Source: Odiellus spinosus (Eukaryota; Arthropoda; Arachnida; Opiliones; Phalangiidae). From it: a stretch of DNA of 64,000 nt. A model generated the notes under the pieces. The model saw only the letters and a program-made list of their open reading frames with translations. It was not told where the DNA came from and ran no database searches. Below are positions 1 through 64,000 of this stretch, piece by piece. The DNA is taken from NCBI GenBank assembly GCA_963920705.1, contig OY987227.1:9837602-9901601 (forward strand), given 5' to 3'. Made by a program: the position numbers and the translations under genes. Each line of letters opens with the position of its first letter. Positions within the stretch are counted from its first letter, which is position 1.

Positions 1-17
1 GTAGCGTGACGTTCCCA

Positions 18-432
18 TTAGCCGCGTAAATACTAGGACTTGGAATCGATTTGAACCGTTTCAAAACGTTTCGCTAGAGTCGGGTGAACGAGAAACCGTC
101 TTTTCTGTTATCGATTTGATTCATTTCTCGCGAAACCGCTTCGGAAAACGGTTTCATACCGATTTGGTTTCAACAACCGATAGACGAAGCTACAAAAAAA
201 TCGTTACACCGTTTCATATCAGCTACGGTCACACCAGCATTACTTGATCGGTTTTAAAATGGTAAAAATCAAACCGATATTCAACTCGGCAGGAATCGTT
301 TTAAGCGTCACGCGTTCACGCATTTTCTTTATAAATCGATTTACTGTATAGCTTCATCTATCGGTATGAAACTGGTTCGCGAATCAGTTTCGAGAAATTG
401 AATCAAATCGGTTTCCCGTTCACACGGTTTAA
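18..432. repeat. Two copies of a dispersed GTTCACAC-type inverted-repeat family, facing each other
   Basis: Positions 18-196 carry a copy in minus orientation and 213-432 one in plus orientation. Both are rich in the words AAATCGATT, AACCGTTT and GAAACTGGTTC, and end in degenerate forms of AGCCGTGTTCACACTA. Related copies are at about 9,493, 30,840-31,130, 35,640-35,950, 47,812-48,113, 53,170-53,440 and 63,809-63,913. No coding capacity is visible, so this looks like a non-autonomous DNA transposon family. Confidence 0.6.
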
Positions 433-1181
433 ATAGCAATAGAATAACGAAAGATATCGGTTTACCCAATCAGAAAAAAAATCTAATTTATTCAAAAATG
501 GTACAAATTGGAAACTTCGTTCTGAATTCTACCGAATAAAAAACCTGAATTCGGCAGAAGTGGAAGATGATGGAAAATATGCCTTCGGTCCACTTTTGTT
601 GATTTTTTTTATTTAGTCGAATTCAGAAGGACCAAATTAGAACGTTTTTCTTAATTGGGTTAGCCGATTTCTTTAGTTTTTATATTGTAGTTCATTGAAA
701 TGAAAAGTAAAACCAACGTCATACTATAAGTAAAACCAGTCTCGCGATTTTTTTTTAGTTTCTAAAGATTAAATTCGCGATTAAATTTCAAAAGGTACAC
801 TTTAATTGCAGCTATTCAACTAATTTTAAAGTATCAAAAATATTTTCTTGGTAAGTTTTTGACGGATGCTCTCTCTTTAAGGTTCAAAATCTCAGATTGC
901 CTGTCGTCCTTTATGGGGTTCTGTTCATTTTTTCGTCGCTCTTTCTTTAAACGAAGAACAAAGACAACGTCGTAAGCCTAACGCGACTATATATATGGGG
1001 GTTAAGAAGGAATGTCCAGGCTACGCGAACAAGACTAAGCCGGTTCCCCAATTCTTGACAACCAATCATTTTTACGTCTCGTTGACTTTCTTTCTTATAT
1101 ATATTTGGTAGAGGTAATATACAGGGTGTAAAAGATCAGACAAGCACTCATTTTGTGGAAAACCCCAACTATCTTTAACGA

Positions 1182-1596
1182 GTGGCTCATATCCATTTTA
1201 TTATTCTATATTAATCTAGGGAATGTCTACCATGCAATGGTGCTATCGGTTTATGCCTAGGTGATAGCAAAGAAAAGTTACGGCTATTCTAAGATAGGGA
1301 TAATTTTAAATTTTTTACTCAATTTCTATCAGTGGCTCATGTCAATCTTATAACTGTAAATTAATCAAAGGGATGTCTTCTTTCTAATGGTGCTATCGGT
1401 TTATGCCTAGGAGATAAAAGAGAAAAGTTACGGCTATTTTAAGATAGGGGTCATTTTTGGGTTTTTTCTCGATTTCAATCAGTGGCGAAATAATCTTCAA
1501 CTAGTGGCTTATGTCAATTTTATTGTTTTAAATGTATCTAGGGAATGTCTTCTTTCTAATGGTGCTATCGGTTTATGTCTAAGTGACAGAAGATTG
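1182..1596. repeat. Tandem repeat, about 160-170 bp unit, three degenerate copies
   Basis: The core GGTGCTATCGGTTTATG recurs near 1,229, 1,388 and 1,560, each preceded by a GTGGCTCAT(G/A)TC-like block and followed by AAGTTACGGCTATT in the first two copies. The third copy is truncated. No ORF of interest spans it. Confidence 0.8.
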
Positions 1597-2879
1597 CCAT
1601 CTATATTAAAACGTGCGCAAATACGAATGAAATCGTGAAATAAAATTAAAATATAGGAAAACAAAGGCGTGGAATCTACAATTTATTGTAGCTATTCCTG
1701 CCGTCGGCAGTATTGGGGGTTGTCCACAAAGTATGACGGTCTTATCATTTCCAGTCTGTAATTCGAACCGTGAAAAGGAAGTTGCTAGTAAAACTTCTGA
1801 CGTATATACCTTTCTGGTTGTCTAATTTAGCGAGCAAAGATAGATATTTAAGAAATCTATACGTCATGGTACAGATTAATGGTTGGGGAGTACTAGATGC
1901 AAGAGTCACGGGCTCCACAAATTTTGATGGCCCCAAAAATGATCCCTGACACCATTTTTTAATGCCTTTTCATTAAAGTACGACAGCTATTCACCCATTT
2001 AACCCGTCAAGCATATAAAACATTGCATTTTTTACCCCCATGCAGATTGGTTAAATACCAGAATAAAGGACGATATACGTAGGTCATAACTCCCTATATT
2101 AAATAGTATCAAAAGCAACTATGAACTTGAAAACATTCCCTTCATCATTTTGCTAGCAATATTTATTTTCCTTATTGTTATATGGTGAAACTATATAGAA
2201 AGAGGTACGACACCCCACTTAATATCTTTCGTAATACGATACAAGTTATATAATATCCACGTCATATTTATTTCCGTATACAATCTAAGATTATTATCCA
2301 TTATAACGGCGTCTTTTGTTCATCTTTATTTATTTACTATGTCAATAAAAATCGGTTTGATTTTCCCAAGAATACTTCACGCGACTACTTTTTGTCTACC
2401 AGGTTTTGAATCGAGTATCAATACGCCTCAGTTTTAACGCGAATTGTGAACTTCCTTTTGAAAAAACTATATAGCAATCCACTAACCCTAATGGTCTTTC
2501 GCTCTCGCTTGGTAGAAAAGCTCGAAAACTAAATCAAAAAGGCGTGGTTTTTACTTTTATACGCGGGTGCCCTAACATAATATATTTGGAAAAATGATTC
2601 CCAAATTTATAACGTCCGTAATGTACTCCGCCCGTGTCCAACATGTGTTGAAAGAATACGGAGGAGTTGTATAGAAGATAATGGGTTGGAAAAATGATCC
2701 AGTGATTACGTAACGCCGCAATACATTACGATAACATTATACGGATCACCGAATATATTTTTAGGGATCAATTTACGGGACGATAAAACGGAAATCAGAG
2801 AAATGAGTTTTTATACGATCAATCTTCAAACATCGGCGGAGGTTTTTCTTGTCTCTGGAGGTGCAAATATGTACATGAT

Positions 2880-4060
2880 AAAGGGAAACTAGAACCTAAA
2901 ATGTACCAGCTTTTGAATTTATTTTCGGAATCGCCGTGCCAAAAAACGTATTCGATAATTTTACAATTTTTAGACATGTTTTTGGTGTTTAATATTTCTT
3001 AAAGGGAAAGGCAACCCAACTTTAAAAGTACTTCCATTGGAAAGAGCATGCTTAAAAACCTACAAATCAAAACACATTATAGTGATTTAAGTCTTGGTTA
3101 ATTTATAAATATCATTTTAAAACCGAAATTTACGTTCCTAGAAGAACACCATATTTGCTTCCCGGCATTTCGAGTTTTAAAAATAAGGATCCGCTTCAAT
3201 GATTGGCCTTTAAGTCACCCAATAAAGATTCGCGAAACGAAGGCCATTCGAGTCGCCTGCAGTCGGATCGTCTGTTCGTAACTTCGTAAGAAGACCCGTA
3301 ATTTTGTGATTTCTAACTTTCTACGAAAACATGCCTAATTGCGTAATTAATGAATGCAGTTTAGTTCTTACCTTCTAATTCTTCAAATCAACTTAACACT
3401 CGGTTAATACCTAGTACTGACTACTACTAGCTCAGCTGGCCGACCGACCTTCGGGTTAGTGTTCGCGCGCGGGATCCTTCGGAAGTAGCCTATGTTTCGG
3501 CCCGGCATATCTTATTTGACTCTAAAGAAATTGAGCGCGCTTATACCCGCATCTATTTTCAGCTAGAGTCAAGTGACTTTAGGTGAGAAATAAACCAATC
3601 GGCGAAGCCGATCCTCAGCAGGCATCGAAAGGGTATGAAAAAACTAAAATGGCGTTCACTAGAGATCACTTTTTGCTTATAATAAACGTAAATATCTTAA
3701 TATCTACTAACTATTAAATTTCTTGCGATATGATATTAGTCGTTTTAATATACGCTCTATAATTTAAGACACTTTTTTTTATCCCGGTCTGTACCTTTAA
3801 GTTTAACGGCAAAGGTCTTGGCTATCAATCGCCGGCCTATTATTTTAATATTAGGACATTACAAGCGCTGTTGAAGGTTGAAATGATGATTCGCTCGGAT
3901 TTATATTCACTTTTATTGAAATATTACCAAACTTTTCAAATTAATACACCAAAAACGTGTCTAAAAATTCCGAAAAATTCTCGAATACGTTTTTTTTTGC
4001 ACGGTGATTTCGAAAAATAAATTAAAAAGCTGTTCCTATTTTAGCTCCAAGTTTCCCTTC
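2880..4060. mobile_element. About 1.2-kb non-coding element with terminal inverted repeats of about 75 bp
   Basis: The left end (2,880-2,960) reads AAGGGAAACTAGAACC, then AGCTTTTGAATTTATTTTCGG. The right end (3,985-4,060) is its inverted copy, ending TTAGCTCCAAGTTTCCCTT. The same terminal sequence bounds the short element at 8,448-8,689, and a solo fragment sits at about 31,660-31,715 in a tetraspanin intron. The interior has no transposase-like ORF. Another repeat start, TTAAAGGGAAAGGCAACCC near 3,000, suggests a nested insertion. Confidence 0.65.
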
Positions 4061-4608
4061 AAAATAAATAATAGTCTACACCTATTGAAATGGCTCTAAT
4101 TTCAATTTTAAAGGTATATGGCCAAATTATTCTTCAATTTCTAGATTCTGATCTATCTTTAGATATCTCACGCGTTAATCACGAAATCTCAGCACACCTT
4201 CCCTTTAACTTTCTTTATTTTTTTATGAGATCTTAACGAATCTCTCGAGCGCAATTTTTTCTTTCATTGGGAGTGACGTAGTTTTAAGTTTTCACAATAT
4301 TGTCGGGCAGGACAGACTAAATGTTAGTTCCTAGATCAGCCGAGAGGCGTATTCATATAGCACGCGACCAACAGAGACGCTACAGAAATGTTGAGTGTTT
4401 CCAACCAATACCGTGAATTCTCCCAACCCATTCTCTACTCTCGAAATTCCTGCACAATGGAGGCCTTTTAAGGAGACACGTCCTCTTGTGCAGAATTCAC
4501 GCATTGCAAACTATTTTTCGAGGAATAGCTTCATTCGGCCGTGAAAAATATTCCTACTAAGACTAAAAATACCATATGAACAAAATTTAAAATAAAAATT
4601 CATAATAC

Positions 4609-5026
4609 CAGAGGTATATAACAACCACCTTCGGGGGGGAAGTATGAAAGCCCCTATACTACCAATGCTAAAAATCACGAACAAGAGCCCGCTGCTGACG
4701 ATCTAGGCCACTAGCTCGCGCTGGACTTCTCAATGTCGCTAATCTAGTAAATGGTCTTTGTATAAACAAGACGGCTCGATTTGTGTTTAGAACTTCCTGT
4801 CTCAGGAGTCAGGCTGTCTGTTAAAATGGAGTCGAAGGTTGACTTCAGCTCGCAAGTTTCGGAAGAGTGCGTAGGGAAAATTTAGTGAGGTTCAAAATGG
4901 TGTAACTATTTTTTGGGAATAAAGCTGTGTGTCGATCCGCCGCGATTTACGCCGGGCACTTGTTGTTCGTCGATTTTGCCTACCTTTCATACTTCCCCCC
5001 CCGAAGGGGGTTATTATATACCTCTG
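4609..5026. mobile_element. hAT-like MITE with 7-bp target duplication
   Basis: The termini are inverted copies: the left begins CAGAGGTATATAACAACC and runs into CTTCGGGGGGG and AGTATGAAAG; the right is the reverse complement, ending TATATACCTCTG. The element is flanked by the direct repeat ATAATAC at 4,602-4,608 and 5,027-5,033. A CAGAG terminus with a 7-8 bp duplication suits hAT-type transposition, but that class is an inference. The 418-bp body has no ORF. Confidence 0.7.
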
Positions 5027-5406
5027 ATAATACTATTTTTCATCTAAGTTATAGCTAACATATTTGAATATTTATTTTTCTTGGGTTTTTCTCGTCTTGA
5101 ACTTTTGGATCTAAGACGCTGGTTCGATATTTGGGGCATTATTCTGGCGCGGATCGAGTCCGGGGTCTCAATTTAAGGGAAAATTGAAAAACGATGTTTG
5201 GTTCGGGCGAGAAGAGCAAACACTTCGGCGGGTCGCGTTTAAAGATTTTTATATCATTCTTCCACGTCAAATAGACGCCAACGACAAAAGAAATAGAAGA
5301 AGACGACTAAAAGATGGAAAAACGAGAAGGAAAAACGTACGGTATGAAAGACTATACATGTAAGAAGGGAAAGCTATATTTAGTCTATCCAAAATGGAAC
5401 TCCGTA

Positions 5407-5550
5407 TGAAGTAGAAGGCTTTGAAAGGTAGTTGCATATATAATTTCGACAGTTTTTCCGCTGCCCATAAATATCGCTTCATTCAACTTAGATTCGTATA
5501 AATATAAGTAGAGTCCGATCACGTAACGCGACTGAATAGAGTAAAAGGCT
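5407..5550 (-). repeat. Dispersed repeat, inverted copy of 8,719-8,849
   Basis: This stretch matches 8,719-8,849 in inverted orientation: TGAAGTAGAAGG, ATAATTTCGAC, AAATATCGCTTCATTCAAC and CTGAATAGAGTAAAAGGCT are shared in order. A fragment of the same family (TTCTACTCTATTCAGTTTTG) occurs near 42,470. Non-coding. Confidence 0.7.
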
Positions 5551-6581
5551 ATCTCTATAGGGTTAATTGAACATTTTTACCAGAGGGTGGGTTAAGGTAT
5601 TAAATAGGAGTCCTCGAAGGCATGGGCGCCAAACGGCCACGTTAGGAGGCGAGCAAAATTTCACGGGTCCGCGAGCATTTGTACGTTGCGAAGGCGGGCC
5701 CCCTTATAAAGACTATGATTTAGGGGCCTCTATGATAAAGACTAGAAGTGGAAACCAATGACAAAATCTAGCTGACGACGAAGATATAAATATCTAGTAC
5801 TAGTGTTAGCAGATCTACTAGTCTATCTATGAAAGCCAATCAACCACGCCGATCCCCTTAAAAGTTGCCTGTGGTATTTTCTTGTTAAGTAGACGAATAC
5901 TTGCACTAATAATGGTGACTATCCAAAGCTGCTGTGTACATAAGACTATTTTCAATGAGGTATTATCTCTTAATTGAACAATTAGTTTAACAATGTCGGT
6001 TTTTAATTTTAGAGCAACATTTTGTCGAGTATAACAACGATGTATCATCACTCATGATTCGGTTTTCCACGTGGATCCTTCTTTAACGGTATTATTCGTT
6101 CATGATCCACGCTTGAAGGACTAAAGATGGAGAGAGAGAATTTCGGGAGCTAAAAGATCTATCGAAGTTGGGAGAGAAAGGGGAAGAGAATTCGTTCGCT
6201 TGTCACCTGTCACGGGGTTGAAAGAAGAAAAAGAGAAGAAACTAGAGAACGCGAGCAAGCCATGAAAAGAATTTCGCCAGCCAGAGGAGAGACAGGAAGA
6301 AAACTTCCAATAAGCTTCGATTAAAAAAAAGAATTTTTCCCCTAAAAGTTTCGCGTAAATTCCAAAAAAGAAAGATGAGAGGGAAGAGCTCCCAACAACA
6401 ATAAAAAAATATTTTCTCCATCGTTCAAATTCACAATAAAAATATATATCAAGAAGATATGATATATAGGTACAAAGGGTTCTGAAATTCTTTTTCAATT
6501 CAATTTTTATATTATCCAAATTATATTTTATGAAGTGGTATATTAATTTATAATCAACTAGCTAAATCTCAAAGAGATATT

Positions 6582-7790
6582 ATAAAGTGAGGCTGTCACC
6601 ATTTTTTATTATTTCTCATAGGCCTACAAAAAGCCCCCATATTAAAAACTTTTAACCTTTAGGAAATAGGACTAATTAAAAAACCCTTTATAAATTAGTG
6701 AGTTTGAAAAATTGTTGTAGATGTGAATCAGTTAAAACTAGCAATGTAGAAACCATTTTCCAATTCCCATCATTGAAAAACAGTCTCAAATTAATTGGAA
6801 TTTACCAAAATAGGAAATAAGACTAAAAACCCTTCCTATAAATTAGTGAGTTTGAAAAATTGTTGTAGGTGTGAATCGGTTAAAACTAGCAATGTAGAAA
6901 CCATTTTCCAATTCCCATCATTGAAAAACAGTCTTAAATTAATTGTAATTAACCAAAATAGGAAATAGGACTATATAAAAAACCCTTTCTATGAATTAGT
7001 GAGTTTGAAAAATTGTTGTAGATGTAAATCGGTTAAAACTAGCAATGTAGAAAGCATTTTCCAATTCCCATCATTGAAAAACAGTCTCAAATTAGAATTA
7101 ACCGAAATCAGAAATAGGACCAATTAAAAACCCTTTCTATGAATTAGTGAGTTTGAAAAATTGTTGTAGATGTAAATCGGTTAAAACTAGCAATGTAGAA
7201 AGCATTTTCCAATTCCCATCATTGAAAAACAGTCTCAAATTAATTGGAATTAACCAAAATAGGAAATAGGACTAAATAAAAAACCTTTCTATGAATTAGT
7301 GAGTTTAAATAATTGTTGGGGATGCGATTCTGTTAAGACTATAGACTTAGGAACCATTTTTCAATCCCCACCATTGAAAAACAGTCTAGTTGGAATTAAC
7401 CAAAGTAGGACTAATTACCCTCCCCCTTTCTATGAATTAGTGCGTTGAAATAATTGTTGTAAATGCGATTCGGTTAAGAGTAGGAACGTAGGAAATCGGA
7501 CTAATTAAAACTCTCTTTCTATGAATATTTTGAATTGAAATGATTGTAAATGCGATTCGGTTAAAACTAGCAATAAACCATTCTCCAATCCCCATTAGTT
7601 AATTTAATAACTCTTTTCTCAACCACGAAAGAGTAGTCTAGTTAATTTAATATCATTAACCATTTACTCACCATGGTCAATAAATTTTGCGTAAATGAGG
7701 GCTTTTTAATATTATATATAAAAAAACTAAATATATAATCCATAAACCTTCAAAAAAAAAAAAAAAAAAGGCTGCCAGCCTCACTTTAAA
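6582..7790. mobile_element. TIR element carrying an array of about 150-bp satellite units
   Basis: The ends AAAGTGAGGCTGTCACC (6,584-6,600) and its inverted partner GGCTGCCAGCCTCACTTT (about 7,770-7,787) bracket a tandem array. Array units start near 6,660, 6,813, 6,958, 7,110 and 7,261, with shorter degenerate ones near 7,405 and 7,490. Each unit contains CCATTTTCCAATTCCC followed by CATTGAAAAACAGTCT. Similar GTGAGGCTGTCAC-like ends occur near 10,453, 33,030, 54,150-54,210 and 54,730. No coding capacity. Confidence 0.65.
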
Positions 7791-8447
7791 AAATAACAAA
7801 ATTGTCTGAAAACGAGGAAATTTGAATAGAAAATAGATACTAATATAGAGGGGTGAGGTTAAACTATACTGATCACTGGGAAAATTCAGTACTTAGGAAG
7901 TTACTCCCAACCAACTTAACGCGTTTCCCACATATATCTATCAAACTCCGTGATATGGCGACAAATAAAACTGAATCTAGTAACTGAAACCAATTGTATA
8001 TGAGGAGAGTGTGTGGCGGACGTCCGATAAGAAGATTTTAGCCCACCGGAAAAGATGGGAAAGTGCAGAAACGAAAAAAAAAAAAAAATAAATAAAATAA
8101 CAGTAAAAGAGGGGGACGATCAGTAGCGTCTTTTTAAGCGAAATTATTAAAACGGGGGTAGAGAAATTGCTCGGTATCTGTCAACGCCCGAAAAACCCAG
8201 AGTTTATTGATTGGAGCACAGCGCCCAGAAGCTCTTTTTCGGCTCCATCGCGCTTCAAAACCTTTTATATCTATAGCTTTGGCTCAAAAAGGAGTTCGCA
8301 AGTTTTCGTTGCTTTTCTATACACACAAAAGATTCGTTCAACCTAGAGCGACTTTTTTCTCTGTGGCATTTAGTATATTAGTATATATACTACAAAATAA
8401 CCAGTTTCGAAGCTAAGGTGAAATGAAACTTTTTACGTAATATTTAA

Positions 8448-8504
8448 AGGGAAACTCAGGGATAAAAATGGAACAGCTTTTAAATCTATTTTCGGAATCC
8501 CCAT

Positions 8505-8537
<33 letters not shown>

Positions 8538-8689
8538 ATTTTCGGAATTTTCAGACACGTTTTTGATGTTTAAATTAATTTGTCTATTAATGTCTATAAA
8601 TTCTGAAACAATTCTCGAATACCTTTTTTGGGATGGTGATTTAGAACGTAAATTCAAAATCTGTACCATTTTTAGCTCCAAGATTCCCT
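8448..8689. mobile_element. Short MITE flanked by TTAA
   Basis: TTAA occurs on both sides (8,444-8,447 and 8,690-8,693). The inverted ends are AGGGAAACTCAGGG and its partner ending GCTCCAAGATTCCC; the homology continues about 55 bp inward (AATGG(A/T)ACAG, TTTTGAAT). A run of 30 A residues (8,507-8,536) lies inside. The ends match the 1.2-kb element at 2,880-4,060, so this looks like a deletion derivative. TTAA flanks suit piggyBac-like or Kolobok-like transposition (inference). Confidence 0.65.
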
Positions 8690-8718
8690 TTAACTCTTTA
8701 GAGGTGACCATTTTTGAA

Positions 8719-8849
8719 GCCTTTTACTCTATTCAGTCTTGTTACGTGATCAGCCTACTTATATGTACACGAATCTAAGTTGAATGAAGCGATATTTAGG
8801 AAAAGTGGGAAATATTGTCGAAATTATAAAAAAAAGGCCTTCTACTTCA
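8719..8849 (+). repeat. Dispersed repeat, partner of 5,407-5,550
   Basis: The order of shared words is the reverse complement of the 5.4-kb copy (AGCCTTTTACTCTATTCAG through CCTTCTACTTCA). It directly follows the TTAA-flanked MITE. Confidence 0.65.
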
Positions 8850-9492
8850 TTAAGTCTATGCTAGTCGTTTAATTAGCGTATTTTTAATTAAAGTCGAATT
8901 ATCTAGCCTTATAATATTTTGCAAAATTTGAAACTAAAAACCAGTCGAGGTCGAAAGCTCTCTCGCCGAGTTCATTTTATATTTTAACCACTTCGTTTTA
9001 AAAGTTTTTCCAAAATAAATGATACAATACTTATCAATTCCATTTTACATCCCCTTTAAAGTTCTAAGTTTTCCTCTGATCTAACATTAGAGATGGAACT
9101 TTCAAAGTCCCCGTCTACGCCAGTGTCGGGAAACTTTCAATGACGTCATAAACCGAGCTTTAGGATCGAGAGAAGGTCCGTATGTACGCTCCCGATCCAA
9201 CCACCCTTTAGAACATCGGGATTATTGGCGCTCTATATCCATTGGGATTATCGAGGAAGAGAAGGCGTCCAAAATATAAACGCGTAAAGTAGCTCGAAGC
9301 TTTAATAGTTGTCTAATTCCTCAAAGGAAAACCCGAATTTTAATGAAATAACGGTTCACATCCAAGTTTGCCAAATTATTAGGGTGTTAGAGCTAGCCGA
9401 ATTTACCTATAGATTTACTAACAATCCCAAAAATGAATATTCAGTACTGATCCGTGAAAAGCAATTTGTCTAGGATTAAAAGCATTCTTCAA

Positions 9493-12400
9493 AAGCCGCG
9501 TTCGCAATAGTGACTTTGGAACCAGTTTTAACCGTTTTGAAAGGTCAATTTAAATTATTTGGGGTCAACAATATGGAGACCCTTTGCCAATATATATAAT
9601 TATTAGTTTGAAAAGTTAATTATAATATTTGAAAAGGTTTTAAAAAGGTTTTCAATAAAGTGTAGCTTAAGTAAAACAGCCAAAACCGGAATCTAAAGCT
9701 CGGATAAAGGTTTGAAATATAGTTTAAAGTCGTATCGTATAAGCAAGAACGTATTGAAGCACTAAGAACCTATACTTTCACTCAATGTCTTCTATTACTT
9801 TATCGTAAAACGGCGTCTGTTTATTTATTGGCTCAGTCTCACCACGCGGTCAGATCCTTCGACAGCTCCCCTAGCGGGATTTCTTCACACAACCGGAATC
9901 CCGATTCAATTTTCCTTTCTCAATTTGCAACGCGTACATTGATAGATAAACGATATCTTAAGGAAGCTTTAATTTGAATATTTCGCGTACTTCGATTGAA
10001 ATGTTTCTCGAAAAACTTTGCTAGCCTCTAAAATGCAGTTCGAAACTCCACAATCCTTTCAACTTTGGCTTTCCCGCGAAAACTTCCCGAAATTTTAAGC
10101 AAAACCATATAGGTTTGGGAATGAGTATAGCCAATTGTTATCTTGAAATAGAACTATTTTTGTACTGAAAAATACAGCGTCTTTGGGTATTTTTAACCAT
10201 TTTCAAGCTCGCAATTCTGTGCCGCTCGTTTCCGCAATGATGTGGAAAAAGAGCCTTCTTTTAACGGCTCGCCAGTACTCTGTCTTTGCAAATTTATGTT
10301 TGGCTCATTCCGCTAATGTCCTGCAAAAAACTCCCTCGTAGCTTTAGGGTCAGGATACTAGAAATTACAGCCTAAAACTTTCCTTTCTAAAGTGTCAGTA
10401 ACACTAATATTTCTCAATATCAATAGAATAACAGACAGTACAAGTTTTTAAGTGAGGTTGTCACGGTTGTTTTAGGTGTTTTAAATGAAACAAGCAGCAT
10501 TTTCGGAAATGCAGTTGAAATATTCGAAACATAAACAGAGCAATAGTAAAAATATATTTTAGTATCGCCATCTTATAGACATTTTGAATGCTACGTCATT
10601 ACTATATTCACGTGGCATTTTATATAGAGCCAACAGTGGATGCTTTCAGATTCAGGCACGAGATAAGATCGCTTTCGCGCGGCATTTTTCGTGAAAGTAC
10701 ATACTATTTGAAAGTAATAGAATCAAGCGTGAAAAAAATCTATGGCATTTTAATTTTTAAGTTTCTTTTGAATGAGTCAACCTAATTGTAAAAGTATGAA
10801 TACGGTTTTTAATAGTATGCGAAATTAAATATTACGCATGTAGACCTTCGACAAAAATGGTAACAGCGTCGGCTAAATTTCAGTATAGTATCGTCACAGG
10901 CGCTTTAAATAGGCGAAATAAGCCTTATATCGTAATTTAGTGTCAATGTGAAAGAAAAACATTGGCGGACCGGTATACGAAGCCATTTGGCGCGAAAAGT
11001 CTTTTCACTCGAAGACTTCTAATCGTCTTAGTTTGCTTTGAATTAAAGATAAAAAAAAACAAAAAAATTGGAACGGCAGAAGGCAAAGAAGTTAAGATAA
11101 TTATCTCAATTTAACAGCTTTAACGTTCGGGTATAGTTGGTTCCGGCTATATAGAATCGATTTTGTTGCCACCCTCGTAACCCCCTTTACGGACTAATCC
11201 TCCCGCCTTGTTGAAAGAGATTGGGTATAATCCCCTTCAAGTTACGCGAGGGGGAACACACCCATAAAGTTCGCTTTGTTTTTATACTCAGTCTGGGCCT
11301 AGCCATAAACTGATATTATGACTCGATATAAGCTTGATAATAAAAGTATTTTTAAAGGAAAAATGCACCTTAAAAATAATTAACGAATTAATGCCTATTA
11401 CGAAAGATCCCCTAGCGGTATTACCTATACAAAGGGGGTTTCTAATATCATTTTTAATTAAGTAGTACATCTTAAAATAGCTACGCTTTCTATATCTCAC
11501 GTTATAGAAAGTATAATTACAAAATATTTCCTCGAGAGTCGTGAAGGGATTCTATTTTGCCTACCACGTACAGATTTCCCAAGATCATATTTTTATTTTA
11601 AAATGGACATTTATCTATATATAGTTTGAGTCTGTATTTATTTCGAAAACAGGAGATGAAATTATTCAAATTAACAATATAAATAGAGGGTAGAGTATCT
11701 TTGTACGTGCTAACAAATCAAGATGAAATGAACTAATCATAATGTGATTTATAATACCCCAATATAAAAATTATAATATTTAAATACTTTAAGGTGTATT
11801 TTTCCTTTAAAAGTTTAAGTCCCTGTAATAAAAATCGCTTCCAAACTTATAAAATATCACTTTACTAAAGAATTTATCAACAAAAATTATAAATCCCAAT
11901 TTATACGTTCATTGAACTTAACCTACTAATTAACTTTAAATTAATTATATTAGAATTAAACTATTGAAGCGTTAAATTAGTTCTATTATTTTTTTATGGC
12001 TTAGTTTTGAAACAATAGACGTTACTAATTATATACGGCCACAAATCAGTTCCGGCTCGAATCCCATGGCGGTCATCTTAGTCTAAATGAACTCAATGAG
12101 CAATTACGAATAGAGGAGTGTCTCAAATAGGTTAACTTTAAAGCCTTCTATCCGTTCGCCTTTCTCTACCCCATCGCCTTATTCGGTTTAATTTTGTGTA
12201 ATGACAAAATTGTATCCACGCGACTAAAGTTAATGGACTAGAAGGCTTAATTGAAGTGGTGGGTTGCTACGGAGTGGTTTCTACGCAAATTTCATATACC
12301 CCTTTACTGGGGCAATGTTTGTAATGGCGAACATACCGCAATCCGAGATAGAAGCCGAGTACAGGAAATCATCCACCTTATTCATCTTTATTTCGCGAAT

Positions 12401-13796
12401 AGCAGCGAGAAAGCAACATAATGAATCTCAATTTATATTCGTTCAGTAGCATCTTTTTTACGAGTCTTCATATCTTTATCTACTTTTTTTTTAGTACTCT
12501 CTTTTGAGGAATGATGACTAGGTCTTAAGAAAAACCAACCCGAAACACTCAAGTTCTAGGCTACAGGCGCGAAGTGACGGCAAACTTAATTTGGTTTAAC
12601 CAAGCGAGTAAAAAGCTTTCTCATTAATAAGGAAATGGAGCCCTGATACTTTTTCGCTTCATTCCCCAAAGAGAAGTTTCACTTTTTCAATCTTTTCCTT
12701 CGCGGATAACGAAGCGAATTGCGAAATATTATAAATTAATTCGACAGATAAATACTTGCAGAAGTGGATTATCTCAAAAAAGATGTAAATCTTTTTTATT
12801 CAGTTCAGAGAAACATTATTATTTTGTGATTTTTGGTTAGGCATGGAAATAGTGCCTGTATCTCAAAGACTGAAATTCCTAAATAAGGCTTATTTGCGTT
12901 TGATGCAAAAAAACGTCAAAAGTATTTACTTTTAGAATAAATTTGCAGTATATAGAAAGTTTTTAGCTCTCCCATATTTTAAACAAGTTGATGAAAGTCA
13001 TACGAATCTGATATTCGCTGCAGAAAAGTAAAATAGTAGGCCAAAAAGAATTCAAATTTAGGTTTTTTTGGGGGAATAAGAGTTCTAAAATATACAAGAG
13101 AAGAAACCGAAAACGAATAAGCAAAAGTGAAAAAAATATGAAATTTCATATCCGATGCAAAAACTTCCCACCATTCTTGATGTAGTTTTTGCTCTCCCAG
13201 AAAAAAAACGGTTCCTGTAGTAGCTAGAGAAACGGAAGTTAAAAGGGGGCCCCATTCGACTGACGTAAGCGACAACCGTGACGAACGTATGTATCAGAAT
13301 CCCTAAGCAAGAAGGATCGAATTCGAAAAGGCTAGCGCAAATCCTTCGGGGAGCTCGGAGATGTACTACGATCAGACCGACTCTTTAGATCCACGAACCT
13401 CAAAAACCCGAGGAAAAAAAGCTTGAAAAGAGAAATCCCTACGGTGCAAAAACTAGCGGAAACATTTTAACAACTTATCAACGAAATTGGAACCAATGCG
13501 CCTCAAAGTTAGGCGGGCGTCTTAAAAGGAATGCTAAATATGGTTAACTTTCCAAGTATTAAAAATAAAACGTATAGTAAACAAGAATCTTTAGCCGGAA
13601 TATTCTGGTAAATGTCCATTTACGGAATTACTTCTAAATCGATAGTTTGCCCAAGTAATTTCCAGTTTGCTTTGGTAATTTATAATAAAAAAACTTTTTG
13701 AAAATTAAAAGTGAACAAATTGTTAAAAGAGGTCAAAGTTCAACGTTTTAATTCGACTACAACTCTACTTTCAATAGTTATTTGTGTTTGGCGTCG
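9493..13796. other. No gene supported; one dispersed-repeat start at the left edge
   Basis: The left edge (9,493-9,640) starts AGCCGCGTTCGCAATAG and continues with ACCGTTTTGAAAGGTCAA, a match to the small element at 47,985-48,113. Beyond that I see AT-rich sequence. Short open frames at 10,588-10,785 (+), 12,264-12,449 (+) and 12,979-13,275 (minus, 98 codons) have no recognisable motif, splice-consistent neighbour or compositional change, so I do not call them genes. Confidence 0.5.
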
Positions 13797-13800
13797 TTAA

Positions 13801-14156
13801 AGGGATAATGCAACCTAACAAGTCATTTTTTATCGATTCCTTGTTTAAATAGGCCTAATCCAACAGTAAAAGAATTAACAGACCAATATTAAACTTAAAT
13901 TTAAAACTTACCATCAAATATAGGCTTAGTTGGATTCATGGAGATCCTGAACCCCCCCCCCCCCCCCCCATAAGGACTAGCGACCAATGACATTGATCGA
14001 TGGCTCTTATATGTGGAGTTCGGGATAAGCCTATTTTGATGGGAAGTTTTAAAATTTATTTCTAGTTTAATGTTTGTTAATTTTTTTTACTGTTGGATTA
14101 GTCCTATTTAAACGATAAGGAATAATTAAAAACACTTGTTAGGTTACATTTTCCCC
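13801..14156. mobile_element. 356-bp MITE with long inverted arms and TTAA flanks
   Basis: TTAA lies on both sides (13,797-13,800 and 14,157-14,160). The arms are about 125 bp each: AGGGATAATGCAACC, then TTTAAATAGGCCTAATCC on the left, and the inverted equivalents ending GGTTACATTTTCCCC on the right. A run of 18 C residues sits at 13,952-13,969 near the centre. Related copies are at about 32,230-32,520 and 43,312-43,420. Confidence 0.75.
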
Positions 14157-14770
14157 TTAAGCTAGAACATGTTTATGTAGTTTTTCATGTCTGTCCTTTG
14201 GCCCTATCAAGTCAAATGGTCATGCATATCATGAAAAACATTGCATTTTCCACGAGTGTGAGGTTAGTTAAGACCAAAATTAGAATTAAAGCATTTGAAA
14301 GTGGGATTCCACAGAAATTTAAACAAATAATTTTGTAATTAAACTATTTTTCAAAATTACGGTAATTTTAAACTCTATTCGGAACCCCGCAAAGAGAAAT
14401 ACTACCTCCATTGTCTTCAGAAACTAAACAATATATTTTCAGTGTCCTTTCAGCTAAGAATTTCTTAATCTAGAAGAACTGCACGATCTAAGGGGTTGAA
14501 AAAAAAAGGTCTTAATATAAAAAAGGGAGCTTGAAGGCGTATGTCGCAAGGTCTCATAATTAACGAGAACCGAAAGCTGCGCGTCGAAAATTATGGGGTC
14601 TGAGGAAAAGGTAATCCCTGCACCAGAAATATTGGGCTTCGATCCAAAAACAAAGGAAGAAATATCGTCGCTATACAGAACAATTCAAGTTTCCACTCTT
14701 TGGGGTTGTTTTTGGGATGAAGAGAAACACGGGAAAGATGGTGTAAAGATTGTGACCAGGAAATTGGTTT

Positions 14771-16265
14771 CAGGGTTCGTACAGGAGCACCCAAGATTTT
14801 GAAAATTCCCTAAAATAACTATACATTTTGCTGACTAATATCGTAACAAGTTAGTCATTGAATAAAGTTCCCATACATTTCCCTTATTCCCTGATCTATG
14901 TCAAATTTTTAAGAGATTCCCTGATTTTTTGGCATCTTTTAAATTTCCTGATATTTTCAGGTACTGCGGGTTTTCCAGGTTTGTATCAACCCTGTAAGTA
15001 CAGCAACTATTTTGCAATTTTCCAGTATTGTAAAACAGTCCCCAATAAATAAAATTAACAAAGGTTTAACTTGAACTATAATTGTATGAATGTTTATAAG
15101 AGGGTAGCCTGACATGTTCAGCTAAGACTAAGTATAGGAACCATTTTTCAATTCCCAAATATTGTAAAACAGTACCTTATATAGAATTAATGGTTTGAAT
15201 TTATAACTGTATGAATGTTTATAAGAGGGTGGCCTGACTGTTCAGCTAAGACTAAATATAGGAACCATTTTGCAATTCCCAATATTGTAAAACAGTACCT
15301 TATATAGAATTAGAAAAGATAGGACTTGAATTGTAACTGTATGAATGTTTATAGGAGTGTAGCCTGACTGTTCAGCTATGACTAAGAATATTAGGAACCA
15401 TTTTTCAATTCACAAATATTGTAAAACAGTACCTAATAAATAGAATTAAAGGTTTGAATATATAATTGTAAGAATGTTTATAAGAGGGTAGCCTGACTGT
15501 TCAGCTAAGACTAAATATAGGAACCATTTTGCAATTCCCAATATTGTAAAACAGTACCTTATAAATAGAATTAACAAAGGTAGGACTTTAATTGTAACTG
15601 TATGAATGTTTATAAGAGGGTAGCCTGATTGTTCAGCTAAGACTAAGTATAGGAGTCATTTTACAATATTGTAAAACAGTCCCCAATAGAAATAACAAAG
15701 GTTTGAATTGAACTGTAATACCTTCTTCAGACGAGGCATAATTAACCGAGGTTTAATCAGATTTAACCGAGGTTTATTGAACTGAGAATGCTACTTAAAC
15801 CTCGGTTAAATCTGATTAAACCGGATAATTACGACTCGTCTGAAGAGGGTATAACTGTATGAATGTTTATAAGAGGGTAGCCCGACTATTCAGCTAAGAC
15901 TAAGTATAGGAACCATTTTGCAATTTCCCAATATTGCAAAAAAATCCCTAATAAATATAATTATCAAACCTACAGGAAAATTTTTAAGTGGGTAGGAAAT
16001 ATTCATGGCGCGTTCATCTGCTAATAATAATTAAGCGCGGGTTCATACATTTGGAAAGCCATTTCCCTGATTTTTCCAGGTTTTACCAGTGAATATATGT
16101 TCCCTTATATTTTCCAGATGCGCAAAAGATCTGGAAAAAAATTATAATAGCTATACATTTTCCTTACCAACTTAGTGCCCTTGAAGTTTATCGATTAATT
16201 TCCGTGATCTATGACAAAATGATTTCCTGATATTTGCAGATATTATGGTTTGTACGAACCCCGTG
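14771..16265. mobile_element. TIR-bounded element with an internal satellite array
   Basis: Inverted ends CAGGGTTCGTACAGG (14,771) and TTGTACGAACCCCGTG (to 16,265) enclose flanking segments built of TTCCCTGAT(A/T)TTT and TTTCCAGG words. A tandem array of about 145-bp units follows (about 15,040-15,960), with GTATGAATGTTTATAAGAGG and GAACCATTTTGCAATTCCC in most units. A second fragment with the TTCCCTGATATTTC and CCAGGTTTGTAT words is at about 50,400-50,520. The layout recalls satellite-bearing Helitron/Pearl-type elements of molluscs, but the inverted termini make the class uncertain. Confidence 0.6.
15721..15849. mobile_element. 129-bp hairpin MITE nested in the satellite array, TA flanks
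   Basis: It begins CCTTCTTCAGACGAG and ends CTCGTCTGAAGAGGG, which are inverted copies with one mismatch. The arms also contain AACCGAGGTTTAATCAGATT and its inverted partner, so the whole element folds on itself. TA lies on both sides (15,719-15,720 and 15,850-15,851). It interrupts one satellite unit, so it inserted after the array formed. TA targeting suits Tc1/mariner-type or related transposases (inference). Confidence 0.75.
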
Positions 16266-19089
16266 TATTTAAGGTTAAAAGGATGGGGTGGATTTAACAG
16301 TTCACGGATTATCTTACATTTCAACCAACCAAAAATTGCGAGTGATGGCTAATGGAACTAGAAACAAAAGCATGAACTTCTTCCCCGCTTTACTTTCTCT
16401 TTATAAATATGTTTCGAGTGTCCTGAACTATAGGTACCTTTTATCTCCACCATTAATTCTTATAGAGAAATAAGTAATGGGTCAACTAAGCATGCGCGAT
16501 AAAACTCGACTTCATGGACGCGCTCGATTGCTCAGAATCATCTAAAAGCCTATTATATAGGGTTCGCAATCTGAGGGGTTATCTCGTCCGTGCTGTAGTA
16601 TTGTATGAGCTAAACAAATTAGCGAATATAGATAGGCATTCTTCTTCAAGCGAAGTTAATAGCGAGACTACTTTCTTCATACGGGATTAAATATTACGTA
16701 TCAATCCGCCTCAGTTTGTTTTCTACTACCCAACTACTCTTGAACGTAAATATAAACAATGGAATTCTCTTTCTAAAGATATCTAGAAATAAAGCTTAAT
16801 ATAGTTGTTCACAATCTAGAAACCATCTTATTTAGTCCGTTTAAAACTGGTTTTCTCTTGGACATCGTGATTAGTTCCAAGCTCGCGAAAGAATAGTTGC
16901 TGGTGAGAACAGCAGCGGTTTACGTGACCAGGTGTGGGACGTTCCCGTTATTAAATTGAGGGAGGTTTCGAATTTTATCGAGACATAGTATATTTTTTGG
17001 ACGGTGAACTAATATTAAGTTGTCAAAGACACCTGACCATCGCGGGTGTTCTGTTCATACACAAGTACTCTCGTACTTAAGAAAAGGCAGATGAAAGGGA
17101 AAACATCCATTTTATATTGAATGGTAATTATTCGTAAATTAGTCGGTACGATTACTATTCGCGAACGAAATGATTCTAGGTGGCGCCGCGATGTTAATGC
17201 TTTAGTAGTCTGCTAAAGTATTGATCAAAATATGTGTAGACATATACTAAAACCCACTAGCTCTGGTTTTCGACGGTGACAGCAGAAGTTCCCGATCGCG
17301 TATTACGTTAAACCCTCAAAGGGTGGTATCCTTTGACCAACTATACAGTTCTTAAATATATCAACATTCATGAATAATTAAATACCTACAGCTGTCAGCA
17401 ATCGAACAATTTGAAAAGGGGTTTCAAATCCTCCAAGGGTTATGTAAATAAACCAAAACTTTAGCTCCCCACCGTTTGTACTACTTATTTTTATCTATGA
17501 TCTAGGTTTATTATATGTTTTGGAATTAATTATAGATGGATTTATTTTAAAGCTACGGTAAACCTAAATTTTTATTTAAGAATTATGTTTTTCTTATCAA
17601 ATTTACCCTTAAAAAAAGGGAAATTTAATCTTGGTTAAGTCAGAAGTTTATTCTTGGGTGGTTTCGAGTGGTAATTTAAAGTCGGACCATCACGTCGAAA
17701 TCGCTCTTTAAGGAAATATGTTAAATGCGATCTCTTAAGCTGACTGACGAATAATATTTAGGGAGAGCTAAGCCGTGCCAAACTTCGTATTAGCTGAAAA
17801 AATCCAAGCAGCATGAGGGACCTTCCAATAATTTCTAGTCATTGAAAATAAAATTCTTTTTCACTCTCTCTTTAAGAATTTAAGATCTTATACATACCTA
17901 AAATATACCAAACTCTTAACTTTTGTTAAATTCTCACGCACTAACTTTATGGGAATTCTTGACGATCCTAGAGGATCTTAGGACGAGCAATACGTGTTTC
18001 AGTTATCGATTGGTGGGTGAGAACGATTACAGCGCTGACTAGGCGTCTAGCTGATGCATATTAATTCCATAAAATTGACGCTACGCGAGTCTTACAGGCC
18101 TATTTATCAATTGTTAATCATGCAGGATATTTTTTTAACATAATTACAATATTATTTTCGTGAATTGTTATCATACAGAGGGCAGAGCTATTGTCTTTAA
18201 GTCCTATAAAATCAATATAATTCCAAATATTTTCACAAATACCAGGCCAACAGCTAGATGTATCATAGTATAGTTACGTCATCATATTGATATCAAAAAT
18301 CGATTAAAAAACATAGTTCCACACGAACTAATATACAAATAAACAAATTTATCCCATATTAAAATAAAACGAGGCTGCAAGATATCTCGACTTAAACTTC
18401 TATTTAATATTGACCCAATCAATAGAAAATTTTAACCACGAATCGCTTGGGGAGAAAAAACTACCGATGATGTAAACTATTTGTTCGATTAGAAGATATA
18501 AAAGGCGAACGTCATGTACCCGTCTTCAATTTAGTACAGTTAAAAGGGGGATGAATCAACCTTTTATTGCGGCCGTTGAAATATATTTTAACTCCAACCA
18601 GTGTTTGCAACGCAATCATCGATAGACAGAACCTATCATTCAGAATCAGAGCTTTGCAAGTATTGCAAAATCAGGTTCACGCAATACATAACGTAACGCA
18701 ACTATCATTCCTTCATTTCAATTAAGAGACTTCAGTGTGCCCAAACCTCAACTTCATTCTATTTCGGGGAACAAGACCATTTAAAAATAGATACAACCTA
18801 CCATAGTACCCACTGAAATTATAAGTAGATCCCTACTACCCCCGTTTGTCTACTAAACCAGCACCAAAACTGTTGAAGTTACTGAAAATTTCAGAATATA
18901 ATACCGTCAGTATTGATGGCGTTTTACGTCTACTTCCCGCCTTTATTTTTACTAGCTCGTGACAAGATGACGGAATATTGTCCGAGAAAACGATCTATAT
19001 TCTAAGCTCAGTGGGAATTTTCAGTGCCTAATAACCTAGAACCTCATACGTAAGACTTTCCAAAAAACAATTCATCAGAGGGAGTCCAA
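16266..19089. other. No gene or clear repeat recognised
   Basis: AT-rich sequence with short random open frames only (for example 16,288-16,473). I see no splice-consistent coding block, tandem array or inverted repeat of note. Confidence 0.5.
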
Positions 19090-19368
19090 CCTGGCGCTAT
19101 GATGAAATCTAAAACTCCAATGAGCCCCAGATCCATATAGGAGAGCCCCCTACGGTAGTAAAGGAGGTTGAAGAGCCGGGATTCAAAGGGACTCTAAGAG
19201 GAGAGCTAGGAGCAGACGGGAGAGGAAAGAGGGAAAACCGTAGAGACCCGGATGAAGGACGATGGTAGTTCCCGAGATCGAGAGCGTCCGACATCTTGGG
19301 TGTTGAAGGGGGGACCAGTGTTACGGCGGGGCTAGAATCGAGCCAGAAAATCACCCCTCCGAACAAAA
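19090..19368 (+). other. GC- and purine-rich block ending in a good splice donor; possible 5' untranslated exon of VIAAT
   Basis: This block is clearly richer in G, C and purines than its surroundings and ends AACAAAAG|GTAAGATAC, a good donor, about 940 bp upstream of the VIAAT start. Plus-strand frames contain stops, so it would be non-coding. A minus-strand open frame (19,109-19,366) shows no recognisable motif. Alternatives are an unrelated regulatory block or a chance donor. Confidence 0.3.
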
Positions 19369-20307
19369 GGTAAGATACGTTTTTAAGTACTTTAAAACCG
19401 AGTAAACACTTCCGTCATAATGTTTATCAAACAAGTATCAACCCTGGAAAGATATTTACTAAGTAAAATGACAAGGAAAACCAACTCTAATAAGAATGAA
19501 ACTGTTTTGTATCGCGAGGCCTAGCTAAGCAATCCCCAATCGAATATAAAATGGCGTCAGAAATTCAGAAGCTTAGATACATGCGATTTAAACCGCAAAA
19601 TTAAACGTTCTTTCGTACAAAACGATCGACTCCCACACCCTAAATTGTCATTGTATTAAGTTGTAAATTATTTTTTAAGAGTTTGTTATTAAGAACTATA
19701 GTACTTCATTTAAAGTTTCAATTACGATAGGCGAAAAGAAGTAGATTTTAAAATACATTCAAGTAGGTTAAAAATGGGGCTGAAATATTCTATATTGTAA
19801 AGGGAAGGTAACACGTTTCATAATTTCAGAAATATACAACCTATTTTCAGGGAAAAACACTTTAAATAGTATTTAAATCCGTTGATTTTAAAATTTTGGG
19901 TGAGAAAATTATAAATTTAATCTATATTATATTTTTAAATTGAATCACTATTAGCGGTATTTGGTTAATATGTTACTTATATCATTTTAGAATTTACGCT
20001 ACTTGTCACGCGTCTTAAATTTGTGTGGTGTTTAAAAATTAACCGATATTTTTTCTTATCGAAGTACCATCGAAGCGCGATTCCCAAACCAGAGGCGAAC
20101 GTATGAGTAACCGAAGGTCAAAGGTCAACTACAACGGCACGAGATTAAAGTACTGACCATTCCGGATTAAGTAGGCGGAAGAGAGTAGGGTCGGACCATC
20201 CATCCTCCAATAAAACGAAGAAAGATACGAAGAGGAAATTAACGACGGGTAGAAATACCAAATTTAAAGCTAAATTTGCAAATTGAAAGTATAAAAAGGC
20301 GGCGGCC

Positions 20308-22007
20308 ATGGCGTCGTACGTACAAAATATGTGGTCGACGGTAAAGCCTCTCGTAGCGGGAATATGCGGTCGAAACGAAGACAACGAAAGATTACATTTC
20401 GCCAAGTACGGACACGGTCAAGGCGACACGGAACTGTCTTCCACAAGACGAAGGTCAGGCTCACAAGTGGACGAACACGAAACCGGCTACGGAGCCGAAG
20501 GAGAATTCGGAAAGGAACGGATATCGGAGTGGCAAGCCGGATGGAACGTTACCAACGCCATTCAGGTAAATAATCGACGACGAAAGTTGCGTGGTTCGAA
20601 GCTCCTAACTGGTCGTTTTTCTTCCAGGGTATGTTTATAGTCAGTCTACCGTACGCGGTACTGCACGGCGGATACTGGGGCGTCTTCGCCCTGGTCTTCG
20701 TCTCGTATATTTGCTGTCACACGGGCAAAATCCTGGTGGCTTGCCTGTACGAACCGAACGAGAGAGGAGAAATGGTACGAGTTCGCAACTCGTACGTGGG
20801 GATCGCGGAGATCTGTTTGGGAGAGCGATGGGGAGGCAAAGTAGTCAACATCGCGCAAATTATCGAACTGCTGATGACGTGCATCTTGTACGTGGTACTC
20901 TGCGGAGACCTAATGATCGGCTCGTTTCCGGAAGGGCCCATCGACCAGCGATCCTGGATGATGATCTCTACTATGTTCTTGCTCCCCTGCGCCTTCCTGC
21001 GCCACTTGCACGCCGTTTCTCTCCTGAGTTTCTGGTGCACGGTCGCTCACATCCTCATCAACGTCGTCGTCCTCGGATATTGCCTGACCAGAGCCGGCGA
21101 TTGGCTCTGGGGGAAAGTGCAGTTTCGTATCGACATCCACATGTTTCCCGTCACCCTCGGAATCGTCGTCTTCAGCTACACCTCGCAAATATTCTTGCCC
21201 ACCCTAGAGGGCAACATGAGTGACAAATCCCGCTTCGAGTGCATGCTCAACTGGAGTCACGTGGCCGCCGCCATCTTCAAAGGACTCTTTGCTTACGTCG
21301 GCTTCCTCACCTGGGGCGAACAGACCCAAGAAGTCATCACGAACAACCTACCGACCCAAGGATTCAAAGTCATCGTCAACTTGACCCTGGTCCTCAAAGC
21401 CCTACTCTCTTACCCCCTGCCCTACTTCGCCGCTATCGGACTGCTGGAATCCGCCTTCTTCGAACCTCCGCCCAGCGTCGTAAAGAGACGAGAAGAAGAA
21501 CTACAACGGGAAAGGGAAAGAGCCGAAATGGAACGCGAAAACTGGGACGCCTCGTCCGCCGAAACCAGAGAAGCGGAAAACGTCGTCGACCCGACGCGCT
21601 TTCCGCCACCCATCGCGGAAGGAGCGCCCAAGGGAAACTGGACCTTCGGAAAAAGCCTCTTTCCCTCGTGCATCGCCATGGATGGCGACCTGCGCATTTG
21701 GGCCGTGGCCCTCCGAGTTTTGATGGTCATCTTCATCACTTTGATGGCCATGTCCATCCCGCACTTCGCCCTCTTAATGGGCTTGATCGGCAGCTTCACG
21801 GGCACCATGTTATCCTTCGTCTGGCCTTGTTACTTTCACATGAAGTTAAAATGGCATCAAATGCAATGGTACAGCATATCGTGGGAGATATTCATCATGA
21901 CCCTCGGTATCTTTTGCGGAATCAGCGGCTTCTACAATTCCGCCTCGGCTTTGGTCGAAGCCTACCACATCCCCTTACCGTACGTTAAACCTCACCCGGA
22001 ATCGTAG
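20308..22007 (+). CDS. VIAAT: Vesicular inhibitory amino acid transporter (VIAAT/VGAT, SLC32 family)
   Basis: Loads GABA and glycine into synaptic vesicles in exchange for protons (family knowledge). Two exons, 20,308-20,565 and 20,628-22,007, are split by a 62-bp intron with donor CAG|GTAAAT and acceptor TTCCAG|G. The joined frame gives 545 residues; the vertebrate protein has about 525. The join restores the family block WQAGWNVTNAIQ-GMF. Recognisable downstream blocks are GKILVACLYE, NIAQIIELLMTCILYVV, FSYTSQIFLPTLEGNM, EVITNNLPTQGF, ALLSYPLPYFAA and PHFALLMGLIGSFTG. The N-terminus (residues 1-75) is hydrophilic and presumably cytosolic, followed by about 9-10 hydrophobic segments. The start ATG sits in GCGGCGGCCATGG, a strong context. 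Unusual: residues about 365-427 form a charged, Arg/Glu-rich insertion absent from vertebrate VGAT. Codons are much richer in GC than the flanks. Complete. Confidence 0.97.
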
Positions 22008-22162
22008 AGAAACGAACCCTCACCCCTAGCCCCGAGATCAGTTCAATTTAATTACGACAAAAATTTCGACAACGTCTCCGAGACGACAGTCAAATCGTTT
22101 TAGGACCATCTACGTTACAACTTTTGCTTTTAAAACGAAACCGAGATGGTTACGACCACGAG

Positions 22163-22168
22163 AATAAA
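22163..22168 (+). terminator. Candidate polyadenylation signal for VIAAT
   Basis: AATAAA lies 156 bp after the VIAAT stop codon. It is the first canonical hexamer I see downstream on the sense strand; actual use is not shown by sequence alone. Confidence 0.45.
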
Positions 22169-23780
22169 CGCCATTATTATAAGATAGATGAAACTATTTA
22201 CGTTGGAGCAGAATTACAATTTATAAATATCCGTTTACGTCATAAATCGACTTAAAAAAAATACGGAAGCGCGTGATCGAAATAAGAAGAGAAGACCAAT
22301 TCTTCTACAGCGCTTTCCGAGGCTTTATAGATAGCCAGGCTTTTATAGAGTTCATCCAAATGGTCGTAACGTTAAGTTATATGATATAATAATATAAAAC
22401 AATGTTTTTTAAAAATATTTCAAGGTTACTACCAAAAAAAATATTAACCGAGATATTTTTTACCTTACGTCATGATTAATGTAGAAATATTAGAAATTTA
22501 AATAGGTTTTTTGATAGTCGCACATTTCATCAAAATATAATTGAAAATATCACGTAATTCGGTGCGCCAGATTTAAAATAGGGGGTTGAAAATGGTTTCA
22601 AGCACCTAAGAAAAATTAATTATAATTTTCTTAGAATTAATTATAATAAATGGGGGAAATTAAAATTATTCGGGGGGTGCCTTGATGTGATGCAAAATAT
22701 GTCTTCCATATATAAAACAAAATATTCCGAGAAATAAAATAAATTAAAAGGAAAAATTTAAAGAAATTTCGCGTCTTCCAAAATTGAATTAAGGAAAATT
22801 CACCGATATTTGTTCAATGTTGTCGGCGTTTTATCAGTGTTCAAAGCGTTATAAAAACAGTCACAAATTATACTGGACTATTTTGGGAACTAATTAGACA
22901 ACGTTTACTCGACCAAAGAGCAAAATTGAATAATTATTATAATTATTAATTTAACAATCAATTCAAATATTTGGAGGTGGATATCTATACTGAATATTAA
23001 TAGGAAAATAATTATTATCCATTTTTGACTAAAATAATAAAGAGGAGCTTGTTAACTCGCTTAATTGCGAATTACAAAATAACTCCCTTAAGTAAGATAA
23101 TTATTAAATATGCGTTTAACTACGGGTTTACTAGTTTTAGTTAAAAGTAATCTTTCGATAATTAGTTATTTTATAATGCTATTCAAATTGGTTTTATATG
23201 TAAAAATGAGGAGCTAAAATTACGCTCCACATCTCATTAATATAAATTGAAGGTGAAAACCCCCCCAAAAAAAACCTCAAAACGCAATAATCTTAAACGT
23301 GTTTAAAATATTTACGTAAATCAGTACGATATTATGAGATTCAAGAACCTGATATTGTTTTAAATTGATAATTATTAAAATATAAATCGTAACCCAGATT
23401 GAACCTAACTCTTCCAAGGGTCAAGGTCTAATGGTGATACCAGTAAATTGGCACGAATATTAATTACTATCATTACCAAAAAAATGATAATTTTGTAATG
23501 GATGAAAATGTAATTGACTTGACATAAGGTTTAACCAAGTTGTAAACTAAATTGAGGACAAGAAGGGGTCAAAGGTTAAGATTTACTAATAGAAATCACC
23601 CTAAAAGTACCTATATTTAACCGAAGACACTTTCTACCTTGTCAGGAGTTGGTGATAACAACACCACAAATTATGATCTACAATTACCAAAGACATAGTT
23701 AAACAAGTTACCTCAAAAGTAACTATTTTACCTCTGATACTAAAGTTTTAAATGTTTCATGAAATAGTGATGACAACATA
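22169..23780. other. AT-rich intergenic sequence without a recognised gene
   Basis: Strongly AT-rich. It includes a small inverted repeat near 22,610-22,650 (TTAATTATAATTTTCTTAG followed by its near-inverse) and no coding block that I can support. Confidence 0.5.
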
Positions 23781-23784
23781 TGAA

Positions 23785-24380
23785 TAGATAATTATCCGAG
23801 AAATTTAAAGGCAATTACCTAATTACACGCGAAATTTAAAGCTAATTACCCGAAAATTTTAAAGCCAATTACCTAATTACCCGAAAAATATAAAGGCTAT
23901 TACCCAATTACCCGAGAAATTAAGTCAATTACCTAATTACCCGAAAAATATAAAGGCTATTACCCAATTACCCGAGAAATTAAAAATCAATTACCCAATT
24001 ACCCGAGAAATTAAAAGTCAATTACCCAATTACCCGAGAAATTAGGTCAATTACCCAATTATGCGAGAAATTAGGTCAATTACCTAATTACCAGAAAAAT
24101 ATAAGGCCAATTACCTAATCACCCGAAAAATTTAAAACCAGTTACCTAATTACCTGAAATGTTTAAAGTCTATTACCTAACTACCCGAAAATTTTAAAGC
24201 CAATTACCTAATTACCCGAAAAATTTTAATATAATTACCTAATTACCCGAAAAATATAAAGGCAATTACCTAATTACCCGAAAAATAAAGGCAGTTACCC
24301 AATTACCCGAGAAATTAAAAGTCAATTACCCAATCACCCGAGAAATTAAGTCTATTACCTAATCACCAGAGATTTAAATA
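23785..24380. repeat. Minisatellite array, about 31-bp unit
   Basis: About 18-20 degenerate copies of a unit built from CAATTACC(T/C)AATTACCCGA followed by GAAAAAT or GAAATT and a short spacer (AAAGGC, AAAAGTC). Two subfamilies alternate: one with CGAAAAATATAAAGGC and one with CGAGAAATTAAAAGTC. Decayed units trail to about 24,540. Confidence 0.85.
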
Positions 24381-24849
24381 CCTAATATAATAAAGGTATA
24401 TTACTTAATTGTCGAAGACATTCAAAGGATATTACTTAACAGTCAAGAAATTAAAATAACATTAATTACCTAAGAAATCTAAATAGTATTTCTTAGTTAC
24501 TGAAGAAATTTAAAATGCCATTATCCAATTACTCGGGATAGAGGCCAAAGATTGAGAGTTCGTGGTAAATACACCACAAATAGTTACTTATTTACCCAAT
24601 AAATTTAAGTATCTAAGACCCAAAGGTCAAGATACCATACTGAAAGTTACCATAATGGTAGCTAGATTATAATCTAAACCACTCAAGGGTAATGTGTTAA
24701 GAGTTGGTAGTAACAACACCACAAGTAATTATGTACAAATAATTACCCAAGATATTACACCCTAGAAAAATAATACGCTATTGAATATACTAAAGGTCCT
24801 TTACCTTTGAGATGAGAACCACTTTTCCATAGTTGAGCCAATGGGTCTT

Positions 24850-26620
24850 GAAGAGATGATAAAAAAATGAAGGCTGAACCGAAGGTCAATGTCAATTAAG
24901 TCTTCCACAAATAATATACCGATAATAATTCTTGAAAAGATATCCATAAGCCGAAGGCTGAACCAATTCAAGGCCGTCAATATGAATTAAGTCTTCCACA
25001 ACTAATTAGTAGCTAGATGATTTTCACACTAAAATAAATGAAAATAAGTTAAAATTTAGAATCGAATGAAATCAATATCGAGAAAATTTAAATGTAAATA
25101 AAACGAAATAAGTCTGGTCACCTACTAAAACAACGCCTAAAACATGTCTTTAAATTTACAAGAACAATGGCGAGAAAATAACCGAGCTGAAACGTTAAGC
25201 CTAACAAAAATCTTCAAAATGAATCACGTGACCAGCGCAGCGCGCGCTGATAGGTTAAAAAACAAAGCCGGCTTTCTCCCTCACACAACCCGGATGTTGG
25301 AAATAATACTGGGCGACCTTGAAAAGGAAACTAGCAACGCGAAAAAAAGGAGCGTTGCTGAAGCAAGCCTAAAATCACAAGAATAAAAATATAGCAAGAT
25401 GAAAATTACCCAGTCTTCCAATTTATACAAAATATTGACTGAAACCAAAGAAATTTTACCATACGTGATGCTAAATTTTAGGCCATACTGTTAGGGTTAG
25501 AAAGATACATTTGTAATTTCGAGAATTTCGATAGATAAAAACCATTACGACGATGATATTAGATTTAAAATTATGGCTATTATAATTTCGAAATAATAAA
25601 CTCTTACACGATATTAAACGGGCTTCCAAAATTTATAACCATGTTTAAAAGAGTTCTAATTTAAACTACGGTATTTATATTTAAATATCTGAAACATCTT
25701 ACCGTAAAATCCGGCCTATCTTTACGAGGGCTTCCATAATCTAACACGCGAACAAGAGCGAAACAATAGGCTAAAATAGACTAAACCGTCACCAAAGCCG
25801 TCCGGCTCAAACTGAATGATTTAAAAGTGGGTTTCTTCCCCCTCCCCCGCGGGGGCGCGCTTTAGCCCGAAAGGGGAAAGTTCTAGAACTTTTACCGCCC
25901 AGCCTTGAAGATACTCACGCGGTCCCGCCAAAACGGGGAACTATTGCAACGCCTAAAAATCGAGCGTTGCTATATCACACTCGGAATTAAAATGTCACAA
26001 AATTAAAATTAACCAGTCTTCCAATTTACACGAAATATTAACCGAAACAAAACGAATTTTACCATACGTGATGCTAAATTTTAGGCCTAACTGTTAGGGT
26101 TAGAAAGATATATTTTTAATTTCGAGAATAAATTCATTACGAAATTAGATTTAAAACTAAAATTTTGAAATAAACTCTTACAAGATATTAAATGGGCTTC
26201 CAAAATTAAAAACCATGTCTAAAAGAGTTAATTTTAACTACGGGATTTATATTTAAGTAAAATAATGCATAAAAACCGAAATATCTTTCAAAAAAAATCC
26301 GGAAAAACTTTACGGTGGCTTCCACAATCTAGCGTCGAGCATAGACTGGCGAAAAATAGACCAAATATACAAAGAAACAAAAATGACGTCATAAAACACA
26401 AGAATGTATACGTATTTAAAAAATTAAGTGGGGCTGCCACTGGCTTTAGCAGTTAAATGGATTTCAAATATAAAATAAACCAAAAACTACGAGGGGGTCT
26501 TCCATAAAGAACTGTCTGGTAAAAATATGATTTACCAGGGATTTTAATTTGTGTTAAAGTAAATGCGCTTCCAAAAAAAAATTAATAAATTAACAGATGA
26601 GTCAGTGTCTTCCAAAAAAC
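24850..26620. repeat. Degenerate duplicated block with recurrent CTTCCA words
   Basis: Positions 25,396-25,700 and 25,985-26,260 are diverged direct copies; both contain CCAGTCTTCCAATTTA, TTTTACCATACGTGATGC, TAAATTTTAGGCC and TGTTAGGGTTAGAAAGATA. GTCTTCCA or GGCTTCCA recurs through the whole block. Between the copies is a GC-rich stretch (about 25,830-25,900). An 80-codon open frame at 25,144-25,386 (+) has no motif I recognise and may simply be repeat sequence. Confidence 0.65.
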
Positions 26621-27750
26621 ATAATTAAAACGTTGAATGAAATTAAATAGGATATTATAATATAATAACCCCAAAAACAAAATTAAATAATCATGTTAAT
26701 CATAAAAATTACATTTTTTTGTTGTTAAAAAAATACAATTATTTTGAGTTTTATATGAAATTTAAAACTTCTATCAATGTATACGTAAAACCATAATGAA
26801 AACTTGAAATTGAATATTGGTTGAAAACTAAATAAAAAATTGTTTTAAACGTGTGCTTACGCTAGTTTTATAATTTAATTTAAGTATCATATACCATTGG
26901 GTTTTAACACTTAAATTTTGTCCGAGGAGACAGACTTTTGAAGCTTATTGACTTCTAGTCTGGGGTCAATATATTTTTACTATGATTGACGCTCAAAATT
27001 GGTTAGATATAATTTAAGATTTTAAATTAACCAATATTTAACGTTAATTTTAGCTACTGTATATCTGAGAGTAAAAGGAGGACGTCAGAGGTCGGCGACG
27101 TCAGCCGTTCATAGGTGTATACCTTAAAACTCGCCGACAACTAGCAAATTTGAAATTCAGTGAGTCAGAGGAAAACTATGAAGAGTCGACTTGGCGTAAA
27201 TCCGGTTCCGGTTGTCGTATGGGAAATTAAAAATAAATACCGGTAACTTTGTAAAATAAATGTGATGAAATTGGTGAATCTAGCTAAAGAAGAAAAGTAG
27301 GCCTGACACGAACATAATGGAATAACAAAATAATTTCCTATAGATTTGATCGAGGGATTAACCACTTTTGTAAGATATGTGGACCTACTACGTAATTAAG
27401 TAACAGACTACAGCCTTTGGAAATGCTAAATACGTACCTGAATATCGATAGTGTATAATGTTTATACCCGAGGGATCCGACACTCTTGAATTCGCTGTAC
27501 ATCTGAGTTCTCTTAGTTCAGTGTTGACAGTGCATTGAGTTCGAACTCTTATGAACTCTGTGTTCAGCTTTGAGAGTGCAAAGAGTGCAAATATTTTGTA
27601 CACCTGAGTACGCTATACCGAAGCTTCGTTTACTTTCAAATAAATAAAACATCCATCTTGATTATTAGCTCTCCGTTTATTTCGCACCTTTTTGGGGAAG
27701 GGCAGACAATTCTGAAACAATATACCATTTTTGCATTATTACCTTTAGCG

Positions 27751-27751
<1 letters not shown>

Positions 27752-27788
<37 letters not shown>

Positions 27789-28082
27789 CGGCGTGTAACG
27801 TAACGTCTTTACGCCCGGACAGCGGTCGCGATTGCGAACCAGGTGTGGCGCCAAGGCGTAAGGCCTTGAGCAACTCAGTTATGGTAAGTAACTACGCAGG
27901 GATTAGGACTGGGAATTGCCCACGCGACGGAAGGAGATGGGAATGGGGAAGAGGAAGGACCATTCCGTCGCGGACCATTCGCAACACTCCCTATGGGCAA
28001 GGGACCTGCGATTCGAGCAGGACAACACCCAGACCTTGCCACTGAGACGCCAGTTTACAGGAGTGCGCCACCACTCCCGGCT
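27752..28082 (-). mobile_element. SINE retroposon with 7SL RNA-like 5' end and poly(A) tail
   Basis: Read on the minus strand, a 294-bp body is followed by a 37-A tail (27,752-27,788). It is flanked by the direct repeat ACCTTTAGCGC at 27,741-27,751 and 28,083-28,093, which marks a retroposed insertion. The body starts AGCCGGGAGTGG, then TGGCGCACTCCTGTAAACTGG. By eye, about 21 of the first 27 bases from GCCGGG match human 7SL RNA. The stem GGAGTG/CACTCC, the TGTAA turn and a second hairpin ACTG...CAGT resemble the SRP Alu-domain fold. GCTCGAATCGC near base 70 resembles a pol III B box. The remaining 200 bp are unlike the SRP S domain. It is much richer in GC than the flanks. Confidence 0.8.
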
Positions 28083-28634
28083 ACCTTTAGCGCTGTAGCT
28101 GTTGTGAAAACTTGCCGTTCAACTTGGTTGAAAAGCTTGATGTGGTTAACGCGCGCGGAGATTTTTCAATGTACCGCCTTTCACCAATGAGAAGTAGTTA
28201 TTTTTGAACGTAGGTCAGAACTTCGAAGAGGGCATGCGCATATTGGAATACTAAAATCGTGTGTTATTATTTATTAAAGTTTAAAAATTTTATTGGGCTA
28301 TTTATGAGACACAACCAGTCTGAGAAATAAAACAGGTTTTCTGGTCAAAAACATGCTGTATGTGGAAGCAGTCAGACGTCATTGATCCAGAGAACTAGTT
28401 AAATTTAGATTTCTCAGACTGGACAGAACATCTCTGGAAATTAGGTTTAAGAATATACACAGAGGGATGCTAGCATTTAAGCCTAACCAGGAGCCCATCC
28501 GGTCACAAATAAAACTGCAATCATTCCGTACAGATTTCATGTTAGAGATTGCAAATATGAAGCCCGATCTTTAGAGATAATTTCCCAAAGAACCATCAAA
28601 TAGCGCCAAAAATACAACGAGTTAACGGAGTAGG

Positions 28635-28676
28635 TGGCGAATAACGTGGCCAACGTGGCGAATAACGTGGCCAACG
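28635..28676. repeat. 21-bp unit, two copies
   Basis: GGCGAATAACGTGGCCAACGT occurs twice in direct succession. Too short to interpret further. Confidence 0.75.
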
Positions 28677-28679
28677 TGA

Positions 28680-29527
28680 CCACTAAAGGTTCCTGAAGCC
28701 TTGGCGAAACTAATTTTGTTTTCATTTAAAAAGGGAACCTTCCATTGTTTATTATTCATAACCCATGCTAAGCCTAATTTCGAGCGATAGGAAAACGACT
28801 GTCACGAGGAGCAAACTTGTTGTCAAAACGTCAAACATTTATAGCAAACAGCTGTCACGAGCAATCGCGAAAATATATTTGTTCAATTTAATATCGTCTT
28901 TCTCAAACCGACAACCATTGATAAAGCTTTTCTATATAAACAATTACGCAGTTTTTGATCCCTTCAAGGTTTTGGATTCTTTGTCATTAAATTAGAAGTC
29001 TCCGTGATTGTTCGGCACACGATTTTAAGAAAATGTCGCGATATTTTTTGGCTTTGGTCGACAATATGTTAGGCCTATAGGAGCGGTTCCAGTCTCTAGG
29101 ATCTCTCTATTACAGGTAGGACTGGACGATTGGTAATGATTGAGTCGAGGAATTGTTGTCTGCCCTCTTTCTTTGGTTTAGAACGTAGACAGTCAATAGA
29201 ATTGAAGTAACCTTAATTTTTCGGTGCAAATTGAGTAAATTTAATAAATTTTGTAATCAGGCATCAAAAGAGTCACGTTCACATTAAGGCTCAAAAATAT
29301 TTTCACCTAAATATGATAACGTCTAAAAAGCAGAAGTGACGTAATCTCTAGCTAATACTTTTATGGTAAATGCCTGGATCTATGGCACTTAACCTGGCAG
29401 TTAAGTTATCACTTTCGTACAGGCTTGTACACCGAACTATGTGGAGTAATTAAACCCTCGGCTAGAGCTAATTACTCTAAGAATAATTGGTCATTTCTTA
29501 CGTAAGTTAGGAATTCGTTTCCGACAT
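28680..29527. other. Intergenic sequence without a recognised gene
   Basis: No coding block or notable repeat found between the SINE region and the tetraspanin stop codon. The short open frame at 28,765-28,995 (+) has no recognisable feature. Confidence 0.5.
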
Positions 29528-31854
29528 CTATAATGTGAACGTGGCTGTATTGATATTAGGTTTAATTATAATTACTTGGAATAGCAATAGAAGTCCCAAG
29601 GCGACGATCCAAATGACTTTGTGATTATAGAACCATTCGACCAGTTTCTCCTTGCAACCATTCTGTAAATAATTTTAAAATATTGATATTTTAAATCCCT
29701 CAATCGTCTTTAGTCTGATCAAGAATTGATAAATTAATAAAGATGGAATATTTGTATGGCTTTAATGAGTGCGCGTCATAGTCCACGACCCCCGTCTTTA
29801 GGAGGGGAAATAGGAAAGAGAAGATAATTCTTAATTTCCCTAATCAAAACCGGGGTCGTAACCAGGGCAACCAAATATGTTTTTTGGCCACTCACGTTAG
29901 CAACGTCAGTTCAAGACAGCCAATAAGATACTTATAAAGTTTTGATCGGCGTTGAGGGGTGGAGTTCTTCCTTGGAAAGGCAATAAGATCAATATTCCGT
30001 CTATATTTATTTATGAATTCCTGTTATGAGGTAATAAAATTATACCCGATTGAGCCTTCTAACTTCTAATATTTGTGTGGTGCTAGATCCGTTTTCAGCA
30101 TTGGAGGAAGAGGAGGCGCCGTTGGGCTGTTGAGCGTAGCAACTGTCGTCGATAGGATCGCTATTGTGAGCGAATTCTTTGGGACCCCTGAAACCGCAAC
30201 AAGAAAACGATTCTTGTACCAAATTCTTGCTCGGTTGATTCACTTCGTTCCATCCCGTTTCTAGGATATCAGCCATCTTTCCATCAGGAAGGAGATGAAA
30301 AGAATGGAGGGGGGTTTCGAATGAAAAAAACCAACGATATTAGATAAGAGTAATTATTAAATGAAATCTCGAGGGCGTAATTCACGTACTTTCATTCTTA
30401 GAACGTTGAGCGCCACGATTCCCCCGATTTCGGACGCTACCGTCAGAACCGATAGGGTGAGAAACTGGTAAAGTGAAATTAACGAGAAATTCATTCATTA
30501 GACATATCATAAGTATATGATTATTATTCATAAGTAAGACACTTTAGCTAGATTCATAGGTTTCGTGAAAAAAGTAAAAAAGGTTCTTGATTTAGATTAA
30601 TACGCTAAATGGACTTAAGCCGCCTTCACACAAGATAATTTGTTGCTTTTTTATATATAAATTCCATACTGTGATTCATCTTGGGTAAGAACAGAAATGC
30701 CAACAAGCAGCTCCATGTGGCGCTAGGCGCCCTATATGTAGCTTCTACCTAACTATATAGAGGTTTAATCAGGGCACCATATGGAGTTGTCTATTGGCAT
30801 TTCAATTCTTACCCAAGATAGACGGCGTCACGATGCTACTTATATACATGTTTCTCTGTAGCTACCTCAATCGATTTTAATCAATAAAATCAAACCGATA
30901 CTTTAATCGCTCGGTATAGTTTTAAGCGCCATCTGTTTACGTATCATCTTCACAAACCAATTTATTACAATTTCATTTGTCTGTTGTTGAAGCCTAATCG
31001 GTTTGAAACTGGTTCCAGAACAGTTTCGAGGAATTGATTCAAATCGATTCAAGAAAAACGGTTTTTCGTTCACACTACTTCGGAGAAACTGTACGAATCA
31101 AATCCAATGCACAGTATGAACACGGCTTGTGCTAATTTATGAATCTGTCTATTATACCGATAATCATATGATCTTGTTAAAATTTAATTTTTATAACGAG
31201 GGAAGAACTCGTCGAAGCGAATGTTGACACATTTTTTGTGTTTTTTTCTTCTTCTTACCATTTTCATGAGACATCCGCCCCTCTTGTACGAGCCAATCCA
31301 ACCAAAAAGTCCTACCAGCGAAAAGAAACAAACTTCCTTTTTAATATTTCAAACGTTTTGTATTTGTTATTTCAAACGAAAAGATTAAAAAGATGATAAA
31401 TTTTGGTTTTTTCGAATTTTAATTATTTTTCTATAGTGGGAGTTCCGTCGTAAGCGTGGTAGGTGTACGCGGGCTTTTACACTTTTAAAACTAATTTAAA
31501 ATTAATTTGAATTTATATTCGTGACGTACGTACCTGTTATAAACATAAGTGAACCAAGACACAAAAGAACATAAGTGAAATACTGTTGAATATAAAAAAT
31601 ATTTTGTTAATATATAATAATGACCCTAGCAAATAGTGGGTGAAATGTAACTATACAGAGAAACTTGAAGCTAAAAATCGAACAGCTTTTGAATTTATTT
31701 TCGGAGTCACACCTTGATTGTATATTTCACCCTCTCTAAATTGAGACACGAAGAAAGTTGATAATCTTACCAATGTTCCCGAAAAGAACCTCTTGACAGC
31801 GGGCGACGTCCCCAACATCCACATTGTTAAACCGAGCAACGCTCCTCCTATCGC
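29528..31854 (-). CDS. Tetraspanin, TSPAN13/31-like (5' exon not found)
   Basis: Four-pass membrane scaffold protein (family knowledge). Six exons in order: 31,771-31,854; 31,534-31,582; 31,259-31,311; 30,390-30,464; 30,046-30,276; 29,528-29,662. They encode 208 residues plus stop, with consistent phases at every join. Residues 1-20 finish TM1 (AIGGALLGLTMWML). TM2 is FTYVLLCLGSLMFITGLFGW, followed by the small loop KRGGCLMKM. TM3 is FLTLSVLTVASEIGGIVAL. The large loop has SCCGF, then SCY, a Ser/Asn-rich stretch and GCKEKLVEW. TM4 is VIWIVALGLLLLFQVIII, with a short tail. The segment ILETGWNEV-QESFSCCGFRG resembles vertebrate TSPAN31. The end of the fifth exon is uncertain: I used CGG|GTATAA, and GAA|GTTAGA is possible. 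The first exon (start, N-terminal tail, beginning of TM1) must lie at higher coordinates and end in phase 0; I could not find it. Confidence 0.9.
29780..29866. repeat. Small inverted repeat in a tetraspanin-proximal intron
   Basis: CACGACCCCCGTCTTTA near 29,782 and its inverted partner AAACCGGGGTCGTA near 29,850 bound an 87-bp hairpin, probably a tiny MITE remnant. It lies in the intron between the last two tetraspanin exons. Confidence 0.5.
30677..30821. mobile_element. 145-bp hairpin MITE in a tetraspanin intron
   Basis: The left arm ATCTTGGGTAAGAA then GAAATGCCAA, and a CTCCAT(G/A)TGG block, are repeated in inverted orientation at the right (TTGGCATTTC, TTCTTACCCAAGAT). No ORF. It sits in the intron between the third and fourth tetraspanin exons that I located. 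Confidence 0.7.
30840..31130 (+). repeat. Copy of the GTTCACAC/AAATCGATT dispersed family in a tetraspanin intron
   Basis: It shares AAATCAAACCGATA, GAAACTGGTTCC and GATTCAAATCGATTC with the copies at 213-432 and 35,640-35,950, and ends AGTATGAACACGGCTTG. Confidence 0.65.
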
Positions 31855-32218
31855 CTACCATTAAAAAACCAAATAAAAAAAGATAATTAGGTATAAAACG
31901 TTTGACATTTAATCCGAAACTAATTAATAGTTAGGTTCTTGCCCTGAAAGTAAGATACCTAGCTCTTCTATATCATATACATTTCCTAGTTTATTTTTTT
32001 TTTTTGTATCTAAAGATCAGTCATTGTTCCGGATGACGTATCCCTTCCCTAGCTGTCAAGTTATTTCGATTAGTCAAAGACGCAAAGACAAAAGACATGA
32101 AGAAGACAAGATACCCATTATACAAAAAAAAAAAAAACAAAGAATAGAATGTCACGCTCTTTAATTTCCTAGACAATCCTCCCGCAGTATTTCCCAGCCG
32201 AAAATTCAATACCACCAA

Positions 32219-32519
32219 TGGTAGTGAGTGATTTTTACGGGTTTTTCTATCAATTCCTTATCGTTTAAATAGGCCTAATCCACAAGAAAATAAATTTACA
32301 AACAAATATTAAACCTGAAATCAATTTAAAACTTACTCTGGAAGTAGGCTTAACGGGGATACACGAGCAGTTTGATATCTAGTCGTTAAAGAGTCTCCCT
32401 TCCAATGAGCAAAAGCCTAGTTTAAAACGTCCGTGCTAAGCCTACTTTCCGAATGTATGTTTGGAAAAGGGACTAAGCTTATTTAAATTAATAAAATAAA
32501 ATCAGGTTGCATTCTCTCT
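32219..32519. mobile_element. Copy of the TTAA-flanked, long-arm MITE family
   Basis: TTTAAATAGGCCTAATCCAC, AACTTACTCTGGAAGTAGGC and the right end CAGGTTGCATTCTCTCTTTAA match the 13,801-14,156 element. The right TTAA is at 32,520-32,523; the left end is decayed. Confidence 0.6.
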
Positions 32520-32523
32520 TTAA

Positions 32524-35500
32524 TTTATTTAGGAAGCTTAGCACCCCATCTTATTTTTCCATTGAAACTAACACAACCATAGGCAAGAAGATGCAATTTT
32601 TGTATATTATTGTTTGATAGAAGATAGATACTTTTTTTTTTCCCATGAAATTTAATTTTGCGCATCAATCCGCCATAACCATTTCAATGTTGCGAACAAT
32701 TCTTGAATAAGTAAATAATTAAACTTTCCTTTCGCATTCATTCTAAAATTTCCAAGCTCAGATAATTAAGCAAAGAATGAATACTGCGCGTGGATTTGAC
32801 TATATCTCAGTACCATTATCTTCAAGAGGGTAACTTTCGGTACCCTTTTTTCTCAACCTTAATGATTTTTAGATTATATCTTCGAGGAATTCCTCGTGTT
32901 CTTGATGATATTTTGCGATCTTGGTTTCGCTCCACTAGCTCCGGAAATAAAATCAAAGGCGTTTCTATATAAGAATTCATAGAAGTTCAAGCTTAAATTT
33001 GTTTTTGAGAAAGGGTATCTTTCGCCCATTTAGATTGGTTTAAAGTGATTCTGTCAACATTTTTTTTTTTTAGTTTTAGTAGTACTATACAAACGCCAAA
33101 TTAAAAGTTATATACCTCTGAGTTGAGGGGTTCTTAAGAAACTATAAATGTAGGACTTTCTGGATTAAGTACTTTTACAAAAAAAACTGCGCAAAAGCGA
33201 CATTATCACTTGCGTCAGAACGTACGAGAACCAACTGTAGGCTCTACAATAGCGAAACTCGCGACCATAGTGATGACGTAGAATTGCGGAGAATTTTTAT
33301 TGTTGATTGTAAAATATGTATATTTACTCTTGCGATAATTTCTTCTATGACATATGGGTACATATTTTGAATCGTTTTTTAAAGATCTTTCCGAAAATGG
33401 TACTCAATTTTCATTTGGAGTTCAATAAAGCCTCACTTTATGTTCGTGCACGTTTTTTAATTACCCCTTATTCACGACCAAGCGATGTTATAGAGAGGGA
33501 ACCGAAATAAAATGATATAAAACTTCTTAGAAATTAGCTACTTATAGAGCCTTCAATTCTATTAAATCTAACAACGTGAACGGGCAACATTTAAATGGGA
33601 ACATTTTGCGGTACACTTACTATCTTTGTTAAATATTTACGCGCGAAAATGAGGGCACCTTGGGGTCAAACCTGAAATTCATGATCATCAACGTTTTTAA
33701 ATGGCTAAGGATTTTTATTTTTATTTTATCTTTAAGAAAAATTAAACGCTCCATTGGTTTTAGTTATTTTAGGAAATTTATAAATAATCTATACCGGATG
33801 CAAACATCTTTGATTCTTAAACTAAAATCAGTTTGCGGAGGGACGATGAAAAAGATAAAAATAACACAGATTTTGTATACGAAATATATATTTTTATAAT
33901 TAAAATTCACGTTCTTAGACGTGAAATTAAAAAATCTTGAAACCTTTTATTCGTGTTATAATAATTATTATATAATATTTTTAAATCGATTTTAAAATAC
34001 AGGTATTTAAAAAAAAATTAAAAGTAGGGCCTAACCGTTATTCTTAAGACTAGTAAATCTAGATTTTAATTAGTAGTAGTTTGACTATCTTATACAATAA
34101 GATTTAATCCCTATCTTACTTGCTTCAAGGTTACATTCGTAAAAAAAATCTTAATTTCTCATCAGAGCTCGTTATGGTACCCCTAGATCTAAATAATGAA
34201 TTAAATGATTGAAGAAATAAAGAATAGCTTTCTTGAAAGACGTATAGTGGGAGGAGGTATTGTCGGGTAATGTTCCCCTCCATTAAGCTTTCTTGTACCC
34301 CATAATTCTTAGCGAAAACTCTTCTACATTTCAGACAGTATCCTGGCTTTGTGCAAAAATCTATATTCGCCTTTTATAAGACCTCCCAAAATTACCACAA
34401 CCAGAACGGCAGGGCCCCCTTGATATATTTTCTTTGAACCATCACGCCAGTAAGTTTATTATTAGAAACACACGAAGGGAAGTCAGCGTCTTCAATTACC
34501 ATAAACTTTAACCCTAACCATAGTGACGTTGATGTAGGACTAGCGTAATAGTTGTAGTTCACCAGATAGTAACAACGCAATGTAACAAGAACTAATTAAT
34601 GAAACCTGAGAACTGTACGAAGGGGTTTTGATGTTTCCAGGAAGTTCCACTTGAAGTTAAAAACGACAAATAGCGACATCTATAGTCACGGCTCAGTTTT
34701 ACGCTACGTCAAAAATCCTAAGATTCGAGGAAATGAGCTTAAAAATAATATTGTTTAAGGTAATAAAACCTTTAGGCTTTCTTTCGAGCCTACAAAATGC
34801 TCCACAATTAGGGGTTACGTGACAAGGGGCTTTCATTCCCCCTTGGCGGTTTGTTGTACGACGTCTCCCTATAGGGGTCCAATAAAATCTGAGGGATTCT
34901 TTTCCCTTTCAGTAAAATAAAATGAAATGAAATTCTGTGAAATGTAATTTATGGTTAAATTCAAGAAATATCGCTGTAAGCTTCACCTTTTAAGAGGTGT
35001 TTCGAAGCTGACAACTAGGCACAATATCCCAATTCTATCATGTTACGTTCTTGGATTTCGTAAATTAGTTCTTGTTTGTAAGCAAAATTCAGCGTTAAAC
35101 ATGTCCCTAGATGCGTATAGTTACAAAAATAAATTAAAACCAGTAAAGAGGAGGGTGCAATATCAGATCCCGTATACATATTCCGCTTCGAGAAGAGTTA
35201 GAAAGTACTATTTTTGTTTTCTTTAAAGTTTAACATCGTGTGTTCATTCGCGTAAGCTTAATCTATAACGTAATAACTCTATATGGAGTTTGAAGCCTAT
35301 CTTGGATGATAGGCGGTCTTCCGGTTTAGGGTTAGAGTACCATACATGGTATTATTTTTAAAAGGGTAACAGCTGGAGAAGTCTGCGAGTTCTTACAATC
35401 TTACCCGATGTAGTTGACAAGCAAAAAATTGGCTAGGGCTCGTACAAGATTTGGAAACAAATATAGCTACTTTCAGACACTTTGAAATCCCTTTCAAATA

Positions 35501-35639
35501 CGCCAGAGCCAAATTAATTTGGCAATTTTGCACTCGGAACTAGTAGCCCTTCTTAATCCTGCCCTGAAATAGACTATTCAATAGTTTGATAAACCTAGAA
35601 AACAGCCTCACAATTTTTTTCAGATTAAATTAGTCTACT
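32524..35639. other. No gene supported; one dispersed repeat at 33,027-33,270
   Basis: Positions 33,027-33,270 begin TTTAAAGTGATTCTGTCAAC and carry GTTCTTAAGAAA, AGTACTTTTAC and AAAGCGACATTATCAC, matching 54,190-54,510. The rest is AT-rich with unsupported short open frames (33,316-33,510; 33,660-33,899; 34,951-35,226). I searched here for the tetraspanin first exon on the minus strand without success. Confidence 0.5.
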
Positions 35640-35950
35640 TTAGGACTACATTAGCTACGGTCACACTAACATTTCTTAATAGGTTTGAAACGGTAAAATC
35701 AAACCGATATTCAAATCACCGGGAATCGATTTACGCGTCACACGTTCACGCATTATCTGTATAAATCGATTTATTGTAGCTTCTTCTATCAGTTGTTGAA
35801 ACCGAATCGGTATGAAACTGGTTCCCGAAAAAGTTTCGAGAAATCGAATCAAATCGATTCGACAAAAGACGGTTTCCCATTCACACGAATCTAGCGAAAC
35901 GTTCTGAAACGGTTTAAATCGATTCCAAAGCATAGTAAGAATACAGCTAT
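35640..35950 (+). repeat. Copy of the GTTCACAC/AAATCGATT dispersed family
   Basis: Starts TAGCTACGGTCACACTAACA and ends CATAGTAAGAATACAGCTAT, decayed inverted termini. The interior closely matches 213-432 (GATATTCAAATCACCGGGAA versus GATATTCAACTCGGCAGGAA). A 120-codon minus-strand open frame (35,676-36,038) overlaps it and is not considered a gene. Confidence 0.7.
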
Positions 35951-37111
35951 TAATCCCTCTTAAACCCACTCTTTCTCCCCTACTCTCTCTGAAATGAATT
36001 CCAAATTCCTCAGCACGACATTTTCTACTAGAAGTCATAAAACATAAAATTAGAAAGTGTAATATATTTATAAATAACCCGATGATGGCAAAGAAAATAA
36101 AAAATAAATATTCTGCATATCAAAATTTGTTATTAATATATTCTTCAAACGGTATGTGCTCTTTTTCTTTACATTTTTCAAGACGGCTGACTGGCATAGG
36201 GTCGTTTATAAGAAAAGGAATTTTTTCCAACAACACAACCGGTTTTTCCTCGCCTATTATTATTATTAGTATTATATTATACTTTAAATTTATATATTTT
36301 CAAGCATCGTCAAGTATACGCTACACCGAGCTAGATCTGGCTGGCTCTTAAAAAAAATAAAAGGGAACAATGGTATAAAGTCCCTGGCCTCGACCTCGTC
36401 GCGCGGGGACGATTCCACTACATACTCTCACCACCCATCTCGACATTCCAGTTTAGTACGGTACGTAACGAATTAAAATTCGCTTCTTAATCTAAGTGGT
36501 CAAACAGTAAGGAGACCAACTTAATGCCTACTGCATTCTCAAATTGAATTCTAACTCCGGCTCCCATCAGAAAAAAGTTGTGGGTCGCTTCTATCAAAAA
36601 CTTGATGGCGAGAAAGGAAGCTGTATGTACTGTAGAGTATTTTGGCTTCCTCATCCTGCCTGACAAAAATTTACCAATTTTAAAGCACCGCGATTCCGCT
36701 TCCAAGTCCCCTTAACGCGCTTTATTACTTATAACGGGATTTGAAAAAATGGATTTTCATATATTATAGCGGTCCCTCTTTGAAACAAAAGTTTGCATAT
36801 TATTACTATAGGAAAACGTGCTTGAACTGTTGTGGAACGATGTTATGGTTTTGATATATTGAAATGTTCTAAAAAAAAACTTATTTTCCATTTAAATACT
36901 AAATCAATGCTAAATATAATTATTAATGTAATTAATTTATTTATATGGTTAGTATAGTTATGTATTGTTCTAATAGAAGAAAACATTATAGGATTAATAG
37001 AAGAAGAATTATTTATTAGAATTATAAAGGAAAATATTAGAATAATAAAAGAAAACATAATATTGATAAAAGAAAATATTTGTAGGATTAATATAATCAT
37101 TAATAGGATTA

Positions 37112-37232
37112 ATAGAATTATGGGATTAATAGGAGAATTGTTTAGAGGTTAGTACAATATTGAATAAATAGTATTATGGGATTAATAGAAGAATTGTTTA
37201 GAGGTTAGTACAATATTGAATAAATAGTGTTA
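37112..37232. repeat. About 60-bp unit, two copies
   Basis: GGGATTAATAGGAGAATTG then TTTAGAGGTTAGTACAATA is directly repeated with few changes. It sits in a very AT-rich tract built of ATTAATAG-type words from about 36,900 onward. Confidence 0.75.
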
Positions 37233-40200
37233 ATATAAATATATATGGAGGATAATGGATAATAATTAAGAATAATATATAGAGTTGGGATTATTTCTGA
37301 ATAAATTACAAGGTTAAAAACATGTGTTCTAAAATTAAAAGCTCATATGAATCGTAATAATTAATAATTAAGTTAATTTAGCTTGCGGAGAATTTTCATA
37401 AAACCCCGAAAATAATTTGTAAGAAAATAAAATTTAAAATTTTCTCTACTTTGAGACATATTAGGTATTCTTTAGCGGTTTTAAATAACTTTGAATTTTA
37501 TCAAATATAGAACTACCATAGAGTCTAATGCTAGATAATAAATCTTTAGCGAGTTAAAATCGCTCAAAAATTGAATTCATTTCTTTTCTTCCTGTTTTTT
37601 TTTCCCCGACGTGTTTAAATTTGTAAAGCGGCACGTTTCTCGATCGTTCTACATTCGTTTTTTAATTTAATGTTTATAACGGTCGTTACCAAATTAGCTG
37701 TTCACGAACTATATGGTATAAAGAAAGGGTACAGATATATAGTCTCGAGAATAAGGCCCGAAAGGTACCCTTTGAACTCGGTAGTTCCCGCGCCCTACTT
37801 TCGATATAGCGAAACACAATGAGAACTAGGATGCGATAGAACTGTTGGGATGCAAAATGTTGGAGCAAACCTCTTCTTAAAGGGAGGTTGAAGAGAAAAA
37901 TTAAGAGTTTATTTTGTTAGTTCTGCTTCTAAAAATAAAACACAATTGGGAAGTAAAACTTAAAACATTCAGGAAGTGTTTCTGAAGTGTACGAAAATCG
38001 GAAAATTTCTGATTTTGGCATTCGATTAAAATGAGAACCTTCGGCCAATCAAAAGACGTCCATGTACCTTCGGCTCAAATCAATTCCCCGCGACACGCGC
38101 GGCGGAACACTCTTTAAACCGCGGTAAATCTCGTTCTTGATTATTTTCAACAGCGCTTGTCGCGGATATTTTACGAAGACAAAGGTGGGGAGTCTTTTGA
38201 TTCGTCGTAGGTCTTCTTTTTAATTGAGTGCTAAAATATATATCTTTCTCCGATTTTTTGCGCAATTCAGAGACAAGTCTTAGTTTTAATAGTAGAATTG
38301 ATAAAAAACATTTCATTTTCCTCTTAAACATCCCTTTAATATTCTTGCAACATTGATTTCGCCGATACGCCGTCGGCCAAAAAAAAATTGAAGAAGGAAC
38401 AATTAGTTTTCTTATAGACTAGATGCTGCGTGGTTAGGGGGAGTTTAAAAATCTTACTACGCTGCTAAGAAAGTTACTAACGGCGAATTTGCTCCAAAAA
38501 ATCAAGGAGCGTAAATAAAAGAATATACTTCATTTCGGATGTTTGTGATGGGAAAAACTACTGAGCTAAAAACAGAATTTTTAGATTTGTGTCAAAATTT
38601 AAAAATAATTCTTCAGAAAAATAAAATAAATCAACGAAGAATTTAAAGGAGTATTAATTATTCTCGAAAGTGGGAATTGAGGTGTTTTTTTTAACATAAC
38701 ACGTTCAAAATTAGTTAGTTTGCGTAGTAACGTCAGAAAAAAAAATAATATTTTCTACAGAAATATAATCAACTTCAAAATTAATTTATTTATTGACCGA
38801 TTTGGACCTAACTTGTCTCACTTTGTAGCCCTGACTAAGCCCTACCCGAATATGAATCTTAAAAAATTCGCTACACTTGTTCTTAAAATTATAAGGAAGT
38901 TAAATAAACATAGAGAACCCTATTGTTTTTGAATTCACATAAAATTTAAAACTAATCTATAATTATTTTCGTCAAATGATTGGATACTAGAGAATGTTAA
39001 GGCGTAGTAATACACAATTTTAAACATCATACGGTTAAAAGTAGTCGTTATAAACGGTTCTTGAATTGGAGTATATATAACTCATCATCCTTCACTGAAG
39101 ATTGTGACAAAGTTAGGAAAAAAAAAATTTAAAACTACTTAACGGCTCTGATTATGAAGTAAATTACCCATAACGTATAGATATTTAGCCTAGTCTATAG
39201 TATAAAAGTAATGCGATTTTTTTCTGACAAAAACCAGGAATTTGGTCATCATTATAGACATGCGTGTAACAGCTAGTACTCGTGAAACCAATATAAATGT
39301 ATCCTTAATTTCCTTTCAGTGTATAAAGGATTTTATACTAGGAAAAAGTTTTTTTAAAAAAGGCTTAAGAGTTGTAGAATTTTCTTTTGCCCCTATGTAT
39401 ACTCGAGAACTCAAATTATAATAAAATCAGTAACAGAATCACTTTAATAATTTTCTTATGAAACGTCACGCGATTTTAAAAAGACCTAGAATCCGTTTTT
39501 ATTTACAGCACATACGATGCTAAGCCTACTTTTATCTCTAAGGAAATAAATAGCATAGATAATGGGAAGTCTTACTATAAATGTAGATGAAAATACGATC
39601 GGATTTTGACTAAAATTTGACAGAAAATGCCGGAGATTGTTTGAAAATAAAACTAGGTAAGAAATTCTTCAAACGCAAATAGATTCAGTGGACCAAAACA
39701 TAAAAAACAGATAAGATATTACAAAATAATTACATAATTGCCTTCGTATAACCCGTCAACGATGTTTGGAATTCGAACTTTATGATAAATGAATCGTACC
39801 GCTTATTTTTAAAAATAATTTGTCTATAAAAACGCCTTTGTATATAGACAATGCTTTGATATGGGTGACTTCTCACCAAAGTGTCACCCATTTTCGACTA
39901 ATCGAAAGCAAATCTCGCAGAACCGAAATAAATTTAGAGGAAATATTTATGTCATAATGTCACCTTAAGATATTTATTTCTTATACTTCACACGCAGTAG
40001 CGCTTGGCATGGACTACTTTTTACCCTACGATTTTTAATATTTGCGTATTGTTTTGCCATAATTTTGACTTCTCTGCAAACTACTCTTTGACGCAATTTG
40101 AAAATTATAATCCTGTCAAATTAAAGTAGGAAAGTGACCTTTTAAAGACGATAGTCAAGTGAACACAACCGTATACCTACAAATATGTAAAAAAAAACAT

Positions 40201-41100
40201 AGGATTCTAAGTAATGACGTAAATTAAACTATCAACTTCCACCGATATGGCGCTCAAATTCGCGTTTAATTGACTACAGCTTTTAGCAGTGCTAAATACG
40301 TGCTCAGTTTAGTACAGTCAAAGTTACAAACTTGTCCACCGATTGAGTGAAATATTCAATTACCCCTCGTTAAAATATTTTATATGTAAACCAATTGAAA
40401 GGTCTCCCATAAAAGTCGTTGTCTTGTGGTTAACAAGAGATTCAGTTTGAATTCAATGAGAGCTTCAAAATGGAACAAATTTCATCAAAATCGGTCAACA
40501 AATAAGGCAATCATTAATTTACAAAGTTCATTAAAGAAAAAAAAAAACCTCGACAGAACAAATCGTATCACGTGACCAACGCTATAATTGTGCCTAAAGG
40601 TTAGCTATGTACCAGGGTTCATAAAATATATACAAAACCCAAAAATCTACCCTGAGTTTCTCAAAAAAATAAATTTTTCGTATTTTTGTCAACATTCTTA
40701 GTCCGTGATATTTGAATATTTCCATGAATAAATTAACTACAATAATAGCAATCGTTTCGGTGGGAATCCCTGCAGATAGTTTATTCAACCGTAAACCAAC
40801 GTGTTATTCAATATCTAAAACTCGCGTATGACCCCATATTATAAGCTACTTTTAACTACAAACTAAAACGTCATCCGGTTTGATTTTAAAACCTACGGTA
40901 AACCCCAAAATTCAACAAACACGATAATTTGAACATACCCAAGTTAAAAACGCCATGATGCACACCAAATGCGAAGCGCAACCTCTTCCGCGTGCCATCT
41001 TCTTTTAATTTAATTTTAATTATATTTAACTAATAATATCAATCCCTGTAAGTCGGGAAGAAAACGAACGTCTGTTCCTAACTGTTTTCCACTTTTTGTA
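37233..41100. other. No gene recognised
   Basis: AT-rich sequence. Short open frames (38,080-38,331 minus; 38,720-38,932 plus; 40,594-40,788 minus) lack motifs and splice-consistent neighbours. Confidence 0.5.
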
Positions 41101-41117
41101 CAAAAAACAACAACTAA

Positions 41118-41459
41118 TCAGGGTTTTTGTGATCCAACCGCTGATCGGCATACGTCGAGACCATATCCTGAAGCCATGCCGCTATCTAGAAGAATGCCCG
41201 TGATGCTTCGAACTTGGCTGGCACTGGAGGGGAAGCGGAGGGAATACACCCAAAAATGCACCAGGTGATATTTTAGTTGTTTGGCCCCGAGATTCGTGAA
41301 GAATCCCCGCGTGAGAGATAAGAATAACTCTGTGGTATAATCGAAACCTCCGGTCCCGCGCGGATGCCAAGTGTAGGAATGTATACAACAGTTCCCTTCG
41401 AGAGCAACTTGAATAATAATAATAATATCTAACGTCCCGGGTTCGCGGGCCAGACTCAA
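41118..41459 (-). other. GC-richer block with overlapping open frames; possible old SINE or decayed exon
   Basis: The minus strand has a 113-codon open frame and a second overlapping one (41,182-41,388). Neither product resembles a family I know. The minus-strand sequence GGTTTCGATTATACC resembles a decayed pol III B box, and TGGCATCCGCGCGGGACCGG precedes it, which would suit a tRNA-derived SINE remnant. An (AAT)n run lies at about 41,413-41,427. The nature of the block is unresolved. Confidence 0.3.
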
Positions 41460-41523
41460 AAGGCTGTTGACTACTAGATAGAAGTGAAAATAACGTTAAA
41501 AAGAATTTAACAGCGAGGCTGAG

Positions 41524-41563
41524 CGGGAGGGAGTGAAGAAGTCCGGGAGGGAGTGAAGAAGTC
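41524..41563. repeat. 20-bp unit, two perfect copies
   Basis: CGGGAGGGAGTGAAGAAGTC is repeated directly and without change, inside a purine-rich stretch (41,510-41,610). Confidence 0.85.
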
Positions 41564-41944
41564 AGGGGTGCAGTGCTGTAATCGTGACGACTGCGGGGTG
41601 GGGAGAAAACTTACTAAACCGTAACGACTACAGCTTCCATCATGCTACAACGTTCACGTAAGAGGTACGAATAGAGATATCATAAGGGGAAAGAAGAAAT
41701 AGATCTGTTAAAGATTAAAGTACTACGAACTTCTATTTCTATTTGAAAGTGTATCCAATTTTGATTTGTTTTTTTTTAAATATCTCTTGTAATGAAAATC
41801 ATCCGTCAAAAGCGCAAGAAAAAATTATTTTGTAACCATTAAAATAAAATAGATATTTTACATTACATTAATTCAGGGGCGAAATAATGATGACGTCATT
41901 TGGAGACCGAACAGCGCGTGCTTGATTTCGGCAATGAGATGAGT

Positions 41945-42100
41945 TAGGCCTAATAAGAGTTTAAAAACCTCAGCAGTGGCGCGTGCTAAGCCTAAATACA
42001 AATTTAAAATCTACATTAAAACGTCAGCAATGACGCGTGCTAAACCTGAATAAAATTTAAAAACCTCAGCGATGGCGCGTGCCAATCCTAAATACAAAAT
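41945..42100. repeat. About 55-60 bp unit, three degenerate copies
   Basis: GGCGCGTGCTAAGCCTAAAT, GACGCGTGCTAAACCTGAAT and GGCGCGTGCCAATCCTAAAT mark successive units, each preceded by AAAACCTCAGC or AAAACGTCAGC. Confidence 0.8.
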
Positions 42101-43300
42101 CAGCTTCTACTCCATTCGGGCTTTCTCCGTGGATTAACGTCTAGTTTTGTTTAATTAAAACTGGTGAATTATATTATGGATTAAAGGAATAGAACCATTC
42201 ATTCCTTCAAGCTTAGCGTCGACTCTATTCATTTTATCTGGGTGGTCGTATTTAAATCTGTTTACAAAACAACTCTTAGTGAAGACATTTTATAGCCCGA
42301 CTTTAATATCTATAAGATTTAGCATTACGTAGTCATCCGCCATATCGTTCGTTTCTTTGCAAACTATTCTTGAAAATGCCCATAAATTGTACAACTTTCA
42401 AATTTTACTGAATTTAAATGTTAGGGGAAGGCGTGAAAAAAATTTTAATTAAAAAAATCGGCGTTCGAACCTTCTACTCTATTCAGTTTTGCTTCAATGG
42501 ATTGTTTCTGTTGTATAGGATACTCAATGTGATATCATTTTATATCCAGCTGTTTTCAGGCCCCCGCAAAACATTAAAATTATATTACAATATGAAAATT
42601 CGCTTCCCCGACAATACCCCTTATATTATTCGCGAACGAATCTACAAAATCAGTTTTAACCAAATTGTATACGAGCTATATTAACTCAGCTTATATAAGG
42701 ACAATAAACCCTCTTTCATATACTTTCGAAATTATGGTCTGATACTACCATAATACTTTGTTTACTTAGCAGCATTTGTTTTCTTAATTAACTTTGATGT
42801 TAGATTTAAAAGAAATAAAAATACAATTCTGATCGTATCATACCTCACATAGTGTTTGGTATCTTGAATTGGGTATACGAGACGCGGAATGGTATTATTA
42901 CAACAGTGATTTTGAAGTTTGTAACCATTCACCCTGATGAGTGGAAAGTGCAAGAAGTATGCCTCAAAATGGTGAAGGGTAGTCACGTGATGCGACGTCA
43001 TACTAGCTAGAATAGTTCTTAAAATCAATGACGTAATGGGTCAAAGGCATGGTTTCTTGAAATAAAAGACAGGAAGGGTTAATTTTAATTCAACCTTAAT
43101 ATATAGACTATATCAGTACTCTTTGCTCGACAAATTCAAGAATTAAAAAATAATAAAATATAGAATCGGGTCAAACTCGTTTCACGGTAAACAATTAAAT
43201 TATCTCTCGATAGTCATGATGAAGTGAAAGAACTCGATTAATTATTGCCCTCGGGAATGAGAGCCGCGTTTTGAATGTTTAATTAAGCTCACCGAAGCCT
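42101..43300. other. No gene recognised
   Basis: AT-rich. It includes a fragment of the 5.4/8.7-kb dispersed repeat at about 42,466-42,490. Open frames at 42,418-42,684 (+) and 42,762-43,028 (minus) are unsupported. Confidence 0.5.
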
Positions 43301-43311
43301 TTTTGTTTTAA

Positions 43312-43430
43312 AGGAAGAATGCAACACAAATAGTAATTTTCTATCGATTCCTTGCAGCTTAAATAGGCCTAAACTAAAAACGAATATTAATAATAAAGTA
43401 TAGGCTTAACAGGGATGCATTTGAAGCGGA
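43312..43430 (+). mobile_element. Left arm of a TTAA-flanked MITE
   Basis: TTAA (43,308-43,311), then AGGAAGAATGCAACAC, CTATCGATTCCTTG and TTAAATAGGCCTAA, match the left arm of 13,801-14,156. No right arm is evident. Confidence 0.55.
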
Positions 43431-43775
43431 CTCCGGCTAGAAGGCCGCATTTAGTACGGTCGACAATAATGTGTTTCAAACTAGGCTTAAGTAAAACTAG
43501 TTGATCTGATATTTGTTGAGGGTGAGATATAAAATTCTCAGAGTAGATTATGTATATATTAAAAAGGTAAGAGAAATATAACATGGGTTCTAGATAGCCG
43601 CCGTGGGAGTTAGTCTGAAGACGGAATGATCAACGTTCATTGGCCAGAACATATGTGACGTTTATTCCCCCCTCAAACGATACTTCTCTATCACTGCATT
43701 CTCGCTTTAAGAATGGTTTAAATTTAACTTTCGATTCAAAAGATGTCTAAGCTTTGTCGAGCGCTATTTAAGAGT

Positions 43776-43781
43776 TTTATT
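43776..43781 (-). terminator. Candidate polyadenylation signal for astacin copy A
   Basis: AATAAA on the minus strand, about 20 bp after the copy A stop codon. Confidence 0.5.
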
Positions 43782-43800
43782 AGGTTAAGATTATTTTAGT

Positions 43801-45882
43801 CTAACATTGGCCGAGCCTGAAGCCTACATTGGCAACGGCGAAAATACCATTTCCACCAATTTTACGAACTTGCGCCGTAATGAAGAACTGAAAAGCGTGC
43901 AAATAATTAATTATGGATCCAGGTTTCTAACACGAATGTCCGACCCCTAGATTTCGATTAAAAGTCTTAGAGAAAATGTACTCACCCTTGGATCACCATC
44001 TTCTTCGTTAATCTCAGCGGAGAACGTCTTCCATTTAACTTCGCTCGTTTTGGTTTGGTAAATTTCATTAGTTCCCTTTTCCCCTTGCTTGAAGACGTCG
44101 AATAGGTAAACGTCATCGCCCTCCATTATGTAATCGAATGAAAAACATCCCTTTTCACGACCGTACAGGCTGTAGTGAGGGGTGATCAAACGCGCGCCGA
44201 TGCTGCCAGTCCTCCTGACGTCCAGTACCATCATGAAACCTTTTGAAATAATCCCGAATTATTAATAAGTTCATTTTACAGAACCTCAAATGATCGACAT
44301 GGATTCTATTTGACCGAAACCCAAATGATCGGAAAGGGGTCCATATGATCGAACCCCAAATTATCGACAAAGGAGTTCGTATGATCGAACCCCAAATGAT
44401 CAAATGATGAGTTCCATTTGATCGAACCAAATTCATGTCCATTTTTATCGATCCTCAAATGATAACAATAAAAGATCTTTAAGTTTCATCAAGTGTACCT
44501 TGCTTTCCAGCAATGTTGGCGTATCGCCGTTCAAAATCAGATCCCATGTTATCCTGATTAACAATCCCGCAGTCATCGTTATCGAAAGTGCACAGAAAAT
44601 CGGGTACATCCGGCGGTGGTGGTCGAACCTCCCCGTTACACTGGTACAGCCGATTGACCCTCCTTACGTCACTTTCGCTTAAACCATCTTTCTTCCAAAC
44701 GGGTCCGATGACTTTTCCTTCTTGCAGGACCTTAACGGTGGGTGAAACGCCGTCTTTCGAGAAAGCCTCTTCTTCGTACAACATGATGGACTTGTAATCG
44801 AAATTTTCGCCCAAAAGGTTGTGTTCGTAGTACTTCATCTTGTTGAACCATTCCTGGTAACCGTCCAAGATGTTGTCCCATAAGATTTCGATGTAAGCGT
44901 CGCGGTCAGACCTCTGTTGCTCGTGGTAGAAACCAATAGCATGGCCGAATTCGTGGACAACTAAACCTTTCCAGTGGCAACCGGTACCCAAGGACATGTA
45001 CTGCTTACCGCCCACACGACCAACCATTGACCAACAACTAATTTAACGAATCAGGAATGTTTGTAATAAAAATATTGGAATAATTGTCTTTGGTTTTAAA
45101 GTGGAGTAGGGAAGGGTATCAACCATGACCTATATTGTAATTTTTCATATCGACCAATCACATTTGCATATGATTTGGTTTTTGACTTAATATATTTGAT
45201 ACAACAGTTCTGAACGCAAACATTTGAAGGACGTTAACAAATTTTACACCAATTTCTACGCCAATGATAAGAAGTGAAATCAAAGATAATTGGAACCAAC
45301 CTACCCGCTATACCATCCTACTTCAATGTAATCTGGTACTTGGCCGGGTTCAACTTCGACGAAACGTAGGCAAGTCTTTTGATGGTATTCTTCGAGACCA
45401 GCAAGAATGTATTCCCTGATGACCTCTGATACGCAAAACAACGTTAGACCTTGCAGCAAAAAACTACGAATTTAAATACAATCCCTTACTCGCGCTTTCT
45501 CCAATATAATAATAGACAATTCCATCTTTCCAGAGTTTTTTGGAGTCCACAATGGAGTTATAAGACTAAAATTAGGTTACAAGTTGGGGAATCGATAATT
45601 TATCCCATAAAATCGATTTAATTTATCACTGACCTCTGAGGGGTTTACTACCATATCACCTCCGAACAAACCTTAAATAAAAGTTTTAATTATTAATGTT
45701 AATTAAGGCTAAATTAAATAATACCTTTGTTATATAAAGGAGCATCTCCGGAGAATGATACAGGACCTATAAATAATAATCTTGTATTTGTTGATTAAAA
45801 TTCAAATGGTCAATTAAATACGTTTACCAGCGTTGGCCAAGTAGAGTAAGGAAAAAACCAGGGCAGCTGAAAACGTTGCCAT
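43801..45882 (-). CDS. Astacin-family zinc metalloprotease with MAM domain, copy A
   Basis: Secreted zinc endopeptidase of the astacin/meprin family. Eight exons: 45,828-45,882; 45,725-45,766; 45,634-45,671; 45,490-45,565; 45,305-45,425; 44,499-45,037; 43,986-44,239; 43,801-43,887. All junctions are GT-AG, and the total of 1,212 nt encodes 403 residues. In order: signal peptide (1-18, MATFSAALVFSLLYLANA); a very short propeptide with LFGGD, the form of the FxGD aspartate switch that blocks zinc; the catalytic domain with KTCLRF, GCWSMVGRVGGKQ, zinc site [12 protein letters not shown], Met-turn SIMLYEE and final LYQC; then a proline-rich linker and one MAM domain (LCTFDNDDCG through FRLGQC). 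The Met-turn has Leu where most astacins have His (SxMHY); the Tyr zinc ligand is kept. The MAM end reads IFAVANVGF where the usual form is IAIDDI. Starts 283 bp downstream of copy B's stop. Complete. Confidence 0.96.
44245..44460. repeat. Degenerate tandem repeat inside a copy A intron
   Basis: ATGATCGAACCCCAAATGAT-like units of about 36 bp recur (near 44,290, 44,345, 44,380 and 44,420), filling most of the intron between exons 6 and 7 of copy A. Confidence 0.7.
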
Positions 45883-46096
45883 CTTCGAGACAATGAGGTT
45901 TTCGAAGTAAATTAATTCGGTAATCACGTCTAATTATATCCATGCTGAAGGGATTATCTAAACCCTTAAGGCGATTAACGTGTAAATTAGATTAAAAATC
46001 CCAGGTGATTATTATCTAGAGCCTCGCGAAAATAATGATTATTTTACAAAAAGGCTAAAAGAGAAAATTACAACCTGTAAATTTGAAATCTAATCT

Positions 46097-46102
46097 TTTA
46101 TT
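46097..46102 (-). terminator. Candidate polyadenylation signal for astacin copy B
   Basis: AATAAA on the minus strand, about 63 bp after the copy B stop codon and before the copy A start. Confidence 0.4.
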
Positions 46103-46164
46103 ATTGATTAGAATATTCGAGGTTTTAATGCTTTATCTTAATTATTCTTAATTAAGGAATAAAA

Positions 46165-49100
46165 TTAAGGACATTTTTGGTATTTGAAAGAAATGTTATC
46201 AATGGCCAAAATACCATCGCCTCCTAAGTCGGTGAAGTACAGCGATAAGAAGAACTTTAAAAGTAATTGAAGTGAAAGTAATTAGCTCACATTAATTACA
46301 CCTGAATTTAAAGGTATAGCATCATACCTTGACTTCCTGTTGGTCACCGGACACTTCGACCGAAGCGGTCCTCCACTTATCACTCTTTTGTCTTTCGTCA
46401 AGAACATGGGTGGACTCTTCGGCCCACTTAATCATACTGATTTGATACACATCCTTTCCGTTCATGTAGAAATCGAAAGAGAAGCATCCAGCCTCACGGT
46501 CGTACATGGGATATACCGGTGTCGTGAAGGTCAAATAACTTTTGGTCACGTCTTTGGCGTCAGCTACCAAGACTGTGCCTTGAAAATTGTGACTTATATT
46601 TAAGATATTAATTTATAAATTAACGAAACGACAATCCATAAGAAATTTGTGTATAAAATTACTTTTTCGTCCTCCTAAGGTTCTGACTTCTCTGACGAAA
46701 CCATCTTGAGCCGCCTTTACTTCATATAAACAATGATCTTCTTCAAAATCGCAGTAAAAATCAGAGGCGATTGGTGGTTTAGGCCGAACTTGTCCGAAAC
46801 ATTGATAGAGTTTGTTTATTCGACGAATATCACTGTCGCTGAAGCCCGGCTTCTTCCATACGGGACCGATTACGACACCAGGTGTCTTAACTCGGATCGT
46901 GGTCGATTCTCCGTCTTTCGAAAATGACTTTTCGTCGTAAAGCATAATAGATTTGTAATCGAACTCTTCTCCCAAGAAATTATTCTCGTAGATTTGAAGC
47001 TTTTGAAATTGGGTTTCTTGACCTGAGAGTGAAATAGTTATGGTTGATCTTATTTGTCGATTGTGGGCCACTCACTAAAGATTGTAGCCCACTTTGCCTT
47101 ACTAAAGATTGTAGGCCTCTTTGCCTTAATAAAGATTGTAGGCCTCTTTGCCTTACTAAAGATTGTAGGCCTCTTTGCCTTACTAAAGATTGTAGGCCTC
47201 TTTGCCTTACTAAAGATTGTAGGCCTCTTTGCCTTACTAAAGATTGTAGGCCACTTTGCCTTACTAAAGATTGTAGGCCACTTTGCCTTACTAAAGATTG
47301 TAGGCCACTTTGCCTTACTAAAGATTGTAGGCCACTTTGCCTTACTAAAGATTGTAGGCCACTTTGCCTTACTAAAGATTGTAGGCCACTTTGCCTTACT
47401 AAAGATTGTAGGCCACTTTGCCTTACTAAAGATTGTAGGCCACTTTGCCTTACTAAAGATTGTAGGCCACTTTGCCTTACTAAAGATTGTAGGCCACTTT
47501 GCCTTACTAAAGATTGTAGGCCACTTTGCCTTACTAAAGATTGTAGGCCACTTTGCCTTACTAAAGATTGTAGGCCACTTTGCCTTACTAAAGATTGTAG
47601 GCCACTTTGCCTTACTAAAGATTGTAGGCCACTTTGCCTTACTAAAGACTGTAGGCCACTTTGCCTTACTAAAGATTGTAGGCCACTTTGCCTTACTAAA
47701 GATTGTAGGCCACTTTGCCTTACTAAAGATTGTAGGCCACTTTGCCTTACTAAAGATTGTAGGCCACTTTGCCTTACTAAAGATTGTAGGCCACTTTGCC
47801 TTACTTAGAGTTAAATCAAACTGATATGTGCCTTCATTCTGATATTCAAATTAAGCCCAAATCGTTTTAGGCATCATATTCGAGTTATTATACGTCGTCT
47901 ATTGAAGCTTAATCGGTTCCCGAAGCAGTTTGCAAAATCGATTCAAATCGATTCGAGAAAAAAAATGTTAAATTTAGCCGTGTTCACACTATATACTTTG
48001 AAACCGTTTTTAACCGTTTTAGAAAGGTCAAATTGTAAAGATAATTTCTCAAAATATATAAATATTATCTTGAAAAGTTGATCTGAAGATTCTGGCCTAT
48101 TGTGAAAGCGGCTTTAGTAATTCATCGCGCGGCGGCTTGTTGACCTCACCTTTCTTAATATTATTCCAGATAATTTCAATATAGTCATCCCTATCTGATC
48201 GGGAATGTTCGTGGAAGAGACCAATGGCGTGACCAAATTCGTGGATTACGAGACCTTTGTGGTGACAACCGTCTCCTAGCGACAATAGTTGAACACCACC
48301 CTTACGACCAACGTTAGACCAACATCTTAAAACGAAGAATTCGTGTCTAAATCAATTAGCAGTCCCGTTGTTTGAAACTGAAGATCGTATCTATATATAC
48401 CCATTTCCCCATTGAATACGTATGAAGTCTTTGATGTGAGTATCTTCCGGTTTCTTCTCAACAAATCGGAGGCATGTTTTCTCGTGGTACTCAGCAATGG
48501 CTTCTTCAATCTCTTCTCTGATGTATTCTAAAATACATATAGCATTATAGATGTGGACGTTCACGTACTCAAGGAGAAAAATAAATTTTCCATTACTCCA
48601 CTAAATGTCCCCTAACAATGAAAGAGTTAATTTTGCGTTTGATTACAATTTTGACCCTATTGTCTTAGTATCCCTTTAAAATCTGACATAATGTCACGTA
48701 TAGTATACCAGTGTATTGCGTGAGCTCGTAATAAACCACTCCTCCAGGCCAAAGTAATCTTGGGCTGACAACAGACGCCCTATCCTAAGTTAAAAGTTGT
48801 AAAACATTAAATATGGAATCGGCAGATACCTGCTTTATGCTGTGGTAAAGAATAATTGTAGAGATTAAACCACGTAATAGAAGAGAAAGAGAATATGTAA
48901 TATATTTAACATTTAAATACTTTTTTGAATATCTAAAAGGGATACCATAGGCTACGAGTAACAAGTTATTTTTAATCGATTAAGACTGTTCAAATACGCG
49001 TAATAATCGTATTAAAATTCACCCAAGGGTTCGCGGTAAATTACAGTTAATTATAAAAAGCAAGTGTTATTTCTAACCAAAACCTCTTTCAATTCAAGCA

Positions 49101-49663
49101 CTATTTCAAAGGCAAACTCGCATTGGCATCAGCAACTGATTCTTTTTTGAAATAAAATTATTTTAGCTAAATTTGATAATTAACTTCGAATTACCACGAA
49201 GCTTATTGCAAGTATTGATAATGTTTTTACACATATTTAACCAGTCTAAATCTATTGAAAATAACTTGTTTCCAGGGTCTAATATCCCTTTAATTAAACA
49301 GAAATGAAATTATACTTCTAAACATGGATAGAGTATTGCTACGCGTAGACGTACGAGTTTAACACGAATTAAAGTTAAGAAACATACGTGAACGGCATCT
49401 GGATTAATACCAACAATATCACCTTCGAAGAGATCTACGTGCAAAAACGCAGGTTACGAGTTAAAAGATTGAAATTTAAAAATGTGTTTCCATTCTGACC
49501 GTTGTACAGAGGTTGGTCTCCTAAATGTTTCAGCTCCCCTATAGAAAATTTATTATTTATATTTAATAAAAATAATACGACAAATGGTTTAAAACTCACG
49601 CGTTGAAACAGTCCCAATAAACAAGAGTATAAATACGAAAACATTTCTGTATATTCGCGCCAT
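46165..49663 (-). CDS. Astacin-family zinc metalloprotease with MAM domain, copy B
   Basis: Tandem paralogue of copy A. Nine exons: 49,600-49,663; 49,500-49,538; 49,388-49,434; 48,709-48,784; 48,401-48,527; 48,150-48,325; 46,663-47,022; 46,328-46,578; 46,165-46,254. Total 1,230 nt, 409 residues. Signal peptide 1-21 ([20 protein letters not shown]); propeptide with the canonical LFEGDI switch; catalytic domain with [27 protein letters not shown], zinc site [12 protein letters not shown], Met-turn SIMLYDE and LYQC; then a MAM domain with [24 protein letters not shown] and a more canonical ILAIDNISF end. Exon phases equal those of copy A, with one difference: a phase-1 intron (47,023-48,149) interrupts the stretch just after the zinc site, where copy A is uninterrupted. 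That intron is mostly minisatellite and MITE. All nine exons join in frame with no stop. Confidence 0.95.
47059..47805. repeat. 27-bp minisatellite, about 27 copies, inside a copy B intron
   Basis: Units share the core AGATTGTAGGCCACTTTGCC, joined by TTACTAA. The first unit is decayed. The next five or so carry GGCCTCTTT, and the rest carry GGCCACTTT, almost without other change (one GACTGTAG variant near 47,650). Because 27 is a multiple of three, two plus-strand frames stay open for over 250 codons; these are artefacts of the repeat, not genes. Confidence 0.97.
47812..48113. mobile_element. GTTCACAC-family copies inside a copy B intron
   Basis: Positions 47,985-48,113 form a compact element with ends AGCCGTGTTCACACTA and TATTGTGAAAGCGGCT. 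Adjacent 47,812-47,980 is a decayed copy of the larger AAATCGATT variant (TTGAAGCTTAATCGGTTCCC, ATTCAAATCGATTCGAG). Together with the minisatellite they make up nearly all of the 1,127-bp intron. Confidence 0.7.
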
Positions 49664-50288
49664 TTTTAACCCATTAACTTCCAAATAATAAACAAGTGTC
49701 TTTTTGAAATTACAAATTCATTAGCAATCCCTTATCTCATATTTGAAAAAATTAAAACTAAGGGATTAATAATCTGCTGTGAACTAAACCTTATGTCAAA
49801 ACAGTACTCATCCGAAGGAGATAAGAGGACACTTAATCTCCCAAAAGAACTAAAGCTTCGGACCTATAACTATTAACAACGGACACCTATGATCTTAATA
49901 CATAAAGATGACTAACAAAAATCTGGCCAGGTTCATAAGCGTGCAGGAAAAAGTAAGAACTGACCAAAACACTCGCGTCTTTGCCTACTCTTTATCCATA
50001 GCACCTACACCCGGTCGAAGATCTAAAATTTTAAAATTATTTAAGGCCTTTTCCGCTCTGAAATTTGCCCTTTAAAATGCTCTTCCCTGACGCACACAGG
50101 CTAGCATTAACTGTACAGTTTGTTATGGTCAACATCGTCTGCTAAGCTAGAAAAGAAGGCGACTTAAATGGGGATTTAAAAACACCGCAAATTTGATAAG
50201 ATTTCAAATCGTGTGCACAGGGATCATATGTACGTTTGAAAAACAAATTTTCCCTGGTATTTTCATGTGCAACAAATGTTTTGTAAAA

Positions 50289-50339
<51 letters not shown>

Positions 50340-51777
50340 AAGATAATTAATGGTACCAATATCACAGCTGACGCCCATGTAACATTACTTCAAAATGTTT
50401 CCTGATTTCGAGTTTCCCTGATGTATGCCAAATATTTCAAGTTTCCTTGGATATTTCCTTGTTTTTTTAGTCGACATTTAAATTCCCTGATATTTCAAGA
50501 TATTCCAGGTTTGTATAAAGTCCGGTACACATAGTGTTGGAGTCCTCGCCTTAATCTCAAAGATAATCAAACTTATCAAAAAAGGTACATTTATTTTAAA
50601 TGCGAATGAGATTCTGTTATCATTCGTTCTCTAAACTTCGTTAGAAAATTAAATACAATCTTTTTGTTTTAATTTCAATCGTATTAAGATTATTGTTTTT
50701 TTCATAATTTTTAAAATAATAGTTTATCCGAAAAAAGTGTTAAAAATATATTAAATGTTTTCTAGCTTTTTTTTTCATTCGAATTAATTGAAAAGCTCAT
50801 TTCTAAAACGGTTTTTTACGAGTATTAATTAACTCTTAATTAACAATGGAATGATTTCCCCCTACTATAAGAAACAGTCACGTTATCGTATCTCTTTCAT
50901 AATTAAGGAATAATTATAAATAAGCTGGGTAACAATTTCGTGACACAAATGATGAGAGTAAGACAAAAAATAACAGAAATTTCCCGCCAATTTTTACCCT
51001 CGCTTTAATTTTTGATTACGATAACCTCGCGCCATCTAGGCCCGTTTTTCCGAAACTAGTTAACTTCGTGTTTTTTACCCAATTAAATTTAAATGTTACT
51101 TTTATGTTAATTTATATTATAAAATTTCCGCATTTATAAATCTGAAAAATTAAACTTTTCTAAAACTGTTAGTAGAAACGTACAGTATTGTTATCATTAA
51201 ACTCGTCATAAGGTTTTCAAACTTTAAATTTAAAGAGACACCAGTTGACAAACATTTTTTAAAAACCTTGAAAAACTTACTTGATCGGGAGAAAACCTAT
51301 ATGATATCACATTTAAGCAAATAAACACGATATTGGTTCCGTACACTTTGTTAATTATCATATATATTATTTATCATGACGTCATTATTTCAATTATTTG
51401 TTTTTAAAACCTTATACAATATTTTTTTTGTTAAGCCTTTGCTGCACATTTTTGTTTCGATATAGAAAACAGTTTTTTCCCCTTTGTTTCGCAATCGTAT
51501 TTAAGGCGAATGATATAATATTTTGGAAGCAGAGAACTGGCGTCATCTTTTTGACCGATTTTTCTAAAAGGCCCACCATTAGGGTTCAAAAAAACACGCA
51601 CAATGTCACAGACACTTGTTTTTCGGATTAGTATTAGAAGGCCTTTGCTCTATTATTAATTATATAAAAATGCGAGAGAGAGTCGTGTCATAGGATCACT
51701 AACGACCGATGATGACCAACTGCGTTAGATAGAGGGGACCTCTGTCTTATAATAGGAGGAAGGGGTTAAATCCAGGG
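49664..51777. other. Intergenic sequence without a recognised gene
   Basis: AT-rich. It holds a (TA)n microsatellite at about 50,292-50,334 and a fragment of the 14.8-16.3-kb element at about 50,400-50,520. The open frame at 51,398-51,631 (+) has no recognisable features. Confidence 0.55.
50292..50334. repeat. (TA)n microsatellite
   Basis: About 21 uninterrupted TA dinucleotides, preceded by an A-rich stretch. Confidence 0.95.
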
Positions 51778-54690
51778 TCAAACGTCATCATTGGGTGGTT
51801 CGGTGGAAGAACACGGTTTTGGTGGCTCTTCGTCGTCAAAATCATCGTTGTCTTTGTTTTTCCTGTACGATGAAAACCATCAGAACTTTTTGGAACTTAG
51901 ATAATAATGGGGGAGACAAGTACGTGATAATAATATTACAGATAGCGTGATTAACCATACCCTAACGAAAGATTCGGTGCAAGAAATCTAGGGCAAAATA
52001 TGGCAAGCTGGGGCTTGTAGACAACGAAATTGTAGCATGTTAAATTCTAATTTTGCAACGTAGATTTAGTTATAGACATTTCAGTGCAAGGAACTAAGGG
52101 TTGTAGGAAGCAAAGGCTTATAGACATTTCAGTGCATGGAAACATGGAGGAAACATGATCTAAACAAAGGCCTGTATCATTTCGGTGAAAGAAACCAAGC
52201 GCTTATAGACATTTTAGTGCAAGGTACCAAGGGGGTTATAGATATTTCAATGCAAGGAACCAAATGTTTATAGGCACATCAGTGAATGGAACCAAGATAT
52301 TGTACGAGACTGCGAGACAAAAGTGGAACCAAGGCGTCAGACTAGCCAGATCAACGTTGAACCAAGGCATAAGCTAGCAAGATCAACGTTGAACCAAGGC
52401 ATAAGCTAGCAAGACCAACGCGAAACCAAGGATTTATAACCGTTGCAATGCAAATTTTACAAAATTAAAACTAAAATAGTAACTCGTATTCGTAAAGCAA
52501 CGCAAAAAGAAAAAATCAAATTAGGGTTACTAACCGTCTTATCTTGAGGATAATGATCATGACGATGATATTTCCCAGTATGAGACTAGCCATTAAGGCC
52601 GATGGTATAATAATATCTAAAAAAAATACAAAACATTCAATTGAAACTATTCAAAGATACAAAAGATCAATAGAAAGTATATAACCACCACTCACCAGCC
52701 AACATATCGTTGCCCGCTTTGTAAATTTTCGGTTTAGATAATACGTTAGTATTGTTGTTGGTCCAAATGAAGTCGTTATCCGAGTAGTTTCCACTCTCTC
52801 TCAGTTCTTCGAAAGCTGTTTAAGCGAAAGAAGACGCGCATGGACAAGAATAGATTCATTATTAAGCAATCCTCAGTGGCAATACTAGTCTATTCTTATA
52901 CGTAAGAGAGGGAAAGATCAACGGAGATGAATTTAGGACGCCATGCGGGAGATGTCGTGTGAAAAAAAGAAGGATATTGTATAAGACTAATTCGAAACCG
53001 GGAAATGATCAACACGAAATAAAATTATTCGTGAAGGGAAGATGAATGAGATGAAAAGCATCATTTACAATCGACAACTTCTAGAGGTTCCTGAATTCTC
53101 TTAATTAAGGTCTCATCATCCTTTTTTTTTTTTTTTCGTGAATTATTATAAATAGATCATATCGAATGCCCCGTTCACACTAGAGATAATACCGGCGACA
53201 ATACTAGTCCTAGTCGATTCAGAACGTTTCACGTAACTGTAGTTTTTTCTCCAATCGATTTGAATCGATTTCTCGAAACAGCTTCGGGAACCAGTTTCAA
53301 ATCGATTCGATTTTAACAAACTACAGATGAAAAACTATAATAAATCGGTTTATGACCATGGTACGTAAACAGACTGCGTTTCAAACGATTCCGTGCGATT
53401 TAAATATCGGTTTGATTTTAACAGAGGACATACTTTAATTTCTGTGCGCCCATATTAATCTTGTTCGCGTCCCGGGAGCCAGTGATTCCCCCGGGATGAT
53501 AACTGATTTTACTACAGTTCATAAGTTTCTCTTTAAGTTCGTAAAATAACAACCCTTCATTCGTGTTTGTACGTATCATAAATGCGTATAATTAATACGA
53601 ATGGTAATACCGGAAAAGTTTAAGTAGCGGTTTGTGTTACGATGTTTTTTTGTTTTTTTTTTTTTTGTGGTAAAAACACCTGCTAGTCCTACATAAGTAT
53701 ATATCTATGGATTACAAATGTTGAGAACGTGAGATATTAATTTTAGAGGCCTGATTGTGGGGTTTTGAAATATTTAAATGTCGCGCTAGAAATTCCCATC
53801 GGGTCCTTTTCAACCGTTGCGTAAATAAATAGACTAAAATCGCGATTTAAGTGAATTACAAAGCTCACCGATTTTAAAATCTTACTAGTATTTCCGTGTC
53901 CCCCTTCATTATCATTTAAATAGCCTAGCTGTCTTATTCGTTCGTATAGGGCGAGGTTGCGAAATACTCAAGGGGTTTATTTCTACGTTTCCCTAGCAAC
54001 CTATTCTCCCTCTCTCTCTTCGTCCACTAATTAGGCCTCATTCATTGCTGCTTAATTCACGTATGCGGAAAATATACGGGTTGCGTTATCTACATTGAAA
54101 AGTCATTAACCCGTCTAAACACTTATCTAATGTCCGACTATGAGCTTAAAGTGAGGCTTCAACACATTTAGCGTGAATTTAGATATTATTTGACTGTACT
54201 AATGTGTAATTAGGCTGTCACTATTTATTTCGAATGCCTATAAATTATATTTTTTAGTTTAATCATACTATTAAAACGTCATATTCAAAATTTTAAACCT
54301 CTGAGTTAAAGCGTTCTTAAGAAATTTCGAAATGAAAATGTCAAAATATATAGGTCATTTATTTCTGGAACGTAATTAACGATAACTTTCATACGAATCA
54401 TAGATGACTTTCCGAAAGTACTTTTACGAAAAAAGATCGCGCGAAAGCGACCTTATCACGTGTCAAAGCTCGTGAGAATCAACTAAATGCTCTACGGTCG
54501 TTACGAAAATGTTAGTCTTGGAAATTAAATTTTGAACTTATGAAAAATTCGTGACAGCCTCAATTTTTAGTTAAACTAAAATTTATATATTTAAAGCTTC
54601 TTAAAAAAGCTTCAGCCCAAAGGTGTAAAATTTTGAATATAGGTATTTAATAGTATTAAAAAGTTAAAAATAGATAGCTAGTACACTTCG

Positions 54691-54728
<38 letters not shown>

Positions 54729-57700
54729 TGAGAGCATCACTTTAAACATTTTGGCGGAACGTACACAAACAAGATAATAATTCGTCCACAAAGTTACCTA
54801 ATGTCCGTCTAATGTTTCAAAATTGAGTCTATATTGTTATGTAAATTAGTACTATCTAACTTAGATTAGGTCTAATTCGTATCATTATGAGGGGAAATTA
54901 ACCGAAACCAAAATTAGGTCCATGCGAGATATGGTTGCGACCTGAAATTTTATGAAAATGGACCTAAAACGTCAATGTGGAAGAAAATTTTGTAATTAGG
55001 CCTAACATATTAATAAGGTGGGGAAGTAATTTAACTCAAAATTTGGCGGGAAACTTATGACGTTTTCTATTGAGAAACTTTTATCGCAACAAAGGTTCAA
55101 TGAAAATTGGAGACTGAAGTTACCGTCATTAAACATTTATGTTAAAGGGAGGGTGAAGACAAAAATGAAGTGTTTTGTTATTCTGTTTCTAAAAATAACT
55201 GGGGAAAATGTCAAATTTGTAAAATGAAAATTTGTCCTAACATATCATTATGGTGCGGAAATAATGAAAAATTAAAAATCATAACTCACACAAACAAGCA
55301 GCCGGCACGGTAGTGTTCCACTGTTGTCCGTCGACACAGTGCAAAGCCCTGGAGTTATCTAACGTATCGTTGAACAAATGTTCCTTGCAGCACATATAAA
55401 GGGCGTTGGTCCCGTTACGATAGACCATATACCCGTCTTTGGGTGGTGGTAGAGTCGGGCAGCCTCGTGCTATAGTACAATGAAATATCAGATAAGAAAA
55501 TGTATTAAACACGACTTATGGGCTAAACATTTCCGGGTTCCGAAGCCATACTTCCGAAAAGGAGAAAGCGACACTAAACTGAGGATTTAACTCCATTTAA
55601 GTAAGAAAGTGTTGCAAATTCAGAATGGAATGAATTCATTTTATGCCCGAGGGAGATTTCGCATCCTACAAACATATACTCCGTCTATAAAGGCTTAATT
55701 AAAACAATATAGTTCAAAAGCGAGGGGAAAGATTCTACCTAATTATTTCATTAAACGTATCTCTTTCCCATATAGCTTTCATTTTATTGCTTCTAAAGCT
55801 CTAAACCTAAAGTTCGCCTTTATGTTACAAAGTAAAGCGCAGCTCTGTCTAAAATCTTCGATTTTTAGACTATTTTGATGGAAGTCGTAAGCTATTTCGG
55901 TATAACCTTTGATTCCTATACGCGAATAAAACAACTGAACCAAAGTCAAGCTCTAGACAGTCCAATTACTAAAATGAAATAGTCCATATATTTTTGAAGA
56001 CTTGTATAGACTTTGGATGTTCGTCCCAGAAATTAAATTATAACTAAATAAATTCGATATGGACAAAATAAATTGAATATGGACAAAATCACGCGACACC
56101 GTTTTGATTTCAACGGAAATTTCATTCTGGGACGAATTACTCGGATTTATATCTAATATTGTAGTAAAAATGTAGTTCATTTCATAATGTATTATCAACG
56201 AAAACGGAGGGCGAGATAAAGTTACACTCAATCTCCGTTAACAACACATTCCGAGTCGAACTAAAAGACGTTTTTATACCTCGGTAATACAAAAGAAATC
56301 CTCTAAATGGCGAAAATCTTTCGGAATTGAAAATAACGAGGATAGAGTTTCCGGAACTCTCGTAAGTCTTCAAGGATTGCAGCGACTGTCCGCACGCGCT
56401 GACCAGTTTGGTCCCAGCGGCCGTCGGTCCGTCGTAGACTGATAGAGCTTCGTCGCAAACGTTTCGACCGTAATAGGGACGAGGCGGCCTCAAGTGATAG
56501 TCCAACAAGGCCATAGAAATGGTCTGGCCATCTCCGGCCGTGATATTCCAAGTGCAATTGACCAAACTGGGGTAGAAAGAAGGGTAACCGGGGGAAGAAA
56601 TGTAGCCTTCCGAAGGGGACGACGGGTAATTGCAGAAGCGAAGTATCGACGACTCTTTTTCCAACAAACAAAAAAGAAAAAAGAAAATAAATAAAATAGT
56701 ACGATATACGTGTATGTTAGGTTTACGCCAAGAAATGCAAACACGTACCAAGGCCCTATCAAGTCGCTTGATCTTTTAAAACCCTTCACTTCGTATACAT
56801 TCGCGAATATACCGCGAACAATCTCTTCAAAGATCGAGAAAAAAAATCGAAGACTCCTTTCATGACCAGGTTGTCTTTCCCTCCAAACATTTCCCGCCCA
56901 TTTTCCCTTCTGTCCCAGCGGCCTTTATTTGGCCGAAATCTATAGACTTAAAGGTCGCCGAGACGTATTACGAATCATTACCGAGAAATTGATGTCTTCT
57001 AATAATACGGGCACGTCACTAAACACATACACGAAGACAAATATATTTTTTAGGTTATTTTTCTCGGTCCACTATCGTATAACGATGACATGTCTCGGGA
57101 CCCAGAGAAATACAAGTAAGAATACGTAGCTATATAGCCCGGTTAGATAAACACAGTAATGTACCGTTGAAAATTATCTCCAGGCTTCTACACTATTCAA
57201 AATATATCCGTGAACGGGGTAACAACCTTATTAATGTTTTTAGTCCGCCCCAAGAGCTATTAAAAGCTGGGAAAAGTTGATATTTGCAGTGTTCACTATT
57301 CAACGTGACTATGGGAAACGTTAAGCCTAACTAATGGGCGTGTTTATAAGGGTCCAACAACGTATAAATCTGACAGTCTTAATTTGTTTTTTTTTTTTTA
57401 AATAAAACCGATGTGGAGATAGTTAAAAAACAATTTCGCGTTATTAGATTCTTAATTTGGGTACCAACTTGGAATATTAATGATTATTTCTAAGCACGAG
57501 GGAAAGATCGTTAATTTTGTCCAAAAAAAAAAAAAAAAAAAAAAAAAAAAACGCCAAAAAAAGTAGTAGTGACACTCTGCGTAATGAAAAAGGAAATAAT
57601 CATTCATTCGGCTTAATACGAAACGCAAGAAGTGTCGCTAGTGTTTTGAAGAATGAATTTAAACCTACTATTTCAAGACTAGAGGTTGTTGCCTCATTGA

Positions 57701-60700
57701 ACCAAGCTACACTCATTAGTTAGTCCTTGGCTTATTCTTAAATAAGTAAGACCAGGAATACATATGTGAAAGGTATTTTTTAACATATTGCCACCCACGA
57801 CCAACGCGTAACCAAATTTTATAAATATCTTATTGGCTCTCATTAATTGACGTTGCTGACGGGAGATTGTTGCAAAAAAAAAAAAAAAAAAAAAAAAAAA
57901 GTGCATACATTTGATTGTCGCCTTTATGTCTTTCATCGTGATAATCCCAAAAACCTCCCAAAATCAATCCAAATTCCACAACAGCAAACTTCCAAAATCT
58001 TGAAGACATAAAAGACAAGTGTCCAACCCATTGGTTGTTGTACTTATTAACAACACGTGACAAGATTCAAGGCTTCTAATGTAACTTATCCAATAAAATA
58101 TAGCTTGAAACGGAAATTGGATTCTTTATCACCATCAAGAAATAGATTAGTAATCACCGCAGCATCGTGGCAAGGAATATCACCCTTTGGGAAAAATATA
58201 AGCGACTCTTCGTCACTTTATAGGATCATCAAAAGGAATTACTTCGAAGCGGAGAAGATATTAAATGAGAAAGAAAGAAAGAAAGAAAACGATAGAACAC
58301 GAAACCTTTATCATCACGAACTTGTAATATTTATAGCTTATTTCCCATTTTATTCCCTTTCTTTTTTAGCTCGGGGAGTTAGTTGATGAGCGGAGTGAAC
58401 CCAAGGTGTCTAAGCTAAGATATTTAGCTATTTTTTTTATCTTGCAAAGGTGTCTACAGACACTAATATCCCATTTTGATGTAGAGTGAATAACACGTCC
58501 ACGACTCTGAAGAAATTACGTCTAGGCCCTATACTTTGTGTATGTTTTCAGGCTAGAGATTCACGCAGTCCTGGTTGTCAATTTGGGCGTGAGGTGGCGT
58601 CGAATACTGCGCTTAAAGATAACACCCTTGGGTATACTTGATATATATTATACTATTCTTCCCCTAACGTCGTATCATTCGTTTTAGTTTCGTGGATTCC
58701 AAAATTTATAGCTGTCAATGATTTACTCTCACGCGAAGTCTCGTGGTGTCGCGACTCGCGAAAGTCTCAGAGGATAAAATAGGGTATCATTATCATTATC
58801 CACGCTTTGTTTCAACGTAACCACGCACTGGATATAAAGGATATCAAAAGTAGTTTTGTTTTAACATGGTAATCTCAACAAACATTGACTTAAAGTTAAG
58901 CCTAGCGAGTGATGGGCTTTTCTTTGTCCAAGTAATATCATCTATACACTTTTGTTGAAACAAAAGTTTGTAAACTAGAGAAAGCTTACGCGGATTAATA
59001 CATAATGTTAAACTTCGTAAGAAGAATGAAGAACTTCGTCTGTTAGATGGCAGACATTGAATACTAGCTGTTGAAGGCTTAGTGAAACCATAAGTGGATT
59101 ATCTCTATGTCACGCAACAGTCGTATTCAATAATGACGTAGACCGCTATTCTTTCGAGAAAAGAAAGAGTGTCCCTTCTTTTATACAACGATATTGATAA
59201 CATGGAATATATCTTCCAGAGGAACGCCTCCCATTGGCTAAATTCTATTTCCAAGGGAACGAACGTCAAGAGGAGGTTTTTAACACGCGAGTAACTTATA
59301 TACGGAAAACCGTAATAACTTATGGTGAGACAAATTTACAAGTAGCCAAAAATCTACACAGCTTCCCTCTTCCTCCCCTGAAATCACTCCATTCGCTTCT
59401 CTATATTGAACAATGAACCATGAACTATTAGCTTGAATCGTAGTTCCGAACTATAGTTCCTTCGAAACAAAGGTGAACACGTTACTCCTAATTTTTTATA
59501 CGGGATTATGGGAGAACGGTTCTCTTTGACATAAAAGAGACGACGAGATTTGTAAATTCCCAACAGATCCTAGCTCGAGAGAAGTAAGCGCAAATGTCTT
59601 TCTCCAAATAATCCTTAAAGGTCGGAAGAAATGGAATAAATGGAGATATTTTCAAAATCCACTAAAATTCTAAATTAATCTCTAATTATCTAAACCATTC
59701 TTAATCTGCTATTGGATCTATCTTAGAACGTATTTTTTGTTGTACTCTACAAAATGTAATCAAAAACGTATTGAACTAGCAACAAAGACATTACCGCAAA
59801 CCAAAACCAAGAAAAAAAAACTTGATTTTGCATTTTACACTCTCTTTAAAATAAGAATAATGCATTTCCGTCTTTTCTTAGTTTCGCCCAAGAGGGATGA
59901 GTTTCTTAGTTTCATTCTATTTATTCAGAAGGAAAGATACCGAGAGTCTTATACCCAAAAATCTCTTTGTCAGATAACTAATGTCATGAAAAGTAATTGA
60001 AAAATGAAGAACGAAATTTCCGTTAATTAAAGCCAAAACTAATCCCTAAAAGTTGTTAAGTTACTAAGCTCCAACCAAGCGCCTTTTGTTCCTATCAATC
60101 GGAAATGAGCCACACACTTCCGGTTATAAGATCTTGCTTGGGGGAAGAGAACGAAAGACCAACGCCACCCCGGATGAGAAGCTTTGAAGCTCCAATGACG
60201 CTCGTTATTTTACAATTCGTAGGAAACTTAGAGATCTCAGGCAATACTAAAAGGTTTAAAAAAACTGTATTTGAACGAGTTAGAACTTAAAAAACAATGT
60301 TGCAATTTGCGAATGGATTTAATTTTAAGTAATAATCAAACTTTCCCTGACTTCCTATCTACAAGTTGATAATTAAACTATATTTTTCTGAAGAACGTTG
60401 CTTATATATTTCTGAAGAACGTTGCTGAATTTTTGACGATTCTTGAAAATCCTTTGAAGATTAACAAAGTGTATCACATGGCAATTGCTTGGGCCAGTTA
60501 ATACGCAGTATTAAATTTCATATTGGATAAAAACAATAATTATATAAAACTATAATAATTAACAACCAAATTCTAAACAACGCCCCGTAACCTTATACTA
60601 TCAGCAAAGGTCCGGATAAATATACCGGCATATTCTGATTCGAGCCACTCTATAGAGATAACAGATCTTCGAAACTAAGGTTTCCTTCACTTAAAAATAA

Positions 60701-63700
60701 TTTAATTCACTAAACTAAACTTATTTAACTTAAAACGCGTGTTAAACATCGTAAAAAACGTTTTAATCTCCAAATCATTAAGCCTAAATATAAATAAAAT
60801 TCAAGTTTATTTAAAATCACCCATTTGAAAGAAGAACTCAAGGAGAGTTTAGCGTTAGTGTCGGACCGACAGACAGAAAGACTGACATTGTTACAGTTCA
60901 TATTCAGGATTATAATCTTTATAATCTTATTAGGGAAGGTGGAAGTCGAGAAACAGGATGTCCATTTGGGGGATTTTGCCATAATCTGTCCATGCTATGT
61001 AGCTGAATACAATGAACGCTATAAGGAATGATTTCGAAACCCTATCTTATTACTGTTAACCCCAACTTGCGCTTCATTCAACCTAACTATAGCTTTTAGT
61101 GGGGATTTTCGATGGTAGCTGAAGGAAAAGTATAAAACGTGTTTGAAGAAGCTTCCAATAGACCATTAGCGCTAAAACGTTCCAGCGTTTTTTAAAGGAA
61201 GAATGAATAAGAAAAGTCGGCAACTTTTATACAATTTTGATTAGAATTATTCCACAATTAAAACTAACCAGTCATAATCCAATTAAAATTTTAAGATAAC
61301 TATTATTATAAAACTAATTTAAACGCGTGTTTCGTATCCGTATTAGAAAAAACAGTTAAGCCTAACTATCAAGCACGATTAATTAGAGACGGGCTATAAA
61401 CAAATTCGTTGAAAGTCAATGATATATAGAAACAAGAGCTAACGTCACTGTGTCTATCTCTTTACCCCGTCTTTAACCCTATTACTTCTAAAACGGTGTA
61501 CAGTTTATAAAGTGTTCAGATTTTAATTAAGTAATAAGGGTAATTAGTGGTTTTAATTTGATATGAAAAAAAAATTAAAACAACTTTCCATTTCACCCTC
61601 TCTTTAAAGAGGATATAGGATAGGGAGGGCGTTTGCCCCCTTTAGAGTAAAAATTTCGCTTTATCCCCCTACTTTTCCCTATTAGCGTTGCTGAGCTTCG
61701 AAAAAGAGTACCTTAGTAAACCGCATTTGGTTCAATTGGTTTCTACTATATAGGATCCTGAATTTTTTTATCGATCTTTGGATTTTAGATTGGGGGTGGG
61801 TTGGGTGACTTAATGTATCTAAGTGGCTTACGTTCTCCCCTCCCAATATAGAAAAAGGTACTATATACTGGTAGAAAGGGGAACAAAGAAAGAACTTCCC
61901 GAAATTGAAAGGTTTCGGCGATTAAGAAAAAGTTAAGAAAAGGAAATGATCGACAAAAAAGATTCAACCGAAAACTTAAGAAAAAAAAAACAAAAAAATC
62001 TAAACCGAGAGAATGAGGATTACTTACCAAGAACGCACTGGTACTCGACGGTAATTGCACCCGATGATGAAGAACAAGCTTTGTCTATATGATGATGGCT
62101 GTAATTGTAAACGCATTCGGTTGCACCGGCGCACCTGAAATTAACAAATTGGATTATAATACCAAACTGATTTATTCGTAAAAAAATTGATTTCAAAACT
62201 ATCACAATTTAATTACTAAATAACTTCCTGCAAGATATATATTAATATTCAAATAACGTAGCCAGCATTCAAGACAGATTCTAAATCTTACGTTCGCCAC
62301 AAGATTATTATTTCCGGAAGGAAGAACAAATTCTCTCATTGAATAAAAAGATGGAGTCCCTATCTTATCGTGGAAGAAATACGACACCTGTGTAACTAAT
62401 AAGTTAGAGATGATTCATTTACGCTACTAATTTCCAGTTTGGTTTTTATCCTAATTGTATGCTGAAAACAATCTCACGTTTTGCCAAAACATATACCGTG
62501 GACCAATTTTCACCGAATTCTCTTTCAAGTACCCGCATCGTAAAAACGGACAAGAATAGCAGACAGCAATTAAAGCAAAGAAAAACGATTTAGATAAATC
62601 TTTCCTAGCTCCGTCACCGTTTTTCGCGCCGAAAAAGATTCGGTACACACGCACGATGTCCCTTCGGCGAAAGAAGTAGTTCCGAGACATATCCTATCGC
62701 TACCTATAGCCATAGCTAGCCAGCATCCCTGCCAGCATCATGGGTTGAAAGTTTCGACTAATTTAGGGGTAATTTATTGTTCATTAGGGAGCCCACCCGC
62801 GCGAGGTAGGGCGCTATAAGTACATCGCGTGTACTCCGATCTTTTCTTATAGCCCTCTAAACACGTTAGTACCATTTCCCGACCAGAAACGATACCTATA
62901 TAAAACTCCTAGTAGTTACTTTGTTTTTTGTTTTTTAATAGTCGAGAAAGAGTGGTAACCATAAATATAGACCACTTCTTCAGACCTTCTTCAAAAACCT
63001 TTTCCAGAAAGTTTGTTTCTCATCCCCAGCTAGACCAGAAGTCCAGAATCGAATTATTTGAGACAATGAGGTCAAAGACTAGATTGCATGGGCTTGATTT
63101 TTTTGACAACTCCTATTCTTATTGCGAGTACAATTGATTATATGTCATGTGATTCACAAAGAAACACTGCACTTCTGTTTAATAAAAATCAGTCAAAGGA
63201 CTCAAAGATCTGAAGATGAAGCATTGGCTTCAGTTAATAATTAAATTTAACAATTTCGCGAGTAGATAATATATTGGGTGTCTTTCAAATAAACATGATC
63301 TACACCATTTGAAAATGAGGAGTGGGGCGGTGATCATTCAGACTCTTTGCAACTCCTCAACTACGATTGTAAACAAAAGCTCAACATCCACTAGTCCTCG
63401 AGTGTCTGCCCCCCCCCCGGGAGGTTCAAAAGCTGATTTAAATTACGCTTACTGGCTATTGATAGATAGTCGAATATCCTCGGAGCAAATCTCTAGATTT
63501 TCCTCCTCCTGGTCCCCTCCGTCTTGGTCTTCCTCGAACGAGATTAATTCTCCTCCTCCTCCGTATTGGCTTCTCCGACTACAAGTTCCGTTAAGCACCG
63601 TATCGAAATCAGTCGTGAATTGGGCGCCGTGAATGGTCAACAAATACTCGGTCGATTCGCAGCGTAGTCGAATCTCGTCCAGATTACAAAAGGACTCGCG

Positions 63701-63732
63701 TAGCACCGACGTTGACCCGGAACTGGCGGCGA
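51778..63732 (-). CDS. Transmembrane protein: SUEL lectin - CUB - sushi - TM - acidic tail (5' partial)
   Basis: Receptor-like single-pass protein of unknown function. Seven exons, 63,453-63,732; 62,028-62,134; 56,280-56,654; 55,290-55,469; 52,696-52,815; 52,535-52,616; 51,778-51,862, encode about 408 residues after the missing signal exon. Every junction is GT-AG with matching phase; the CUB, sushi and stalk exons are phase 1-1 modules. The SUEL galactose-binding lectin domain (residues 1-128) has eight cysteines, LRCESTEYLLTI and an end like the family's C-terminal block (ITVEYQC), but an acidic Asp/Glu-rich insert and no YGR. The CUB has all four cysteines (RFCNYP, GYISSPGYP, NCTWNI, CDEALSVYDG, ACG). 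The sushi domain runs GCPTLPPPKDGY to QQWNTTVPAAC with one extra cysteine. A stalk follows, then TM (ALMASLILGNIIVMIIIL), stop-transfer KIRR and a 27-residue Asp/Glu/Pro tail. The start exon lies beyond 63,733. I infer one gene from phases and order; transcripts would confirm it. Confidence 0.88.
52050..52440. repeat. Degenerate 40-50 bp tandem repeat in an intron of the lectin/CUB gene
   Basis: GGAACCAAG, TTATAGACATTTCAGTGCA and similar words recur from 52,070 to 52,280. Then CAACGTTGAACCAAGGCATA then AGCTAGCAAGA repeats two to three times from 52,350 to 52,420. Located between the TM exon and the tail exon. Confidence 0.7.
53170..53440 (-). repeat. Inverted-orientation copy of the GTTCACAC/AAATCGATT family
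   Basis: Starts CCCCGTTCACACTAGAGATA; contains CAATCGATTTGAATCGATTT, GGGAACCAGTTTCAAATCG and ATATCGGTTTGATTTTAAC, matching the plus-oriented copies in reverse. It lies in the intron between the sushi and stalk exons. Confidence 0.7.
54190..54740. repeat. Dispersed repeat related to 33,027-33,270, with a long poly(A) run at its right
   Basis: Shares AGCGTTCTTAAGAAA, AGTACTTTTACGAAAAAA and GCGAAAGCGACCTTATCAC with the 33-kb copy. A run of about 35 A (54,691-54,725) is followed by TGGTGAGAGCATCACTTTAAA, an inverted form of the GTGAGGCTGTCACC terminus seen at 6,584. Intronic. Confidence 0.55.
56010..56140. repeat. Inverted repeat in the intron between CUB and sushi exons
   Basis: GGATGTTCGTCCCAGAA and its inverted partner TTCTGGGACGAATTACTCGG bound about 130 bp that also contain two copies of AAATTCGATATGGACAAAAT-like sequence. 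A minus-strand open frame across it (55,953-56,231) is not regarded as coding. Confidence 0.5.
56655..62027. other. Large intron (SUEL to CUB) with homopolymer runs, no exon recognised
   Basis: The 5.4-kb gap between SUEL and CUB exons contains long A runs (57,521-57,551 and about 57,874-57,900) and AT-rich sequence. Minus-strand open frames there show no extracellular-domain cysteine pattern. Plus-strand frames such as 58,057-58,386 and 60,825-61,031 have no recognisable features. Confidence 0.5.
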
Positions 63733-63808
63733 CTACAAATAGAAAACAACAATTTACACCAATTAATATTAATTACCAGATGAATTTAATTAACCATAAC
63801 AGCGCGCA

Positions 63809-63913
63809 TAAGCTACGTTCACACTTGACACTTTGAAGTCGTCGGTTTTCCAACCGTTTTTATGAATCAAATCGACTATTCAAGTAATTCCTCTAGTGTG
63901 AACACGGCTTTTT
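63809..63913. mobile_element. Compact GTTCACAC MITE
   Basis: About 105 bp with inverted ends GCTACGTTCACACTTGACA and TCTAGTGTGAACACGGCTT. It lies just upstream of the first lectin exon found, in the intron leading to the missing signal exon. Confidence 0.7.
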
Positions 63914-64000
63914 GTAAAATAGTCGATTTAAAAGATTTTTCTGCAGCTATAGGATTGTAATAATATCGTAAGTTATTCAGTATGGTCAATACATTTTGCG

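Follow-up and report, generated by a model that had tools for sequence, protein, structure and literature searches.

The success of Alu is tied to its front end, which derives from 7SL, a protein-targeting RNA, and it is an old question why SINEs with such heads succeeded in humans and mice and seemed nearly absent elsewhere. A short element in the genome of the arachnid Odiellus spinosus raises the question of whether an arthropod SINE, too, has a head that descends from 7SL. The element lies in a 64,000-nt stretch of DNA, the whole of which is called the window here, and an earlier note made from the letters of the sequence had described it as a SINE whose 5′ end looks like the Alu domain of SRP (7SL) RNA. 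Our answer is that the element is very probably a recently mobile arthropod SINE whose 48-nt 5′ head descends from 7SL RNA.

The element, its copies and its tails

The poly(A) tail and the target-site duplication that flank the SINE are both present in the sequence (Table 1). Read from 28081 to 27789, the element runs GCCGGGAGTGG...ACACGCCG and is followed by 37 A. Its limits had earlier been set by a duplication of 11 bp; the duplication is there, but it is 12 bp long, or 13 bp if an A possibly derived from the tail is counted. The 5′ boundary had likewise been placed one base too far out, as the leading A belongs to the duplication and the first element base is 28081, the start of GCCGGG. 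Alu also starts with GCCGGG. With no TTTT in the 293-bp element as read, a pol III transcript would need to run on into the flanking DNA before it ends.

Table 1 Features of the SINE and its insertion site; nt numbers count from the first base of the element
Feature	Position	Strand	Basis or remark
Source DNA, Odiellus spinosus	OY987227.1 9,837,602-9,901,601	forward	64,000-nt window
SINE, complete, 293 bp	27789..28081	-	sequence and copy comparison
Head, nt 1-48, probable 7SL-derived Alu 5′ domain (helices 2, 3, 4)	28034..28081	-	Rfam, alignment, fold, pair counts
Head features: U-turn TGTAA; loop-loop residues G13 G14 / C33 C36	within 28034..28081	-	
Helix-5-like stem, 5′ strand, nt 46-60	28022..28036	-	Rfam alignment, pair counts
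Helix-5-like stem, 3′ strand, nt 163-177, without sequence similarity to the 7SL 3′ end	27905..27919	-	
Box-B-like motif GCTCGAATCGC, nt 64-74	28008..28018	-	resemblance only
Body, nt 49-180, unlike 7SL	27902..28033	-	common to aligned subfamilies, deletions in some
3′ tail of subfamily A	27789..27901	-	copy comparison
Terminal 26-mer GGCGTAAAGACGTTACGTTACACGCC, can form a short hairpin	27790..27815	-	
Poly(A) tail, 37 nt	27752..27788	-	sequence
Target-site duplication, 5′ copy, GCGCTAAAGGTA, 12 bp	28082..28093	-	sequence
Target-site duplication, 3′ copy, GCGCTAAAGGTA, 12 bp	27740..27751	-	sequence

Copies were searched for in the whole genome (443 Mb in 286 contigs), and many copies fix both ends of the SINE. 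The 42 element matches listed are all 99–100% identical (40 of 419 candidates scored). All 22 copies compared begin with GCCGGGAGTGGT and 16 of them are identical over 293 bp, these 22 being the best matches of the element search and hence a biased sample. The 26-base end of the subfamily-A tail had 185 genome-wide matches with at most one mismatch, and its reversed control had 0. A 24-base head pattern was found at 308 places (166 + 142), against 0 for its reversed control; this pattern fits SINE and 7SL heads alike, and the 308 places include 7SL genes.

Within subfamily A, 16 of 43 copies of at least 250 bp, located in 41 loci, are identical to the window copy, and the median identity is 99.66% (lowest 90.1%), in a sample that leans to young copies as many were chosen as best matches. 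Target duplications of at least 9 nt (range 9–17 nt) were observed in 42 of the 57 copies examined and none was found in the other 15; their length is 12–15 nt in 34 of the 42. The elements are thus short, dispersed, A-tailed and flanked by target duplications, as SINEs are. Poly(A) tails, target duplications and dispersed near-identical copies are the marks of retrotransposition, and the window SINE is a recently mobile member of its family, young by copy identity.

The loci L061–L088 and L097–L119 have one type of head and body, together about 155–190 nt, and differing 3′ ends. At least four tails are found on the common body, namely tail A (that of the window copy), tail B (ending GGGTGCAAAAACATCCCTGTTACGCACCGTT), one with CTCAAGGCACCCACGAGGAGCCGCTGTAGCTC and one with CTCAAGGGCCCACTAGGGCGCCGCTGTAGCT, and there are also forms almost without a tail. 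Mixed forms occur as well, in which the body is B-like and the end A-like (L106 and L109). Given these several 3′ ends on a common head and body, the SINE lineage appears to be an old one that has diversified, and one of its subfamilies has been mobile recently.

Two clusters of copies were seen. Three SINE copies stand in direct succession at C8:20192498-20193489 (L017), with the same flank before each. Six SINE-type heads at C1:17770768-17832493 are spaced about 12–14 kb apart, and the two of these loci that were read (L086 and L087) have common flanks, which indicates that a larger unit was probably duplicated after SINE insertion.

Sequence and fold of the head

The Metazoa_SRP model of Rfam, run with Infernal in sensitive mode, matched the SINE from 28081 to 27903 with 43.4 bits, at an E value of 5.5e-10 for a 451-base stretch and 7.9e-8 in the scan of the whole window. 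The alignment spans helices 2–5, and the 64 kb contain no other Rfam match up to E 1; the 43.4 bits lie below the Metazoa_SRP gathering score of 70, and the scan of the window gave no match at gathering level. Among eight further loci scanned, L086, L071, L077, L073, L074 and L072 scored 37–45 bits against Metazoa_SRP and L079 scored 24.3.

The species’ own 7SL genes were found, with 26 matches scored of 2,761 candidates, at 202–228 bits; 24 of the 26 lie in a tandem array on contig C4 and two elsewhere. They align with the SINE head over 48 nt without gaps, the matching positions being 35 of 48 for an array gene, 35 for L030 (contig C6) and 36 for L029, compared with 24–25 for the next best place of the own 7SL heads in a gapless scan of 2 x 64 kb. 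Against the Rfam Metazoa_SRP consensus, 34 of 48 positions match. Within nt 1–27 of the head, the matches number 23 for the consensus, 24 for the array 7SL, 24 for L029 and 23 for L030. Shuffled 7SL heads reached the local score in 0 of 500 trials for each of the three 7SL genes. The 7SL-like 5′ end that the earlier note had proposed is thus borne out by the Rfam match, the gapless alignment and the shuffles.

Further into the element, 7SL positions 49–110 and the S domain matched the SINE body (nt 49–180) no better than shuffles did, and neither did the last 50 nt of 7SL when compared with the SINE 3′ strand. Whole 7SL compared with the SINE tail was not above shuffles for L029 and L031, with 45 of 500 for L030. 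As similarity is confined to nt 1–48 in these shuffle tests, only the 5′ domain is recognisably common to SINE and 7SL. The other 200 bp had been described as unlike SRP RNA, which holds for their sequence but less so for their pairing, as the 3′ strand still pairs as helix 5.

The array 7SL and the Rfam consensus differ at 12 of the 48 positions. At these 12, the SINE has its host’s type at six (7, 9, 18, 20, 34, 46), the Rfam type at five (3, 10, 17, 42, 48) and neither at one. The helix-3 pairs 7-20 (A7-U20) and 9-18 (U9-A18) are of the own-7SL type, and the more general type of the Rfam consensus is seen at pair 3-42 of helix 2 and at pair 10-17. The paired change that had been noticed in the first hairpin (GGAGTG with CACTCC) is therefore in part a feature of the host’s own 7SL, through A7-U20 and U9-A18, but follows it only partly. 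An excess of similarity to the own 7SL exists mainly through these two helix-3 pairs, the overall values being nearly equal (35–36 against 34 of 48). By this comparison, the head is not clearly closer overall to the own 7SL than to the Rfam consensus, the two being 1–2 of 48 positions apart, and an origin from an ancestral 7SL of the host’s lineage would fit best.

Base pairs were counted in 30 heads (six distinct 7SL, three other 7SL-type and 21 SINE heads); identical heads, the 5′-truncated L122, some further copies (e.g., L071, L080, L121, L123 and L124), L079 and L116 were left out. The pairs of the Alu 5′ domain are formed in 93.3% of cells, compared with 40–49% when the partners are slid. 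The covariation score is 0.252 against 0.118 in shuffles and was reached in 0 of 500, cells with both sides changed number 33 against 8.7, and pair types are no more numerous than in shuffles (234 of 500), all of these counts resting on few independent events as changes inherited together are counted many times.

Helix 4 has both-side changes at all four of its pairs and 98.3% of its cells are paired. It reads UCCA/UGGA in 7SL, ACUG/CAGU in the SINEs, AUCC/GGAU in L072 and CCUC/GAGG in L073 and L074. Pair 3-42 of helix 2 changes from U-A to C-G between 7SL and SINE. In the loops, pair 13-36 is formed in 27 of the 30 heads and pair 14-33 in all 30; both are presumably the counterparts of the loop-loop contacts of human SRP. 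L118 and L119 are the only heads compared in which the UGUAA turn varies.

The isolated 48-nt window head folds into the Alu 5′-domain structure, with a fold energy not more stable than that of shuffles (z -0.91); the own array 7SL head and the head of the L067-type unit described below, each taken alone, fold otherwise. RNAalifold, unaided, recovered helix 3, helix 4 and the inner part of helix 5 but missed helix 2. Across 24 SINE units, 92.2% of the cells of the 13 helix-5 pairs are formed. Within the SINEs, helix 5 shows weak covariation (score 0.074, compared with 0.069 for shuffles; 67 of 500), and cells with both sides changed number 10 against 5.3 shuffled (5 of 500). The pair counts and models show the SINE RNA to be capable of the fold that the SRP Alu domain has in its 5′ part. 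Its helix 4 differs from that of 7SL by changes that compensate each other and so preserve the helix.

Sources of the head and comparison with known SINEs

A head taken from a separate RNA gene with an Alu-domain fold, that is, a 7SL-derived paralogue of the BC200 or 4.5S kind, would make the SINEs descend from 7SL only indirectly, and we regard this source as possible, if doubtful. The L067-type unit has the look of such a gene. Six copies of it, 99–100% identical over 223 bp, were found on contigs C1, C4 and C5, the loci of this type being L067, L069, L083–L085 and L091–L096. The unit has the head, body and 3′ strand of the SINE and runs into CTCTTTTATTTTTTTATTATTTTTTTTT, which contains T-runs, without an A tail; the loop of its head, GCGACT, is that of the array 7SL. 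When L083 was scanned alone, it scored 33.1 bits over Metazoa_SRP model positions 1–44, but the unit was unlisted in the joint Rfam scan of eight loci. Three more loci (L072–L074) have 7SL-type heads with further helix-4 stems. Against a gene of its own, the unit sits in a longer repeat (L067 and L069 are 99.6% identical over 3,001 bp) and may have arisen as an old SINE insertion, for CGTAAGG stands on either side of it and looks like a decayed target duplication. The L067-type units may represent a 7SL-derived small RNA gene, either ancestral to the SINEs or derived from them, or else an old SINE that is a passenger of the longer repeat.

That the SINE came by horizontal transfer, from some other animal that has 7SL-derived SINEs, is improbable. 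Pairs 3-42 and 10-17 are nearer to the general metazoan consensus than to the host’s array 7SL, which is in its favor, but the two helix-3 pairs common to SINE and own 7SL argue against it, and the number of divergent subfamilies suggests that the SINE has been in its host for a long time. Viral contigs gave 0 matches to one exact 31-base head pattern, which says little.

Still less probable is a tRNA-derived head whose likeness to 7SL would be due to a pol III box A and chance. The box-B-like motif GCTCGAATCGC, a putative part of a pol III internal promoter, resembles box B of tRNA genes; however, no tRNA was listed by Rfam up to E 10 at the SINE stretch, ARAGORN found 0, and the likeness to 7SL begins precisely at the 5′ terminus, extends over 48 nt and includes helices that covary. 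A 5S-derived head was also considered and rejected, with no 5S match listed by Rfam up to E 10. An ordinary 7SL retrocopy or pseudogene is hardly credible. Small-RNA retrocopies are described as likewise ending in poly(A) (PMC7245038), but this element has no S domain and no 7SL past nt 48, and the same chimera recurs in the copies compared, in several subfamilies and with several tails.

The preferred reading, a mobile SINE whose head descends from 7SL, can be set beside known families. In the papers found, among them Kojima 2020 (PMC7245038), 7SL-derived SINEs are reported only from primates, rodents, their kin and hagfish. No other report of an invertebrate 7SL-derived SINE was found among the open-licence papers listed, and an entry in Repbase or Dfam may exist. 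As the reports found are restricted to those groups, the present SINE probably represents a further, independent origin. Petersen 2019 (PMC6327564) names “Alu” elements in 48 arthropod genomes on the basis of RepeatMasker labels and validates them by searching with a profile of AluJo. That study thus claims Alu-like elements in arthropods, and its passages on them describe no 7SL-headed chimera with a body of its own.

The hagfish SINE1-1_EBu is alike in having a 7SL head, no S domain and a foreign 3′ part, and also in the compensating changes that keep its Alu-domain fold, its youth and its origin outside mammals, as far as these are described in Kojima 2020 (PMC7245038). According to the same source, it comprises 96 bp of the 7SL 5′ part and a part like the 7SL 3′ end, compared with 48 nt only here, and it has 3′ AAC repeats, duplications of about 17 bp and an RTE partner. 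The window SINE differs by its poly(A) tail, duplications mostly of 12–15 bp and several tails.

Alu, B1 and FLAM (SINE1) have helices 2–4, the UGUAA turn and the poly(A) tail in common with the window SINE. Alu and B1 are described as 7SL sequence only, with regions 1–63, 76–83 and 267–299 common in Euarchontoglires (PMC7245038), whereas nothing in the window SINE is recognisable as 7SL after nt 48. SINE1 is defined there by a 7SL-derived head, the 3′ part being a shared feature of the mammalian families (PMC7245038). Here, the head is of 7SL type and helices 2–4, the loop-loop residues and the U-turn of the Alu domain are kept; the 3′ part of the 7SL Alu domain (about 267–299) is missing, and the strand that replaces it pairs as helix 5. 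By head and fold, we would place the SINE in the 7SL-headed kind, and as it is without the 7SL 3′ part of the mammalian and hagfish families, we call it a variant rather than a full match to SINE1. Descent from a FLAM-A/PB1-like ancestor, that is, from the Alu/B1 lineage, is very unlikely given the arthropod host and the different body and tails. SINEs with tRNA or 5S heads (SINE2 and SINE3), found in insects among others, resemble it in their chimeric build of head, body and interchangeable tail; their heads differ, as no tRNA or 5S match is listed for the window SINE.

We lean towards a third independent birth of 7SL SINEs, which would be the first known from an invertebrate. On this reading, a long-lived arthropod SINE lineage retained no more of 7SL than its 48-nt 5′ domain, rebuilt helix 4 by paired changes, made helix 5 from new sequence and swapped its tail several times. 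If true, this would be a natural deletion-and-repair experiment, indicating that the SRP9/14-binding fold, and not the 7SL sequence, is needed. An independent arthropod case, with its Alu 5′ domain reduced to a minimum and rebuilt, would set the features that are needed (the fold, the loop contacts and the U-turn) apart from those that are inherited. With copies that are nearly identical and may still move, the family would also be a tractable system. The case further raises the possibility that such elements have been labelled as unknown in the automatic annotation of repeats.

Proposed route of mobility and further features of the genome

The steps proposed from transcription to insertion follow known Alu biology as outlined in PMC7245038. 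Pol III would transcribe the SINE from an internal promoter, with the box-A region located in the 7SL-derived head and the box-B-like motif at nt 64–74. The transcript would fold as an Alu domain and, judging from the fold, may be bound by SRP9/14, which would hold the SINE RNA close to ribosomes, where it could be captured by the reverse transcriptase of a LINE as that enzyme is being made. Target-primed reverse transcription would then insert it into target sites starting with A. Recombination or template switching may have supplied the body and the interchangeable tails, and LINE 3′ ends are a possible source of the tails.

No partner LINE was found among the LINE stretches compared, which were few compared with the at least 150 reverse transcriptase matches listed. 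L126, L127 and the LINE of L120 share no more than 9 nt with tails A–D, the best exact piece being TTACACGCC (9 nt, E 0.43), and L127 shows only repeats. Of the 100 tail-A places listed, five without an exact head 24-mer, from the range that the list of head places covers (as far as part of C4), were checked and none of them is a LINE; four are SINEs with changed or partly missing heads, and one starts at nt 165 of the element (L125). An L1-type target (TTTT/AA) was tried and rejected: 29 of the 42 duplications start with AA, their leading A being indistinguishable from the tail, but the two preceding bases are not clearly TT, so no LINE clade is named.

Two of the LINE loci have features of their own. 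By eye, L126 (C2:26580050-26580950) reads as the 3′ end of a LINE with degenerate repeats behind it, in which TTAGG-like units abound, an arrangement reminiscent of telomere-directed elements. The LINE at L120:695-5728 has an endonuclease and a reverse transcriptase, with the RNase H encoded in a different frame. The frame upstream of these has no Pfam match, but zinc-knuckle-like motifs were seen in it by eye. This LINE adjoins the L067-type repeat, into which it is apparently inserted.

The 7SL genes at C4:16573823-16627040 (L031–L054, L089 and L090) form an interrupted tandem array, mostly with a 457-bp period, which contains 24 scored copies, 18 heads standing in a row in L090. In L089 and L090, 7SL is the sole Rfam family at gathering level. 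To our knowledge, a tandem arrangement is unusual for 7SL. The 7SL-type heads of L072, L073/L074 and L079 are without a full 7SL match, and L073 and L074 are related and lie 20 kb apart.

Contig C286 (16,074 bp) is the mitochondrial genome, read with code 5. ND2-COX1-COX2-ATP6-COX3-ND3 lie on one strand and ND4-ND4L on the other, with CYTB and ND1 on opposite strands. Nine of ten frames have Pfam matches, that of ND2 being to a general NADH-dehydrogenase/antiporter family, so that it is named by position. The remaining frame lies next to CYTB, at the place where one would look for ND6, and has no Pfam match. COX2 follows COX1 directly, with no room for a tRNA. We take this order to be the arthropod ground pattern without the tRNA-Leu insertion of insects and crustaceans, which makes a chelicerate or myriapod likely. 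Several nuclear COX1 pieces, some of them alike, occur on contig C17 (at 3.1 and 4.4 Mb and in smaller pieces); four contain TAG stops that are absent from the mitochondrial copy, and the pieces are likely nuclear copies of mitochondrial DNA.

Elsewhere in the window, two tandem repeats were seen, one with a 27-bp unit at 47074-47805 (27 copies, 99%) and one with a 31-bp unit at 23789-24372 (19 copies, 80%). Open frames match an amino acid transporter (Aa_trans) at 20631-22007 on the forward strand and, on the reverse strand, an astacin peptidase at 44479-45027 and a CUB domain at 56182-56751.
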